From Thermoplasmata archaeon (GTDB taxonomy: Archaea; Thermoplasmatota; Thermoplasmata; Lutacidiplasmatales; UBA184): a stretch of 49,831 bases of DNA. The notes beneath the pieces are model-generated. The model saw only the letters and a list, made by a program, of their open reading frames with translations. It did not search any database and had not been told where the DNA came from. Numbering within the stretch: position 1 is the stretch's first letter; each line of letters begins with the position of its first letter. The stretch lies in contig DAHXNZ010000002.1 of NCBI GenBank assembly GCA_027365105.1, positions 149,916-199,746 on the forward strand, in the 5' to 3' direction. Shown here piece by piece: positions 1 to 49,831 of the stretch. The position numbers and the translations under genes were made by a program.

Positions 1-962
1 GCGAGTTGACTCGGCAGGTTGAGCGGCCCGACGAGGGTCACCCCGTGGACCGAGACCGTCTCCCCGGGTCGGGTCAGTTCGCAGTTGCCGCCCGACTCGG
101 CGGCCAGATCGACCAGCACCGCGCCGGGGCGCATCCCCTCGACCATCTCCCGGGTGACGAGGATCGGCGCCCGGCGGCCGGGAATCGCGGCGGTGGTCAC
201 AATGACGTCCGCGTCGGCGACGGCCTTCGCGACCATCACCTTCTCCTGGACCTTCTCCTCGGGGGTCAGCTCCCGGGCGTACCCGCCCTGGCCTTCCGCA
301 TTGATGGCGAGCTCCAGAAACTTCGCGCCGAGGCTGCGCACCTGCTCGCCGGCCGCCCGACGGACATCGTAGGCCTCCACGACGGCGCCCAGCCGCCGGG
401 CGGTCGCGATCGCCATCAGGCCGGCGACCCCGGCCCCGAGGATCAGCACCTTCGCGGGCCGGATCGTCCCGGCGGCGGTCGTGAGCATCGGGAGGAACTT
501 CGGAACCTGATCGGCTCCGATGAGCATCGCCTTGTAGCCGCCGACCGTGGCCTGGGAGGAGAGCACGTCCATGCTCTGCGCGCGGGTGATCCGGGGGATG
601 AGTTCCAGGGCAAACGCGGTGACGGACCGGGCCTGAAGTGCGCGCACCTGGTCGAGATTGCGGGAGGCGTTCATGAGCGCCACGACGATCGCCCCGGCCG
701 GAAGGCGAGCGGTCTCCTCGACCGAGGGGATTGCGATCTTGAGGATCACCGCCGCCGAGCCCCAGAGCTTCGCCGGATCGGCCTCGATCCGGGCGCCGGC
801 GGCGACGTAGTCGGCGTCCGGAAAGCCGGCGGCTTCACCGGCGCCCGGTTCGACCAGGACCTCCCACCCGGACGGGATCAGTTTCTTGACCACGTCGGGG
901 ACCAACGCGACTCGGCGCTCTCCGGGGGTGGTTTCCTTGGGAACCGAGATCCGGATGGGCAT
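1..962 (-). CDS. pntA: NAD(P) transhydrogenase subunit alpha (PntA, part 1), C-terminus cut by window edge
   Basis: The reverse strand reads an uninterrupted frame from ATG at 962 beginning MPIRISVPKETTPGERRVAL, the hallmark start of the AlaDH/PNT N-terminal domain. It contains the family segment with S-S-Q-A-T-V-G-G-Y-K-A near residue 145 and a Rossmann NAD-binding motif VLILGAGVAGL near residue 180, followed by the YDVR acidic stretch. About 320 codons are visible and the frame runs off the left edge. In the known family this subunit binds NAD(H) and works with the membrane subunits and PntB in proton-coupled hydride transfer from NADH to NADP+. Those partners would lie further left and are not visible. 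Alanine dehydrogenase is the main alternative, but the start and the long loop with E-L-T-P-E-E-K-V-Q-E-K favour PntA. Confidence 0.9.
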   Translation of the reverse strand, partial: MPIRISVPKETTPGERRVALVPDVVKKLIPSGWEVLVEPGAGEAAGFPDADYVAAGARIEADPAKLWGSAAVILKIAIPSVEETARLPAGAIVVALMNASRNLDQVRALQARSVTAFALELIPRITRAQSMDVLSSQATVGGYKAMLIGADQVPKFLPMLTTAAGTIRPAKVLILGAGVAGLMAIATARRLGAVVEAYDVRRAAGEQVRSLGAKFLELAINAEGQGGYARELTPEEKVQEKVMVAKAVADADVIVTTAAIPGRRAPILVTREMVEGMRPGAVLVDLAAESGGNCELTRPGETVSVHGVTLVGPLNLPSQL

Positions 963-990
963 GGGACACCGTCCGTGCGGAACCCGGCGA

Positions 991-998
991 GATTATAC
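991..998 (-). promoter_or_regulatory. TATA-like box for pntA
   Basis: Reverse-strand tataatc is centred about 33 nt before the pntA ATG at 962, so the transcript would carry only a few leader bases. The element is near-palindromic and could also serve the divergent oxidase gene, where it lies 14 nt before an in-frame ATG at 1009 but 38 nt before GTG 1033. That spacing favours GTG 1033 as the oxidase start. Confidence 0.5.
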
Positions 999-1032
999 CC
1001 TTGTCCCCATGAAACGCCGGGAGGGCCGGGCC

Positions 1033-2247
1033 GTGACCGACCGATGGGACGTGGCGGTCGTGGGCGGCGGGATCGTCGGGCTGGCGACCGCCCGCTCGCT
1101 CCTCCTCCAGCGCCCCGGACTCCGCGTGACGATCCTCGAGCGGGCCCCAGGGCTGGCCGGCGCCCAGACCGGTCACAATAGCGGCGTGATCCACTCGGGC
1201 GCCTACTATCGGCCCGGATCCGCGAAGGCCCGGCTCTGCCTCGAGGGGCGCCGGCGGCTCATCGAGTACCTTGAGGCGAAGGGTCTCGAGTACCGGATCC
1301 CGGGCAAGCTCATTGTGGCCGGCCGGCCGGACCAGGCGGCCCGCCTGCGGGTCCTGGCGGAGCGGGCCTCGGCCAACGGAGTCGAGGGGGCCCGGTGGCG
1401 ATCGGCCGAGGAGATCCGGTCCCTCGAGCCCGAGATCCGCGGCGTCGCGGCCCTGGAGATCCCGGGGGCCGGCATCGTCAACTACGCCGCGGTCGCCCAC
1501 AGCTACGCCCGCGACGTGGAGGATCTGGGGGGCACGATCCGGACCGGAACCCCGGTGCTCCGGGCCTCGAACACCGGGGCCGGCATCGAGATCGAGCACG
1601 CTGGGGGAGCCCTCTCGGCCCGGGTCCTGGTGGGGTGCGCGGGGATCGAGGCCGACCGGTTGGCGCGGAGCTGCGGGACCGACCCCGCCGTCCAGATCGT
1701 CCCGTTTCGCGGCGAATACTACACCCTGCGCGACCCCGACCGCTGGGGACTGAGCCACCTGATCTACCCGGTCCCGGACCCGACGGTCCCCTTCCTGGGT
1801 GTGCACCTGACCCTGACCCTGCATCGGGGGATCGAGGCCGGGCCGAACGCCGTCCTGGCGCTCGGACGGGCGGCCTACCGGCGCCATGAGATCTCGGTCC
1901 GGGACCTGGCGGAACTGGCCCTAGCACCCGGCAGCTGGGCCCTCGCCCGGCGCTGGGGGCGGACCGGGATCTACGAGGCGCTCCGCTCGCTCAGCCGCTC
2001 CGTCTACGCCCGGGACCTCCGGACGATGGTCCCGGCAATCACCGACGCCGACCTCCTCCCGGGAGGGGCCGGGATCCGGGCGCAGGCGGTCGACCGGGCC
2101 GGCCGGTTGGTCGACGACTTCGTGCTGATCGATGCCCCCCATGCGCTGCACGTCCTGAACGCGCCTTCGCCGGCCGCCACCGCGGCCCTGGCCCTCGCCG
2201 ACACGATCCGTGACCGGCTGCTCCACCGTCGCGACCTGGCCCTCTAG
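1033..2247 (+). CDS. lhgO: L-2-hydroxyglutarate oxidase-like FAD-dependent oxidoreductase
   Basis: The roughly 400-residue product opens with the dinucleotide-binding motif DVAVVGGGIVGLATA, then the LhgO signature HNSGVIHSGAYYRPGS and a C-terminal GAGIRAQAVDRAG-LVDDF segment typical of this DAO-family clade. Family members oxidise L-2-hydroxyglutarate to 2-oxoglutarate with FAD and pass electrons to quinone or oxygen, usually at the membrane. An in-frame ATG at 1009 exists but lies too close to the only TATA-like box (991-998), so GTG 1033 is preferred. Its stop overlaps that of the convergent RmlD-like gene by 3-4 bp. Substrate is inferred from family signature only; a related 2-hydroxyacid or glycerol-3-phosphate-type oxidase is possible. 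Confidence 0.85.
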   Translation: MTDRWDVAVVGGGIVGLATARSLLLQRPGLRVTILERAPGLAGAQTGHNSGVIHSGAYYRPGSAKARLCLEGRRRLIEYLEAKGLEYRIPGKLIVAGRPDQAARLRVLAERASANGVEGARWRSAEEIRSLEPEIRGVAALEIPGAGIVNYAAVAHSYARDVEDLGGTIRTGTPVLRASNTGAGIEIEHAGGALSARVLVGCAGIEADRLARSCGTDPAVQIVPFRGEYYTLRDPDRWGLSHLIYPVPDPTVPFLGVHLTLTLHRGIEAGPNAVLALGRAAYRRHEISVRDLAELALAPGSWALARRWGRTGIYEALRSLSRSVYARDLRTMVPAITDADLLPGGAGIRAQAVDRAGRLVDDFVLIDAPHALHVLNAPSPAATAALALADTIRDRLLHRRDLAL

Positions 2248-3164
2248 GCCGAGGCCCGGACCGCGTGCGCCCACCGCGGGAGCTGGGCGTCGAGGTCGGG
2301 CATCGTCCGGCCGATTTCCCGGGTCAGCCGGGCCATGCCCAGGGTGCTGTTCGAGGGGCGGGGGGCGGCTTGACCGAGCGACGCCGTCGTCACCGGCACG
2401 ATCCGGTCGGGGGCTTCCCCGATCGCGTCCAGCAACCGAAGCGCCCAGGCATACCGGGCGAGCGACGTCGATCCGGTCGCGTGCAGGACGCCCGTGCAGT
2501 CGGGGTGGTCGAGGATCGCCACGAGGATGTCCGCGAGATCGGGTGCGTAGGTCGGGGCGCTCACCTGGTCGACCACGACACGGACCGGACGACGGGCCCG
2601 GGTCTCCGCGACCAGCCAGGTCGCGAAATTGGGGGCGGCGCTCAGGTCCGGGACCACGTCGAGATCCCTCGGCCGCCAGCTGTACACCGTGGAGGTCCGC
2701 ACGATCGTCGACCGGTCGTCCTCGGCGAGGAGCGCGATCTCCGCGGCGCGGAGGCTCCGCGCGTAGGCGCAGCGCGGCTCGGGCAGCTCGGACTCCGGAT
2801 GCGGCGCGGGGGTGGGGGCCCCGAAGACGTAGTCGGTGGAGATGAGCAGGTACCGGGCTCCGACCTTCCGGGCGCCCCGGGCCGCCCGGGCCGTCCCCCG
2901 GTGGTTGATCCGGTCCGCGGCGTCGGGATGCCGCTCGCAGTCGTCGACGAACCGGAACGAAGCCGCGTCGATCACCGCGTCGGGCCGCAGCCGCGCCCAC
3001 GGAAGGTCCGTGGGTCCGCCCTTCTCCCACCGGAGCGGCTCCATCCCCGGCACCCGGGGGGGCCGGTTCCGGTAGGTCCCGACCACGGTGTCCCCGCGGC
3101 CCACGAGACGCTCGCCCAGCGCCTCGCCGATCTGGCCGGAGCCGCCGAGGATGAGCCACCGCAT
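2244..3164 (-). CDS. rmlD: RmlD-like dTDP-4-dehydrorhamnose reductase, active-site Lys missing
   Basis: The 306-residue protein begins MRWLILGGSGQIGEAL, a Gly-rich nucleotide-binding loop, and has the RmlD motif LISTDYVFG near residue 107. In RmlD this enzyme reduces dTDP-4-keto-L-rhamnose with NADPH as the last step of dTDP-L-rhamnose synthesis. The expected Y-x-x-x-K is Y134-A-R-S-L138: leucine replaces the lysine (codon CTC on the coding strand). The start was set at the M immediately before the Gly-rich loop; a longer frame to 3242 would overlap the RmlC-like gene. It is the last gene of a tight reverse-strand operon (5-bp gap to the RmlC-like gene). Family assignment is firm, but catalysis is uncertain because of the substitution. 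Confidence 0.8.
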   Translation of the reverse strand: MRWLILGGSGQIGEALGERLVGRGDTVVGTYRNRPPRVPGMEPLRWEKGGPTDLPWARLRPDAVIDAASFRFVDDCERHPDAADRINHRGTARAARGARKVGARYLLISTDYVFGAPTPAPHPESELPEPRCAYARSLRAAEIALLAEDDRSTIVRTSTVYSWRPRDLDVVPDLSAAPNFATWLVAETRARRPVRVVVDQVSAPTYAPDLADILVAILDHPDCTGVLHATGSTSLARYAWALRLLDAIGEAPDRIVPVTTASLGQAAPRPSNSTLGMARLTREIGRTMPDLDAQLPRWAHAVRASA

Positions 3165-3169
3165 GGGGA

Positions 3170-3664
3170 TCACCGGTGCGGCGGCCGGTGCCAGTCGTAC
3201 GGAGCCCCGGTCGTGGGGTCCCGGATGGCGGGGTCGTTCCACGGCCGCCGCTCCTCATCGGGGTGGGCGACGTCGTAGAGCCGACTCACCAGGTAGACCA
3301 CGACGGCCGGCCCCGTGCCGACCGCGCAGGTGCCGTGCCAGAAATGGCCGGGCACGCGGACGACCTCAAGATGGTCGGCGCTCGCGACCAGCTCGGTGAG
3401 CTCGCCCCGGGTCGTCGACCCGGGCCGGTCATCGTACGCGCAGATCTTGACCGCCCCCTGGACGACGACGAAGTAATCGACCTGGCCGCGGGCGTGCCGG
3501 TGCCATGCCCGGACGATCCCCGGATAGCTCATCGACAGGTTCGCCTGGACGGGAGGCTCGCCGAGGGTCACGTCGGTCCAGTCGCTCCGCAGGATCTCGG
3601 CGAAATAGCCCCGCTCGTCCGGTCGGCGGGTCAGCGCCCGGCGGAGCACGCCCTCGAGCGGCAT
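3170..3664 (-). CDS. RmlC-like cupin, dTDP-4-dehydrorhamnose 3,5-epimerase family
   Basis: The 164-residue cupin has the family pattern of a D-E-R-G-Y-F-A-E opening, the segment SYPGIVRAWHRH carrying the putative catalytic His, VDYFVVVQG in the first cupin strand, GHFWHG in the second, and a closing W-N-D-P-A-I that carries the Asp of the RmlC dyad. RmlC epimerises C3 and C5 of dTDP-4-keto-6-deoxyglucose. The WHRH form is closer to shorter archaeal and actinobacterial RmlC-like cupins than to classical RmlC (LHYQ), so a different keto-sugar epimerase or isomerase is possible. ATG 3664 follows the epimerase stop (3669) with a 4-bp gap, so the two genes are almost certainly co-transcribed. Confidence 0.75.
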   Translation of the reverse strand: MPLEGVLRRALTRRPDERGYFAEILRSDWTDVTLGEPPVQANLSMSYPGIVRAWHRHARGQVDYFVVVQGAVKICAYDDRPGSTTRGELTELVASADHLEVVRVPGHFWHGTCAVGTGPAVVVYLVSRLYDVAHPDEERRPWNDPAIRDPTTGAPYDWHRPPHR

Positions 3665-3668
3665 CGTC

Positions 3669-4688
3669 CTAGAGGATCACCCCGCGCAGGCGCACGGCCT
3701 CACCCTCGGGCGATCCGCTCAGGAGATGACGGTACCAGCCGACGGTCTCGGTGGTCGGGCCGCGACGCAGGCTCCCGTCGGCCCACCGTTCGGCGATCTC
3801 CCGGACGGCCGCCGGGATCGTATGGCGGGGCCGGAAGCCGAGCCGGTCGCGGATCCGGGAAAAGTCGACGCGGTAGGACCGACGGTCGGCATCGCCGTAG
3901 AGGACGATCTCGGGGTGTCCGTCGAGCGCCTCCGAGACCTGCTCGGCCAAGGTCCGCAGCGGATAGTTCTGGTCGTCCGATCCGACGTTGAAGAGCTCGC
4001 CGTCGATCCGGTCGATCGGCGCCTCGAGGAGATCGCCGAGGAGCCGGGCCGCATCCCGGACGTCCACGAACGGCCTCCACTGACGGCCGTCCCGGATGAG
4101 CGGCACCCGGTGGTCGACGAGTCCGCCCCGGGTCATCCCGTTGAGGGCGAGGTCGAACCGCATCCGGGGCGACGGCCCGTAGAGGGTGGCGAGCCGGAGG
4201 ACCGTGACCGAGAACTCGGGAGTCGCGAGGGCCCGAACGCCCTCCTCGGCCCGCGCGTTCGCCTGGGCATAAGCGGTGAGCGGGGCGATTTCCGACGTCT
4301 CGCTTCGGAGGTCGGGGTGGAAGCCGTAGACGCTGCATGACGAGGGCAGGATGTAACGCCGCACGCCGGCCGCCCGGGCCAGCGTCGCGATCCGGATCCG
4401 CCCGTGCTGGTTGATCTCGAACGTCTTGGCCGGGTCGAGCGCCCCGGTCGAATCGTTGCTCAGGGCGGCGAGATCGATGACCGCGTCGACGCCCTGGAGC
4501 GCGCCCGGATCGCACCATCGGATGTCGTCCCGCTGGATCGTCAGCCGTTCCGCGGGGCCGGCGCCCGCGAGCGGCTCCGGGCCGAAGAAGAGCCGGTCGA
4601 GCACCCGGACCGTGTGGCCGCGCCCGAGGAGATCGGGGATCAACACCGACCCGAGATAGCCGGCGCCTCCGGTCACCAGGACCCGCAT
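3669..4688 (-). CDS. Extended-SDR NAD-dependent sugar-nucleotide epimerase/dehydratase, active-site Lys replaced by Asn
   Basis: The 339-residue protein starts MRVLVTGGAGYLGSVL (NAD-binding GxxGxxG), has D-L-A-A-L-S-N-D after strand 4, the catalytic-Ser segment LPSSCSVYG (residues 115-122), LRLATLYGPSPRMRFDL and a C-terminal FNVGSDDQNYPL substrate-binding stretch. These mark it as a GalE/RfbB-like extended SDR. The usual Y-x-x-x-K reads Y140-A-Q-A-N144, so the lysine that positions NAD ribose and lowers the tyrosine pKa is absent. It is the first gene of the reverse-strand sugar operon. Its ATG lies 27 nt from a TATA-like ctttacc inside an inverted repeat. The position next to RmlA, RmlC-like and RmlD-like proteins suggests it fills the RmlB slot or makes a different deoxysugar. 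The specific reaction is not assignable. Confidence 0.75.
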   Translation of the reverse strand: MRVLVTGGAGYLGSVLIPDLLGRGHTVRVLDRLFFGPEPLAGAGPAERLTIQRDDIRWCDPGALQGVDAVIDLAALSNDSTGALDPAKTFEINQHGRIRIATLARAAGVRRYILPSSCSVYGFHPDLRSETSEIAPLTAYAQANARAEEGVRALATPEFSVTVLRLATLYGPSPRMRFDLALNGMTRGGLVDHRVPLIRDGRQWRPFVDVRDAARLLGDLLEAPIDRIDGELFNVGSDDQNYPLRTLAEQVSEALDGHPEIVLYGDADRRSYRVDFSRIRDRLGFRPRHTIPAAVREIAERWADGSLRRGPTTETVGWYRHLLSGSPEGEAVRLRGVIL

Positions 4689-4704
4689 CGGGCCCGGCAG
4701 CCGT

Positions 4705-4726
4705 GGGGAAGGTAAAGAGCTTCCCC
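4705..4726. promoter_or_regulatory. Inverted repeat enclosing the TATA box of the sugar operon (candidate operator)
   Basis: ggggaag (4705-4711) and cttcccc (4720-4726) form a perfect 7-bp inverted repeat with an 8-nt centre. The reverse strand of the centre holds ctttacc, about 27 nt before the epimerase ATG at 4688, which is the normal archaeal TATA spacing. A dimeric regulator bound here would cover the TATA box. It lies in the divergent spacer between the epimerase and rmlA. Confidence 0.4.
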
Positions 4727-4819
4727 GGGGCGCCATCGGAAGGCTCTTCATGGCCCGGCCCTCCCGGCGTCCATGGACCCGGGCCGTTCCCTTGGACCGG
4801 CGTCGGAGGCAGGGGGGCC

Positions 4820-5896
4820 GTGAAGGGCCTCCTGCTCGCCGGCGGCTACGGGACCCGGCTCCGTCCCCTCACCTTCTCCGGCAACAAGCACATGCTGCCG
4901 ATCGCCAACGAACCGATGCTCTTCTACGGCCTGCGGGACCTGGCGGCCGTCGGCCTCCATGAGGTCGCCATCGTCCTCGGACCGATGCGCGAGGGGATCC
5001 GGGAGGCGGTCGGCGACGGCCGGTCGTTCGGCCTCACGGTGACCTACCTCGTGCAGGAGGAGCCCCGGGGGATCGCGGACGCGGTCCGGCGAGCGCGCGA
5101 GTTCGTGGGCGGGGAGCCGTGCGTCGTGTACCTCGGGGACAACCTCCTGGAGTCGGGGGCCGCGCCGCTCGTTCAACGGTTCGAGCGGGGCGGCTACTCG
5201 GCGGTCATCGGCGCCGCCCCGGTCGATGACCCCCGGCGCTACGGGGTGGTCGAGCTCGACGGGGAGCGGATCGTCTCGCTCGCGGAAAAGCCGACGGAGC
5301 CCCGCAGCTCGCTCGCCCTGGTCGGCGTCTACGTCTTCGATCCGCGCATCTTTCCGATTCTCGACCGGCTGACCCCGTCGGCCCGAGGGGAACTCGAGAT
5401 CACCGAGGCGCTCGACCGGCTGGTCCGGGACGGCGCCCCGGTCGGCGTCGAGCGGATCCGGGGCTTCTGGAAGGACACGGGACGGCCGGAAGACTACCTG
5501 CTCGCGAACCGGGAGGTCCTGGCGAGCCGGCCGCCGACCTATTTCACCCGCCCCGGCGCGGCCCTCCCGGCCGAGACGCTCCGGGGACCGGTCCGGATCG
5601 GAGCGGGGACCGCGGTCGATCCGACGGCGCGGATCGAGGGCCCCAGCGTGCTGGGATCCGGGGTCGTGGTCGGACCGGACAGCGTCCTTGGGCCCTTCGC
5701 TTCGATCGGAGACGGCGCCCGGATCTCGGGGGCGCGGATCCGGGACTCGATCCTCATGGAACGGGCCCGGGTCGAAGGACCGGTCGACCTCCGCGACAGC
5801 ATCTTGGGGCGGGACGCGCAGGTGGTGGCGGGGACCGGATCGATCGGGCCGATCTCGCTGATCGCCGGCGACGCGGCCCGGCTGCGGGGGCTGTGA
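4820..5896 (+). CDS. rmlA: Glucose-1-phosphate thymidylyltransferase, long form with left-handed beta-helix tail
   Basis: The 358-residue product begins MKGLLLAGGYGTRLRPLT, the nucleotidyltransferase P-loop-like signature, and continues with NKHMLPIANEPM, VYLGDNL and AEKPTEP. The N-terminal about 235 residues form the catalytic domain that joins glucose-1-phosphate to dTTP. The C-terminal about 110 residues show hexapeptide-type repeats (GAGTAVDPTARIEGPSVLG and similar), the beta-helix of archaeal long RmlA proteins, some of which also have acetyltransferase activity. GTG 4820 is the start because it is followed at once by the catalytic motif and preceded by ggagg. The stop overlaps the next GTG by 4 bp, so it forms an operon with the glycosyltransferase. 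It is divergent from the SDR/RmlC/RmlD operon and supplies its activated sugar. Confidence 0.88.
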   Translation: MKGLLLAGGYGTRLRPLTFSGNKHMLPIANEPMLFYGLRDLAAVGLHEVAIVLGPMREGIREAVGDGRSFGLTVTYLVQEEPRGIADAVRRAREFVGGEPCVVYLGDNLLESGAAPLVQRFERGGYSAVIGAAPVDDPRRYGVVELDGERIVSLAEKPTEPRSSLALVGVYVFDPRIFPILDRLTPSARGELEITEALDRLVRDGAPVGVERIRGFWKDTGRPEDYLLANREVLASRPPTYFTRPGAALPAETLRGPVRIGAGTAVDPTARIEGPSVLGSGVVVGPDSVLGPFASIGDGARISGARIRDSILMERARVEGPVDLRDSILGRDAQVVAGTGSIGPISLIAGDAARLRGL

Positions 5897-6933
5897 GCGC
5901 CGGGACGACGGCCGGGGGACCGGATCCCTCGACGACCATCCTGGTGCTGGTCCACGACCGCCTCGACTTCCTCGCCGAGGCCCTCGAGTCGGCCCTCGCG
6001 GCTCCCGCCCCCGGCCGCCCTCCCGAGGTCCTGCTGGTCGGACCCCGGCCGCCCCCGATCCTCGGCGAGACCCGCTTCCGGTCGGTCCGGTTTGTTGCTT
6101 CCGACGAGGCGGGCGTTGCCGGGAAGATCGCCGATGGGCTTCGGGCCGCTCGCGGCACCCTCGTCACGTTCCTCGAGGACGACGACCGATACGCCCCCGA
6201 CCGGATCCGGGAAGCGACCCGTCGTTTCCGGGAGCACCCGTCGCTCGGCTTCCTGCAGAACGGATACCTTCCGATCGGACCGGACGGGACTCCGGCTCCG
6301 GGCCACGGCCCGCACCGCCGGCTTCGGGATCGGTGGATCCGGCGCGGGCCGGTCTGGATCATCGGGCCCCGGACCGGACGGACCCTCTCGGCCCTTCGAG
6401 GGGTCCCGGCCGGATTCAACACGAGCTCGATGACGATCCGGCGGTCGCTGCTCGACGGGAGCGACGTGTGGCTCCGACGCTGCGGCATGCTCGCCGACAC
6501 CGCGCTTTTCTATGCGGCCCTCGCCTCCCCCTGGGACCTCCTGCTGACCCCCGAGCCTTGGACCGATCTTCGGATCCATCGGTCGAGCCACTCCGACCCC
6601 GTCGGGAGCGACGGGCCCGAGGAGATGGACCGGAGGCGGGCGTTCCTGGACGGGCTCCGCCCGGCCCGCCGGGTCGTCCGCGAGCGGGTGGCCGGGCGTC
6701 CGGCGCTCGGTCGCGCACTCGACGGCCAGGAGGCGTCCGAAGAGGTGATCCGGCTCCTCCGTGTCCCGTCGGCGAACCGGCAGGAGATCGGAGCCGCGGT
6801 GTTGGCCACCCTCGCCCGCTGGGAGACCTTCGAGGTCGCCCACCGGAAGGGAGCGATTCCGCTCGGGATGGTCGCCGTACTGAGCCCGAGTCTGGCCCAC
6901 CGCCTGTACCGGTCGGCCCGACGATATCAGTAG
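5893..6933 (+). CDS. Family 2 glycosyltransferase
   Basis: The 346-residue protein has a GT-A nucleotide-binding start (TTILVLVHDRLDFLAEALES), a V-A-G-K-I-A-D-G-L segment, and a D-x-D-like FLEDDDRY near residue 97 for metal and sugar-nucleotide binding. A later GFNTSSMTIRRSLL and CGMLADTALFYAAL match the acceptor half of GT2 enzymes. No membrane segment is visible, so it probably works at the cytoplasmic face. The GTG start overlaps the rmlA TGA (gtga), so it is translationally coupled to rmlA and likely uses a dTDP-sugar made by the cluster. Donor and acceptor cannot be told from sequence. Confidence 0.75.
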   Translation: MSAGTTAGGPDPSTTILVLVHDRLDFLAEALESALAAPAPGRPPEVLLVGPRPPPILGETRFRSVRFVASDEAGVAGKIADGLRAARGTLVTFLEDDDRYAPDRIREATRRFREHPSLGFLQNGYLPIGPDGTPAPGHGPHRRLRDRWIRRGPVWIIGPRTGRTLSALRGVPAGFNTSSMTIRRSLLDGSDVWLRRCGMLADTALFYAALASPWDLLLTPEPWTDLRIHRSSHSDPVGSDGPEEMDRRRAFLDGLRPARRVVRERVAGRPALGRALDGQEASEEVIRLLRVPSANRQEIGAAVLATLARWETFEVAHRKGAIPLGMVAVLSPSLAHRLYRSARRYQ

Positions 6934-6957
6934 GGGAGCGCCGAGGGCGGGGGGAGC

Positions 6958-7170
6958 CTACGCCTTGCCCCGACTACCCTTGCCGGCCGCCCGAGGCTTG
7001 GTCTCCTTGGGGGTCGGTTCCTTCGATTCGGAGTAGCCGCACCGTCCGCAGGAACGCCGGTTGGAGTGCTCGGCGAGGAAGGTTCCCGGTCCGCACTTGG
7101 GGCAGGAACGGTGGGAGCGGACCAGCTCCTCGCCCTTGATCTCGTAGAGCCCGACCCGAGCCTTGGCCAT
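6958..7170 (-). CDS. rps27ae: Small ribosomal subunit protein eS31 (S27ae)
   Basis: A 70-residue zinc protein with [16 protein letters not shown] and four cysteines at 23, 26, 41 and 44 in a C-x2-C...C-x2-C ribbon (CPKCG, CGRCGY), as in archaeal S27ae. The Lys-rich tail is normal. It is the last gene of the operon, 4 bp after rps24e. Confidence 0.95.
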
Positions 7171-7174
7171 CGGC

Positions 7175-7519
7175 TCACGCCTCCTTGGGCGCCGGAGCGG
7201 GCGTCTCGGCTTCGGCGGGGGGAGTCGCGCCGGGCTTCTCCTTGAGCTTGTTGCGGATCAGGATATGCTCGCGCTCGGTCCGCTGGGCGAGTTCGGTCGA
7301 CTCGTAGACCATCGCCTCCCCCAGCGTCGTCGCGGTGCCGAAGCGCGCTTGCATCCGCTCGATCACGACTCGATCCTTGGCGACACTGACCTGCTTCGCG
7401 ATCTCGGCTCGGACCGCTTCCCGGTCGGGGGTCGGCGCCGTCGGGTGGGCGATCTCGAACCGGAGTTCCTGCCGGTGCAGCAACGGGTTCGGGCGCTGGT
7501 CAACGAGACGGATCTCCAC
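7175..7519 (-). CDS. rps24e: Small ribosomal subunit protein eS24
   Basis: The 114-residue protein has the S24e pattern: [19 protein letters not shown] at the N-terminus, [17 protein letters not shown], then [16 protein letters not shown]. The start is GTG 7519, preceded by an aggag 12 nt upstream. Upstream in-frame ATGs would add non-conserved residues and overlap the kinase by up to 110 nt. With this start the overlap with the dephospho-CoA kinase stop is 20 nt. The C-terminus ends in a Pro/Ala/Lys/Glu-rich tail (APAPKEA). Confidence 0.93.
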
Positions 7520-8069
7520 GGGGAACTCTCCTGATTTCCATTTGGCCGATGAGGGCGCGTACATGCTCCTTCGCGATCGCATCGACGCGAACGAAGGAGG
7601 CCCCCTCACCCGGGATGCCGTATATAACGGTGGCCCCGAGGGGCATCGATTCGACGAGCGCGAGGGCGCCGAGATCCTCCTCCCCCTCGACCTCGATGAG
7701 GCCCCCGCCGCTGCGGACCAGCTCCTTGACGGCCGAGCGGAGCGACTCGGTCAGCCCTCCGGAGGGGTTGGCGACTTTGATCTCGCGGCGTGCCGCGAGC
7801 AGTTCGAAGCTTCGGATGTCGATCGGTTCGTGACGCAGCGTCTTACGGTCGACGATCCCAATGAGCGGCAGGTGGCCGGTCGAGATCGCGGTGGCCGTCA
7901 CCCGGTCGCCGCAGGTCGCGTAGAGCTCGAGGTTCCGAATCCTCCGGGCCGCCTCTTCGCCGGAGTAGACCGGCCCATACCGTTCGGCCAGCGTGGCCCG
8001 GAGCGACTCCGGGACCACCCAGACCCGCTGCAGCTCACTTGACCCTAAGCGCGTACCGGCCGGCGGCAT
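7500..8069 (-). CDS. GTP-dependent dephospho-CoA kinase (DUF359 family)
   Basis: The roughly 189-residue product matches the archaeal DUF359 family shown to phosphorylate dephospho-CoA with GTP as the last step of CoA synthesis. Visible signatures are V-T-A-T-A near residue 57, GIVDRKT, ANPSGGLT and the acidic E-V-E-G-E-E-D-L-G-A-L-A active-site stretch near residue 128, followed by P-L-G-A-T-V-I-Y-G-I-P-G-E-G. Its place between spt4 and rps24e is the conserved archaeal order. ATG 8069 gives a 35-nt overlap with spt4. A GTG at 8018, just after the spt4 stop and right before VPESLR, is a credible shorter start. Confidence 0.9.
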   Translation of the reverse strand: MPPAGTRLGSSELQRVWVVPESLRATLAERYGPVYSGEEAARRIRNLELYATCGDRVTATAISTGHLPLIGIVDRKTLRHEPIDIRSFELLAARREIKVANPSGGLTESLRSAVKELVRSGGGLIEVEGEEDLGALALVESMPLGATVIYGIPGEGASFVRVDAIAKEHVRALIGQMEIRRVPRGDPSR

Positions 8070-8220
8070 GAATCCCCATCTTGCGGGCGATCTCCGACTT
8101 TTCGGGATCGATTACGACCAGGTATCCCTGCCACTCCCGGGAGGTTTCGCCGCCGCATCGGGGGCATTTGGCGCCCTCGGAAATCGACCGGCAGCTCTTG
8201 CAGGCCTTGAGGCTGATCAT
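8035..8220 (-). CDS. spt4: Transcription elongation factor Spt4 (RpoE2)
   Basis: A 61-residue zinc protein starting MISLKACKSCRSI, with C-x2-C...C-x2-C (CKSC, CPRC), then TSREWQGYLVVIDPEKSEIARKMG, the conserved archaeal Spt4 core. It dimerises with Spt5 to increase RNA polymerase processivity. ATG 8220 overlaps the rpoE1 stop by 4 bp; a longer frame to 8334 has no similarity to the family. Confidence 0.95.
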   Translation of the reverse strand: MISLKACKSCRSISEGAKCPRCGGETSREWQGYLVVIDPEKSEIARKMGIHAAGRYALRVK

Positions 8221-8855
8221 GAGGGCGCCTTCCCCGGTGGCGCCGGCTTCGCGGTCGCCTCCTTTTTGGCCGGAGCGGACGGCTTCTTGACGGGCGCCTT
8301 CTCTTCGGCCTTCTTGTGCGCCTCCTGGATCCACTCGAGCCGCCCGAGGCCGGGCTGGCGCATGGTCAGACCGATGCGGCTGTCCCGGGGCGAAATCTCC
8401 GAGAGCGAGAGCGAAACGACCCGCCCTCGGACCTTGTAGCCGACCTTGAGGTCCCGCTTCGATTCCGTGCCGACCAGCCGCTGGTTGTGCTCGTCGATGT
8501 TCACCCGGTCGTCCATGATCTGGGAGACGTGGAGGAGGCCATCCAGAGGCCCGAAGCGCACGAACGCGCCGAACTTCCGGATCTCGACGACCGATCCCTC
8601 GACGACCTCTTGGATCTCCGACTTGAAGAGGAGCGCCTCGTACTGGACCTCCTGGTAGACGCCGCCGTCCCCGTGGATGATGTGGCCCTCGCCAACGGGG
8701 GTCACGTTACGGATCGTCACGGTCAGGCTCTGGCCGTCGACGAGCTTCCCCTCGAACTGCTGCTGGGCGAGCTCCGTGAGCACGCTCGAAAGCTCGGGCC
8801 CGAGCCGTTGCGGAGGGATCCGAACGACATCCCGGCGCTGATCGAGGTAATACAT
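8217..8855 (-). CDS. rpoE1: DNA-directed RNA polymerase subunit E' (RpoE1/Rpb7)
   Basis: The 212-residue product begins MYYLDQRRDVVRIPP, the Rpb7 N-terminal RNP-like fold, and has an S1 domain around residues 80-160 (V-V-E-G-S-V-V-E-I-R-K-F-G-A-F-V-R-F-G, LLHVSQIMDD). It ends in a Lys/Ala/Pro-rich tail of about 40 residues that is longer than usual. With RpoF it forms the polymerase stalk. It heads the operon rpoE1-spt4-kinase-rps24e-rps27ae. A TATA-like cttata lies about 27 nt before ATG 8855, so the mRNA should be leaderless. An insertion sequence sits only a few bases upstream of that box. Confidence 0.95.
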   Translation of the reverse strand: MYYLDQRRDVVRIPPQRLGPELSSVLTELAQQQFEGKLVDGQSLTVTIRNVTPVGEGHIIHGDGGVYQEVQYEALLFKSEIQEVVEGSVVEIRKFGAFVRFGPLDGLLHVSQIMDDRVNIDEHNQRLVGTESKRDLKVGYKVRGRVVSLSLSEISPRDSRIGLTMRQPGLGRLEWIQEAHKKAEEKAPVKKPSAPAKKEATAKPAPPGKAPS

Positions 8856-8877
8856 GTCGGCGCGCGAGCGGGGGGGC

Positions 8878-8886
8878 CTATAAGAT
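8878..8886 (-). promoter_or_regulatory. TATA box of the rpoE1 operon
   Basis: Reverse-strand tcttatagg is centred 27 nt before the rpoE1 ATG. Only 4 bases separate it from the target duplication (8891-8899) of the neighbouring IS, so the TATA and the adjacent purine-rich bases are native, while everything further upstream was displaced by the insertion. Confidence 0.6.
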
Positions 8887-8890
8887 TCTT

Positions 8891-8899
8891 GCCCCGCCC
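8891..8899. repeat. Target-site duplication, left copy
   Basis: gccccgccc directly abuts the left terminal inverted repeat and is identical to 10081-10089. Confidence 0.9.
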
Positions 8900-8917
8900 G
8901 AGTGTGACTGTAAACTC
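8900..8917 (+). repeat. IS terminal inverted repeat, left
   Basis: Perfect 18-bp match to the reverse complement of 10063-10080. Confidence 0.95.
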
Positions 8918-9001
8918 GACCCACTGATGTGAGCCCGTTCGATCTGCAAAGCCCGTTCCTGTGGAGCCTCGACGTGAAAAGGGCGCTCCGCGGCGAATGG
9001 T

Positions 9002-10033
9002 GTGTCGCCTAATCCCCGCGGAGGCGGCCTCGCGGCCGCGAGCAGCTCAGCGCACCCTCGACTGAAAAAGACCACGGCCCATCGGACTCGTAAGGGGCTC
9101 CACCGACGGAACCACCGTCGCTACCGACAGTTCCTTCGCCACGGCCGAGGGAGCCTCTACCGCGTCCTCTCCGAGCTCGTGGACGAGGCTCCTCCGCCGT
9201 ATCGCTGTCGGCCGTACGGCACCCCGGGACGCCCACCCACTGACCCCTACGATGTCGCCCGATTCCTGCTGCTGAAGAATCTGGAGGGGTGGTCCTATGA
9301 CGAGACCTACGCCACCTTGGAGGCGCTCCCCGAGCTCGCCACCAAGCTGGGGTTTCGAGGACGGATTCCCGCCGCCAGCACGGTCGCCTCGCTGGGCCGG
9401 CGCGTGCCCGTGGGGTATCTCGAGGGCCTCATCGGTCGAACGGCCCGACAACTCACCCGAGGAAAGACTTCCGCCGCCGGGGATGCCACCGGGGTGGGCA
9501 CTCGCCGCTACGAACGCTGGTTTGACGTGCGACAGGGGAAGGCGAGCCGACGCCATCGGTTCGTCAAGCTCCACACGCTCGTGGCGACTCGAGCCCAGTG
9601 GCCGTTCTTTCTCTCGGCTCGAGTGACGGCGGGGACCCGGGGGGACTCGCCCGAGCTCGAGGATCTCTTGGACCAGATGGACCCGAGCGTCGAGCTCGGC
9701 AATACGACCCTCGACAAGGGCTACCTGTCTCGACGGAACGCGGAACTCGTCGAGGCGAGAGGAGGGCTACCGGTGATCGACCTGAAAGCGAACATCACCG
9801 CGAAGGCGCTGGGTTCTCCGACGTGGAAGCGGATGGTGCTGCGACAGCGAGGGGACCGACGGGCCTTCCGCTGTCGCTACCGAAGGAGAACGATTGTGGA
9901 AGGAGTGTTCGGGGCGTTCAAGCGGCGCTTTGGCGAGACGGTTCACGCCCGACGACGCCACGCCCAGCGGGTAGAGATCCTCTGCCGTGCGGTGGTCTGG
10001 AACGCGCTGGGGATCGTTTACCACCTCGGGTGA
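9002..10033 (+). CDS. IS4/IS5-superfamily DDE transposase
   Basis: The 343-residue product has the DDE catalytic layout: first Asp in A-A-G-D-A-T-G-V-G, second Asp in T-T-L-D-K-G-Y-L-S, and the Glu within YRRRTIVEGVFGAFK, which fits the Y-(2)-R-(3)-E-(6)-K signature exactly. The N-terminal region is Arg/His-rich, as expected for binding the inverted repeats, and includes F-L-L-L-K-N-L-E-G-W-S-Y-D-E-T, typical of the family. GTG 9002 is the longest start; V or M codons slightly downstream cannot be excluded. The frame is intact, so the enzyme could be active. Confidence 0.92.
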   Translation: MSPNPRGGGLAAASSSAHPRLKKTTAHRTRKGLHRRNHRRYRQFLRHGRGSLYRVLSELVDEAPPPYRCRPYGTPGRPPTDPYDVARFLLLKNLEGWSYDETYATLEALPELATKLGFRGRIPAASTVASLGRRVPVGYLEGLIGRTARQLTRGKTSAAGDATGVGTRRYERWFDVRQGKASRRHRFVKLHTLVATRAQWPFFLSARVTAGTRGDSPELEDLLDQMDPSVELGNTTLDKGYLSRRNAELVEARGGLPVIDLKANITAKALGSPTWKRMVLRQRGDRRAFRCRYRRRTIVEGVFGAFKRRFGETVHARRRHAQRVEILCRAVVWNALGIVYHLG

Positions 10034-10062
10034 ACGATGCAACCTCGGCTGACGTCAAGGTG

Positions 10063-10080
10063 GAGTTTACAGTCACACTC
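10063..10080 (-). repeat. IS terminal inverted repeat, right
   Basis: Reverse complement of 8900-8917 with no mismatch. Confidence 0.95.
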
Positions 10081-10089
10081 GCCCCGCCC
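10081..10089. repeat. Target-site duplication, right copy
   Basis: gccccgccc directly follows the right terminal inverted repeat and duplicates 8891-8899. Confidence 0.9.
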
Positions 10090-10113
10090 GCATCGGGAGG
10101 GACCAGCCCTCCG

Positions 10114-11148
10114 CTACGCTCCCGGTCCGGGGGTCGGCAGCCCGAGCGCCCGGTCGGTCATGGCGATCGAACGGCGGCCATCGGGGGCCAGGTCAAAGAC
10201 CGCCCGGATCGCGTCGATGTTCTCCGGCACCACGATCGACTCCTGGTGGATCGCCTGGAAGAAGTAGGCGTCCCGCCCCTCGAGCTTGACCCCCTCCTCC
10301 CAGAGGACATTTTCCATCATGTCGTTGTGGCCGATTCCGCGGTCCCGGGCGAACTCCATCACCTGGGGGGTCCCCTCGGCGCGTTCCCACCCCGCGAAGA
10401 GGTGGAACCGCGGCGTCGAGCGGAACCGCTCGAGCAGCTCCCGGCTCTCCCGGGGGGGTCGCTGGAGACGTACGTGGTTCACATGGACATGCATGAGGGT
10501 GGTCGGAACCACGACCGCCGTCGTGGTGATCGGGAGCCCCGGGAAGATCGTCTGGGCATCCGGGCCGTGGTGCGAGGGAAGATGGAAGGTGGGCAGGATT
10601 CCGTTGATCGGTCCCTTCTTGGTCTCGGCCGGGTCGGAAGCCCGCCGGACAAGCGTGACCTCCCACTGGTCGATCCCGAACGCGGAAGATAGAACGGCCC
10701 CGGCCCGGGCGATTCCGGTCGTGTTGCAGGAAACAACCCGGAGGCTCTTCTTCCCCCGGCACGCCTCGTAATTTCCCAGAGCGTTGAAGGAGGCCTCGGC
10801 GATCCCGGCCTTCTCCCCGCCCTGGTAGATCGCTGGCTTCCGCTCGTCAGCATAGAGCTTCCGATTCTCCGCGCCGACCTTTTCGGGAGCGGCGTCGACG
10901 ACCACATCCGACTCCCGCAGCAGGTCGACCAAGGTGCCCGCGACCGGTAGCCCCGCGGTCTCGAACTCGCTTCGCTGAGCCGACCCGGCAAGGAAGAGAC
11001 GGTAGCCCTTCTCTACCGCGCGACGCGCCTCGAAGCTCGGCCGAGTCTTGGTGACCCCGACGAGCTCCATATCGGGCTGACGGGCGACCGCGTCGGCGAC
11101 TCGCTTGCCGATCGTCCCGAATCCGTTGACTGCCACCCGAACGCGCAT
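10114..11148 (-). CDS. gap: Archaeal type II glyceraldehyde-3-phosphate dehydrogenase (phosphorylating)
   Basis: The 344-residue product starts MRVRVAVNGFGTIGKRVADA, the archaeal GAPDH NAD(P)-binding motif, and holds the catalytic cysteine in VVSCNTTG near residue 140. G-H-N-D-M-M-E-N and H-Q-E-S-I-V-V-P-E-N-I-D-A-I-R near the C-terminus are family hallmarks. It oxidises glyceraldehyde-3-phosphate to 1,3-bisphosphoglycerate and in archaea works mostly in gluconeogenesis. A TATA-like ctatatc is centred about 36 nt upstream (near 11184), leaving a short leader with gaggta before ATG. Without the IS, its stop would be 68 bp from the rpoE1 start. Confidence 0.96.
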   Translation of the reverse strand: MRVRVAVNGFGTIGKRVADAVARQPDMELVGVTKTRPSFEARRAVEKGYRLFLAGSAQRSEFETAGLPVAGTLVDLLRESDVVVDAAPEKVGAENRKLYADERKPAIYQGGEKAGIAEASFNALGNYEACRGKKSLRVVSCNTTGIARAGAVLSSAFGIDQWEVTLVRRASDPAETKKGPINGILPTFHLPSHHGPDAQTIFPGLPITTTAVVVPTTLMHVHVNHVRLQRPPRESRELLERFRSTPRFHLFAGWERAEGTPQVMEFARDRGIGHNDMMENVLWEEGVKLEGRDAYFFQAIHQESIVVPENIDAIRAVFDLAPDGRRSIAMTDRALGLPTPGPGA

Positions 11149-11252
11149 GATCCTACCTCACGCGGGACGACTATCCGCGGGATATAGAAGGTGAGCCCCG
11201 GACACCGGCCGCCCGAACTCGGAGCTCCTTCGGGCGGCCCCCTTCGATCGGC

Positions 11253-11846
11253 TCAGGCGTACTGCGAGCAGCTGTAGCAGTAGTACCTCTGGTACTGGGC
11301 CACCCAGGTCGTCGGCTGGCCGCACTTGGGGCAGTTGGGGGCGGTCGCGGGGGAGGGCGCAGCCCCCGGTGAGGGAGCCATCGGCGGGCTCGAAGCTGTG
11401 GGGGTGTACCCGATGCCCGTGGGCATCCCACTGGCCGCTGCGGCCTGCTGGGTCTGCTCGCGGACGGCGTCTCCGAGCTTCACATAGCCGATGATGTAGA
11501 GGATTCCGGCGATGATGTTGACGGTCAGGAAGGAGAGGATCGCGAAGATCAAGGTGGGAGTCCGGGCCGCTTGGTACTCTCCGTTGCGGGTCCGCCGGTA
11601 GCTCATGGAGTAGGCCAAGTAGAGGAGGATGAACCCGATCAGGCCCAAGACTAGGAAGGTTCCGGCGAGCACGACCGCACCCGCGCCAGCACCAGTGAAC
11701 GCCGCCAAGGCAACGGCCAAGGAGAGAAGTCCGAGTCCGAAAAAGAAGACCAAAGCGAAGATCGCTTGGAAAATCAGTCCGACCAAGATTAGGGTCTTGG
11801 CGGTTCCACCGGACGGCGTCAGCGGCTTGGCGGGAGTCATCCCCAT
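11253..11846 (-). CDS. Four-helix membrane protein with C-terminal zinc ribbon
   Basis: The 197-residue product has about four hydrophobic segments between residues 12 and 125 (for example TLILVGLIFQAIFALVFFF, VVLAGTFLVLGLIGFILLYL and TPTLIFAILSFLTVNIIAGI), a Pro/Ala/Ser-rich linker, and a C-terminal zinc-ribbon-like C-P-K-C-G...Y-Y-C-Y-S-C. No function is recognised; similar linker-plus-ribbon designs are common in archaeal membrane proteins of unknown role. ATG 11846 lies 27 nt after a TATA-like attatat. The much longer frame upstream (to 13088) is only the antisense of a transposase and is not part of this gene. G+C is lower than in its neighbours. Confidence 0.75.
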   Translation of the reverse strand: MGMTPAKPLTPSGGTAKTLILVGLIFQAIFALVFFFGLGLLSLAVALAAFTGAGAGAVVLAGTFLVLGLIGFILLYLAYSMSYRRTRNGEYQAARTPTLIFAILSFLTVNIIAGILYIIGYVKLGDAVREQTQQAAAASGMPTGIGYTPTASSPPMAPSPGAAPSPATAPNCPKCGQPTTWVAQYQRYYCYSCSQYA

Positions 11847-11868
11847 GGGGCGAGTGAGCGAAGCTGGG

Positions 11869-11877
11869 GGATATAAT
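11869..11877 (-). promoter_or_regulatory. TATA box for the zinc-ribbon membrane protein
   Basis: Reverse-strand attatatcc is centred 27 nt before ATG 11846, the best match to an archaeal TATA in this part of the window. It lies about 50 bp from the IS110-type element boundary. Confidence 0.6.
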
Positions 11878-11923
11878 CGTTTGGCTCGAGCCGGCTGGGT
11901 CTCGTGTCCAAGAATTTGAGGAC

Positions 11924-11946
11924 ATGATAGCCTTCGCTCGATGCGA
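11924..11946 (+). repeat. Left subterminal inverted repeat of the IS110-type element
   Basis: Contains TAGCCTTCGCTCGA at 11928-11941. With the flanking atg and cgag bases it pairs with the reverse complement of 13194-13216, allowing a few gaps. Confidence 0.6.
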
Positions 11947-11960
11947 GGCAAATCCCATCT

Positions 11961-11994
11961 GCGGCGTCCCTTGTCCTCCCCTCGGGGACGCCGC
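11961..11994 (+). other. 10-bp hairpin directly before the transposase ATG
   Basis: gcggcgtccc (11961-11970) pairs perfectly with gggacgccgc (11985-11994) around a 14-nt pyrimidine-rich loop, and the ATG follows at 11995. It would mask any ribosome site and could restrain translation, or be part of an element-encoded structured RNA. A near copy of its first arm (ctgcgacgtccc, 11 of 12) occurs at 13021-13032, near the stop. Confidence 0.5.
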
Positions 11995-13037
11995 ATGGAA
12001 GCAGAGACCTTTGTGGGGTTGGACGTCAGCCGAAATGTGCCGTCGCCACCGCCGTCGATCCGTGGGGGGAGCGGGTCGACCAGTCGACGCTCGGGGCCAC
12101 CGACGCCGAGCTCATCGCCTACCTCCAACGCCTCCCCGGGACCAAGCACGTGGCCATCGAGGCGTGCACGATGTGGGAGCACTTCCATGACGCCGCGGTC
12201 GCCGCCGGGGCCGACGTCGTGCTCTCCCATCCGTACAAGACGCGCCTCATCGCCGACGCCAGCCTGAAGTCGGACAAGGTCGACTCCGAGGCGCTGGCCA
12301 CCCTGCTCCGTCTCCGAGCGCTTCCCACCGCCTTCGTTCCCTCGGAAGGGACCCGCGCCTTGCGTCGCCTCGTTCGGGAGCGGGTCTTCTACCGCAAGCA
12401 GTTCAAGGCGGTGGCGAACCACACCTACGCCCTCCGGGTCGCGAAGGGCGTCCCCTACGACGATGGGATCCTCGGACTCAAGCGCCGTCGGGAGGAGTTG
12501 CGCTCGCTCCACCTCCCCGAGGTGGAGCGAGGCCCGGACCGCCTTGTCGAGCTCGACCGCGCCACGCGCGTTCTTGACGACGCGATCCACGCGGCGTTCC
12601 TCGAGTCGAAGGAGGCGCAACTCCTCGAGTCCATCCCGGGGATCGGAGCGCTGACGGCCGTCACGCTGGCGGCATTCCTCTGCCCGATCGACCGGTTCAA
12701 GGGCTTGGACGAGCTGAGCTCGTACTGCGGGCTCTGCCCGACGAACCACCAGACCGCCGAGACCTCCTACAAGGGCCGGCTGAAGTCCGACTGCAACCGC
12801 CTCCTGCGATGGATCCTCGTCGAAGCGAGCTACGTTCACCGCCTCCACGCTCGAGGGAGCTACGTATCCCGGATCGGTCGCCGCGGCGCTCGTCGGAAGG
12901 GCGCGAAGCGCGGGGCAATCGACGCCGCCCGCGCGCTCCTTCGCGTGGTCTACGCAGTCCTCAAGAGAGGCACGCCCTATACCCCTCACGCTCCAGAGCG
13001 GCCGAGCTGCGGTAGTGAAACTGCGACGTCCCCCTGA
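11995..13037 (+). pseudogene. IS110-family DEDD transposase, broken by a one-base loss
   Basis: The first frame from ATG 11995 gives M-E-A-E-T-F-V-G-L-D-V-S-R, the IS110 N-terminus with the first catalytic Asp. From about 12036 similarity continues in the frame one base earlier: CAVATAVDPWGERV, then HVAIEACTMWEHF with the catalytic Glu and LKSDKVDSEAL with the paired Asp residues. The C-terminal transposase-20 half is complete (IPGIGALTAVTLAAFLCPID, then L-S-S-Y-C-G-L-C-P). The shift maps to the aaa at 12033-12035, as if one A had been lost. Separating the first Asp from the rest should inactivate the enzyme unless frameshifting or a sequencing error is involved. A downstream ATG at 12150 leaves a 295-codon fragment. 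Confidence 0.85.
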
Positions 13038-13193
13038 CGGTCGCACAATTTTGAGTGCAGGACGCTGCCCTGGGGCCCCTTGCCGCAATTCTCTTCGTGC
13101 GCTGCGGGCGCAAATAGCTGTAGGCGGAAGCGGGCCAGCGACTCACGGCGAGGGGAGATGACGTAGGCCAGCTACCCGACCACGGTCCTTCGA
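13038..13193 (+). other. Non-coding right part of the IS110-type element; candidate bridge-RNA region
   Basis: No reading frame here is convincing. Small stems are visible, for example tgcgc/gcgca around 13099-13112. In IS1111-group elements the bridge RNA is encoded in the long non-coding end downstream of the recombinase, and this stretch has the right position and size. This is an inference; no conserved RNA sequence was recognised. Confidence 0.3.
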
Positions 13194-13216
13194 CTCGTTC
13201 GAGCGAAGGCTACATA
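13194..13216 (-). repeat. Right subterminal inverted repeat of the IS110-type element
   Basis: Reverse strand carries TAGCCTTCGCTCGA (13199-13212), identical to 11928-11941. Confidence 0.6.
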
Positions 13217-13585
13217 GCAGTTCCTTCCTCCAGGGGGGTGGAAAGCCCGTGATCCAGATTCGGAAGGACGCGGCCACGTGGCGACGGCAGGGCTCGGGGA
13301 GGAAGGGTGGATGGGCCGGACGTCGGGCGCTACCGGGGTATCGGTCGTGGGCGGGGATGAAGGGGTAGGGGATACGATGGCCCGGGACCGAGCGGGGAGC
13401 GGGCCAGGGGAAGCCGTCCCCGGAGATCCTCGGGAGCCTCCACCGGAGCCGGGTCGAAGCCGTGGCGGGAACGGCACGGCCGACGGCGGTCTTCCAGCGA
13501 ATCCCATTTGTTCCGGGACCGGAACTAAACCCTGGGCCCACCACCAACCCTCCGGTGAATTGGGGGGCCGGCGTCGCCGATGTCG
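13217..13585. other. Gene-free stretch, nothing recognised
   Basis: About 370 bp between the IS110-type element and the stop of the next reverse-strand gene. Open frames exist on both strands but are Arg/Pro/Gly-rich composition artefacts with no domain. It may be sequence separated from a neighbour by the insertion. Confidence 0.5.
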
Positions 13586-14158
13586 TCAGGAAGGCCCGCT
13601 GGGCAGGGGTCTCTCCGAGACCGCGGCCCGCTTCTTGAGATAGATCCGATACACGGCAACGGTCCGACCGACGATCAGCCCGGTGCTCGCGGCATAGAGC
13701 CAATCGACGATGAGGAGGACCACCAGCGCCCCGCTCGAAAGCGAGGTCGGGGCGAGCGAACCGCCGAAGGGATTGTAGTTGAGGACCAAGAGGTCGAGCA
13801 GGGCGCGCACCATGAACAGGACGAGGTAGACTACGGGAAGCAACAGCCCGGCCCGGAAGATCCAAACCCCGGGCGCCGACTCGGTCACCTCGACGTTCTG
13901 ACGGATATAGAACTCCCCGACAAAAAAACAGCCGACCAGAACCGCGGCGGTGATGACGAAGCTGTAGAGGGGGAGGGCGAGCGCCCCGGCCGAGACCGTC
14001 AGCACGAAGAGTCCGACGACCAGGATGGGGTAGGCGATGAGCCGCCCCTTCCGGATCCGCTGGCCGCGGACCGACGCGATGAGCCGACGGCCAAAGATGA
14101 ATCCGAAGATCAGGAGGAGGAGGACCGCCGACGCGACGTTCGAGCTCACCCCGGCCAT
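13586..14158 (-). CDS. Multipass membrane protein of unknown function
   Basis: The 190-residue product has about five hydrophobic segments (V-A-S-A-V-L-L-L-L-I-F-G-F near the start, A-Y-P-I-L-V-V-G-L-F-V-L-T, F-V-I-T-A-A-V-L-V-G-C-F-F-V-G, L-L-L-P-V-V-Y-L-V-L-F-M-V and A-L-V-V-L-L-I-V-D-W-L-Y) separated by short loops, with a basic R-R-L-I-A-S-V-R-G-Q-R-I-R-K loop after the first helix. The fold vaguely recalls CcdC/DUF1453 proteins, but I cannot assign it. ATG 14158 is the only start before the first helix that does not run into the divergent acyl-CoA dehydrogenase. Confidence 0.65.
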   Translation of the reverse strand: MAGVSSNVASAVLLLLIFGFIFGRRLIASVRGQRIRKGRLIAYPILVVGLFVLTVSAGALALPLYSFVITAAVLVGCFFVGEFYIRQNVEVTESAPGVWIFRAGLLLPVVYLVLFMVRALLDLLVLNYNPFGGSLAPTSLSSGALVVLLIVDWLYAASTGLIVGRTVAVYRIYLKKRAAVSERPLPSGPS

Positions 14159-14353
14159 GATGCGATCCCGGTCCCGATCTCCCGCCTCCGGCGGGGCTCG
14201 GCAAGGGGGGAGTCCGTGCAGTACAAAACCATGCGGACGACACCGACCCTCCCGGAGGCTCGGACGGAGAGCGGATCGGTCAGCGCGGGCAGCCCCTCTG
14301 CGGTCCCCTCGACCGCCCGAATCTCTTTTGGCGGTCCGACGGTCTCGGGAGGC

Positions 14354-15544
14354 ATGGACTTCGAACTCTCGGAGGAGGAGCGGGCCTTCCAGGACGCCGT
14401 GCGCCGGTTCGGGGACAAGGTCCTGCGGCCGAACGAACGGCGGATCGACTCGGAGGGCCGGATTCCCGACGAGATCCTCCGGGGAATGGCCGACCTCGGA
14501 CTCCTGGCCATGCCGGTCCGCACCGACTACGGGGGCCTCGGCGCCTCGTCGGTCCTGACCGAACTGGCCGCCGAGGAGATCGGCCGGGGCGATTTCTCGA
14601 TGGCCACCGCCGTCTTCTTCCTCCTTGAGGCCGGCTGGGGGCTTATCCTCGACCGCCACGGCACTCCCGAGGCGCGGCGGGAAATCCTGCCCGAAGTCTG
14701 CGCCGGCCGGGCCTTCCTCGGAATCGCGACCACCGAACCGACCGGCGGAAGCGATCTCGCCCATCTCCGCACGCAGTCGGTTCGCGCGGGCGACGGATTT
14801 GCGGTTCGGGGCGAGAAGGCGTTCCTTTCGGGGGTCGAGGAGGCCCTTCGGCTCGGTGGCGGGCACCTCACGCTCACCCGGGCGGCCGAGGGAGGGTTCC
14901 GGTTCCTCTACATCCCCACGAAGGGTCCGGGCCGGAGCACGCAGCGGTTCTCCAACATGGGGCGGATGGGGATCTCGACCGGCGCGATCCGGTACGACGA
15001 CGCCCCGGTGCCGGCCCGCTACCTCCTCGGGGCCGACGGGCGGGGGTTTGAGATTGCGATGGAGGGGTTCACCGTGGCGCGCACCTTCGTGAGCGCCGCC
15101 TGCATCGGTGCCGCCGAGCGGGCCCTGGAGACCGGCATGGCCTACCTCAAGCAGCGGGAGGTCTTCGGCCAGCCGTTGGGGAAGTTCGAGGCGATCCAGT
15201 TTGAGCTGGTCGACCTCTGGACCCAGGTCGAGGCGATCAAGTGGCAGTGTCGGCGCGCGGCCTGGCTCACCGACCGCTACTTGAGATCGGGGTCGGCGGC
15301 GCAGCGCTCCGAACTTGATCGCGCGGTCGCGGCCGTCAAGCTGACCGCGCCCCCGATCGCGTTCGAGTGCGTCAAGCGGGTGATGATGTGGTTCGGCGCC
15401 GCCGGCTACACGAAGGAGGTCGGGCTCGAACTCGGCCTGCGCGGGGTCATGTCGTACCTGGTCGGGGCCGAGGGCGGCCTCAACATCATGCGGATCATCC
15501 TGGGACGGGAACTCCTCGGCAAGGAGTTCGTCCCGTACAAGTGA
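14354..15544 (+). CDS. Acyl-CoA dehydrogenase
   Basis: The 396-residue flavoprotein begins MDFELSEEERAFQDAVRRF, typical of the ACAD N-terminal helical domain. It has A-T-T-E-P-T-G-G-S-D-L, the FAD/substrate motif of the middle domain (near residue 130), and K-Q-R-E-V-F-G-Q-P-L-G-K-F-E-A-I-Q-F in the C-terminal domain. The catalytic Glu is probably in V-G-A-E-G-G-L-N-I-M-R near residue 375. The family removes two hydrogens from acyl-CoA and feeds electrons to ETF. No ETF gene is visible here. It may be co-transcribed with thiL (9-bp gap), although the functions are unrelated. Chain-length preference cannot be told. Confidence 0.92.
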   Translation: MDFELSEEERAFQDAVRRFGDKVLRPNERRIDSEGRIPDEILRGMADLGLLAMPVRTDYGGLGASSVLTELAAEEIGRGDFSMATAVFFLLEAGWGLILDRHGTPEARREILPEVCAGRAFLGIATTEPTGGSDLAHLRTQSVRAGDGFAVRGEKAFLSGVEEALRLGGGHLTLTRAAEGGFRFLYIPTKGPGRSTQRFSNMGRMGISTGAIRYDDAPVPARYLLGADGRGFEIAMEGFTVARTFVSAACIGAAERALETGMAYLKQREVFGQPLGKFEAIQFELVDLWTQVEAIKWQCRRAAWLTDRYLRSGSAAQRSELDRAVAAVKLTAPPIAFECVKRVMMWFGAAGYTKEVGLELGLRGVMSYLVGAEGGLNIMRIILGRELLGKEFVPYK

Positions 15545-15553
15545 GAACCCCCC

Positions 15554-16594
15554 ATGACCGACCGGCCCGCCCTCCGCGAACGGGCGTTCCACGGCTGGCT
15601 GAAGCGGCATCTGGTCGCGGGACGGGAGGGACGGCTTCCCTTGGGCGACGACGCGGCGGCGCTCACCCCGCCGACCGGCCGGGTGGCCGTCTGGACGATC
15701 GACGCCCTGATTGAAGGGACCCACTTCCCTCCCGCCGCGCCGCCGCGATGGATCGGGCGGGCCGCCGCCGGGGTGAGCCTCTCCGACCTGGCCGCCAAGG
15801 GGGCGACTCCCGACGGCCTCGTGATCGCCCTCCAGATCCCCCCGGGGACCCCCGACGCGTGGGCCCGGGCGGTCCTGCTCGGCGCGGAGCGGGCGGCGGC
15901 CCGGTTCGGGGCGCGGGTGGTCGGCGGGGACACCAAGGCCTCCCCCACTCCGGCCGTCGTCTCCTCGGCACTGGGCTGGGCGCGGCCCGACCGGCTCGCG
16001 CCCCGCACCGCCGCCCGGCCCGGCGAGGTCGTGGCCGTGACCGGCGTCGTGGGCCGGGGCGGCGAGGCGGCGCGACGCTTCTTCCGTCGCCCGGACGATC
16101 CCCGGGCGCAGCGGAACCTGCTCGACGTTCGGCCCCGGGTGGCCGAGGGGAGGATCCTCGGTCGGCTCGCCTCGGCGATGCTCGACACCTCCGACGGGCT
16201 GGCCGAGGCGGCCCGGCTCCTGGCCGCGGCGAGCCGGGTCTCGATCGACCTCGACGAGGGACGGATCCCCTGGGCCGACGGGCTGGCGGCCGCCCCACGG
16301 AGGGAGCGACTCCGCTGGGGTTTTTTCGGCGGGGACTACGAACTCCTGGCGACGATCCGGCCGGACCGGCTCTCGGCGGCCCGGTCGGCCGTCGCGCGGA
16401 CCGGGGGCCGGCTGACCCCGATCGGGACCGTCACGGCCGGGCGGCGGGCCCGGCTCGTCCGCCGCGGCCGGCCCGAACCGCTCGGTCCATCGACGTGGGA
16501 CCCGTTCGCCCGCCGGGCCGGGCGCGGACGGCGGTCGCCCCGTGTTTCATCGTCTCAGGGAGAGCGGTACGCTCAAGTAGGCACTCCCACCTGA
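15554..16594 (+). CDS. thiL: Thiamine-monophosphate kinase
   Basis: The 346-residue product carries ThiL signatures in order: L-P-L-G-D-D-A-A-A-L, W-T-I-D-A-L-I-E-G-T-H-F, L-S-D-L-A-A-K-G-A-T-P, V-V-G-G-D-T-K-A-S, M-L-D-T-S-D-G-L-A-E-A and F-F-G-G-D-Y-E-L-L. The Asp residues bind Mg-ATP. ThiL phosphorylates thiamine monophosphate to the active diphosphate. The C-terminal about 35 residues beyond W-D-P-F are Arg/Ser-rich and not conserved. Their DNA (16530-16594) probably also contains the gdhA promoter. Confidence 0.92.
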   Translation: MTDRPALRERAFHGWLKRHLVAGREGRLPLGDDAAALTPPTGRVAVWTIDALIEGTHFPPAAPPRWIGRAAAGVSLSDLAAKGATPDGLVIALQIPPGTPDAWARAVLLGAERAAARFGARVVGGDTKASPTPAVVSSALGWARPDRLAPRTAARPGEVVAVTGVVGRGGEAARRFFRRPDDPRAQRNLLDVRPRVAEGRILGRLASAMLDTSDGLAEAARLLAAASRVSIDLDEGRIPWADGLAAAPRRERLRWGFFGGDYELLATIRPDRLSAARSAVARTGGRLTPIGTVTAGRRARLVRRGRPEPLGPSTWDPFARRAGRGRRSPRVSSSQGERYAQVGTPT

Positions 16595-16620
16595 CCGCGC
16601 GCCGGTGAAAGGGGGAATCC

Positions 16621-17883
16621 ATGTCGAGCGAAACCACCAGCGTGAACCCGTTTGAGACCGCAAAGCAGCAGATCGATATCGTCGCCGACCTGATCGGACT
16701 GGACGGAGGGATGCGCAGCGTCCTCAAGGCTCCCAAGCGGGAACTGACCGTCAATTTCCCGGTGCGGATGGACGACGGCTCGTACCGGGTCTATACCGGG
16801 TATCGGGTCCAGTACAACATGGCCCGGGGCCCCACGAAGGGCGGGATCCGCTACCACCCGCAGGTGACGCTGGATGAGGTCCGCGCCCTGGCGGCCTGGA
16901 TGACCTGGAAGTGCTCGGTCGTCAACATCCCCTACGGAGGGGCGAAGGGGGGCATCATCTGCGACCCCAAGCACATGTCGAAGGGCGAACTCGAGCGGCT
17001 CACCCGGCGCTACGCGAGCGAGATCGCTCCGATCATCGGACCGGAGATGGACATTCCGGCACCGGACGTCTACACCGACTCCCAGACGATGGCCTGGATC
17101 ATGGACACGTACTCGATGCAGAAGGGGTACTCGGTCCCGGGCGTCGTCACGGGCAAGCCGATCTCCTTGGGCGGCAGCGAAGGACGCGGCGAGGCGACCG
17201 GACGCGGCTGTGCGTACGTCATCCGGGAGGCGGCCAAGTACGCGGGTCTTCACATGAAAGGCGCCAAGGTCGCGGTCCAGGGGTTCGGCAACGCCGGGAG
17301 CGTCGCCGCGAAGATTCTTCACGATGAACAGGGCGCGACGATCATCGCCGCCTCCGACACCAAGGGCGGCATCCTCCACCCCGAGGGGATGAATCCGCAC
17401 GCCCTCGAAGACCACAAGCAGAAGACCGGTTCGGTCGTGGGCTTCCCCGGCTCGAAGCCGATCTCCAACGAGCAGCTCCTCGAGACGCCGTGCGACGTGC
17501 TGATTCCCGCGGCGCTCGAGAATCAGATCACCCGGAAGAACGCCGACAAGATCCACGCGAAACTGGTCGCCGAGGCGGCCAACGGCCCGACGCTCCCGGA
17601 GGCGGACAAGATCCTCTTCGAGCGGGGAGTCACCGTCCTGCCCGACGTGCTCGCGAACGCGGGCGGTGTGACGGTCAGCTACTTCGAGTGGGCCCAGGAC
17701 ATCCAGGGATTTTTCTGGTCCCTCGACGAGGTCAACCGCCGGCTCGAGCAGGTGATGGTCCGGTCGTACGAGGATGTCCACCGGATCGCCACCGAGAAGA
17801 AGGTGCACAACCGGACGGCGGCCTACGTCCTCGGGGTCCAGCGCGTCGTCGACGCGATCCGGCTCCGCGGCATCTACCCGTAA
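16621..17883 (+). CDS. gdhA: Glutamate dehydrogenase (Glu/Leu/Phe/Val family)
   Basis: The 420-residue product has the substrate-binding R-G-P-T-K-G-G-I-R-Y-H-P, the catalytic-Lys segment V-V-N-I-P-Y-G-G-A-K-G-G-I, D-I-P-A-P-D-V-Y-T-D, and the NAD(P) loop V-A-V-Q-G-F-G-N-A-G-S-V-A near residue 223. It interconverts glutamate and 2-oxoglutarate plus ammonia and is the central nitrogen enzyme in many archaea. The ATG is preceded by an aaaggggg Shine-Dalgarno. G+C here is lower and codon use more selective than in flanking genes, consistent with high expression. The phosphoribosyltransferase follows after 13 bp. Confidence 0.95.
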   Translation: MSSETTSVNPFETAKQQIDIVADLIGLDGGMRSVLKAPKRELTVNFPVRMDDGSYRVYTGYRVQYNMARGPTKGGIRYHPQVTLDEVRALAAWMTWKCSVVNIPYGGAKGGIICDPKHMSKGELERLTRRYASEIAPIIGPEMDIPAPDVYTDSQTMAWIMDTYSMQKGYSVPGVVTGKPISLGGSEGRGEATGRGCAYVIREAAKYAGLHMKGAKVAVQGFGNAGSVAAKILHDEQGATIIAASDTKGGILHPEGMNPHALEDHKQKTGSVVGFPGSKPISNEQLLETPCDVLIPAALENQITRKNADKIHAKLVAEAANGPTLPEADKILFERGVTVLPDVLANAGGVTVSYFEWAQDIQGFFWSLDEVNRRLEQVMVRSYEDVHRIATEKKVHNRTAAYVLGVQRVVDAIRLRGIYP

Positions 17884-17896
17884 TCGGACCGGCCGC

Positions 17897-18511
17897 ATGG
17901 CCGAACTGCCCCGCTGTCGGTGGGCGACCTGGGCCGACGTCGACCGCTGGGCCGACCGGCTCGCGGAGCAGATCCGGGCCCGGGGCGATCCCCCCGAGGC
18001 GCTGGTCGGCGTGACCCGGGGTGGCTGGGTGCCGACGCGGCTCCTCTCCGACCGGATCGGCACCCGCCGGGTGGTCTCTCTCCGGATCCAGCACTGGGGG
18101 GTCACCGCCACGCCGAGCGGGGCGGCCGAGGTGACCGAGGAGCTGAGCGGCCCCATCCAGGGGTACCGGACGCTGATCGTCGACGACATCGCCGACACCG
18201 GCGAGAGCCTCCACCTGGCCCGGGAACGGGTCGCCCGGGCCGGGGCGGCCCGCGTGGAGACCGCCGCCTGTCTCTACATCACCCACTCGAAACTGATCCC
18301 CACCTACTTCGCCGAGCAGATCGACCGGGAGCGCTGGGTCTGGATCGTCTTCCCCTGGAATTACTGGGAGGACCTTCGGACCCTGGTTGAGCGCGCCCAG
18401 GCGCCCACGCCCGAGCGGGCGCGGACCCTCCTGAGCGAGCGGTCCGGCGTGGAGTTCCCGATCGACGACATCGCCCGGGTCTTCCCGCCCCTCCCGCCGG
18501 GGCCGGCCTAA
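17897..18511 (+). CDS. Purine-type phosphoribosyltransferase (Gpt/Hpt-like)
   Basis: The 204-residue product has the PRPP-binding motif L-I-V-D-D-I-A-D-T-G-E-S-L near residue 95 and an N-terminal V-G-V-T-R-G-G-W-V-P-T-R-L-L loop, as in archaeal COG2236 phosphoribosyltransferases. W-I-V-F-P-W-N-Y-W-E is a known motif of the same group. It should transfer phosphoribose from PRPP to a purine base (xanthine, guanine or hypoxanthine). Specificity is not readable. It lies 13 bp after gdhA, and its stop overlaps the convergent DUF373 gene by 4 bp. Confidence 0.85.
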   Translation: MAELPRCRWATWADVDRWADRLAEQIRARGDPPEALVGVTRGGWVPTRLLSDRIGTRRVVSLRIQHWGVTATPSGAAEVTEELSGPIQGYRTLIVDDIADTGESLHLARERVARAGAARVETAACLYITHSKLIPTYFAEQIDRERWVWIVFPWNYWEDLRTLVERAQAPTPERARTLLSERSGVEFPIDDIARVFPPLPPGPA

Positions 18512-19602
18512 CCCGACGACGTCGGTCCGCCGGTCGGGAACGGGGTCCGCCCCCGCAACCACTGGTGGAGCACCGCGCCCCCGATCACCAGGGCGAAGCC
18601 GGCCACGACCAGCCCGATCATCAGTGCGAGGGCCCGGGGGATCGTGACCCCGTCGAGGTACTCCGCCACGAAGAGGATGCCGTAGCTCATCGAGCCGATC
18701 CCCGCCATGGAGAGCATCGCGACCGCCCAGGACCTCGGGAACCGGCCGGTGGCGAGGTAGCGCCGAAGCGCCCGGCCGCACTCCCAGAGGAACGCGCCGG
18801 CGAGCCACCAGAGCAGCCCGTCCAGGAAGAAGTCGATCACGCTCACGAACGGGGAGGCGAACGGCGCGGCCCGCAGGTAGCCGTTGTAGCCCGAGAGGAA
18901 ACCCACCCCGACCAAGGCGATCGAAAACAGGCCGAACCCGAAGGCGATCGAGCCCTGCCGGATGTCGGTGGAGGCCGAGCGGAGCCCATCGAAGATCGCC
19001 TCGTCGAAGTCGAAGGTCCAGAAGATCAGGTAGATGCCGAGGACGACCGTCATGCCGATGACCCCCCAGACGAAGAAGCCGCCGGCCGCCCCGATCCCGA
19101 GGATCAGCAGCACGATCGCGAAGGGGAGGACCGTCTTGGCGCGGAGCTTGGGGTCCTTGAGCGCCCGCAGGACGGTGTAGTAGGTCGACTCGATGTTGGC
19201 CGCCTGGCGGATGTAGACCCGGTGGACGCCGTCGATCTTGAGCCGGGAGGAGACGAGCGGGAAGAGGAACTCGTCCTCGGCGCCGTCGCTCACCAGATGG
19301 GCCGAGGTGAAGGGCCGGAGCCCGAGCACCTGGTCGAGCTGCTGGGCGACCCGCCGGTCCGAGAGCGGGCCGACGCGCGCGGCGCCGGTGAGGACGCAGA
19401 CCTCGACCTCGTCACCGGTGCTCCGCAGCTCATCGCTCAGGTGGACCGCGGCAAAGATCGCGTTGGTGTCGGAGTCCTCGGGGTCGGCCGTGCCGAGCCG
19501 CATCGCCGCCTCGAGCACCGCCTCGCGGCCCACGACCGGCCCCACGACCTGAGCCTTGCGGCCCAGGTCGTCGTCGCGATCGATGCAGACCACGAGCCGC
19601 AT
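18508..19602 (-). CDS. DUF373 family archaeal membrane protein
   Basis: The 364-residue product starts MRLVVCIDRDDDLGRKA and continues V-V-G-R-E-A-V-L-E-A-A, A-D-P-E-D-S-D-T-N-A-I-F, then S-D-G-A-E-D-E-F-L-F-P, the pattern of archaeal DUF373. The first about 140 residues look like a cytoplasmic Rossmann-like domain. The remainder holds about six membrane helices. No experimental function is known to me. A TATA-like cttaag lies 29 nt before ATG 19602, inside a 14-bp perfect palindrome shared with the divergent proS spacer. Confidence 0.9.
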   Translation of the reverse strand: MRLVVCIDRDDDLGRKAQVVGPVVGREAVLEAAMRLGTADPEDSDTNAIFAAVHLSDELRSTGDEVEVCVLTGAARVGPLSDRRVAQQLDQVLGLRPFTSAHLVSDGAEDEFLFPLVSSRLKIDGVHRVYIRQAANIESTYYTVLRALKDPKLRAKTVLPFAIVLLILGIGAAGGFFVWGVIGMTVVLGIYLIFWTFDFDEAIFDGLRSASTDIRQGSIAFGFGLFSIALVGVGFLSGYNGYLRAAPFASPFVSVIDFFLDGLLWWLAGAFLWECGRALRRYLATGRFPRSWAVAMLSMAGIGSMSYGILFVAEYLDGVTIPRALALMIGLVVAGFALVIGGAVLHQWLRGRTPFPTGGPTSSG

Positions 19603-19624
19603 GGCCCATGAACTAGGGTGGGGG

Positions 19625-19638
19625 GCCGCTTAAGCGGC
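19625..19638. promoter_or_regulatory. Perfect 14-bp palindrome over the DUF373 TATA element
   Basis: gccgcttaagcggc is fully self-complementary and its TTAA centre is about 29 nt before the DUF373 ATG. A symmetric regulator bound here would block the promoter. Chance occurrence of GC-rich palindromes is possible. Confidence 0.35.
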
Positions 19639-19665
19639 GCGGTCCACCCGCCGCCCGGCCGGCGC

Positions 19666-19673
19666 CTTATATG
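19666..19673 (+). promoter_or_regulatory. TATA box for proS
   Basis: cttatatg is centred 30 nt before the proS ATG at 19700, giving at most a few leader bases. Confidence 0.65.
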
Positions 19674-19699
19674 AGCCCCCGTTCCGTCCGAGCCGACCG

Positions 19700-21130
19700 A
19701 TGGCCGAGCTCCCCGACAAGGCGACGCAGTTCATCGACTGGTACCTCGAGGTCGTCGAGGCGGCGCACCTCTCCGACAAGCGCTACCCGGTCAAGGGGAT
19801 GAACGTCTGGACCCCCTACGGTTTCCGGGCCCGGCGGCTGCTCGACGCGCTCCTGATCCGGGAGATCGAGCGCTCCGGATCGGAGCCGGTCGAGTTTCCG
19901 GCCCTGATCCCCGCGAACGAGTTCGCGAAGGAGGGGGAGCACATCAAGGGGTTCGACGCCCAGGTCTACTGGGTGACGAAGGGCGGCCGGACCGACCTCG
20001 AGATGCCGCTCGTCCTCCGACCGACGAGCGAGACCGCGATGTACCCGGTCTTCCGGAGCTGGATCCGTTCCCACCGGGACCTTCCGCTCAACGTCTACCA
20101 GATCGTCAACACCTTCCGCTACGAGACCAAGACGACCCGGCCGTTCCTCCGGGTCCGGGAGATCCACTTCTTCGAGGAACACACCTGCCAAACCGACGAG
20201 GCGGCCGCCGGCGCGCGGGTCGACGCCAACCTCGCCACCTTCGACACGATCGCGCGGGCCCTCGCGCTGCCCTACATCGCGCTCCGACGGCCCGAGTGGG
20301 ACAAGTTCCCGGGCGCGTACTACTCGATCGGCCTGGATATCCCGGTCGCCGGAGCGAGAACCCTCCAGATCGGGACGGTCCACCACTACCGGGAGAACTT
20401 CTCCCGGCCGTACGGGATTGGCTACGAGGATCCCCAAGGCATCCAGCGCCCGGTGCACCAGACGACCTTCGGGCTCTCCGAACGTCTGCTCGGCGCGGTG
20501 ATCGCGGTCCACGGCGACCATCACGGCGTCGTCTTCCCCTCGGCGATCGCGCCCTACCAGGTCGTCTTGGTCCCGATCCTCGGCGGCCCGGATCCGTCGG
20601 TCGTCCGTTCGACCGCGGCGGAGATCCGCGACCGACTGGGATCGGCGGGGTTCCGGGTCTGGCTGGACGACGGGGACGAGCGCCCCGGGGCGAAGTACTA
20701 CCGTTGGGAGCTCGCGGGAGCCCCCCTTCGGCTCGAGATCGGCCGGCGCGAAGCCGAGGCGCGGACCGTCACGGCGGTCGACCGGCTGGGGCGCAAGGAG
20801 TCGCTCGCGCTCGACACCCTCGAATCCCGGGTCCGGGAGCGGCTCGCGGACCTGGACCGGGCGCTCGCCGAACAGGCCGCGGTCCGGTACAGCTCGGCCT
20901 TCTCGAGAGCCCACCGCCTCGAGGATCTGCCCGGGAGCCCGACCGCCCGGGTCCTCGGCTGGTGCGGCCGGGAGGAGTGCGGCCACCGGATCGAGGCCGG
21001 CATCGACGGGGCCCTGCTCGGGACCCCGGTCCGGGATCCCCCGGGCACCGACGGGGCGTCCCCGGATCCGTGCATCGCCTGCGGCCGGACCGACACGACG
21101 GTCTGGGCCATCGCGGCCCGGCCGCTCTGA
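19700..21130 (+). CDS. proS: Prolyl-tRNA synthetase (archaeal/eukaryal type)
   Basis: The 476-residue class II enzyme shows F-I-D-W-Y-L-E-V-V-E-A-A near the start, motif 1 around E-F-P-A-L-I-P, L-R-P-T-S-E-T-A-M-Y-P (motif 2 region), T-T-R-P-F-L-R-V-R-E-I-H-F-F-E-E-H-T, H-Q-T-T-F-G-L-S-E-R (motif 3), an anticodon-binding domain (Q-V-V-L-V-P-I-L) and a C-terminal zinc-type module with C-G-R-E-E-C-G and C-I-A-C-G. It charges tRNA-Pro in the cytoplasm. Length matches the archaeal family of about 480 residues. Transcription is likely leaderless. Confidence 0.96.
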   Translation: MAELPDKATQFIDWYLEVVEAAHLSDKRYPVKGMNVWTPYGFRARRLLDALLIREIERSGSEPVEFPALIPANEFAKEGEHIKGFDAQVYWVTKGGRTDLEMPLVLRPTSETAMYPVFRSWIRSHRDLPLNVYQIVNTFRYETKTTRPFLRVREIHFFEEHTCQTDEAAAGARVDANLATFDTIARALALPYIALRRPEWDKFPGAYYSIGLDIPVAGARTLQIGTVHHYRENFSRPYGIGYEDPQGIQRPVHQTTFGLSERLLGAVIAVHGDHHGVVFPSAIAPYQVVLVPILGGPDPSVVRSTAAEIRDRLGSAGFRVWLDDGDERPGAKYYRWELAGAPLRLEIGRREAEARTVTAVDRLGRKESLALDTLESRVRERLADLDRALAEQAAVRYSSAFSRAHRLEDLPGSPTARVLGWCGREECGHRIEAGIDGALLGTPVRDPPGTDGASPDPCIACGRTDTTVWAIAARPL

Positions 21131-21184
21131 CCCGGCCGCCCCGGCGCCCGGCGATCCCGCGGCGGCCGCCCGGCCCGTCTCGGG

Positions 21185-21472
21185 TCAGGCCGTGGTCGAC
21201 GGCCGGGACGGAGGCTCGGGAAGGACCAGCCACATTCCGGCGAGTCCGAAGAGGACGAGCGTGATGAAGACCGCGTAGACACCGTTGTCGATCCAGACGC
21301 CGAACGCCATGCCCCACCAGATGTAGAAGGCAGCGCCCAGAACCACCAGGGTCGCGAACCCGGCGAAGACCGCCCGACGGGCCAGGGGCATCTCCCGGAT
21401 CCGGACCGCCGCCGGGCGGCTCTCCGGCTCCGGAGGGTTCGCCCCGGTCGGGGCCGGCGACGGATCGGACAT
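21185..21472 (-). CDS. Small two-helix membrane protein
   Basis: The 95-residue product has a Pro-rich N-terminus, a basic R-R-A-V-F stretch, two hydrophobic segments (residues about 34-52 and 60-82) and a short Pro/Ser tail. No family is recognised. ATG 21472 is 28 nt from a clear TATA-like taatata (21497-21503, reverse strand), which supports it as a real leaderless gene. Confidence 0.65.
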   Translation of the reverse strand: MSDPSPAPTGANPPEPESRPAAVRIREMPLARRAVFAGFATLVVLGAAFYIWWGMAFGVWIDNGVYAVFITLVLFGLAGMWLVLPEPPSRPSTTA

Positions 21473-21495
21473 CGTCTGACCTTCGACCGGGGCGC

Positions 21496-21503
21496 CTATA
21501 TTA
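21496..21503 (-). promoter_or_regulatory. TATA box for the two-helix membrane protein
   Basis: Reverse-strand taatatag is centred 28 nt before ATG 21472. Confidence 0.55.
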
Positions 21504-21536
21504 CGCCTTGCGGGAGCGAGCGAGGGCCGGCGATCC

Positions 21537-22526
21537 TTACTCCAGGAGCGCGGCGGCCTCGGCCTGAAGGAGGGTCAGCGTTTGGGTGATGGCCGGGGCA
21601 AGACCGGACGGGGGGGATATCCCGAAGGAGGTCGAGCAGGGGGAGTCGTTGACCACGCTCGAAGCCGAGACCACACCGGTCGTCGACCCCAGGGTGGCGT
21701 TGAAGGTGTTGCCGGTCGACCCCGCGGTTTCGGTGAGGCCGCAGGTCGTGTAGGCCAGGGTCCAAGTGCTCGGGATCGAGAGGCCAAGGTAGCTCAGGCC
21801 CCCGATGACCGCGTAGGAGGTGGTCAGGTTCGAGTTGGCGGCCAGGAAGGCGCTCGCGTTGGACCGGACCGCCTGGGTGACCTGAGGACTGTTGAGCACC
21901 GAAGGGGAGAGGGGCTGGAAGTAGGAGTTGTACACCGTGGAGCAGCTCCCGGTGAGCGTCAGGGCCGGAATGGCGGACGCCCCGTTGTCGAGGAAGAGCA
22001 CAAGATCACTCCCGTTCCCGTACAGGAAGAACCAGACCGAGCCCAGTCCCCCGGTCGTCGGGTTGGCGGCCGGCAGATGGACCGACGAGGGAAGCCCGGA
22101 GGCGGGGGTCGCGGTGCACCCCGGGCTGGAGAGGTTGTTGACCGAATCCGTCGACTGGGTCGAGGCGATCGGGGTCGAGATGCCGGCGGCGAGGTAGGTC
22201 TTCCAGCTACCGGAGCCGTAGGCCTTCGCCGATTGATTGGCCTGGTTCCACGCGGTCGCGAATGTGGAGGGGGTCCCGGCCGGTGAGGAGCCTCCGCCGC
22301 CCCCCCCGTTGGAGTGGAGGCCCGGAATCGGGATCACACCGGCGACGCCCAGCCCGACCACCGCCAGGACGACGATGATCACCACGGCCCCCCCGATGAG
22401 GGCGCCCGTGTGGGACTTCCGGGAGGGAATCGGAGGGAGCGGCGTCGGCGACGGTACGGTCGCGGTCGGCGGCGAGGGTGAGGGTGTCGAAGTGGGGGGC
22501 GTCGCCGGCGTTTCGGTTCCCGACAT
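21537..22526 (-). CDS. Membrane-anchored surface protein, Ser/Thr/Asn-rich ectodomain
   Basis: The 329-residue product has a Pro/Ser/Thr-rich cytosolic N-terminus (residues 1-38), one hydrophobic anchor (A-L-I-G-G-A-V-V-I-I-V-V-L-A-V, about residues 42-65), a poly-Gly linker and a long Ser/Thr/Asn/Gly-rich ectodomain. Seven N-x-S/T sequons are present (NQS, NLS, NGS, NAS, NLT, NAT, NDS), fitting N-glycosylation outside the cell. Paired cysteines occur late in the chain (for example P-G-C-T, G-S-C-S, T-T-C-G, S-P-C-S). No enzyme motif is visible. Function unknown. A weak TATA-like caatta lies about 26 nt before ATG 22526. Confidence 0.7.
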   Translation of the reverse strand: MSGTETPATPPTSTPSPSPPTATVPSPTPLPPIPSRKSHTGALIGGAVVIIVVLAVVGLGVAGVIPIPGLHSNGGGGGGSSPAGTPSTFATAWNQANQSAKAYGSGSWKTYLAAGISTPIASTQSTDSVNNLSSPGCTATPASGLPSSVHLPAANPTTGGLGSVWFFLYGNGSDLVLFLDNGASAIPALTLTGSCSTVYNSYFQPLSPSVLNSPQVTQAVRSNASAFLAANSNLTTSYAVIGGLSYLGLSIPSTWTLAYTTCGLTETAGSTGNTFNATLGSTTGVVSASSVVNDSPCSTSFGISPPSGLAPAITQTLTLLQAEAAALLE

Positions 22527-22917
22527 GCGCGATTAAGCTCTACGCGGGTAATTGAGGCTTTCTCAAGATTGGAAGCCATTCGTTTGGCCCTCCGGAACCC
22601 CGAGACGGGAACCGTCCAGCGGGTGGGGCCAGGACCCGGCCCCCCTGGGGGATCAACCCACCCCTAACCGGCGGGGGCCGCGGTGGACCGACGGGGGTCG
22701 CCCGGATCGGGGGAGCCTCGCGCTCCAGTGCTTCCCGGCCGCCCGGTCCTGGAGGCATCGCCGTTCGATGTCCGGTCGGAGGTTCTCGGATCCCCGACGC
22801 CCCCACCTCAGCCCCTCACCTCGTGGGGGATGCCCGGTCTCGACGCCGGGGAGGGGCGTCGTCGCCCCGGAGAGGCGCGGGGCCGTCGCTCGGGGCGGTC
22901 TCCGACTCCGCGGTCCG
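22527..22917. other. Gene-free stretch, nothing recognised
   Basis: About 390 bp between two reverse-strand genes. It contains only the presumed promoter of the surface protein near 22550 and GC-rich sequence with small self-complementary tracts (for example gggtgg near 22620 against ccaccc near 22659). Open frames are composition artefacts. Confidence 0.5.
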
Positions 22918-24057
22918 TCAGCGGTTTGGCCCGTCCACGAAGGCCTCGATCGAGTGGATCGCCGGAAACTGGTACGGCAGCATGGCCCAGTCTCGGCCGC
23001 CGTTCGCCGACCAGACGACCCGGCCGGTCGTGGTCCCGGCGTAGAGGCCGGCCGGGTCGAGCCGGTCCGCGGCGAGTCCCTCCCGATGGACGGCGTGGCG
23101 GCCCGGGAACGGGTTGCCCCGGATCAGGGGGCGCCACCGGCGGTCCCGGTCGGTGTACTGGTAGATCTGGAGCCCGTCACCGAGGGTCGTCCGGCTCTGG
23201 GGGTCGAGCGGCAGGAAGAAGGCCCGGCCCGGCAACGCCTCCGCCGTCGCGACGCCGAAGCCGAACCGGCTCGGGAGTCCGCGGCCGACATCGGTCCAGC
23301 CGTCGTCCATCCCGTCGCGGCTCACGTACATCCCGCAGTGGTCCTGTCGGTAGATCGTCTGGGGGTTCTTCGGATCGAGCGCGATCTTGTGGACGCACTG
23401 GCCGACCTCGGGATACCGGTCGGGTTGGAAGTCGGCCCGGACACCCCGGTTGACCGGCCGGAAGCTCTCCCCAAGGTCGTCGGAGCGGAAGGTCCCGGCG
23501 GCGGAGATCCCGACGTAGAGACGGCCCGGGTGGGCCGGGTCGAGCAGGACCGTGTGGACGCACGGCCCGCCGGCGCCGGGGTTCCATCGGTCGCGCGTCG
23601 GGTGCTCGGTGAGGCCCCGGACCTCGGTCCAGCTCCGGCCATGGTCGTCGCTGCGGAAGAGGAGATGAGGGTCGGCCCCGAGCAGGAGCGTCTCGGGCTG
23701 GTCGGCAGGGCCGGGGGTGAGGTGCCAGAGGTTACGGACCGAGCGGGCCGGGGCCGAGGCGTCGGGCGGCCCCATCCCCGGGGTTCGCTGGGATCGTCGG
23801 GGGAGCCGGGGGGTCGGGGCCTCCCGCCAGCGGGTTCCGCCGTCGGTCGACCGGTAGACCATCGGCCCCCAGAAATCGTTGTTCGCCAAGGCGTAGAACT
23901 CGCCCGGATGCCGGGGATCGGCGGTGAGGTGGTAGACGTCGCTCCCGTCCGCGATCACGGGGCCGACCTTCCAGCGGCGTCGGGCCGCGTCGCTCCGGAG
24001 AAGATAGCCCCCCTTCCGGGTCCCGACCATGAGCACCACCCGCTCCGGGCGCGCCAT
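22918..24057 (-). CDS. BNR/Asp-box beta-propeller protein (sialidase/sortilin-like fold)
   Basis: The 379-residue product opens V-V-L-M-V-G-T-R-K-G-G-Y-L-L-R-S-D, and shows repeated Asp-box motifs: Y-R-S-T-D-G-G-T-R-W, F-R-S-D-D-H-G-R-S-W, F-R-S-D-D-L-G-E-S-F and W-S-A-N-G-G-R-D-W. These mark a multi-bladed propeller of the BNR family. No signal peptide is visible, so it appears cytoplasmic. The family includes glycosidases but also many non-enzymatic binders; the sialidase catalytic Arg triad is not evident. It begins 6 bp after the MoaD-like gene, so the two are co-expressed, an association I also recall from bacteria. Confidence 0.8.
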   Translation of the reverse strand: MARPERVVLMVGTRKGGYLLRSDAARRRWKVGPVIADGSDVYHLTADPRHPGEFYALANNDFWGPMVYRSTDGGTRWREAPTPRLPRRSQRTPGMGPPDASAPARSVRNLWHLTPGPADQPETLLLGADPHLLFRSDDHGRSWTEVRGLTEHPTRDRWNPGAGGPCVHTVLLDPAHPGRLYVGISAAGTFRSDDLGESFRPVNRGVRADFQPDRYPEVGQCVHKIALDPKNPQTIYRQDHCGMYVSRDGMDDGWTDVGRGLPSRFGFGVATAEALPGRAFFLPLDPQSRTTLGDGLQIYQYTDRDRRWRPLIRGNPFPGRHAVHREGLAADRLDPAGLYAGTTTGRVVWSANGGRDWAMLPYQFPAIHSIEAFVDGPNR

Positions 24058-24063
24058 CGTGGC

Positions 24064-24327
24064 CTAGCCCCCCGCGATCGAGTGGAGGATGTCGACCCGG
24101 TCGTCCGGTCCCAGGGTCACGCGGGGGTCGAGGCCGTCCACCGGCTCCCCGTTCACGAAGACCCGGACGAACCGGCGGATCGCCCCGGCGTCGTCCCGCA
24201 TCTTCCCCTGGAGCCTCGGATACCGCGTTTCGAGCGTCCCGAGGAGCTCGGTCAGATCGCGGGCGGAGAGCCGGGCCTCCGGCGGCGCGCCGAACTCGGC
24301 CAGCCAACGGTCAAGGTGGACCTCCAT
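24064..24327 (-). CDS. MoaD/ThiS-like small protein ending in Gly-Gly
   Basis: The 87-residue product has the beta-grasp pattern: R-F-V-R-V-F-V-N-G-E-P-V-D-G-L-D in the middle, L-G-P-D-D-R-V-D-I-L-H-S-I-A-G-G at the end. The C-terminal di-glycine is the site that, in MoaD, ThiS and archaeal SAMP proteins, is adenylated and turned into a thiocarboxylate or an isopeptide bond. It may donate sulfur or modify proteins; no E1-like MoeB/UbaA gene is visible nearby. Its only neighbour in the operon is the BNR propeller protein, a possible partner or substrate. Confidence 0.82.
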   Translation of the reverse strand: MEVHLDRWLAEFGAPPEARLSARDLTELLGTLETRYPRLQGKMRDDAGAIRRFVRVFVNGEPVDGLDPRVTLGPDDRVDILHSIAGG

Positions 24328-24434
24328 GGGGGATCCTGAACAGCGAGGAGGCTCCCGGTATTTCTACCCACCGAGCGCCCCTCCTCGCCGCCCGGACCCG
24401 GCGCTCCTTAATCTTCCCCGGCCCTTCGGCCCCC

Positions 24435-25238
24435 GTGGCCGCCGACACCCCCGGACGGGTGGCCGAGGACGGGTCGCCGTATCCCGACCGCTCCCGTCCG
24501 AGCTTCGAAAAGGAGGTCCGGGCGATGTTCACCCACATCGCCGGCCGGTACGAGTGGTTCGACCACCTCGCCTCGGTCGGCCAGGACTACCTCTGGAGGC
24601 CCCGGGCCCTCTGGGCGCTCGACCGGTTCCGCTCCCCCGGCCCGATCCGCCGGATCCTCGATCTGGGGTGCGGGACCGGGGAGTTCCAGCGGCTCGCGGC
24701 GCGCCACTACGGCTCCGCCGTGGTGGTGGGAGGCGACTTCACCGCCGCGATGCTCCGCCGGGCCCGGGCGCTGGGCGAGCGGACCCGGCAGCGGGACCGA
24801 CTCGCCCACCTGCGCGCCAATGCCCTGGCCCTCCCGTTCGCCGACGCGAGCTTCGACCTCGTCCTCAACGCGTTCGTGCTGCGCAACCTCTCCGACATCG
24901 ACCGGGCCTTCCGCGAGATGCGGCGGGTGCTGAGGCCCGGCGGCGTGCTCGTGACCCTCGAGATCGGGGAGCCGGTCCGACCGCTGATGGGAACCCTCTT
25001 TCATGCCTACTTCGACCACGTGGTGCCCTGGATGGGCCGCAGCGTGAAGAGCGCCGGCCCGTACCGCTATCTCCCCGAATCGCTCCGCACCCTGCCGCCC
25101 CGCGCCGAACTCCTCGATCGGATGCGCACCGCCGGCTTCGGCCGGACCGCGGCCGACCCGCAGTCGATGGGCATCGTCACGACCTTCCTCGCCGAGGCCG
25201 GTGCCGAGGCGCCCCCGGGCGGCCATCCGAGACGTTAA
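24435..25238 (+). CDS. UbiE/MenG-like SAM methyltransferase (quinone biosynthesis)
   Basis: The 267-residue class I methyltransferase has UbiE traits: M-F-T-H-I-A-G-R-Y-E-W-F-D before the SAM motif I-L-D-L-G-C-G-T-G-E, then D-F-T-A-A-M-L-R-R-A, F-D-L-V-L-N-A-F-V-L-R-N-L-S-D and E-M-R-R-V-L-R-P-G-G. The substitution of A-F-V-L-R-N for the usual A-F-G-L-R-N is minor. Such enzymes C-methylate demethylmenaquinone. UbiD and UbiA genes at 44.8-47.1 kb support a quinone role. GTG 24435 is 26 nt from a TATA-like cttaatc, so translation is leaderless with a GTG start. Confidence 0.8.
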   Translation: MAADTPGRVAEDGSPYPDRSRPSFEKEVRAMFTHIAGRYEWFDHLASVGQDYLWRPRALWALDRFRSPGPIRRILDLGCGTGEFQRLAARHYGSAVVVGGDFTAAMLRRARALGERTRQRDRLAHLRANALALPFADASFDLVLNAFVLRNLSDIDRAFREMRRVLRPGGVLVTLEIGEPVRPLMGTLFHAYFDHVVPWMGRSVKSAGPYRYLPESLRTLPPRAELLDRMRTAGFGRTAADPQSMGIVTTFLAEAGAEAPPGGHPRR

Positions 25239-25263
25239 GCGGGGCCGGGCTAGCTCCCTTCGG

Positions 25264-26385
25264 ATGACGGCCGCCGCCTTCGATCCGTTCGCGTACGCCC
25301 ACGCCCACCGCCGGGAGATCGTCTGGATGAGCCAGAACACCAACCACCTGGTCCCTCCCGAAGTGGTGGGCCATGCGCTCCGGCAGGCGATCGAGGAGCG
25401 GCGCTACGAGGGCTACCCCGTGGCGGCCGGGGAGCCGGAACTGCTCGATCTCGTCCGGCAGGACTTCGGACTGCCGGACGGGTTCGTCACCACCGTCTCG
25501 GCCGGGGCGACGGAGACCCTCTACATGCTGACCCGGGCGCTCCTCGCGCCGGGCGACGAGGTGATCGCGACCGATCCGAGCTACCTCATCATCCACCGCT
25601 TCATCGAGCTGGCCGGCGCCCGGACGGTCAACCTCGACGTCTACGCTCCACCGTACCGGCTTTCGGCCGACCGGATCCGGGCCGCCCTGACCCCGAAGAC
25701 CCGGATGATCCTCCTCATCGACCCGCTGAACCCGCTCGGGAGCGCGTACCCCCGGGAGGAGCTGCGGGCGATCGCCGAGATTGCCCGGGACCACAAGCTC
25801 CTCCTCCTGCACGACGTCACCTACCGGGACTTCAAGCGGGATCCGGCGAACGCGGCCGATTTCGCCCCCGAGCAGACGATCACCATCTGGTCGGCCGCGA
25901 AGAACTGCGGCCTCGCGGGCCTCCGGGTCGGCGGGCTCCTCGCCCGGCCCGAGCTCGCCCGCCCGATCCTCCGCTACAACACCAACGACCTGGGGGTCAA
26001 TGTGCTCGCGCAGGTCGCGACGATCGCCGCCCTGCGCACCAAGACGACGTGGATCGAGTCGATCCGGTCGACCACGCGGCAGAACGGCGCCCGGATCCGG
26101 GCCGCGGCGGAGGCGGTCGACGGCATCCAGGTCCCGGTCTTCCCCTCGGAAGCCAACATGTTCGTCCTCGACATCCACGGCACCGGCCTCACCCCCGAAG
26201 CGATCCAGGAGGATCTCCTCCTCCGCCACGGGGTCTTCGTCCGGGCCGGCAACTACCTCTCCCCCAAGTTCGGCCACCGGTTCGTCCGGGTCTCCTTCTC
26301 GAACCCGCCCGCGGAGGTCGACCGGTTTGTCCAGGCGCTGCCCCGGGCGATCGAAGCGCTCCGGGCGAGCCACCCCCGGGCCTGA
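25264..26385 (+). CDS. Class I/II pyridoxal-phosphate aminotransferase
   Basis: The 373-residue product has fold-type I landmarks: V-S-A-G-A-T-E-T-L-Y (cofactor phosphate loop), D-P-L-N-P-L-G-S (in place of the common N-P-x-N-P-T-G), H-D-V-T-Y-R-D-F (Asp and Tyr contacting the ring), and W-S-A-A-K-N-C-G-L-A-G-L-R-V-G with the Schiff-base Lys. The C-terminal F-V-R-V-S-F-S-N carries the substrate-carboxylate Arg. Amino-acid specificity cannot be told. ATG 25264 lies 28 nt after a TATA-like cgttaagc and 25 bp after the methyltransferase stop. Confidence 0.85.
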   Translation: MTAAAFDPFAYAHAHRREIVWMSQNTNHLVPPEVVGHALRQAIEERRYEGYPVAAGEPELLDLVRQDFGLPDGFVTTVSAGATETLYMLTRALLAPGDEVIATDPSYLIIHRFIELAGARTVNLDVYAPPYRLSADRIRAALTPKTRMILLIDPLNPLGSAYPREELRAIAEIARDHKLLLLHDVTYRDFKRDPANAADFAPEQTITIWSAAKNCGLAGLRVGGLLARPELARPILRYNTNDLGVNVLAQVATIAALRTKTTWIESIRSTTRQNGARIRAAAEAVDGIQVPVFPSEANMFVLDIHGTGLTPEAIQEDLLLRHGVFVRAGNYLSPKFGHRFVRVSFSNPPAEVDRFVQALPRAIEALRASHPRA

Positions 26386-26388
26386 AGC

Positions 26389-27246
26389 TCACCCCAGCGG
26401 GGTCCGCAGATCGAGGACCAAGTGATCCCGGCCCGGGCCGTACGGCTTGACCCGGCGGATCTCGACCCGGCCCGCCAGGGCTGCGGGCCCGACCCCGACC
26501 GTCCGGGCGAGTTCCCGTAGGACCCCATCGGCCCCCCCCCGGACGTCGGCGACGGTATGGATGTGGAGCTCCGCGCCCTCCGGGCGGGCGGCCCGCAGGG
26601 CGATCGGGACCCACGGGAGCGCGCTCGGCAGGTAACCGAGGAAGACCCGGTCGAACCTCCCGACCGGCAGATCGGCCGTCCGGTTGTCGCCGAGGATCGT
26701 CTCGACCTGGCCGGCGACGCCGTTGATCCGGGCGTTCTCGACCAGGTAGCGGTACGCCTCGGGGTTCTGCTCGATCGCCCGGACCCGGACGGTCGGGTGG
26801 GCCCGGGCCGCCGGGAGCGTGAAGTAGCCAATCCCGGCGAACAGGTCGAGGACCTGTTCGTGGGCGGCGACCCGGCGGCCGGCCCGGGCCCGCTCGGTCC
26901 GGTTGCCGGCCGCGAACATGATCCGGGCGGCGTCGAACCGCCAGCGGATCCCGTGCTCCACCACTTCGGTCTCGGTCGGCCCGCCGGCGATCACCTCGAC
27001 GGTCGGCCGCCGGGCCTCGCCCCGGATCGGTCCCACCTGGGTGAGGACCGTGGCGATCCCGATCTCGCGCTGCCAGGCGGCCCCGATCTCGGGGAAGTAC
27101 GGCCGAAGCCCTTCGGGCAGCCGCACGAGGAGGACCCGGCCCATCCGTTGGTAGCCGGCCGGCATCGACCGCGCCCGCTCGGCTCCGGCCCGTTCGGCGA
27201 GACGGGCCCGGACCCGCTCGGCCGGCGGGACCGACCCCGCCCTCAT
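26389..27246 (-). CDS. taw2: tRNA wybutosine-pathway aminocarboxypropyltransferase (Taw2/TYW2-like)
   Basis: The 285-residue product has the Trm5/TYW2 fold with V-L-D-L-F-A-G-I-G-Y-F-T-L-P-A-A as SAM motif I, A-I-E-Q-N-P-E-A-Y-R-Y-L-V-E-N as motif II and F-D-R-V-F-L-G-Y-L-P-S-A in place of the Trm5 N-P-P. These differences from Trm5 are diagnostic for Taw2, which transfers the 3-amino-3-carboxypropyl group of SAM to the imG-14 base at tRNA-Phe position 37. It lies 46 bp after the TrmB-type regulator and has no TATA of its own, so it is probably transcribed with it. Confidence 0.85.
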   Translation of the reverse strand: MRAGSVPPAERVRARLAERAGAERARSMPAGYQRMGRVLLVRLPEGLRPYFPEIGAAWQREIGIATVLTQVGPIRGEARRPTVEVIAGGPTETEVVEHGIRWRFDAARIMFAAGNRTERARAGRRVAAHEQVLDLFAGIGYFTLPAARAHPTVRVRAIEQNPEAYRYLVENARINGVAGQVETILGDNRTADLPVGRFDRVFLGYLPSALPWVPIALRAARPEGAELHIHTVADVRGGADGVLRELARTVGVGPAALAGRVEIRRVKPYGPGRDHLVLDLRTPLG

Positions 27247-27292
27247 GCCCGCCCGTCCATGGGGGATGCCCCTCCGTGGCTCCGGACGACGC

Positions 27293-28039
27293 CTACCCGG
27301 GCGGGTCCCGCTCGAGGATGACCTCGAGGAACTGCTTCAGGTGGGCGGTCAGGATCGGGTTGTCGGTGAATCCGCAGGCGTCCAGCCCCGGCGCCGCGAG
27401 GAGGGCGTGCTGGCCGTCGACCAGGACCTCCGTCGCCCGGAGGTTCTCCCGGGGGACGTGGACGACCCCCTCGGGGATCCGTTGGAGCGGCGCGGTCACG
27501 AAGGTGACCTCGACCCCCCGCTTGACGGCGTGCAGGATCTTCTTCATCAGGGGTTCGCGCAGGTCGGCGATCTGCTGGGTCGTGAGGATGAAGGTCGCGC
27601 TCGACTGGTCGAGCAGCTCCCCGATCTTTTGGATGACCTTCTCCCGGCCGCTCAGGAGGTAGACCAGCTGGGGCTCGCCGTGCTCGGCGACGACCCGGTG
27701 GAGCTGGGCGAGCTTCTCGAAGACGTCCTGGATCGATCCCTTCAGCGACTCGGCGACCTCGAGCGGATCGGTCGGCCGAAAGAGGATCGGCTTGCCACCG
27801 GTGGGCTGCGCATAGCCCTTCGCCGCCAGCGAATCCAGGACCTTGTAGGCGGAGGTCCGGGGGATCGTCGCGGCCTGGGCGATCGCCGCCGCATCGCCGA
27901 CGCCGCGGGCGACGAGCGCGATGTACGCCTGCGCCTCGTACCGGGTGAGCCCGACGCGCTCGAGGGTCTCGACCGCCCGCCGAAACTCCTCCGATGCCGG
28001 GCTCCCGAGCTCGACCGCCGCCTCTTCCAGCGTTCCCAT
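27293..28039 (-). CDS. TrmB-family transcriptional regulator
   Basis: The 248-residue product has an N-terminal winged helix (L-T-R-Y-E-A-Q-A-Y-I-A-L-V then I-P-R-T-S-A-Y-K-V-L-D-S-L-A-A-K-G-Y), the typical TrmB HTH, followed by a short coiled stretch and a C-terminal PLD-like domain (residues 110-235). The C-terminal effector domain for sugars found in classical TrmB is absent, so the signal is unknown. A TATA-like gttatca lies 29 nt before ATG 28039. Upstream neighbour is the aspartase on the same strand; taw2 follows. Confidence 0.88.
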   Translation of the reverse strand: MGTLEEAAVELGSPASEEFRRAVETLERVGLTRYEAQAYIALVARGVGDAAAIAQAATIPRTSAYKVLDSLAAKGYAQPTGGKPILFRPTDPLEVAESLKGSIQDVFEKLAQLHRVVAEHGEPQLVYLLSGREKVIQKIGELLDQSSATFILTTQQIADLREPLMKKILHAVKRGVEVTFVTAPLQRIPEGVVHVPRENLRATEVLVDGQHALLAAPGLDACGFTDNPILTAHLKQFLEVILERDPPG

Positions 28040-28094
28040 GGCGGCCCCGGAGGTGGCGGGGGGCTGATAACGATGCCCGCCGGGACCCGTCCGG

Positions 28095-29495
28095 CTACGG
28101 GACCGGTTCGGCCAGCCGGGCCAGCGCCCGGGCGCCGAGGAGCTCCTCCACCTCGGCCTCGGTGAGCAGCTTCGACTCGACGAGCAGCCGCTTCACCGGG
28201 GTGCCGGTCCGCTGGGACTCGTGGAGGAGTTCGGCGACCTTGAGGTAGCCGAAGCGGGGGGTGAGCACCGTGGCGAGCGCGGTCGACTCGATCAAGTACC
28301 GTTCGAGCCGGGCCGGTTGGGCCGTGAGGCCGTCGACGCAGCTCGTCGCGAAGACCGGGAGGTAGCGGGCGAGGATCTGGATGGAGAAGAGGATCTCGAA
28401 GCCCGCGAGGGGGGTCATGACGTTGAGCTCGAGCTGACCCGCCTGAACCGCGAGGGCGGTCGCGGCGTCGGCGCCCACGACATGGAAGGCGACCATGTTG
28501 AGGCACTCGGCGGCGGAGGGGTTGACCTTCGCCGGCATGATCGACGAGCCCGGCTGGATCTCCGGCACCCGGAGCTCGTCGAGCCCCGTCGCGGGGCCGC
28601 TCGAGAGGAGCCGGAGATCGTTCGCGACCCGGATCAGTTCGAGCGCCAGGGTCCGGAGCCATCCCGAGACGGCGGCGAGCGGCCAGCGGCTCTCCATCGA
28701 CTCGAACGGATCCCGGGCGACGGTGAGGGGCAGCCGGGTGAGCCGGGCGTACTCCTCGACGGCCCGGGTCCGGAAGCCCCGGATCGTGTTGATGCCGCTG
28801 CCCACCGCGCTGCCGCCGAAGGGAATCTCGGCGAGGGCCGTCTCGATCCCCGGCAGGATCTCGAGCGTGTGGCGGAGCGCCGCGCCGTAGGCGGTCAACT
28901 CCTGACCGAGCGTCACGGGCATCGCGTCCTTGAGATGGGTGCGCCCCGCCTTGGTGAGCCCCGCAAATTCCGCCCCCTTGCGGGCGAGGCTGTCGGCGAG
29001 CCGACCGACCGACTCCTTGAGCTCTTGCAGCGCGAGGAGGACCGCCACCTGGGTCGCCGAGGGGTAGGTGTCGTTCGTCGACTGCCCCCGGTTCACGTGG
29101 TCGTTCGGGCTCAACTCGCGGTAGTCGCCCCGGGGTCGCCCCAGGATCTCGAGCGCCCGATTGGTCAGGACCTCGTTCACGTTCATGTGGAACGACGTGC
29201 CCGCACCGGCCTGGAAGACATCGACGACGAACTCCCCGTCGAACCGGCCCTGGGCCATCTCCTCGCACGCGGTCGCGAGCGCCGTGCCCCGGCGCTCGTC
29301 GAGCCCGCCGAGGGCCACGTTGGCCCGCACGGCCGCGAGCTTGAGGTGGGCATAGGCCCGGATGAGGTGGACCGAGGCGGTCAGTCCGCTCACGGGAAAG
29401 TTCTCCTTCGCCCGGAGGCTCTGAATCCCCCAGTACGCGGTGGCGGGCACCTCACGACGTCCCAACGAATCCTCTTCCCAGCGGGTCGCGGCCAT
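28095..29495 (-). CDS. aspA: Aspartate ammonia-lyase / class II fumarase family (aspartase favoured)
   Basis: The 466-residue product has W-E-E-D-S-L-G-R-R-E-V-P-A-T-A-Y-W-G at the start, G-A-G-T-S-F-H-M-N-V-N-E-V, R-T-H-L-K-D-A-M-P and the superfamily signature G-S-S-I-M-P-A-K-V-N-P. The N-terminal L-R-A-K-E-N-F-P-V-S-G and G-A-G-T-S are closer to aspartases than to FumC (G-S-G-T-Q). It would split aspartate to fumarate and ammonia. ATG 29495 is chosen: a TATA-like ctaaagg is centred 35 nt upstream, whereas the alternative TTG 29522 lies inside the promoter zone. Fumarase remains possible. Confidence 0.85.
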   Translation of the reverse strand: MAATRWEEDSLGRREVPATAYWGIQSLRAKENFPVSGLTASVHLIRAYAHLKLAAVRANVALGGLDERRGTALATACEEMAQGRFDGEFVVDVFQAGAGTSFHMNVNEVLTNRALEILGRPRGDYRELSPNDHVNRGQSTNDTYPSATQVAVLLALQELKESVGRLADSLARKGAEFAGLTKAGRTHLKDAMPVTLGQELTAYGAALRHTLEILPGIETALAEIPFGGSAVGSGINTIRGFRTRAVEEYARLTRLPLTVARDPFESMESRWPLAAVSGWLRTLALELIRVANDLRLLSSGPATGLDELRVPEIQPGSSIMPAKVNPSAAECLNMVAFHVVGADAATALAVQAGQLELNVMTPLAGFEILFSIQILARYLPVFATSCVDGLTAQPARLERYLIESTALATVLTPRFGYLKVAELLHESQRTGTPVKRLLVESKLLTEAEVEELLGARALARLAEPVP

Positions 29496-29572
29496 CGTCC
29501 GGCCGAGCCGGGGGACCGACAAAACCTTTAGCAGGCCCGGCCCTCGACGCTCCGTCCGCCGGGAGGGGGACG

Positions 29573-31429
29573 GTGGTCGACTGGCCCACGACCCTTTGGG
29601 AGACCGCGGCCCTTGTGGCCGACTACGGGCTCCCGGCGCTGCTCTGGCTCTTCCTCTACCTGCTCGCCTTCGAACGTCGGGAGTTCGCCGAGCGGCTCGG
29701 ATTTGGCCGGCTCAGCTTCTGGCTGATCGGGTTGGGCGCGGTGCTCGCGACGGTCGCCCTGCTGCCCCTCGCGCCGATTGGGCCCGACATCCTCGCGGTC
29801 AGCCTGGGCGGGGGGATCTTTCCGCTCGCCGTCGGGGCGGTCGCGCTCGGCCGGACCTTCGCCCGGGGGCGCCGGGACCTGGGCCTCTACCTCGGCCTGC
29901 TCACCCTGGTCGGCGCGGTGCTGCTGGCCACCGTCCTGATCGTTCCGGTCGGGACCACCCAGACGCTGGCGGTCCTCGCGGTGAGCCTGGCCGCCGGCGG
30001 CGCAGCGGCCGGATTCGTGGGGGCCGGGCCGGACCGCGCCCTAAGGGCCCCGATCGCCGGGGCGCTGATCCTGACCCTCGCGGTGGCCGTCGCGACGTTT
30101 GCCGCCTCGACGCCGACCGCGGGGAGCGGCATCTCCGAACTCTTTCCCATCTACCTGCTCCCGCCCCTCGGGGCCGGGGTCGCTGCCGTACTCGCGTGGG
30201 ACGGGGTCCATCCCGGCCCGACCGGGGGCGCCCTCGCGCTCGCCTACGCCGCGACCGGCTTCGGGGTCCTGCTCGGCGCCGATGTCCTGCGGGAACCGCC
30301 GCTCTACCAGAGCGGCTATGCGGGGGTCTATGCGATCGGGGGGGCCGGCGTCTTCGACCTGCTCTACCTCTCGCCGCTGGTCGCGCTCGCCGTCGCCTAC
30401 CTCGTGCACCGGCTGCTCGGGCGCGGCGTGCGCCCGGAGGACGGGGGCGCCCCGCTTCCGACCCCCCCGGGCCGGCCGTCGGCGCTCCTCCAGTCGGCCG
30501 GCCGCGCCCGGGCCGACGGGGACCCCCGCCGCTCGATCGCGGCCGCCCTTCAGGGGGCCCGGGAGGCGGAGGCGCAGGCCCGGCGGCTCTCCGGGGCCGG
30601 TCCCCCCGACCCGGCCCGACCCTGGGGCGGCCTCGCCGTACCGCCCTGGGTCGCGGCCGACGCCGCCAACCTCGACGCCCTCGCCCGGGCCCCCGAACTC
30701 GGCCCCCGGGACGTCGACCGGGCGCTGATCGCGGCCGCCGGCCAGGTCTACGTGGGCTCGGCGGTGGCCCGGGAGCGCTTCGCCTCGGTCGGCGCCCGCC
30801 TGGCCGCGTTCCTCCTCGACCTGGCGATCCTGACCGTACCGGCGGCCCTCGTCTGGGGGTACCTCGCGCTCTCGACCCCGGGCAGCCTGGTCGCGCTCTT
30901 CGACGCCCCGGCCTTCCTGGCGGCCACCTACGGCTACGTCGCGCTCGCGTTCCTGTACTTCGGGCTCACCTCCTACTGGGGCGGACGCACGGTCGGCAAG
31001 CGCGCCCTCCACCTGATCGTCACGAGCCGTTCGTTGGGCCGCCCGGGTCTCCTCGCGAGCTTCGTCCGGGAGTCGACCAAGCTGGTCGTCCTGAGCCTCC
31101 TCGGCATCGGCGCCGCGCTCTCCGTCTCGCTCCTATTGCGGGGAGGGGCCCTGGCCGGCGGGACGACCCCGGCCGGGATCGCCCTCCCGGCCGACCTCGC
31201 CGCCTTCCTGAGCCTCGCCGCGACGACGGCGGGGTTGGTGACGCTGATCGGGACGGTCGGGCTCCTGATGGTCGCGGTGACCGACGACCGCCAGCGGCTC
31301 GGCGACGTGTTGGCCGGCACCTGGGTCATCCGCGATCGGCCGGTGCCGCCGCCCCCCGCGCCGGCTACGCCGACGGCGGCGGGGCCGACGGAGCCGGCGG
31401 AGCCCCGATCCGCTGGAGGGGGATCGTGA
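29573..31429 (+). CDS. DUF1614-like / RDD-domain membrane fusion protein
   Basis: The 618-residue product joins two membrane modules. The first about 290 residues carry roughly eight helices with P-I-G-P-D-I-L-A-V-S-L-G-G-G-I-F-P-L, recalling DUF1614. A hydrophilic, Arg/Ala-rich middle (about 300-400) follows. Residues about 405-590 match an RDD domain: R-F-A-S-V-G-A-R-L-A-A-F-L-L-D (carrying the R...D), Y-W-G-G-R-T-V-G-K-R, and a final D-D-R-Q-R-L-G-D-V-L-A-G-T. Function is not known; RDD proteins are suspected transporters. GTG 29573 follows a gggaggggg. The last 65 bp overlap the convergent alba gene. Confidence 0.75.
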   Translation: MVDWPTTLWETAALVADYGLPALLWLFLYLLAFERREFAERLGFGRLSFWLIGLGAVLATVALLPLAPIGPDILAVSLGGGIFPLAVGAVALGRTFARGRRDLGLYLGLLTLVGAVLLATVLIVPVGTTQTLAVLAVSLAAGGAAAGFVGAGPDRALRAPIAGALILTLAVAVATFAASTPTAGSGISELFPIYLLPPLGAGVAAVLAWDGVHPGPTGGALALAYAATGFGVLLGADVLREPPLYQSGYAGVYAIGGAGVFDLLYLSPLVALAVAYLVHRLLGRGVRPEDGGAPLPTPPGRPSALLQSAGRARADGDPRRSIAAALQGAREAEAQARRLSGAGPPDPARPWGGLAVPPWVAADAANLDALARAPELGPRDVDRALIAAAGQVYVGSAVARERFASVGARLAAFLLDLAILTVPAALVWGYLALSTPGSLVALFDAPAFLAATYGYVALAFLYFGLTSYWGGRTVGKRALHLIVTSRSLGRPGLLASFVRESTKLVVLSLLGIGAALSVSLLLRGGALAGGTTPAGIALPADLAAFLSLAATTAGLVTLIGTVGLLMVAVTDDRQRLGDVLAGTWVIRDRPVPPPPAPATPTAAGPTEPAEPRSAGGGS

Positions 31430-31700
31430 TCGACGAGACGTTCATCTCGCGCCCTTCCCGGTTCACCAGCCGCTCGGTGTCGATCTGGATCGACCCCACC
31501 TCGACCTGGTTTTCGAGGTAGCGCCGCCGGACGATCTCGACCACGTCGACGGCCCGGCTGATGACGTTCCCCCGGGCCTTGACGACGACCGGCCCCGGGC
31601 CCGCGTTGAGCTGCGTGACCACCTGGAAGACGTAGGTCATGGTCGGCTTCTGCCCGATGTAGACGAGCGGGCCGTCACGGGGGCGAGGTTCCGGGGACAT
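31365..31700 (-). CDS. alba: DNA/RNA-binding chromatin protein Alba
   Basis: The 111-residue product has the Alba core: V-Y-I-G-Q-K-P-T-M-T-Y-V-F-Q-V, V-V-K-A-R-G-N-V-I-S-R-A-V-D-V-V-E-I and V-G-S-I-Q-I-D-T-E. The K-A-R-G-N-x-I-S-x-A-V-D-x-x-E motif is the family signature and carries the conserved basic nucleic-acid-facing residues. A short Pro/Ala-rich tail follows the domain. A TATA-like catatct lies 28 nt before ATG 31700. The tail overlaps the DUF1614-RDD gene. Confidence 0.95.
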   Translation of the reverse strand: MSPEPRPRDGPLVYIGQKPTMTYVFQVVTQLNAGPGPVVVKARGNVISRAVDVVEIVRRRYLENQVEVGSIQIDTERLVNREGREMNVSSITIPLQRIGAPPAPSAPPPSA

Positions 31701-31817
31701 GGCCTCCCCGGGACGGGCGCTCCCAGATATGCCTTTCTTGGGACGCGGGAGGCCGGAAATGTGCCGGCGTCGGATTCGTAAAGGTTATGGCGCGACCCTC
31801 GTACGAGGCCTCGTTCT

Positions 31818-31902
31818 GCAGGGGTGGCCCAGCTTGGTCAAAGGCGCTAGGTTGAGGTCCTAGTCTCGTAGGAGTCCGTGAGTTCAAATCTCACCCCCTG
31901 CA
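31818..31902 (+). tRNA. tRNA-Leu (anticodon GAG)
   Basis: The 85-nt sequence folds with acceptor arms gcaggggt... and cccctgc, anticodon stem ctagg/cctag around loop ttgaggt (anticodon GAG), a long class II variable arm with ctc/gag, T stem gtgag/ctcac around ttcaaat, and discriminator A. CCA is not encoded and there is no intron. A TATA-like gtaaagg near 31780 could drive it. Confidence 0.95.
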
Positions 31903-32147
31903 CTCCCCCTTGACGCCCACGGCCGCTGGGCCCTCGCTCGCCGCGGGGCCGAGGGCCCAACAGCTCGCGGCGTCGGCGGCCGGCGCGGTGGCCCACCCGC
32001 CGCCCCCCGGCGATCTTCGTGCCGGGCGCAACGGCCGAAATCGGGGAGCCCCGCATGCAGGTTCCGCCGAACCTGGACCGGGCTCCCCGCGGCTCCGGTT
32101 CGCGATGCGCTCGTCCCGACGGCCCTCGCCGGAGCCGACCGACCGGG
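31903..32147. other. Non-coding stretch with two strong hairpins (candidate structured RNA)
   Basis: Between tRNA-Leu and the GNAT stop, two stable foldable elements occur: tgggccctcg/cgagggccca (31927-31936 with 31950-31959), and a nested pair, cggggagcc/ggctccccg (32042-32050 with 32081-32089) enclosing caggttc/gaacctg (32058-32064 with 32069-32075). No coding frame is credible. They could be a transcript end of either neighbour or a small RNA; no known RNA family was recognised. Confidence 0.4.
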
Positions 32148-32714
32148 CTACCGGTCGAGGACCCGCTCAAAGAGCCGGACGTCCTCGTTCCACATCCGGC
32201 GGTGGAGGAGGCCGGTCTCGGTGAAGCCGAGGGCCCGGAAGAGGCTCTGGGCCGCCGTGAACTTCGCGAGCGGATCGACCCAGACCGAGTTCACGTTGGC
32301 GTGGTGGGCCCAGTCGAGCGCGGCCTGGGCGAGCTGCCGGGCGATCCCCTGGCGCCGCTGCTCGGGATCGACCAGCAGGGTGACGATGTGGCCGCTGCCG
32401 TGCGCGACCTCGACCCCGACGACGCCGACGAACCGGTTGTCCTTGCGGGCGGCGAAGTAGGTGACGGTCTCCATCCCGCTCGTGAACTCGAGCGGGGTCG
32501 GCACGAGCGTCTTGAGCATCTCGGGCGGAAGCTCGCCCCGGTACCCGTCCCAGACCTTCTTGAAGAGGGCGCAGATCGCGGGGATGTCCTGGTGGGTGAG
32601 CCGCCCGATCACCGCGGGACCGCTGGGGGCGGGCAGCGGTTTTTCCGGCGCGCTCGGCGGGGCCGGTTCGTTCGGCTTGGCGGAGGGGGTCTCGGAGTTG
32701 GGTTGAATCGCCAC
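32148..32714 (-). CDS. GNAT-family N-acetyltransferase
   Basis: The 188-residue product has a Pro/Ser/Ala-rich leader (residues 1-38), then a GNAT domain: I-G-R-L-T-H-Q-D-I-P-A-I, V-G-V-V-G-V-E-V-A, the acetyl-CoA loop D-P-E-Q-R-R-Q-G-I-A-R-Q-L, and F-R-A-L-G-F-T-E-T-G at the end. Substrate unknown. GTG 32714 is taken because a ccggag lies 9 nt upstream and a longer frame would run into asnS. It follows asnS by 94 bp on the same strand. Confidence 0.8.
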   Translation of the reverse strand: MAIQPNSETPSAKPNEPAPPSAPEKPLPAPSGPAVIGRLTHQDIPAICALFKKVWDGYRGELPPEMLKTLVPTPLEFTSGMETVTYFAARKDNRFVGVVGVEVAHGSGHIVTLLVDPEQRRQGIARQLAQAALDWAHHANVNSVWVDPLAKFTAAQSLFRALGFTETGLLHRRMWNEDVRLFERVLDR

Positions 32715-32808
32715 GCTGGACGCTCCGGTGAGATGCGCGGCGCGGTCGAGCGCGCACCAGTTCTTGAACCTTGCCCCGTCCGGTCCCCGCCCGTCGGCGA
32801 TCCCGGGA

Positions 32809-34113
32809 CTACGGGGTGTGCCGGCTCGGGGTCCGGGGGAACGGGGTCGTGTCGCGGATGTGCTCCCGGCGGGTGATCCATCGGACCAGCCGCTCGACAC
32901 CGAGACCGAACCCGGCGTGAGGGACGCTCCCGTACCGCCGCAGGTCGAGGTACCACTGGTAGCTCGCCAGGTCGGCCCCGGCCGCCTGGAGCCGGGCGGT
33001 GAGCCGAGCGAGATCGGTCTCGCGGCAGGATCCGCCGATGAGCTCCCCGTAGCCCTCGGGGGCCAGCAGGTCGGCCGCCTCGACGGTCTCGGGGCGGCCC
33101 GGCGTCTCGAGCATGTAGAACGCCTTGATCTCCTTCGGGAACCGGGTCAGGAAGATCGGCTGCGCCTCCTCCATCGTCAGCGCCCGCTCCTCGGCGGTCC
33201 CGAGGTCCTGGCCCCATCGGATCGAGAAGCCCCGGGCCTGGAGCCGTTCGATCGCCTCGTCGTAGGTCAGGCGAGCAAACGGGGCGGCCAGCGCCTGGAG
33301 TTCCGCGGGCGGCCGCCCCAGCTCCGTTAGCTCGGCGGGCCGCCGCTCGGCCAGCGCGTGGGCGACCGAGACGATCATCCGCTCCTCGAAGTCGAGCAGC
33401 TCGGCCAGGTCGCACCAGGCGAGTTCGACCTCGAGGTGGAGGTACTCGGTGAGGTGCCGGGGGGTCCGGGACTTCTCGGCCCTAAACGACGGGGTGAGCC
33501 CGTAGACCCGTTCGTGGGGAAAGATCAGCGCCTCGAGGTAGAGCTGCGCCGTCTGGGAAAGGTAGCCCGGCCGGCCAAAGTAGTCGATCTGGAACGCCTC
33601 GGCGCCCCCCTCGGCCGGGTTGCCGGTCAGCACCGGCGGGGTCATCTCGAGGACCTCCTCGGCGTCCAGGAACTCCCGGAGCGCCCGGAGGATCTCCGAC
33701 TTGACCCGGAAGGTCGCGACCATCTCGGGGGACCGGACGACCAGATGGCGCTGGTCGAGCCGGAACTCCTCGGTCTGGTCGGCCATCACGGGGAACGGGT
33801 CGCCCGACTGGAGGACCCGGATCTGGGCGGCCTTGAGCTCCCGCCCGCCGGGCGAACGGCGGTCCTCGGCGACCGTCCCCTCGATCTCCAGCGAGCCCTC
33901 GATCTGGACGTGCTCGGCCCGGTCGAACGGCCCGTCCCCGAGGACATCCCGGCGGGCCGTGACCTGGACCTGGCCGGTCCGGTCCCGGACGACGAGAAAG
34001 AGGAGGCCGCCGGAGGACCGGGAGCGGACCAGCCAGCCGTGGATCCGGATCGTCCGGCCGATCGCCTCCGGCCCGAAGATCCGGGCGATCGGCTCGGCCG
34101 CCGGTCCGGTCAC
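32809..34113 (-). CDS. asnS: Asparaginyl-tRNA synthetase
   Basis: The 434-residue class IIb enzyme has an N-terminal OB-fold (I-R-I-H-G-W-L-V-R-S-R near residue 20), motif 2 in F-R-A-E-K-S-R-T-P-R-H-L-T-E-Y, and motif 3 in H-A-G-F-G-L-G-V-E-R. Y-Q-W-Y-L-D-L-R-R-Y-G-S-V-P-H and the P-F-P-R ending distinguish AsnRS from archaeal AspRS. GTG 34113 is chosen because it overlaps the tfs stop by 4 bp (gtga) and has gggag 6 nt upstream. ATG 34128 would add five residues. Direct charging means this organism need not rely on amidation for Asn-tRNA. Confidence 0.9.
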   Translation of the reverse strand: MTGPAAEPIARIFGPEAIGRTIRIHGWLVRSRSSGGLLFLVVRDRTGQVQVTARRDVLGDGPFDRAEHVQIEGSLEIEGTVAEDRRSPGGRELKAAQIRVLQSGDPFPVMADQTEEFRLDQRHLVVRSPEMVATFRVKSEILRALREFLDAEEVLEMTPPVLTGNPAEGGAEAFQIDYFGRPGYLSQTAQLYLEALIFPHERVYGLTPSFRAEKSRTPRHLTEYLHLEVELAWCDLAELLDFEERMIVSVAHALAERRPAELTELGRPPAELQALAAPFARLTYDEAIERLQARGFSIRWGQDLGTAEERALTMEEAQPIFLTRFPKEIKAFYMLETPGRPETVEAADLLAPEGYGELIGGSCRETDLARLTARLQAAGADLASYQWYLDLRRYGSVPHAGFGLGVERLVRWITRREHIRDTTPFPRTPSRHTP

Positions 34114-34418
34114 TGGTACTCCCGCCATTTGTGCCCGCACTTCGTGCACTCGAAGATCCGGGTCTCCGGCTCGTCGGCGCCGCGGGTCTGGCGGAGCACC
34201 CAGTACGCCTCGCCGTGGCCGCACTTGGGGCACTCCTCGGCCGCGGTGGGCAGCGTCGACGCGCCGGCTTCGACGACCGCCACCGACTTCGCCTCGACGG
34301 CCGTGCGGCCGATCTCCCGGCCCGAACCGAGCGGGACCGTCGTCCCGCAGGCGGTGCACCGCCACGCCTTCGCCCGGGGATCGGGGCGCATCATCCGCTT
34401 GCACTGGGGACAGAACAT
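34110..34418 (-). CDS. tfs: Transcription factor S (TFS/TFIIS-like cleavage factor)
   Basis: The 102-residue product has an N-terminal zinc ribbon (M-F-C-P-Q-C...C-T-A-C-G) and a C-terminal one (C-P-K-C-G-H...C-T-K-C-G-H-K-W). The hairpin T-R-G-A-D-E-P-E-T-R holds the paired acidic Asp-Glu that activates RNA cleavage by stalled polymerase, so it should be active; Gly replaces the usual Ser before it. A TATA-like caaatag lies 28 nt before ATG 34418. It is translationally coupled to asnS. Confidence 0.95.
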   Translation of the reverse strand: MFCPQCKRMMRPDPRAKAWRCTACGTTVPLGSGREIGRTAVEAKSVAVVEAGASTLPTAAEECPKCGHGEAYWVLRQTRGADEPETRIFECTKCGHKWREYQ

Positions 34419-34473
34419 GGAGACGGCACGAGTCCGAGGCGGCTATTTGACGCTTTAAGCCGGCGCCCGCGGT

Positions 34474-35877
34474 TCAGAGGACCTGGTCGGGCCGGGCCGC
34501 GCTCGACGCCGGGTGGTCCGGCGGGGCGACGCTGAGCGGCAGGGGAGAGCTCTTCGCGCCCGGCGCGAGGAGCCGACGCAGGTGCTCGACCTTGCCGGTG
34601 AGGTTCTCCCGGGTGCCGATGTCGTGCCGGACGTAGAACGGGCCCTGGATATGGGGGAGCGCCGCCTCGACGCGCGCGGCCGCCTCGTGGATCGCGCTCG
34701 CCTCGCCGGTCAGCGCGACGCCCCGGCCCGAGCCGAGCCGGACCCGCCCGCCCCCCAGATCCTCGACCGAGCCGTAGTAGACCCGGACCCCCTCGGCCTC
34801 GATCCTCGGGAGATCGAGCGTCAGGACGCCCCCGGGCTCGGGCCGCTCGCCGTACCCGGGCGGGACGACGTACTTCACGACCGTCGCCCGGAGCCGGAAC
34901 CCGACGAGCGTCGGGTCGACCCGGCCCTGGGCGACCCCGAGGAGCAGCGCGTCGAAATTGCCCTCCTCGTAGAGGGTGAGGACGTTGATCCCTTCGGGGT
35001 CGCCGAACCGGGCGTTGAACTCGACGAGGACCGGTCCGCGGGCGGTCTGCATGAACCCGCCGTAGAGGATCCCCCGGAACGGCCGGCCCTCCGACGCGAG
35101 GGCCGCGGCGGTCCCCTTGAGGAGGTCGATCGCCCGCTCCCGGTCGGCCGGTTGGAGGAACGGGAGGAGATGGTCCCGCTGCGAGTACGATCCCATGCCC
35201 CCGGTATTGCCGCCCCGGTCGCCCTCGAGGGCCCGCTTGAAGTCCTGGACCGCCGGCATCGGGTAGACGCCGGAGTCGGTGACGAACGCCATCTGGCTGA
35301 ACTCCTCGCCCTCGAGCCGTTCCTCCAGCACGACCGAGTCGCCCTGGAGGATCAGGCTCTTCGCGTAGACGGCGCCCTCGGAGGGGCTCGCGAAGTCGAC
35401 GCCCTGGACCCGGACCCCCTTGCCGGCGGTCAGTCCGCTCGGCTTGATCACGAACGGCTGCGGGAACCGGGCGAGGGCCGCGTCGACCTCCTCGATCTTC
35501 GTCAGGATCTGGAACGACGGCTGCGGGCCCAGCCGGTGCCGTTCGAGGAACTCCCGGCAGAACCGCTTCGACCATTCGATCTCGGCGGCCGCCCGGGACG
35601 GGCCGACGGTCGGGATCTCGGCGGCGCGCAGCGCGTCGCTGACCCCCGCGGCGAGCGGCGCCTCCGGTCCGAGGACCGCCAGTTCAGCCCGGTACCGACG
35701 GGCGAAGGCGACGACCGCCGCCGGGTCGGCCGGATCGAGCCGACCCGACTGGACGGCGAGCCGCTCGAGCCCCGGGTTGGCATTCGGGGAGGCGACGAGC
35801 AGGTCGGCCTCCGAACGGTGAAGGGCCTCGGCGATGGCGTGCTCCCGGGCACCTCCCCCGACGACGAGAACCCGCAT
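34474..35877 (-). CDS. purD: Phosphoribosylamine-glycine ligase
   Basis: The 467-residue ATP-grasp enzyme begins M-R-V-L-V-V-G-G-G-A-R-E-H-A-I-A, the PurD signature, and contains V-I-K-P-S-G-L-T-A-G-K-G-V, D-F-K-R-A-L-E-G-D-R-G-G-N-T-G-G-M-G-S-Y and V-E-F-N-A-R-F-G-D-P-E. It joins glycine to phosphoribosylamine in purine synthesis. The last about 25 residues (Pro/Ser/Ala-rich) extend past the family end. A TATA-like catataa lies about 37 nt before ATG 35877. Confidence 0.95.
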   Translation of the reverse strand: MRVLVVGGGAREHAIAEALHRSEADLLVASPNANPGLERLAVQSGRLDPADPAAVVAFARRYRAELAVLGPEAPLAAGVSDALRAAEIPTVGPSRAAAEIEWSKRFCREFLERHRLGPQPSFQILTKIEEVDAALARFPQPFVIKPSGLTAGKGVRVQGVDFASPSEGAVYAKSLILQGDSVVLEERLEGEEFSQMAFVTDSGVYPMPAVQDFKRALEGDRGGNTGGMGSYSQRDHLLPFLQPADRERAIDLLKGTAAALASEGRPFRGILYGGFMQTARGPVLVEFNARFGDPEGINVLTLYEEGNFDALLLGVAQGRVDPTLVGFRLRATVVKYVVPPGYGERPEPGGVLTLDLPRIEAEGVRVYYGSVEDLGGGRVRLGSGRGVALTGEASAIHEAAARVEAALPHIQGPFYVRHDIGTRENLTGKVEHLRRLLAPGAKSSPLPLSVAPPDHPASSAARPDQVL

Positions 35878-35941
35878 GGTGCTGAACCGCCCGGGAGGAG
35901 AACGTCCGGGTTATATGGCCGTCGGCCGGAGCGGGCCCGGG

Positions 35942-36607
35942 CTACCGCGCGACCGGGCGGGGCGGGGGGGCGTAGGTGGGCAGCCTCAGGAGCCGGATCC
36001 CGGCCAGGATCTCCCAGAGGAGGAGCGGGGCCACGACCAGCCGCTCCATGCCGCCCGCCCCCAGCGGACCCACGAGGTGCCGCAGGTAGAGGAGCAGCGC
36101 GGCCAGGGTGACCACCCCCGACAGCGCCGTGTAGATCCGGAAGCCGTCCCACCGGGTGTCCCGGGTCATCGCGAGCGGCAGGAGGAGAAGGCCGAATCCC
36201 CCCGCCAGGAAGACCAGGAGCGCGGCGAGGCCGTGGACCGTCCCCTGGAGGTTCTCGGGGGCGGCCCCCACCCCGATCGCCCCCAGGGAGGCGAGCGAGA
36301 GGAGACCGAGCGCGACCAGGCGACGGCCGCCGGGGTGGAAGGCGCTCCAGAGCAGGGCGAAGCCGACGACCGAGCACAGGCCGAGGACGATGATCGAGCC
36401 GTTGAAGAGCCACGCCATCGGGGAGTGGGCGGTGTTGCCGAGCGCGCTGATCGTGTTGGCGGTCAGGCTGTAGCCCGGGTAGCGGAGCTCGGGGATCAGC
36501 ATCCCGACCACGATGAACTGAAGGCTTCCGGCCAGGAGGAGGGCGGCGCCGCGGCGGGCCGGACGGGGCAGCAGCGGCCCCCGGCGCTCCCGGAACGTTG
36601 CACTCAT
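35942..36607 (-). CDS. DUF998-like multipass membrane protein
   Basis: The 221-residue product has about six hydrophobic segments starting with A-A-L-L-L-A-G-S-L-Q-F-I-V-V-G-M-L-I and the pattern Y-P-G-Y-S-L-T-A-N-T-I-S-A-L-G near residue 48, characteristic of DUF998. No activity is known to me. A TATA-like ctttata is about 55 nt upstream of ATG 36607, leaving a leader of roughly 30 nt with ggaggag before the start, one of the few leadered first genes here. In-frame sequence further upstream lies across the promoter and is not coding. Confidence 0.8.
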   Translation of the reverse strand: MSATFRERRGPLLPRPARRGAALLLAGSLQFIVVGMLIPELRYPGYSLTANTISALGNTAHSPMAWLFNGSIIVLGLCSVVGFALLWSAFHPGGRRLVALGLLSLASLGAIGVGAAPENLQGTVHGLAALLVFLAGGFGLLLLPLAMTRDTRWDGFRIYTALSGVVTLAALLLYLRHLVGPLGAGGMERLVVAPLLLWEILAGIRLLRLPTYAPPPRPVAR

Positions 36608-36764
36608 CCGCGTCTCCTCCGGCGGCGATCCTCGCCGCCTCCGACCGGGACCGGCGGGGTATAAAGCCCTCGCCTTCACGGGAAGCCCCGGGGGGCCCCG
36701 CGGGCTCCGAACGGCCGCCACGCTTATGAACCGACCGTTCGTGCGCCGGTTCCGGTCCCGAGCG

Positions 36765-37052
36765 ATGGAGATCCGAGTCGTAGAACGGGAATCCGACCAG
36801 CTCCGGTTGGAGCTCCCCCAAGGGGAGGAGACCCTGCTCATCCCGCTGGTCGAGGCGCTCCAGCGGGAGGAGAAGGTGGTCGAGGCCCGGTACTTTTTGG
36901 GCCACCCCTACCTCGAACGGCCCTCCCTCTACCTCCGCACCAAGGGCGAGAAGCCCCAGCAGCTCCTGAAGCGGGTCCTCAAGGAGATGGCCGACGGCTA
37001 CGGCGACCTCCTCCAGGACTTCGACAAGACGGCCGACAAGATCAAGGCCTAG
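36765..37052 (+). CDS. rpoL: DNA-directed RNA polymerase subunit L (Rpb11-like)
   Basis: The 95-residue product has E-I-R-V-V-E-R-E-S-D-Q-L-R-L-E-L, G-E-E-T-L-L-I-P-L-V-E-A-L and A-R-Y-F-L-G-H-P-Y-L-E-R-P, the archaeal RpoL core, which pairs with RpoD in the assembly platform. ATG 36765 fits: a TATA-like cttatga lies about 39 nt upstream, whereas the earlier ATG 36726 overlaps that box. Followed after 12 bp by the KptA-like gene. Confidence 0.92.
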   Translation: MEIRVVERESDQLRLELPQGEETLLIPLVEALQREEKVVEARYFLGHPYLERPSLYLRTKGEKPQQLLKRVLKEMADGYGDLLQDFDKTADKIKA

Positions 37053-37064
37053 CGGGGCCGGCCG

Positions 37065-37718
37065 ATGCTGAAGGAGTGTGCTCAGCACGGGTACTTCCGA
37101 GCCGACCTCTGTCCGGTCTGTGGCCAGTCCGGCCGGATCCTCCTGAACGACCGGGAGCTCGACCACCTGGGCCGGGTCCTGACCGGCATCCTCCGCCACT
37201 TTCCCGACCGCTACGGGCTCTCGATGGACCCGCACGGCTGGATCCCGCTCAGCGAGATCGCCCGGGCGATCGGAGAGCGGCACCGCGGCTACCCGTGGCT
37301 CAAGGCCCACCACCTGGCGGCGATCGCCGAGACCGATGCGAAGGGCCGCTACGAGGTGCGGGCCGACCGGATCCGGGCCACCTACGGCCACACCGTCGAG
37401 GTCGACCTCGACCTGCCGACCGACGCGATCCCCGACCGGCTCTACTTTCCCGTCACCGAGGAGGAGGCCGCCCTGGTCCTCGAGGTCGGCCTGAAGCCGG
37501 TCGACCGCAAGCGGGTCCACCTCTCGAAGACCCCGGACGACGCGAAGGCGGCCGGCGCGGTCCGATCGCCGAACCCGGTGATCCTCGAGGTCGACACCGT
37601 CCTCGCCCGGTCGAACGGCCTCGTCATCCTCCGGGCCGGCCGGACCGTCTTTCTCGCCGACTCGGTGCCGCCGGAGTACCTCCGGCGGGCCGGCCCGGCC
37701 GAACCGTCCGGGCCGTAG
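37065..37718 (+). CDS. kptA: Probable RNA 2'-phosphotransferase (Tpt1/KptA)
   Basis: The 217-residue product has an N-terminal zinc-finger-like segment (C5, H8, C16, C19), then L-G-R-V-L-T-G-I-L-R-H-F-P-D-R-Y-G-L with the catalytic Arg-His, G-W-I-P-L-S-E-I, R-Y-E-V-R-A-D-R-I-R-A-T-Y-G-H and V-H-L-S-K-T near residue 145. The usual L-Y-H-G-T reads L-Y-F-P-V, so one family residue differs. Tpt1 removes 2'-phosphate from RNA using NAD+. In archaea its substrate is unclear. Cotranscribed with rpoL. Confidence 0.85.
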   Translation: MLKECAQHGYFRADLCPVCGQSGRILLNDRELDHLGRVLTGILRHFPDRYGLSMDPHGWIPLSEIARAIGERHRGYPWLKAHHLAAIAETDAKGRYEVRADRIRATYGHTVEVDLDLPTDAIPDRLYFPVTEEEAALVLEVGLKPVDRKRVHLSKTPDDAKAAGAVRSPNPVILEVDTVLARSNGLVILRAGRTVFLADSVPPEYLRRAGPAEPSGP

Positions 37719-37733
37719 CCCGCTCCGCGACCT

Positions 37734-38339
37734 TCAGTCGAAGACGACGTTGGTGTTGTACTGCGTCGTGTAGTAGACCACCAGCGTCAGGTGGCTCGCC
37801 GCCGGGTAGCCGTTGGTGAAGACGAAGTAGAAGTTGGATGTGTACGGCGCGGAGAAGATGATCCGGCCGTTGGCGGTCGGGGTCATGTTCAACTGGTCGG
37901 GCGTCGAGAGGCCGTGCAGGAAGTCGGCATACTGGGACTCGTTGTAGACGGTCATGCCGAGCAGGGCCCCCGGGGGCGTCAGGACCGTAAAGTTGCCGAT
38001 GACGTAGTCCTCGCCGGAGATCTCGCCCGAGAGGACCGAGAAGTTCCCCGGGGCGATCGCCATCGTGCCGCTGGTCGTGAGCGGGTCCGGGGTCACCGGC
38101 TGGCCCTGGATCACGACCGAAGCGAGAACGTAGGTCAGCGCGATGACCCCGACCGCGACGACGAGGGCGCGGCCGAAATGGAGCCAGCGGACCCGCTGGC
38201 GGGTCCGCCGGGGCTCCTGGGCCATCTCGCCCGACCGGATCGGGTGGTCGGTGCCGCAGATCGGGCAGATCTTCGCGTCGGCCGGTACGGCCACCGCGCA
38301 GAACCGGCAGTTGCCCCAAGCCTTCGGATCGGTGGCCAA
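37734..38339 (-). CDS. Zinc-ribbon, single-helix surface protein (start uncertain)
   Basis: The roughly 200-residue product has a cytoplasmic zinc ribbon (C-R-F-C...C-P-I-C-G-T-D-H), a basic stretch R-R-T-R-Q-R-V-R-W, one hydrophobic helix (A-L-V-V-A-V-G-V-I-A-L-T-Y-V-L), and an ectodomain with four N-x-S/T sequons (NFS, NFT, NES, NMT). The design matches other anchored proteins here. No function is recognised. TTG 38339 is the only plausible start after the upstream dehydrogenase stop (38408); the frame is open further, so the start could differ. Confidence 0.6.
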   Translation of the reverse strand: MATDPKAWGNCRFCAVAVPADAKICPICGTDHPIRSGEMAQEPRRTRQRVRWLHFGRALVVAVGVIALTYVLASVVIQGQPVTPDPLTTSGTMAIAPGNFSVLSGEISGEDYVIGNFTVLTPPGALLGMTVYNESQYADFLHGLSTPDQLNMTPTANGRIIFSAPYTSNFYFVFTNGYPAASHLTLVVYYTTQYNTNVVFD

Positions 38340-38407
38340 CGGTCGGGACCCCCACGACCCAGCCCTCGGGGGGACTTTGGCCGTTTCGTACGAACTCGGG
38401 GGCCGTG

Positions 38408-39886
38408 CTAGGCCGTCTTCCGGGGCGCCCCGAGGTGCACGCTGACGTTCTTCGTCCGCAGGTAGCTTCGGAGCGAGTGCCGGCCCTGCTCGCTCCCGAG
38501 TCCGCTCTCCTTGTACCCGCCGAAGGGGGTCTGGGGGAAGGTCACGGGCGCCTCGTTGACGACAACCATGCCGGCCTCGATCCGACGGGCAAGGGTGTGG
38601 GCGGTCCCGAGGTCCCGGGTCCAGATTGCCGCGCACAGACCGTACGAGGTCTGGTTGGCGAGCCGGACCGCCTCGTCGGCGTCATCGAACGGGAACGTCA
38701 CGAGGACCGGCCCGAAGATCTCCTCCTGGGCAGCCCGGGACGTCGGCGCGACATCGGCGAGGACGGTCGGCTTGAGGAAGTTCCCGGACGCCAGCGCCGG
38801 ATCCGACGGCCGGTCGCCGCCGGTCACGATCCGGGCCCCTTCCGACCGGGCCCGATCGACGTGGCCGACGACCGAGGCGAGATGGTCCGCGGTGACCAGC
38901 GGACCCATCTCGGTCGTCTCCTCGATCCCCGGCCCGAGCCGGAGCTTCTCCGCCAGCGACGCGAGCCGCTCCAGGAACGCCGCGTGGACCGAGCGGTGGA
39001 CCAGGAGGCGGCTCCCGGCCCAGCACATCTGCCCGGCGTTGCCGAAGATCCCGTAGACGACGCCCTTCGCCGCCCGGTCGAGATCGGCGTCGGGGAAGAC
39101 CACCACCGGGCTCTTGCCCCCGAGCTCGAGCGTGACCGGGATCACCCGGCGGGCCGCGAGTTCGGCGATCCGCCGGCCGACCGGCCCGCTGCCGGTGAAG
39201 GAGACCTGCCGGCAGCGCGGATCGTCGACCAGCGCCTCCCCGACGTCGGCTCCGGCCCCGGTCACCACATTGAGCACCCCGGGCGGGAGCCCGACCTCGT
39301 GCGCCAACCGGGCGAACGCGATCGCGGTGAGGGGGGTCGGGGTCGCCGGCTTCAGGACCACGGTATTGCCGGCGGCGAGCGCCGGCGCGACCGAGCGGAT
39401 TGCGAGCAGCAGCGGATAGTTCCACGGGGCGATATGGACCGTCACGCCGAGCGGTTCCTGGAGCGTGTAGTCGAACCGGGGGCCGGGGACGGGGATCGTC
39501 GATCCCTCGATCTTGTCGGCGAGCCCGCTCACGTAGGCGAGCGTGCGGGCGACGTACTGGACGTCCCCACGGGATTCGCGCAGGGGCTTGCCCATGTTGA
39601 GCGTCTCGAGCCGGGCGAACGCCTCGGCCGATTCGGAAAGCTTCGCCGCGAGCCGCCGCAGCACCTGCGCCCGAAGGCTGCCGTCGTCGGTCGCCCAGCC
39701 CGGCCGCTCGAAGGCCGCCTGGGCGGCCTCCAGCGCCCGGCGGGCATCGTCCCGCCCGCCGACCGCCACCTCGGCGACCGGCCGGTTGTGCGCCGGATCG
39801 AGCAGGCGCCGGCCCGCGCCGCCCTGGCCCTCGACCTCTTCGCCGGCAATGAACAGTCCGAACTTGGCCACCGGTGGCTCCGTCAT
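38408..39886 (-). CDS. NAD(P)-dependent aldehyde dehydrogenase
   Basis: The 492-residue product has the ALDH signatures I-A-P-W-N-Y-P-L, F-T-G-S-G-P-V-G, L-E-L-G-G-K-S-P with the general-base Glu, and N-A-G-Q-M-C-W-A-G with the catalytic Cys. P-F-G-G-Y-K-E-S-G closes the chain. It oxidises an aldehyde to a carboxylate; the substrate could be succinate semialdehyde, betaine aldehyde or another, and cannot be read. A TATA-like gctaag is 31 nt before ATG 39886, in the 29-bp gap after the glycosyltransferase. Confidence 0.92.
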   Translation of the reverse strand: MTEPPVAKFGLFIAGEEVEGQGGAGRRLLDPAHNRPVAEVAVGGRDDARRALEAAQAAFERPGWATDDGSLRAQVLRRLAAKLSESAEAFARLETLNMGKPLRESRGDVQYVARTLAYVSGLADKIEGSTIPVPGPRFDYTLQEPLGVTVHIAPWNYPLLLAIRSVAPALAAGNTVVLKPATPTPLTAIAFARLAHEVGLPPGVLNVVTGAGADVGEALVDDPRCRQVSFTGSGPVGRRIAELAARRVIPVTLELGGKSPVVVFPDADLDRAAKGVVYGIFGNAGQMCWAGSRLLVHRSVHAAFLERLASLAEKLRLGPGIEETTEMGPLVTADHLASVVGHVDRARSEGARIVTGGDRPSDPALASGNFLKPTVLADVAPTSRAAQEEIFGPVLVTFPFDDADEAVRLANQTSYGLCAAIWTRDLGTAHTLARRIEAGMVVVNEAPVTFPQTPFGGYKESGLGSEQGRHSLRSYLRTKNVSVHLGAPRKTA

Positions 39887-39915
39887 GGTCGCCGGGCGCG
39901 AACGAGCGCCCCCAC

Positions 39916-41094
39916 TTAGCGGTTCGCGGGGGTCTCGGCCGGTCGTTCCGGGGCCGGGTCGGGGGAGCGGGCGTACCACCGGCCCTTCCAGCGGACCGGC
40001 CGGCCCCGGTGGCCGTCCACGAGCGAGGCGGTCAGCAGCGCGGCGTAGAATCCGGCCGCGACCGGATAGAGGAGGCCGTACGCCGCGGGGGCCCCGACCG
40101 CCCGGGCGAAGGCCACGTGCTTGCCGAAGAGCGCGATCCAGAGGAAGCCCCCCATCCCGATCAGGGGGAGGTTCCCCGCCGCGAGGCCGAGGGGGAGGAC
40201 GAGGAGCGGCAGGTAGTAGAAGCCGATGAGGCCCGCGAGAAAACCCGCCTGACGCGCCGTCGAGTAGCGCAGCCCGTGGATGTTCTTGAGCAGCCCCTCA
40301 AACATCTCGTGCCGGTCGCGGTACATGCGGGTCGTCGCGAGGCCGGGCGCCCAGGCGAGCCGCATCCGAGCCCCGGCGGCCTTCAGGTTCCGGGCGAGCG
40401 CGATGTCCTCGAGCACATAGCCCCGGATCGCCCGATGCCCCCCGACCGAAGCGTAGACCGCCCGGCGGACGAGGTAGCACTGGCCGTTGACCAGCGCGGC
40501 GCGGGAGTTCGGGCGGGACATCCGGGGAGCGCGGAAGTAGAGCAGGATGAGCTGGACCATGAACGGGAGGACGACCCGCTCCCAGACGCCGACCATCTCG
40601 ACCTTCGGCGCCAGGGTGAGGAGGTCGCTCTCGGTCGCGCGGGCCCGGTCCATCATCGCCGCCACCGCGTCCGGGTGGAGCCGGACGTCGGCGTCGAGGA
40701 AGAGGATCCATTCGCTCCGGGTCGCGTCGGCGCCGATCGCGCACCCCCAGTTCTTCCCGACCCAGCCGGGGGGGAGCGGCGGCTCGTCGATCCGCCGGAC
40801 CTGCGGCGCCCGGGCGTCGATCACCTCCCGGGTCCGGTCGGTCGAACCGCCGTCCACGACCACGATCTCGAGCGGGCCGTACGACTGCTCGAGGAGCCCG
40901 TCCAGGGTCGCCGGCAGGTCGATCTCCTCGTTGCGGGCCGCGATCACGACCGCCACCGTCGGGCGATCGGCCGGCCCCGCCGCGCCGGGGCCGAGCGACT
41001 CCATCTGGGCGGCGAGCCAGAGCGCGGCGCCCTGGTAGAGCAGCACCGCGACCGAGGCGGCCAAGACGAGGACGACGATCCCGAGGGCGAGCAT
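39916..41094 (-). CDS. Membrane-bound family 2 glycosyltransferase
   Basis: The 392-residue product has an N-terminal helix (I-V-V-L-V-L-A-A-S-V-A-V-L), a GT-A domain (V-A-V-V-I-A-A-R-N-E-E, V-V-V-D-G-G-S-T-D, L-F-L-D-A-D-V-R) and C-terminal hydrophobic segments (G-L-I-G-F-Y-Y-L-P-L-L-V-L-P and following). W-V-G-K-N-W-G-C-A-I-G-A is typical of CrtQ-like and hopene-associated glycosyltransferases. The acceptor is probably a lipid. It is divergent from the helicase, sharing a 58-bp spacer with one AT-rich box 25 nt before ATG 41094. Confidence 0.85.
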   Translation of the reverse strand: MLALGIVVLVLAASVAVLLYQGAALWLAAQMESLGPGAAGPADRPTVAVVIAARNEEIDLPATLDGLLEQSYGPLEIVVVDGGSTDRTREVIDARAPQVRRIDEPPLPPGWVGKNWGCAIGADATRSEWILFLDADVRLHPDAVAAMMDRARATESDLLTLAPKVEMVGVWERVVLPFMVQLILLYFRAPRMSRPNSRAALVNGQCYLVRRAVYASVGGHRAIRGYVLEDIALARNLKAAGARMRLAWAPGLATTRMYRDRHEMFEGLLKNIHGLRYSTARQAGFLAGLIGFYYLPLLVLPLGLAAGNLPLIGMGGFLWIALFGKHVAFARAVGAPAAYGLLYPVAAGFYAALLTASLVDGHRGRPVRWKGRWYARSPDPAPERPAETPANR

Positions 41095-41111
41095 CGACCG
41101 GCGGTACTCGG

Positions 41112-41123
41112 TGCCTATTAAAT
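41112..41123. promoter_or_regulatory. Single AT-rich box between two divergent genes
   Basis: cctattaaatgg reads as a TATA-like sequence on both strands: 25 nt before the glycosyltransferase ATG (41094, reverse) and about 35 nt before the helicase ATG (41153, forward). The spacer is only 58 bp, so the two promoters share this element or compete. Confidence 0.5.
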
Positions 41124-41152
41124 GGGTCTCCCCTTGAAGACCGGGGGATCCG

Positions 41153-42772
41153 ATGGCGACGGTCGAGCATCCACGGATCCGGCCCGGCGTCCTCGAGGAC
41201 CGGCCCTACCAGGCGACGATCGCCGCCGCGGCGGTCGACCACAACACGCTGGTCGTCCTGCCGACCGGTCTCGGCAAGACCGCGATCGCGGAGCGGGTGA
41301 TCGCGGAATACCTGCGCCGGTTCCCGACCCGGTCGATCCTGGTCCTCGGACCGACCCGGCCGCTGGTCGTCCAGACCGGCCGGTCGATCGAGTCGACCCT
41401 CTTCGCCCCGCCGCCGGTCGTCGCGACCGGATCGCTCCCGCCGGACCGGCGCGAGCGGCTCTGGCAGCCGCCCCAGGTGATCGTCGCCACCCCCCAGGTC
41501 ATCGCCAACGACCTCGCCGAGGGGACGTTCCCGATCGCGACCGTCTCGCTGATCGTCTTCGACGAGGCGCACCGGGCGGTCGGCGACTACCCGTATGTCC
41601 CGATCGGCGCCGCCAACCGGGCCGGCCCGAAGGCCCGGGTCCTCGCGATGACCGCGTCGCCCGGGGGCCGGATCGAGCGGATCCGGGAGGTCTGGGCCCA
41701 CCTCGGGATCGAACGGTTCGAGTACCGGACCGAGCGGTCACCGGACGTGCTCCCGTTCGTCCAGGGCACCGGCGTCGAGACGGTCACCGTCCGGGTCCCC
41801 GTCGAGATCCAGCACCTCGCGACCGGACTCCGGGCGGCCGTCCAGCGGCAGGTCCAGCGGCTCCAGTCGATGCCGTTCCTCGGGCCGGTCGAGGCGACCC
41901 GGAGGAGCCTCCTCGACGTCGGCGAGTATCTCCGGCGCTCGACCGAGGGGCAGCGGCGCCGTTTCGGGCAGGTCGACGCCCGGCTCTGGCCGGCGATCAC
42001 CGCCCAGGCGGCCGCGATGAAGGGGCTCCATGCGCTCGAACTCGCCGAGAGCCAGGGCGTCGGCGCCCTCCGGGAGTTCCTGCTCCGCCAGCAGCGACCG
42101 GCGGCGAACGGCCGGCTCGCCCCCTCCCAGCGGGCCTTCCTCTCCGACCCGGATGTCGAGGCGATCCTCCGCTCGCTCGACGCGGTCACGCTCGAGCACC
42201 CCAAGCTCGCCCGGGCCGTCGCGATCGTCACCGACGAGCTGCGGCACAATCCGGAGGGCCGGGTGATCGTCTTCACCCAGTACCGGGACACCGTCGACCG
42301 GCTGATCGGCGAACTCGAACGGTCGGCCCACGGAGTCGTCGTGCCGGCCCGGTTCGTCGGCCAGGCCTCCCGGGAGAAGGACCCGGGGCTCTCCCAGAAG
42401 GAGCAGGTCGACACGCTCGACCGGTTCCGCCGCGGCGAGATCAACTGCCTCGTCGCCACCTCGGTGGCCGAGGAGGGGCTCGACATCCCGGCGACCGACC
42501 TGGTCGTCTTCTACGAGCCGCTCCCCGATGTCGTCCGGACAATCCAGCGCCGCGGCCGGACCGGCCGGGCGCGGATCGGCCGGGTGGTCGTGCTGGTCGC
42601 CGAGGGGACCCGGGACGCGAGCCTCCAGCGGGGGGCCGGCGGCCGGGAACGCCGGATGCACGAGATGCTCGCGCAGGTGGAGGCTGAATCCCAGCGCGGT
42701 GAGGTCCGGCCGCCCCCGCCCAAGCGGCGGGTCCAGGAGACGCTGCTCGGGTACGAGCCGGCCGATCCGTAG
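41153..42772 (+). CDS. Hef/FANCM-like SF2 helicase without nuclease domain
   Basis: The 539-residue protein has Walker A V-L-P-T-G-L-G-K-T-A, D-E-A-H with D-Y-P-Y following, motif III A-M-T-A-S-P-G, a helical insert (about 240-320), and V-I-V-F-T-Q-Y-R-D-T, T-S-V-A-E-E-G-L-D-I, Q-R-R-G-R-T-G-R for the second RecA-like half. Order and insert match archaeal Hef, which remodels stalled forks. Full Hef in Euryarchaeota has a C-terminal XPF nuclease; here the chain stops right after the helicase. The last residues include Q-E-T-L-L-G-Y (528-534), a possible PCNA-binding motif. Confidence 0.85.
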   Translation: MATVEHPRIRPGVLEDRPYQATIAAAAVDHNTLVVLPTGLGKTAIAERVIAEYLRRFPTRSILVLGPTRPLVVQTGRSIESTLFAPPPVVATGSLPPDRRERLWQPPQVIVATPQVIANDLAEGTFPIATVSLIVFDEAHRAVGDYPYVPIGAANRAGPKARVLAMTASPGGRIERIREVWAHLGIERFEYRTERSPDVLPFVQGTGVETVTVRVPVEIQHLATGLRAAVQRQVQRLQSMPFLGPVEATRRSLLDVGEYLRRSTEGQRRRFGQVDARLWPAITAQAAAMKGLHALELAESQGVGALREFLLRQQRPAANGRLAPSQRAFLSDPDVEAILRSLDAVTLEHPKLARAVAIVTDELRHNPEGRVIVFTQYRDTVDRLIGELERSAHGVVVPARFVGQASREKDPGLSQKEQVDTLDRFRRGEINCLVATSVAEEGLDIPATDLVVFYEPLPDVVRTIQRRGRTGRARIGRVVVLVAEGTRDASLQRGAGGRERRMHEMLAQVEAESQRGEVRPPPPKRRVQETLLGYEPADP

Positions 42773-42782
42773 CCGGGCCCGG

Positions 42783-43226
42783 TCATCGGCCCGTGCTGCC
42801 GAAGCCCCCCTGGCGGCCGGCGACCGGCCGGACCCGGCCGAGGGCGAAGCGCGCCGGCCGGTCGTCGACCAGCCGGAGCTGGCCGATCCGGTCCCCGACC
42901 GAGATGCGGTAGCTCCCTTCGAAAAGGTAGGTCAGCGGAACCCGGAGCTCCCCCGAGTAGTCGCGATCGATCGTCCCCGGGGCGTTGACCATGATCACGC
43001 CGCGGGAGCTGAGCCCGCTGCGGGGTCGGAGCTCGAGAAAGGTCCCGGCCGGGGGCCGCAACCGGAGCCCGGTGCCGACGAGGTCGACGCGGCCCCGGAC
43101 CAGGTCGACCGCCTCGGCCGCCGCGACATCGAACCCGGCCGAGCCGGGCGTCGCCCGGGCCGGCAGCGGGAGCTCCGGACGCCCCTCGAGCCGCTCGACC
43201 CGGACGGTCTGGCGACGCTCGGCCAC
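42783..43226 (-). CDS. dut: Probable dUTP diphosphatase
   Basis: The 147-residue product has dUTPase motifs in order: A-T-P-G-S-A-G-F-D-V-A-A (1), R-P-R-S-G-L-S-S-R-G (2), G-T-I-D-R-D-Y-S-G-E-L (3), R-I-G-Q-L-R-L-V (4) and R-Q-G-G-F-G-S-T-G (5). It hydrolyses dUTP to dUMP and pyrophosphate and works as a trimer. Motif 5 (Gly-rich, Phe) is intact. GTG 43226 lies 27 nt after a TATA-like cttaag. A longer frame upstream is antisense to the membrane gene. Confidence 0.92.
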   Translation of the reverse strand: MAERRQTVRVERLEGRPELPLPARATPGSAGFDVAAAEAVDLVRGRVDLVGTGLRLRPPAGTFLELRPRSGLSSRGVIMVNAPGTIDRDYSGELRVPLTYLFEGSYRISVGDRIGQLRLVDDRPARFALGRVRPVAGRQGGFGSTGR

Positions 43227-43317
43227 GGCGCCGTCACGGTCCGGGACGCTTAAGACCGCCGCGGTCCGCGACCGCCGGCTCCGGCAACCGTTTTCCTGTC
43301 CGGCCGCGTGCGGCCCC

Positions 43318-44034
43318 GTGGCGTCGATCGAGATCGCGGCCTTCCTGCTCGCCTTCCTCATCACGGTCGTCGAGCTCACCGAGGTGGTGGCGCTGGTCTT
43401 CGCGCTCCACGGGGAGACCGGCAGCGTCCGCCACGGCGCCCTGGGCGCGGTCGCGGGCGTCGCGCTGGTGGCCGCCGTCGCGGGGCTCGGCGGGACGCTG
43501 ATCCTCCGGGTGCCGTCCCGGGACCTGCTCCTCGCCTCGGCGGTCGTGCTCGCCGGCTTCGGCGTCTTTCTCTTCCGCAGCACCCTCAAGTCGTACCGCC
43601 GGGCCCGCGCCGCCCGGGCGGGATCGGCGGCCGGCACCCCGAGCGGCCGGACCGTCCAGTTCGCGGGCGGCTTCACGGTCGGGGTCGTCGAGACGATCGA
43701 GGCGGTGATCGTCCTCCTCCCGATCGCCGCCGCCGGTCAGGCGACCGCCGCGGTCGTCGGCGCAGTGGCGGCCGGGATCCTCCTCGTGGCGATCGCCCTT
43801 GCGGTCCACGAACAGATCCGGCGGATCAAGGTCCCGTGGCTCAAGTGGGGGGCGACCTCGCTCCTCTTCGCCTTCGCGGTCTTCTGGGCCGGCGAGGCGG
43901 CCTCGTTCGCCTGGCCCTACGGCGACCTTTCGCTGGTCGGCCTGGTCGCCGTCGCCCTCGGGCTGGTCCGCCTCGGCATCGCCGCATTCCTCGGACCCGA
44001 GAGCCCCCCCGCTCCCCCCTCGCCGGCGAGGTGA
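43318..44034 (+). CDS. Multipass membrane protein with duplicated E-x-x-E helix (COG4280/TMEM165-like)
   Basis: The 238-residue product has about six hydrophobic segments and an internal two-fold repeat: V-V-E-L-T-E-V-V-A-L-V (E19, E22) and V-V-E-T-I-E-A-V-I-V-L (E125, E128). Paired acidic residues in a helix of each half suggest a cation transporter, as in Ftr1 or the TMEM165/GDT1 group, although the GDT1 E-x-G-D-K/R motif is absent. Substrate unknown. GTG 43318 is about 28 nt from a T-rich box. The 3' end overlaps the convergent HTH gene by 118 bp. Confidence 0.7.
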   Translation: MASIEIAAFLLAFLITVVELTEVVALVFALHGETGSVRHGALGAVAGVALVAAVAGLGGTLILRVPSRDLLLASAVVLAGFGVFLFRSTLKSYRRARAARAGSAAGTPSGRTVQFAGGFTVGVVETIEAVIVLLPIAAAGQATAAVVGAVAAGILLVAIALAVHEQIRRIKVPWLKWGATSLLFAFAVFWAGEAASFAWPYGDLSLVGLVAVALGLVRLGIAAFLGPESPPAPPSPAR

Positions 44035-44693
44035 TCGAGGACCAGCCGGCCCTCGGCCCGGCGGAGGATCTTGCCGAGCGCCGGGGCGCTCCGGCCGGTC
44101 AGGGGCGCGAGCCGGCTCAGCGAGATCCGCCGGGGGATCGAGTAGTAGCCGAGCACCGCTGCCCGGGCCAGGAGCTCCTCCTGCAGCGGGGTGAGCCCGG
44201 GGGGCGACGGCCGGCCGGGGCGGGCGGAGGTCCGGACGACCCGGGCCGGAAGGCCGGCCCGGGTGAGCCATCCGAGCACCCGGCGGAGCGGGGCCTCATC
44301 CCCGTAGAAGGAGGCGACGATCCGGTCGGGGCCGATCCGGAACGGGGCGATCGGGGCGATCTGGCCCCGGGCCAGCTCGATCAGCCGCCGGAGCAGTTCG
44401 GGGTTCCGCTGCCGGACCAGGACGATGTACTCCCGGGTGGCCGGCCGGTGCTCGACCAGTTCGAACCGCTCGAGGCCGTAGGTCCGAAGGAGCCGCGCCG
44501 ACTCCCGCTCGAGCTGGGCGGCGGGGCGGAGCGGTCCGCGCCGCCGGATCCGGAGCAGCTGGACCCGGCGGCCCCGTTCGAGCCTCAGGGTCTCGAGGAG
44601 TTCGATCTCGGAGAACTTCTCAAAGAACCCCTCCGGCAGGAGGCCGAGCCGGGTGAGCTCCGCCGAGGGGATCTCCAGCGTGACGGTCGGCAC
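43917..44693 (-). CDS. Bat-like HTH (HTH_10) transcriptional regulator
   Basis: The 258-residue product has an N-terminal alpha/beta region (residues 1-150) and a C-terminal HTH_10 domain: L-T-P-L-Q-E-E-L-L-A-R-A-A-V-L-G-Y-Y-S-I-P-R-R-I-S-L then L-A-P-L-T-G-R-S-A-P-A-L-G-K-I-L-R-R-A-E, the form found in bacterio-opsin activator proteins. The start is GTG 44693. The last 39 codons (Arg/Thr/Ser-rich) are antisense to the membrane gene's 3' end and look like read-through. It is divergent from ubiD-ubiA and may regulate it. Confidence 0.8.
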   Translation of the reverse strand: MPTVTLEIPSAELTRLGLLPEGFFEKFSEIELLETLRLERGRRVQLLRIRRRGPLRPAAQLERESARLLRTYGLERFELVEHRPATREYIVLVRQRNPELLRRLIELARGQIAPIAPFRIGPDRIVASFYGDEAPLRRVLGWLTRAGLPARVVRTSARPGRPSPPGLTPLQEELLARAAVLGYYSIPRRISLSRLAPLTGRSAPALGKILRRAEGRLVLDHLAGEGGAGGLSGPRNAAMPRRTSPRATATRPTSERSP

Positions 44694-44740
44694 GCCGCAC
44701 CGAGGGCGGGTTTTCCTATGAACCCTGGGGTCCGTCGGCG

Positions 44741-44749
44741 GGTTAAATA
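44741..44749 (+). promoter_or_regulatory. TATA box of the ubiD-ubiA operon
   Basis: gttaaatac is centred 26 nt before the ubiD ATG at 44772, giving a leaderless transcript. Confidence 0.6.
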
Positions 44750-44771
44750 CCGAGCCCCCCTCGCGGGGCCG

Positions 44772-46253
44772 ATGCCGTTCCGGTCGCTCGGGGAGTTCCT
44801 CGACGCCCTCGAGTCCCGCCAGGAGCTCATCCGCGTCCGATCGCCGGTCTCCCGGGACCTCGAGATCGCCGAACTGACCCAGCGGGTGATCGCCGCCCGC
44901 GGGCCGGCGCTCCTCTTCGAGCAGGTCCCCGGGACGACGATGCCGGTCGTCACCAACCTCCTCGGGACCGCCGACCGGATCGCCTTCGGCATCGGCGACA
45001 GCCGGCTCGACGATACGGCCGCCCGGATCGCGAAGCTGACCCGGCTCAAGCCGCCGGCCGGCCTCGTCGGGGCGCTCAAGGACCTCGGGGGGACGATCGA
45101 GCTCCTCGGCCAGCTGCGCTCGCTCGCCCCCAAGCGGGTGGGCTCGGCGCCCTGCCAGGAGGTCGAGGCGCCGACCGTCGACCTCGACCGGCTGCCGATC
45201 CTGCGCTGCTGGCCCAAGGACGGCGGCCGGACCGTGACCTTCCCGATCGTGATCACCTCCGACCCCGAGACCGGCGAGCCGCACACGGGCATCTACCGGC
45301 TCCAGCAGTACGGCCCCGACACCCTGGGCTTCCATGTCCAACGCCACCGGATCGGGGCGCACAATCTCGAGAAGTGGAGGGCCCGCGGCGAGCGGATGCC
45401 GGTCGCGATCGCGCTCGGCGCCGACCCGGCGACGCTGCTCTCGGGACTCGCGCCGATCCCCGAGGGGATCTCGAACTTCGTCTTCGCAGGGTTCCTCCGG
45501 GGCGCCCCGGTCGAGATGGTCCGGGCCCGGTCGGTGGAGCTCGAGGTGCCGGCCCAGTCGGAGATCGTGCTCGAGGGGTACGTCGATCCGGCGGAGCGCC
45601 GGATCGAGGGGCCGTTCGGCGACCACACCGGCTACTACTCGGCGCCCGAGCCGTTCCCGGTCCTCCACGTGACCCGGATCACCCACCGGGCCGCCCCGAT
45701 CTACCTGGGCACCGTCACCGGGAAGCCACCGACCGAGGATTCGGTCCTCGGCAAGGCCGTCGAGCGGATCTTCCTGCCGGTGATCCGGATGGTCCTCCCC
45801 GAGATCGTCGACATGAACCTGCCCGAGGAGGGGCTCTTCATCAACGTCGGGATCGTCGCGATGCGCAAGCTCTACCCCGACCATCCCCGCAAGGTGATGC
45901 ACGCCCTCTGGGGGCTCGGCCAGATGATGTTCGTCCGCTACCTCATCGTGGTCGACGCCGACGTGGATGTCCACAACCTCCGGGAGGTCCTCTACCGGGT
46001 CGGCCTGCAGGCCGATCCGGGCCACGACCTCGAACTCGCCCAGGGACCGGTCGATCAGCTCTCGATCTCGAACCCGGTCCCGCTGCGGGGCGGCAAGATC
46101 GGGATCGATGCGACCAAGAAGAGCGCCGACGACGGATTCCCGCGCCCCTGGCCGGAGGAGATCGAAAGCGACCCCGAGGCGGTCCGGGCCGCGGAACGGA
46201 TCCTCGCCCAGGACCCCGGGCTCGCCCGGCTGGGGCTGCGCCGCCGCCCGTGA
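44772..46253 (+). CDS. ubiD: UbiD-family decarboxylase
   Basis: The 493-residue product has the UbiD pattern F-R-S-L-G-E-F-L-D-A-L-E, P-V-V-T-N-L-L-G-T, H-T-G-I-Y-R-L-Q-Q-Y, V-L-E-G-Y-V and R-I-E-G-P-F-G-D-H-T-G-Y-Y. The conserved E-R-E active-site set that surrounds prenylated FMN is present in these segments. It decarboxylates an aromatic precursor, in menaquinone (MqnL) or ubiquinone-type synthesis. UbiX, which makes the cofactor, is not in the window. The stop overlaps the ubiA GTG by 4 bp. Confidence 0.93.
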   Translation: MPFRSLGEFLDALESRQELIRVRSPVSRDLEIAELTQRVIAARGPALLFEQVPGTTMPVVTNLLGTADRIAFGIGDSRLDDTAARIAKLTRLKPPAGLVGALKDLGGTIELLGQLRSLAPKRVGSAPCQEVEAPTVDLDRLPILRCWPKDGGRTVTFPIVITSDPETGEPHTGIYRLQQYGPDTLGFHVQRHRIGAHNLEKWRARGERMPVAIALGADPATLLSGLAPIPEGISNFVFAGFLRGAPVEMVRARSVELEVPAQSEIVLEGYVDPAERRIEGPFGDHTGYYSAPEPFPVLHVTRITHRAAPIYLGTVTGKPPTEDSVLGKAVERIFLPVIRMVLPEIVDMNLPEEGLFINVGIVAMRKLYPDHPRKVMHALWGLGQMMFVRYLIVVDADVDVHNLREVLYRVGLQADPGHDLELAQGPVDQLSISNPVPLRGGKIGIDATKKSADDGFPRPWPEEIESDPEAVRAAERILAQDPGLARLGLRRRP

Positions 46254-47122
46254 CCGCCGCGCCGAACCCCCCCCGGGGCCCGGTCGCCGAGTTCGCCCGG
46301 TTCCTGGAACTCCAGAACCTCGGCCTCAACCTCTCCTTCGCGCTCGCCTTCGTGCTGCTCGCCGCCCGCGGGTGGCCGCCGCTCCTCCCGCTCCTCCTCG
46401 TCGTGGTCGCCTTCGTCGCCGCGCGCAACGCCGGCCACAGTTTCAACCGATGGGTCGACCGGTTCCAGGACGCGGCCAATCCCCGGACCCGGGGCCGGGC
46501 GCTCGTCACGGGTCGGTATTCGCCGGCCTTCGCCCTCGCTGTGACCGGGACCTCGGGCGCGGTCCTGATCGGGGCCGCCTATCTCCTCAACCCGCTCGCC
46601 TTCCTGCTGTCGCCCGTGGCGCTGGCGGCGATCCTCGGCTACAGCTACACCAAACCCCGGACGGCCGCGACGACCGCCTACCTGGGGCTGGTCGAGGCGA
46701 TCCCCCCGATCGCGATCTACATCGCCCTCACCGGCACCCTCCCCCCGGTCGCGCTGCTGGCCGCGGGGGCCCTCCTGCTCTGGGGGACCGCCTTCGAGAC
46801 GGTCCACAGCCTCGGGGATCTCGAAAGCGACCGGGCCCTCGGGCTCAAGTCCCTGCCGATCCGGATCGGTGTTCCGGGCTCGGTCCGGCTGGTTCCGGTC
46901 CTCCACGGGGCCGCGCTCGTGCTCCTCGCGGCCTTCGGCGAGATCCTCGGACTCTCCTGGCCGTACTTCGTCGGCCTCGCGGCGATGGCCGTGGTCGCCG
47001 GGATCACCGACCTCGGCCTTGCCCGGGACCCGGCCCATGCGCGGATCCCGTTCCAGCGCCACTTCCTCATGGGGCTCCTCTTCCTCGCCGCGGTCGCGGT
47101 CGCCCTGCTGGTGGTGGGCTGA
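46250..47122 (+). CDS. ubiA: UbiA-family prenyltransferase
   Basis: The 290-residue membrane protein has about eight hydrophobic segments and two Asp-rich prenyl-diphosphate sites: N-R-W-V-D-R-F-Q-D (loop 2) and D-L-E-S-D-R-A-L-G (loop 6), followed by S-L-P-I-R-I-G. These are the UbiA/MqnP signatures for attaching a polyprenyl chain to an aromatic ring. It is fused translationally to ubiD (gtga overlap). Together with the UbiE-like gene at 24.4 kb it indicates a respiratory quinone pathway. Confidence 0.92.
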   Translation: MTAAPNPPRGPVAEFARFLELQNLGLNLSFALAFVLLAARGWPPLLPLLLVVVAFVAARNAGHSFNRWVDRFQDAANPRTRGRALVTGRYSPAFALAVTGTSGAVLIGAAYLLNPLAFLLSPVALAAILGYSYTKPRTAATTAYLGLVEAIPPIAIYIALTGTLPPVALLAAGALLLWGTAFETVHSLGDLESDRALGLKSLPIRIGVPGSVRLVPVLHGAALVLLAAFGEILGLSWPYFVGLAAMAVVAGITDLGLARDPAHARIPFQRHFLMGLLFLAAVAVALLVVG

Positions 47123-47455
47123 TCGCGGCCGCTCCGGGCCGTCGGACCCCCGGCCGGTGGAACTCATCACTCCCGCACCGGCGGAAATCGCGGAAGGAGG
47201 TACCACCGCCGGGCCGCCCCTCGGTCGGCCCCGAACCCTTGTCCGCAGGGGCGGCCCTGCGCTAAAACGACCTGCGCCCGGCCGATCTCCTTCCGTCGGA
47301 CGCGCGCGGCGCGGACCGGGGGAGCGGAGACCGTCGGGCCGGGTCGCCCGTGGCCCCTTGCGAGCCGGGCCAGGGTCCCGAAGCGGCCGGGATCGCCTCG
47401 GGAGGGGGCGCAACAGGTTTCCGCTCCCCCGGTACCCCCGGGGGCGGGTGGGACG
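47123..47455. other. Gene-free stretch, nothing recognised
   Basis: 333 bp between ubiA and arcS. It contains a ctaaaacg box near 47265 but no convincing frame, and GC-rich self-complementary tracts without clear pattern. It probably holds the arcS promoter. Confidence 0.45.
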
Positions 47456-49297
47456 GTGCGTTCGGGGATCGAGGCGATGCAAGGACTGGCGCTGCTCGGG
47501 TCGGCCCGGGCGGGGCCGTGGGTCTGGAACACCCCGATGCTCCTCCAGAGCTGGATCCCCGGTGACCCCCCGGCCGATCCCGCCACGATCACCCTCCGGG
47601 AAGGGACGGCTCCAGCTTCCGGCCTCCGCCGGGTGGAACTGCGTTCCGGCGAGCAGAGCTGGCCCCTGGATCTTCGGATCCTCGCTCCGGAGATCGCCGG
47701 ACCGACGGCCGTTTACCGGGCCCGGGACGATGTGCTGGTCGTCCACGGCCCGCTCTCCCTCGACCGGGTCCCCCGCCCCGAGGGCCCGACACCGGATCTG
47801 GTGGTCCTGGCGAACGCCCGGAGCCTCTGGGCCGACGGAGAACCGTTCGTCGAGACGATCGCCACGATCCGTTCGGCTTGGGGCGGGGGCCCCCTGCTCT
47901 GGGCGCCCCGCGTGGCCCTCCCCCACCGGATTCCGCTCCTCACGTACTTCGGGATCGACCTCCTCGATACGACCGAAGGACGGCTGCGGGCCGCCTCGGG
48001 GGAGCGGATGGACGCCACGTTGGGCGCCCGCCCGCCCGAGGGCCGGGCCTCGATGCATCGGCCGGAGACGGTCGATCCGGCCGTCGTCCCGCCCGCATAC
48101 ACGGCGGCCCTCGCCCAGACCCGCGAGGCCCTCGGCGCCGGCCTCCTACGGGAACTGGTCGAGGCCCGGCTCGTGGCCGAACCCACCCTGGCCGAGATGC
48201 TCCGGTATGCCGACCGGATCCTGGCGCCGTTGCTCGAGGAGCGGACCCCGGTGGTGGGCCAAGGGAGCCACCGCTACGTCATCGCGGAGTCCCATCGACG
48301 GCCGGAGATGGTCCGGTTCCGTTCCCGTCTCCGGGAGCGGTACCGGCCGCCGCCGTCCAAAGAGCTGCTGCTGCTGGTCCCCTGTAGCCGGACCAAGCCG
48401 TACCGGCTCAGCCCCAGCCACCGACGCCTTGCGGCCGCCCTGGACGGAGTTCAGCCCGCGGAACGCATCCACTGGGTCTCGGTGAGTTCCCCGATCGGCC
48501 TCGTGCCGGCCGAACTGGAGGATGTCTATCCGGCGCGGCACTACGACATCCCGGTGACGGGCGAATGGTTGGAGAGCGAACGCCGGATCGTCCAGGAAGG
48601 GTTTGACCACCTGGTCGCGACGGGCCGCTACCGGGCCTGTGTGGCCCATCTCGATCCGGCCGAGTACGGATTCCTGCGCACCGATCGGGCCGGCACCCCT
48701 CCGGTCGAATGGACCGTGACGGACGGGCGCACGACTTCGCCGGACTCGCTCCGTTCGCTCCGGAACGCCGTGGGAAGAGCCCTCGCGGAGTGTGAGCCCG
48801 TGCCCCGGGGCCCGCTCACGGTGGTCCGGCAGGAACTGCACGAAGTCGCGTCCGTCCAGTTTGGCCGGGCAGCCGCGGACCGGCTGTTCGCCGATCCGCT
48901 GCGACTTCACGGAAGGCCCTGGTTCCAGCGGCTCAGCGACGGGAAGGGGGCCGATCTGGCCACCTGGCGCGAGGAGCGGGGGCTCTTCCAGCTGACGGTC
49001 CGCGGCGCCGAGCGGATCCACGCCGCCCCGACCCTCGAGGTCGAGATCGCCCCGGAGGTCCGGCTCTCGGGGGATCTGTTCACGCCCGGGGTCGTCGCCG
49101 CGGACCCGGCGATCCGGGAGGGGGACGCCGTGATCCTGACCCGGGAGGGGCGGGTTGTGGCCGTGGGAGAGGCCGCGCTGCCCGGTCGGTTCATGACCGA
49201 GATGCCCCGGGGTCTGGCCGTCCAGGTACGTCATCATGCCTCCGGAGTTGAACCACCCCTGTCCCCCGAAGGACCGGGCCGGTCGTCTAGCGGTTAG
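47456..49297 (+). CDS. arcS: Archaeosine synthase alpha subunit (ArcS/TgtA2)
   Basis: The 613-residue product has a degenerate TGT-like N-terminal half (residues about 1-275) lacking catalytic residues, then the ArcS motif P-C-S-R-T-K-P-Y-R-L-S-P-S-H (P309-H322), a central domain with W-V-S-V-S-S-P-I-G-L-V-P-A-E-L, and a C-terminal PUA domain (about 535-600; D-A-V-I-L-T-R-E-G-R-V-V-A-V-G-E-A). It converts preQ0 at G15 of tRNA to archaeosine. GTG 47456 is used; ATG 47477 is a possible shorter start. Its last 22 nt overlap the 5' end of tRNA-Val on the same strand. Confidence 0.88.
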   Translation: MRSGIEAMQGLALLGSARAGPWVWNTPMLLQSWIPGDPPADPATITLREGTAPASGLRRVELRSGEQSWPLDLRILAPEIAGPTAVYRARDDVLVVHGPLSLDRVPRPEGPTPDLVVLANARSLWADGEPFVETIATIRSAWGGGPLLWAPRVALPHRIPLLTYFGIDLLDTTEGRLRAASGERMDATLGARPPEGRASMHRPETVDPAVVPPAYTAALAQTREALGAGLLRELVEARLVAEPTLAEMLRYADRILAPLLEERTPVVGQGSHRYVIAESHRRPEMVRFRSRLRERYRPPPSKELLLLVPCSRTKPYRLSPSHRRLAAALDGVQPAERIHWVSVSSPIGLVPAELEDVYPARHYDIPVTGEWLESERRIVQEGFDHLVATGRYRACVAHLDPAEYGFLRTDRAGTPPVEWTVTDGRTTSPDSLRSLRNAVGRALAECEPVPRGPLTVVRQELHEVASVQFGRAAADRLFADPLRLHGRPWFQRLSDGKGADLATWREERGLFQLTVRGAERIHAAPTLEVEIAPEVRLSGDLFTPGVVAADPAIREGDAVILTREGRVVAVGEAALPGRFMTEMPRGLAVQVRHHASGVEPPLSPEGPGRSSSG

Positions 49298-49348
49298 GAC
49301 GTCGCGCTTACAACGCGGAGATCGGCGGTTCGAATCCGCCCCGGCCCA
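49276..49348 (+). tRNA. tRNA-Val (anticodon UAC)
   Basis: The 73-nt sequence folds with acceptor gggccgg/ccggccc, anticodon stem cgcg/cgcg around cttacaa (anticodon TAC), T stem ggcgg/ccgcc around ttcgaat, and discriminator A. Position 15 is G, the archaeosine site. CCA is not encoded. It overlaps the 3' end of arcS by 22 nt. Confidence 0.95.
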
Positions 49349-49409
49349 CCTGATCAGCGCGCTAAACTACGGAGGCTCACAAGTCGTACCAGTCCCTCGA
49401 CCCGATTCG

Positions 49410-49420
49410 TGATTTAAATA
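49410..49420 (+). promoter_or_regulatory. Strong TATA box with no gene downstream
   Basis: tgatttaaata is the best consensus TATA in the window. On the forward strand it predicts a start near 49441, yet no credible frame follows for over 300 bp. On the reverse strand it would run into the tRNA-Val gene antisense. Confidence 0.5.
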
Positions 49421-49440
49421 CCTAAGCCACTCGCTCCGCA

Positions 49441-49530
49441 CTCGTGGGTCGGCGCGATCCCCGGGTAGGCTGAGCGGGAGGCGGCGTGATCAGAGCGCGC
49501 CTCAGCCTACGGACCGCGTCCGTCCTGAGC
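49441..49530 (+). ncRNA. Candidate small RNA downstream of the TATA box
   Basis: The predicted transcript contains gtaggctgag (49465-49474) paired perfectly with ctcagcctac (49501-49510), and cggac/gtccg (49510-49514 with 49518-49522). No coding frame and no known RNA family were recognised. The end is a guess. The sequence could instead be a remnant near a mobile element. Confidence 0.3.
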
Positions 49531-49757
49531 CGCCCCGTGCGCCTGAGTGACCGCATCCACCCCGTCACCGAGGACCACAGGAGCCCTCGCGCCTTCGCCT
49601 CCGCCCCCCCCATTGCGAGGAGGCGGCGCTTCCAGACGAGGAAGACCGACAGATCGGCGGCAGGCAAGTCGGGAATCCTCAGGACCGTTTCCAGCCACGG
49701 GAGCCTTAGGGATTGTAAATGGTTAACTTGATACATTAGCGCGCCATACCCAACCGC
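49531..49757. other. Non-coding stretch before the window-edge gene
   Basis: About 230 bp without credible coding sequence. Its last 60 bases are distinctly AT-rich (attgtaaatggttaac near 49714) and carry the TATA-like gatacatta (49729-49737), centred 26 nt before the ATG at 49758. Confidence 0.45.
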
Positions 49758-49831
49758 ATGGGCGAACCCCACGAGAAGGAGCCGTGGTTGGTCTTGCTCC
49801 CCAGCATGGATGAGGCGCAGCGCCGTTGGCT
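49758..49831 (+). CDS. N-terminus of an unidentified protein, possibly an ISAzo13-like transposase
   Basis: Only 24 codons are visible, starting M-G-E-P-H-E-K-E-P-W-L-V-L-L-P-S-M-D-E-A-Q-R-R-W, before the right edge. The TATA-like gatacatta is at the leaderless spacing, so the start is credible. L-x-x-M-D-E-x-Q-R-R-x resembles the opening of ISAzo13-type transposases, and the AT-rich flank suggests foreign DNA, but the fragment is too short to be sure. Confidence 0.4.
   Translation, partial: MGEPHEKEPWLVLLPSMDEAQRRW

Follow-up and report, generated by a model that had tools for sequence, protein, structure and literature searches.

An IS5-like insertion beside the rpoE1 core promoter of a Thermoplasmata archaeon and a recurrent TATA-box offset among its relatives

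How does an intact insertion sequence (IS) come to lie directly upstream of an essential operon and leave the promoter of that operon whole? The question is raised by a locus in the window analysed here (a 49,831-nucleotide stretch of a Thermoplasmata archaeon genome), where a complete element separates gap from rpoE1. We consider the anatomy of the insertion and the promoter beside it, the placement of related elements elsewhere in the class, and the explanations that could account for both.

The element and the promoter beside it

The insertion consists of the following features:

8900..10080, + strand: IS5-like insertion sequence of 1181 bp, bounded by perfect 18-bp inverted repeats and flanked by a 9-bp direct repeat; missing from 29 congeners
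8900..8917, + strand: left terminal inverted repeat, GAGTGTGACTGTAAACTC
10063..10080, - strand: right terminal inverted repeat, exact reverse complement of GAGTGTGACTGTAAACTC
8891..8899: left copy of the target site duplication, gccccgccc; a single copy at the empty site of congener G013
10081..10089: right copy of the target site duplication, gccccgccc; perfect match to the left copy
9002..10033, + strand: DDE transposase, 343 aa, GTG start, putative catalytic residues D161, D238 and E300; Pfam DDE_Tnp_1, E 7.5e-18

The initial annotation had described a complete IS with perfect 18-bp ends and a perfect 9-bp duplication splitting a 68-bp spacer, and this description holds in full: the repeats and both copies of gccccgccc are in place, the 9-mer has no further + strand occurrence in the window, and removal of the IS and one 9-mer leaves exactly 68 bp between the rpoE1 ATG at 8855 and the end of the gap stop codon at 10114 (both genes on the minus strand). 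The transposase gene has an open frame in which D161, D238 and E300 occupy their expected motifs, and its product carries the DDE_Tnp_1 domain typical of the IS5 family (Pfam PF01609, 65.5 bits against a cut-off of 23). Because its best curated NCBIfam model, NF033579 (IS5_2), scores 98.1 bits, below the cut-off of 140, we call the element IS5-like rather than a strict member of the IS5_2 family. Searches for relatives on plasmids returned only IS5 elements 27-29% identical in Paracoccus and Haematobacter plasmids, and a search of viral contigs found none.

Three small hairpins occupy 8956-9039, a stretch made up of the transposase gene's 5' leader and initial codons. One of them (8986..9023, + strand; arms 8986-8993 and 9016-9023) encloses the GTG start in its loop, and another follows at 9024-9039. 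Across nine relatives the arms show covariation (score 0.231 vs 0.118 for shuffled sequences, with slid versions far lower), which supported the start-codon stem better than single-sequence shuffles, which alone gave no significance. A search for known RNA families in the leader found none; the hairpins could serve to silence read-through transcripts entering from outside. Elsewhere in the window, at 11950-13037, an IS110-family transposase has its N-terminal part in another frame than the remainder; a frameshift has probably disrupted the gene, unless it is translated by frameshifting.

A search of relatives for the same locus without the element, proposed in the initial annotation, found it: the element is missing in 29/29 congeners whose rpoE1 locus was compared, and the closest congener examined (G013, locus L014) has GGGCGGGGCAAGAATCTTATAG once, unbroken, in the corresponding spacer, with one uninterrupted GGGCGGGGC immediately 5' of AAGAATCTTATAG and a diverged spacer farther upstream. 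These observations support the view, also that of the initial annotation, that the insertion is recent: an intact IS entered the DNA immediately 5' of the rpoE1 promoter once this lineage had parted from its nearest relative. The proposed count of identical copies in the same genome turned up no second one, but a sibling with 76% DNA identity is present at two further sites. Contigs C135 and C157 end within this sibling, C117 holds a single copy whose flanks are crossed, and pairing the four junctions gives two 9-bp duplications, CTTCCTGGC and ACACGTTCG. The flanks of the C117 copy (G000, locus L113) come from two different insertions, with duplications that match across contigs (L122 on C135, L004 on C157), reflecting either a mis-join or recombination between two copies.

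The genes and promoter flanking the element are as follows:

8878..8884, - strand: rpoE1 TATA box CTTATAG; conserved in 29 congeners, and the best promoter-like site of the window with a congener-derived matrix
8885..8890, - strand: AAGAAT, a BRE-like segment separating the TATA box from the duplication; its AA is conserved in position across 29 congeners
8217..8855, - strand: rpoE1 (RNA polymerase subunit Rpo7); NCBIfam TIGR00448 and PRK08563, above cut-off
8035..8220, - strand: spt4/rpoE2; Pfam Spt4
7500..8069, - strand: DUF359 protein; Pfam PF04019
7175..7609, - strand: ribosomal protein S24e; Pfam PF01282
6958..7170, - strand: ribosomal protein S27ae; Pfam PF01599
10114..11148, - strand: gap (type II archaeal glyceraldehyde-3-phosphate dehydrogenase); NCBIfam TIGR01546

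The native TATA box does survive next to the insertion, as first annotated, but the distance given then (4 bp) needs correction, since 6 bp separate the box from the duplication and 15 bp separate it from the IS. All 29 congeners share a block of the form AA-NN-ATCTTATAG, roughly 30 nt from the start codon, that begins within or just after the duplicated 9-mer. In the alignment of these genomes, the strongly conserved stretch extends from the AA (four bases 5' of ATCTTATA) as far as the start codon; the columns immediately preceding this stretch are weaker, and none farther upstream is strongly conserved. The shared BRE-TATA-start block is intact beside the IS, and because the duplication covers the weaker columns just upstream, no conserved rpoE1 sequence has been displaced.

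TATA boxes at a fixed distance from related insertions

The arrangement at rpoE1 recurs among relatives of the IS. Read outward from the element, the order is the 9-bp duplication, about 7 bp, and a TATA box: AAGAATC-TTATAG in the window; AGATCAT-TTATAT, GCAAATG-TTATAG and GAAAGCC-TTTTAG at three copies in genome G065; CGAAACC-ATTTATAG in G114; CCAACCG-CTTTAAT in G002; and GAAACCC-TTATTTAT in G039. A first set comprised 13 related insertions whose 9-bp duplications are exact or match at 8/9 positions; in 10 of them a TATA-like box begins 5-8 bp past the duplication, each at p < 0.05 for a 7-mer on one side. The enrichment is strong (Fisher 2e-20, binomial 2e-11) and post hoc, the pattern having been seen in this set before offsets were tested; two of the loci (L057 and L077) look AT-rich and were scored against a background taken from GC-rich DNA, which makes their p-values too small. 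The TATA matrix was made by hand from the general archaeal consensus. The initial annotation had overlooked what these 10 boxes suggest is a position preference of the whole family rather than an isolated event.

The box lies outside the duplicated 9-mer, which has no evident common motif, and the end of the element that faces it varies (the left in most copies of the focal type, the right in a second subgroup). The box is missing at some insertions, namely L052 and a copy in G028. At L052 (in G068), where the duplication matches at 8/9 positions, the related element adjoins a coding stretch that resembles an IS transposase fragment rather than a promoter. The left ends of second-subgroup elements in five genomes (L127-L131) are followed by a variable 9-mer and then a similar GGCTTTGT-like word, which may represent another target preference or an older nested element.

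A second set, for which the offset window was fixed beforehand, comprised IS5_2-like (NF033579) copies, a broader group than the focal subfamily, from nine mostly AT-richer genomes of other families in the class. Compared with intergenic positions of the same genomes, several of them AT-rich with TATA-like words correspondingly common, 23/29 insertions reach p < 0.1 (Fisher 1e-15). After re-anchoring (n = 34), TATA starts peak at offsets 4-10, most highly at 6 and 8 (17/34 and 13/34), over a baseline of about one start per offset; this amounts to 0.261 starts per offset per insertion at offsets 4-10 vs 0.036 at offsets 15-60, a sevenfold difference. On the TATA side, the consensus of these sites, which were selected for that match, reads as an A-rich BRE-like stretch followed by TTTATA. 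As a control we took 34 insertions of other DDE_Tnp_1 families, most of which have longer transposases and shorter duplications, from a subset of these genomes, and found no TATA peak (0.092 vs 0.075, n = 34; difference from the second set, p 6e-6). Selection alone fails to explain this difference between families, because it would affect all of them alike.

What guides the insertions

We consider it probable, on the strength of these comparisons, that IS5-like elements of Thermoplasmata target archaeal core promoters. A preference of this transposase group for archaeal promoters would have brought the element to a position just upstream of the rpoE1 core promoter, with one strand-transfer cut about 7 bp and the other about 16 bp 5' of the TATA box, just outside the BRE. 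The 9-bp duplication would then be regenerated on both sides, the BRE-TATA-start unit would be kept intact, and the downstream gene would keep its own transcription. The sequences themselves demonstrate that the element inserted here, that a relative has the site empty, that the core promoter is intact, and that related elements lie at a fixed distance from TATA; guidance of transposition by the promoter itself, through its DNA sequence or shape or through bound TFB/TBP, is what we infer from them. Recognition of promoters through bound TBP and TFB, which would place the element just outside the TFB footprint and spare the host gene, is a tentative proposal with somewhat less than an even chance of being correct.

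Given similar weight, also short of even, is the proposal that the transposase is drawn to local DNA sequence or shape, in the form of a bendable AT-rich heptamer to one side of its target, and senses nothing of the transcription machinery. This is a version of promoter targeting that differs only in the guide, and IS transposases often favour particular target shapes. What bears on the choice is whether the neighbouring boxes are promoters. In 19/29 second-set cases there is no leaderless gene start at the expected distance, as a preference for sequence or shape would allow. Against it, a gene-like start lies 24-34 nt downstream of the box in 10/29, compared with 13% of TATA-like sites at an equal threshold (p 0.003), and at one insertion (L214 in G154) the 5' end of a 5S rRNA gene falls 30 nt past a TATATAG. 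Among the first-set insertions, rpoE1 is one of the genes behind such a box; others are open frames that we take, from their translations, to encode a carbamoyl phosphate synthase small subunit and a glycine dehydrogenase. This evidence supports the boxes being real promoters, though not in every case. Transfer RNA genes were considered as common targets and set aside, as only one tRNA was found among 41 loci, with its end rather than its start at the insertion.

An ordinary random insertion tolerated in the spacer, its closeness to the rpoE1 promoter a matter of chance or survivorship, is unlikely. In a compact genome, insertions that broke the core promoter of an essential operon would indeed be lost; however, survivorship predicts a spread across intergenic DNA rather than the peak a few bases wide that the offset profile reveals, other IS families in the same genomes have no such peak, and the TATA match exceeds the intergenic background.

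Unlikelier still is a regulatory or adaptive insertion, in which the IS would alter expression of the rpoE1 operon by removing upstream control or supplying its own. Its position directly upstream of an essential operon invites this reading, and the initial annotation had proposed that upstream regulation and read-through from gap were lost and that IS-borne sequence may act on the operon. The congener comparisons support neither loss, as nothing strongly conserved lies upstream of the promoter block and linkage to gap is not conserved: the two genes are separated by 23 bp to more than 1 kb, sometimes with unrelated genes between them (presumably ferredoxin-like, acetyltransferase-like and glyoxalase-like, to judge from translations), and several congeners have no gap within 1.5 kb of rpoE1. 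This variable linkage and the conserved promoter block suggest that rpoE1 is transcribed from a leaderless promoter of its own. A search for an outward promoter within the IS was likewise unproductive, the best internal site ranking 65th in the window and none pointing convincingly toward rpoE1. We accordingly expect the effect of the IS on rpoE1 expression to be small. Finally, an assembly artefact in this metagenome-assembled genome, for which the possible mis-join at the C117 sibling might be cited, is scarcely credible for the focal copy, which occurs once, inside a long contig, is flanked by matching duplications and has an empty counterpart site in a relative.

Comparison with known systems

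Promoter-targeted transposons are already documented at bacterial sigma-A promoters and yeast Pol III genes, and archaeal TATA targeting, here by a common IS group, would add another independent solution to the problem of harmless insertion. If true, natural insertions could be used as archaeal promoter markers, and the elements would offer a simple system for testing guidance of integration by basal transcription factors. The literature searched, from which subscription papers were mostly missing, contained no report of a TATA-directed archaeal IS, an absence that counts as weak evidence.

Inverted repeats of 18 bp together with a 9-bp duplication define the IS903 group of the IS5 family, and the focal element has both. 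With IS903-like members of that family it shares a DDE_Tnp_1 transposase and a length of about 1-1.2 kb as well, a likeness of anatomy; it differs in its sub-cut-off IS5_2 score, an inverted repeat starting GAGTGTG, and the one-sided TATA preference. ISH6 (p-MULT 2), a mostly archaeal IS, is thought to favour AT-rich promoter or intergenic DNA (PMC3942029), but there it is the AT-rich motif AANATNTT that becomes duplicated, whereas the TATA box of the IS5-like elements lies outside the duplicated 9-mer.

Closer in manner of targeting are TnGBS and related elements, for which the -35 box of sigma-A promoters lies 15-17 bases downstream of the insertion, and the ISKra4 group, which has the same preference (p-MULT 3 and one p-MULT 4 lineage; PMC3942029). 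They and the elements described here are DDE transposons placed at a fixed distance upstream of promoters, and the distance from element end to box, 15-17 bases there, is also about 15-17 bp here (the 9-bp duplication plus 6-8 bp). Theirs, however, are Mutator-like transposases acting at bacterial sigma-A promoters, whereas ours are IS5-like and face an archaeal BRE/TATA; the focal transposase matches only DDE_Tnp_1-type and IS5/IS1182/IS4-type models, so that the IS5-like set works alike without being a member, and the similar spacing would be the product of an unrelated transposase. The retrotransposon Ty3, which is guided to Pol III genes by TFIIIB and contacts TBP (PMC8632968), likewise integrates within a narrow stretch 5' of genes and beside TBP-containing factors. 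For the archaeal elements such factor contact is a candidate, and IS5-like transposition guided by TBP/TFB would be the archaeal counterpart of the Ty3/TFIIIB system.

Follow-up and report, generated by a model that had tools for sequence, protein, structure and literature searches.

The gene pair in the window

The window, i.e., the whole stretch of 49,831 nucleotides from a Thermoplasmata archaeon that was analysed here, carries on its minus strand two adjacent genes, one for a small beta-grasp protein and the other for a seven-bladed Asp-box propeller. Both show a third-position GC of 0.92–0.93, which supports the two open reading frames (ORFs) as genes. The relevant features are as follows:

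24064..24327, minus strand: small beta-grasp gene of ThiS/MoaD type (ubiquitin-like), 87 aa, ending in ...ILHSIAGG and then TAG (from the ORF)
24067..24072, minus strand: codons of the C-terminal Gly-Gly of the small gene (from the sequence; Gly-Gly counts are from uncut ORFs)
24058..24063, minus strand: 6-bp gap from the small gene's stop codon to the propeller gene's ATG, in the same frame (from the sequence)
22918..24057, minus strand: Asp-box (BNR) propeller gene, 379 aa, ATG start (from the ORF, the phmmer match to 3b7f, Foldseek and conservation)
24435-25238: UbiE/COQ5-type methyltransferase, divergent neighbour of the pair
15554-16594: AIR-synthase-family protein

The first-pass annotation had described a two-gene unit with a 6-bp gap, made of a MoaD/ThiS-like protein with a terminal Gly-Gly and an Asp-box propeller, and our analysis agrees on each of these points. 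The small protein matches the Pfam ThiS family (PF02597) with 30.3 bits, above the cut-off of 22.5, and ends in AGG, that is, with the C-terminal Gly-Gly of the ThiS/MoaD family. The propeller is homologous over nearly its full length (residues 6-372) to PDB 3b7f, with a phmmer E value of 1.5e-60, and contains four Asp-box motifs according to a pattern search. The further remark that no cofactor gene lies nearby was too loose, since the window also holds the methyltransferase and the AIR-synthase-family protein, the latter being ThiL-like in our reading. At 10 archaeal loci, no relative of the methyltransferase, of the next aminotransferase or of a 329-aa ORF (21537-22526) was seen in the ~1.5 kb on either side of the pair.

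Distribution of the pair in archaea and bacteria

Within the phylum of the window, 20 of 243 genomes show a propeller match at E <= 0.001. The archaeal propeller match is strong (E below 1e-60) in 10 genomes, counting that of the window; a GG beta-grasp gene is adjacent in all 10, and a truncated archaeal propeller (L015) has one as well. An archaeal sister group, which is a more distant family in the same class (221–253 bits by profile), shows no pairing at its seven loci in five genomes, and the remaining weaker archaeal matches likewise have no adjacent small gene.

Among the 296 Actinomycetota genomes sampled, 89 have a propeller match at E <= 1e-20. The survey covers 76 strong loci from 75 genomes, with one strong partial match (G490) left out. 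The small gene is downstream at 33 of these loci, upstream at 16, fused at 12, and there is none at 15. One locus (L195) cannot be judged, because its contig breaks off in the direction in which the small gene is found in its nearest relatives; the proportion of paired loci is thus 61 of the 75 that can be judged. A contig scan that began from a Streptomyces sequence gave, among the matches listed, 80 loci that are all from Streptomycetaceae, with further relatives beyond these, and none of the 80 has the small gene adjacent. Five further Actinomycetota propellers (L122, L181, L182, L185 and L186) are also without an adjacent partner.

Other bacterial phyla were sampled through plasmid records, of which 27 have a propeller match. 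Of the 17 examined, 14 have a strong match, with the pair present in 10, which come from Pseudomonas aeruginosa, Cupriavidus, Burkholderia, Paraburkholderia, Mitsuaria, Arthrobacter and Nonomuraea. The unpaired strong propellers are those of all three Rhodobacterales records and one from Streptomyces, and the three weak plasmid matches are unpaired as well. No relative was found in viral contigs. Overall, the survey of co-occurrence that the first-pass annotation had proposed reveals that the pairing reaches both archaea and bacteria, so it is not confined to one genome. In databases the two proteins are labelled 'MoaD/ThiS family protein' and 'exo-alpha-sialidase', or 'hypothetical protein'.

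Several individual loci deserve mention. The propeller match on a Paraburkholderia phymatum plasmid (L205) is in two pieces with no partner found, and is possibly a decayed copy. A Rhodobacter propeller without a partner (L031:104-3631) lies beside the ergothioneine genes egtB and egtD, which belong to another sulfur pathway. Two Actinomycetota pairs (L155 and L171) group with the Burkholderia/Pseudomonas type in the trees of both the small protein and the propeller, and this placement suggests a horizontal transfer of the pair.

Fusions and gene order

At the 12 fused Actinomycetota loci the small domain is joined in frame to the N-terminus of the propeller, while the window itself is unfused. 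The junction reads ...AISGG or AVSGG, followed by a linker of 4–24 residues and then the propeller. That is, the MoaX-like architecture, with the carrier N-terminal and the Gly-Gly intact at the junction, is found in 12 of 12 fusions of the Actinomycetota sample. On a tree of 107 propellers, which includes 8 of the 80 Streptomycetaceae loci, 13 changes are needed to account for the state of the small gene (upstream, downstream, fused or absent). Scored by itself, fusion takes five, four of them forced by well-supported branches, and the order of the small gene flips between upstream and downstream. Taken together, fusion, flipping and the conservation of the Gly-Gly argue that the two proteins are a physical and functional pair, and the sequences indicate that the association of the two genes is selected.

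No third gene common to several clades was seen beside the pair in the 1.5–2.5 kb flanks of 79 paired loci. The pair was also considered as a piece of a larger operon, which we rejected: clear flank genes recur in at most five other loci of one clade, and the most widely recurring flank ORFs (up to 38 loci) cross the pair in other frames, as judged from coordinates.

The Gly-Gly of the small protein

The Gly-Gly is kept in 79 of the 80 propeller-linked strong cases that can be judged, window included, and is terminal in only 50 of these 79. At the 80 strong loci outside the window, 49 small proteins end in Gly-Gly, 17 carry a tail behind it, 12 are fusions, one (L145) is truncated where its contig stops, and another has no Gly-Gly. 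The tails are 1–25 residues long, with 16 of the 17 between 1 and 7. The loss of the Gly-Gly in homologues, which had been named beforehand as an observation that would speak against the proposed system, does not hold apart from this single exception, a Nonomuraea protein (L197:2572-2883) that stops just short of it; here the Gly-Gly has either been lost naturally or is missing through an error in the sequence. The description of the Gly-Gly as free is right for the window, but elsewhere the Gly-Gly is often not free: it is internal in the 12 fusions, and further residues come after it in the 17 tailed proteins above. In a 44-row alignment of the small protein P37 and R51 are invariant; this alignment was trimmed at the Gly-Gly and is thus uninformative on its conservation.

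According to PMC1949818, a free C-terminus is required both for sulfur carriage and for conjugation. Since activated carriers need such a free end, an internal Gly-Gly must be either released by proteolysis or used for docking. Tails of 2–6 residues behind the Gly-Gly are also present in CysO-like proteins, both Streptomyces-type and other actinobacterial (L223, L224, L226, L228, L237, L238 and L244), which may need trimming as well. Since tails also occur on these proteins, which are not linked to a propeller, a tail alone is no argument against activation.

Family placement of the small protein

By profile, the nearest solved relatives of the small protein are 4n6e and 3dwg, which we take to be CysO-type carriers, followed by 1v8c, MoaD (2m19) and SAMP1 entries. 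The best NCBIfam match is SAMP1 (NF041918), where its 32.7 bits lie below the cut-off of 60, and the match to moaD_arch (TIGR01687) is also below the cut-off (23 bits against 49.5), so that membership is indicated in neither family. Propeller-linked and CysO-like proteins cannot be told apart by their score against the small-protein profile. A tree of 115 rows, which has few columns and weak deep forks and leaves out L145, L178 and L197, places 33 of the 36 unlinked rows in a clade (97/97) with none of the 79 propeller-linked rows, and the linked rows are thus not grouped with CysO. Three unlinked rows on long branches (L210, L240 and L241) fall outside this clade, and the linked rows are not recovered as one clade.

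CysO-like proteins are encoded elsewhere in 18 of the 18 searched actinobacterial genomes whose propeller has no partner next to it, and Streptomycetaceae may use such a protein in trans. The same search in the five archaeal sister-group genomes gave a weak match in one.

Fold and conserved residues of the propeller

In a Foldseek search with the predicted propeller model, 3b7f ranks first (E 2.1e-33), far above GH74 enzymes, sortilin and YCF48; the Sortilin-Vps10 and BNR models of Pfam match the protein below their cut-offs. Of the aligned strong propellers, 106 of 106 share W111, W158, H168, H223, Q238, H240, W254 and R325 as well as several Gly; this set includes the window, loci with or without a partner, and 8 of the 80 Streptomycetaceae loci. 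In the predicted strands, H168 and H223 lie at inner-strand starts and R325 just before one, while K15, Q238 and H240 lie at the end or hairpin of the next strand. The usual propeller topology puts these strand starts and next-strand ends on one face. Judging from the predicted strands, the three His, the Gln and the Arg (H168, H223, Q238, H240 and R325) would form a conserved polar pocket on that face.

The seven partnerless archaeal relatives keep all five of these residues, while K15 is changed in five and R289 in seven of them. Since the pocket residues persist where no partner is adjacent, the pocket is not explained by Gly-Gly binding alone. The first-pass annotation had proposed a dedicated binding partner for the small protein: this fits a conserved and sometimes fused unit, but the propeller appears to have a pocket of its own and there are lineages without an adjacent partner, which would make it more than a mere receptor.

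We also modelled a read-through chain of both proteins. The propeller part is good (10-residue blocks mostly 76–92, with loop dips to 36 and 47), while the small domain is poor (blocks 35–56), because the alignment input consisted of Streptomycetaceae propeller rows only; with a pTM of 0.70, the model is uninformative on docking.

E1 and JAMM genes elsewhere in the genome

It had been noted that no E1 enzyme is nearby. Actually, there is no ThiF match on the contig of the window, but an E1 is present on another contig, where the sole over-cut-off ThiF match of the genome lies in a 479-aa ThiS-ThiF-rhodanese fusion. A JAMM (Prok-JAB) gene lies directly upstream of it (L209:3615-6271), and a class-V aminotransferase and an ABC ATPase are near this locus, which in our reading are SufS- and SufC-like. 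A second JAMM is located on a further contig and MoaE on yet another. A role of the small protein as the MoaD of the molybdenum cofactor was considered and set aside, as this MoaE does not sit beside the pair.

ThiF is over the cut-off in 53 of 53 chosen genomes with the propeller versus 11 of 14 controls (12 of 14 for any match). JAMM is present in 26 of 26 chosen propeller genomes, including 12 of 12 with fusions, versus 8 of 14 controls (7 of 14 over the cut-off). As E1 is near-universal and JAMM is common in the controls, their presence discriminates little. Among the fusion genomes there are weak spots: the E1 of G383 is in frame-shifted pieces, and in G512 the E1 is partial and the JAMM weak (31 bits). 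By coordinates, JAMM and E1 lie within ~2 kb of each other in 8 of the 12 fusion genomes.

Possible roles of the pair

Conserved pairing, fusions and the internal Gly-Gly, together with the precedent of MoaX, lead us to favour carrier-client sulfur transfer over its rivals. Tentatively, and on the evidence of sequences, the small protein may well be a sulfur carrier that serves the propeller as its dedicated client, with proteolysis where it is fused or tailed. The E1-rhodanese protein of the genome would activate the C-terminal Gly-Gly to a thiocarboxylate, and the thiocarboxylate tail would be presented to the propeller on docking, where the conserved pocket (H168, H223, Q238, H240 and R325) could be the acceptor or active site for sulfur transfer, by analogy with MoaD and MoaE or CysO and CysM. 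In the fused and tailed forms a JAMM-type protease would first have to release the Gly-Gly, in line with the cleavage of MoaX. These steps have precedents in the literature. MoaX is a MoaD-MoaE fusion in which, as PMC4326299 states, a cut between Gly82 and Ser83 is required for activity and both Gly are needed; a MoaD-MoaE fusion is cleaved by DRJAMM according to PMC8832034; and a single E1-rhodanese protein, MoeZR, sulfurates MoaD1, MoaD2 and CysO as described in PMC3227635.

The small protein might instead be a constitutive subunit that is never activated, whose Gly-Gly tail binds non-covalently to the propeller or serves to complete its pocket, with no E1 chemistry and with the fusions staying intact. 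An internal Gly-Gly in 12 fusions, tails of 1-25 residues in 17 proteins and its lack in one homologue would all be natural for such a subunit, and several Foldseek relatives are in complexes with peptides, as their entry titles say (YCF48 with a D1 peptide, sortilin with a PGRN peptide, and DAIP with a thermolysin fragment). We nevertheless regard it as unlikely, though it is the strongest of the rivals. Strict conservation of the Gly-Gly is a mark of activated carriers. Besides, the five shortest fusions have the Gly-Gly only 4–5 residues ahead of the propeller domain, and the first strand, from the predicted strands and the usual topology, would start on the face opposite the pocket; with so short a linker and such a start, it seems difficult for an intact chain to dock into its own pocket.

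Two other roles are less probable still. A ubiquitin-like modifier of the SAMP1/Urm1 kind, linked covalently to the propeller itself or to proteins that it recruits and removed again by JAMM, with the propeller as target or adaptor, agrees with SAMP1 as the best, if below-cut-off, NCBIfam match and with a genome that encodes JAMM and E1 together. It also has a precedent in the reversible regulation by SAMP1 and HvJAMM1, where covalent linkage is said, in PMC4443979, to inhibit molybdopterin synthase. The rhodanese domain on the E1 fits sulfur transfer, and a fixed single partner with fusions is unlike a general modifier, which makes this role quite improbable. That the propeller is a sialidase or another glycosidase with an accessory protein seems very improbable, even though it is annotated as 'exo-alpha-sialidase' or 'sialidase family protein' and shares the Asp-box propeller fold with GH74 enzymes: the FRIP-type motif of GH33 sialidases occurs in none of 178 strong members (first 120 residues) and is absent from the window as well, the propeller of the window has no strongly hydrophobic N-terminus and matches the BNR models below their cut-offs, and the neighbours in the annotated strong records are not glycan-degrading genes.

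If the small protein is a carrier for the propeller, the pair could, somewhat more speculatively, belong to a sulfur-transfer (or ubiquitin-like) pathway common to archaea and bacteria, in which a propeller enzyme accepts a dedicated GG carrier outside molybdenum-cofactor, thiamine and cysteine synthesis and the fusions are matured by proteolysis. We found no description of a beta-grasp/propeller pair in the open-licence PMC literature. One figure legend on domain architectures, in PMC1949818, lists a beta-propeller abbreviation, and this figure may hold an earlier sighting of the pair. That is, the parts are known and the pair is visible in annotations, while the partnership is absent from the open-licence PMC literature searched. 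GG beta-grasp proteins stand near the origin of ubiquitin, and each carrier-client pair characterised so far has brought a pathway to light. The present pair is widespread (archaea, Actinomycetota, Burkholderiales and Pseudomonas), its propeller is annotated as a sialidase and has a solved homologue, and the natural fusions make it directly testable whether the Gly-Gly is activated, cleaved or merely docked.

Comparison with known systems

The solved homologue 3b7f (Reut_B4987), an Asp-box propeller whose function is listed as not known in PMC2716378, has the same residue at H168, H223, Q238, H240 and R325, but another residue aligned to W111. In YCF48, an Arg patch of a related propeller binds carboxylates and the D1 tail wraps outside (PMC10403576); the parallel is a loose one only, since the D1 tail runs along the outside of the propeller. 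SAMP1/Urm1-type modifiers share with our small protein the fold, the Gly-Gly, and JAMM and E1 in the genome, whereas NF041918 is matched below its cut-off and the small protein here has a fixed propeller partner. CysO, which works with CysM, Mec/JAMM and MoeZ, is similar in that 3dwg and 4n6e are close solved relatives and E1 and JAMM occur in the genome, but it falls in a separate clade of the tree, and no cysM gene was seen beside the propeller pair. Finally, the fused molybdopterin synthase MoaX / MoaD-MoaE of M. tuberculosis and D. radiodurans likewise has a GG beta-grasp carrier adjoining or fused to its client, with the Gly-Gly kept at the junction; the differences are that the client here is an Asp-box propeller instead of MoaE, and that cleavage is proposed here from the sequence.
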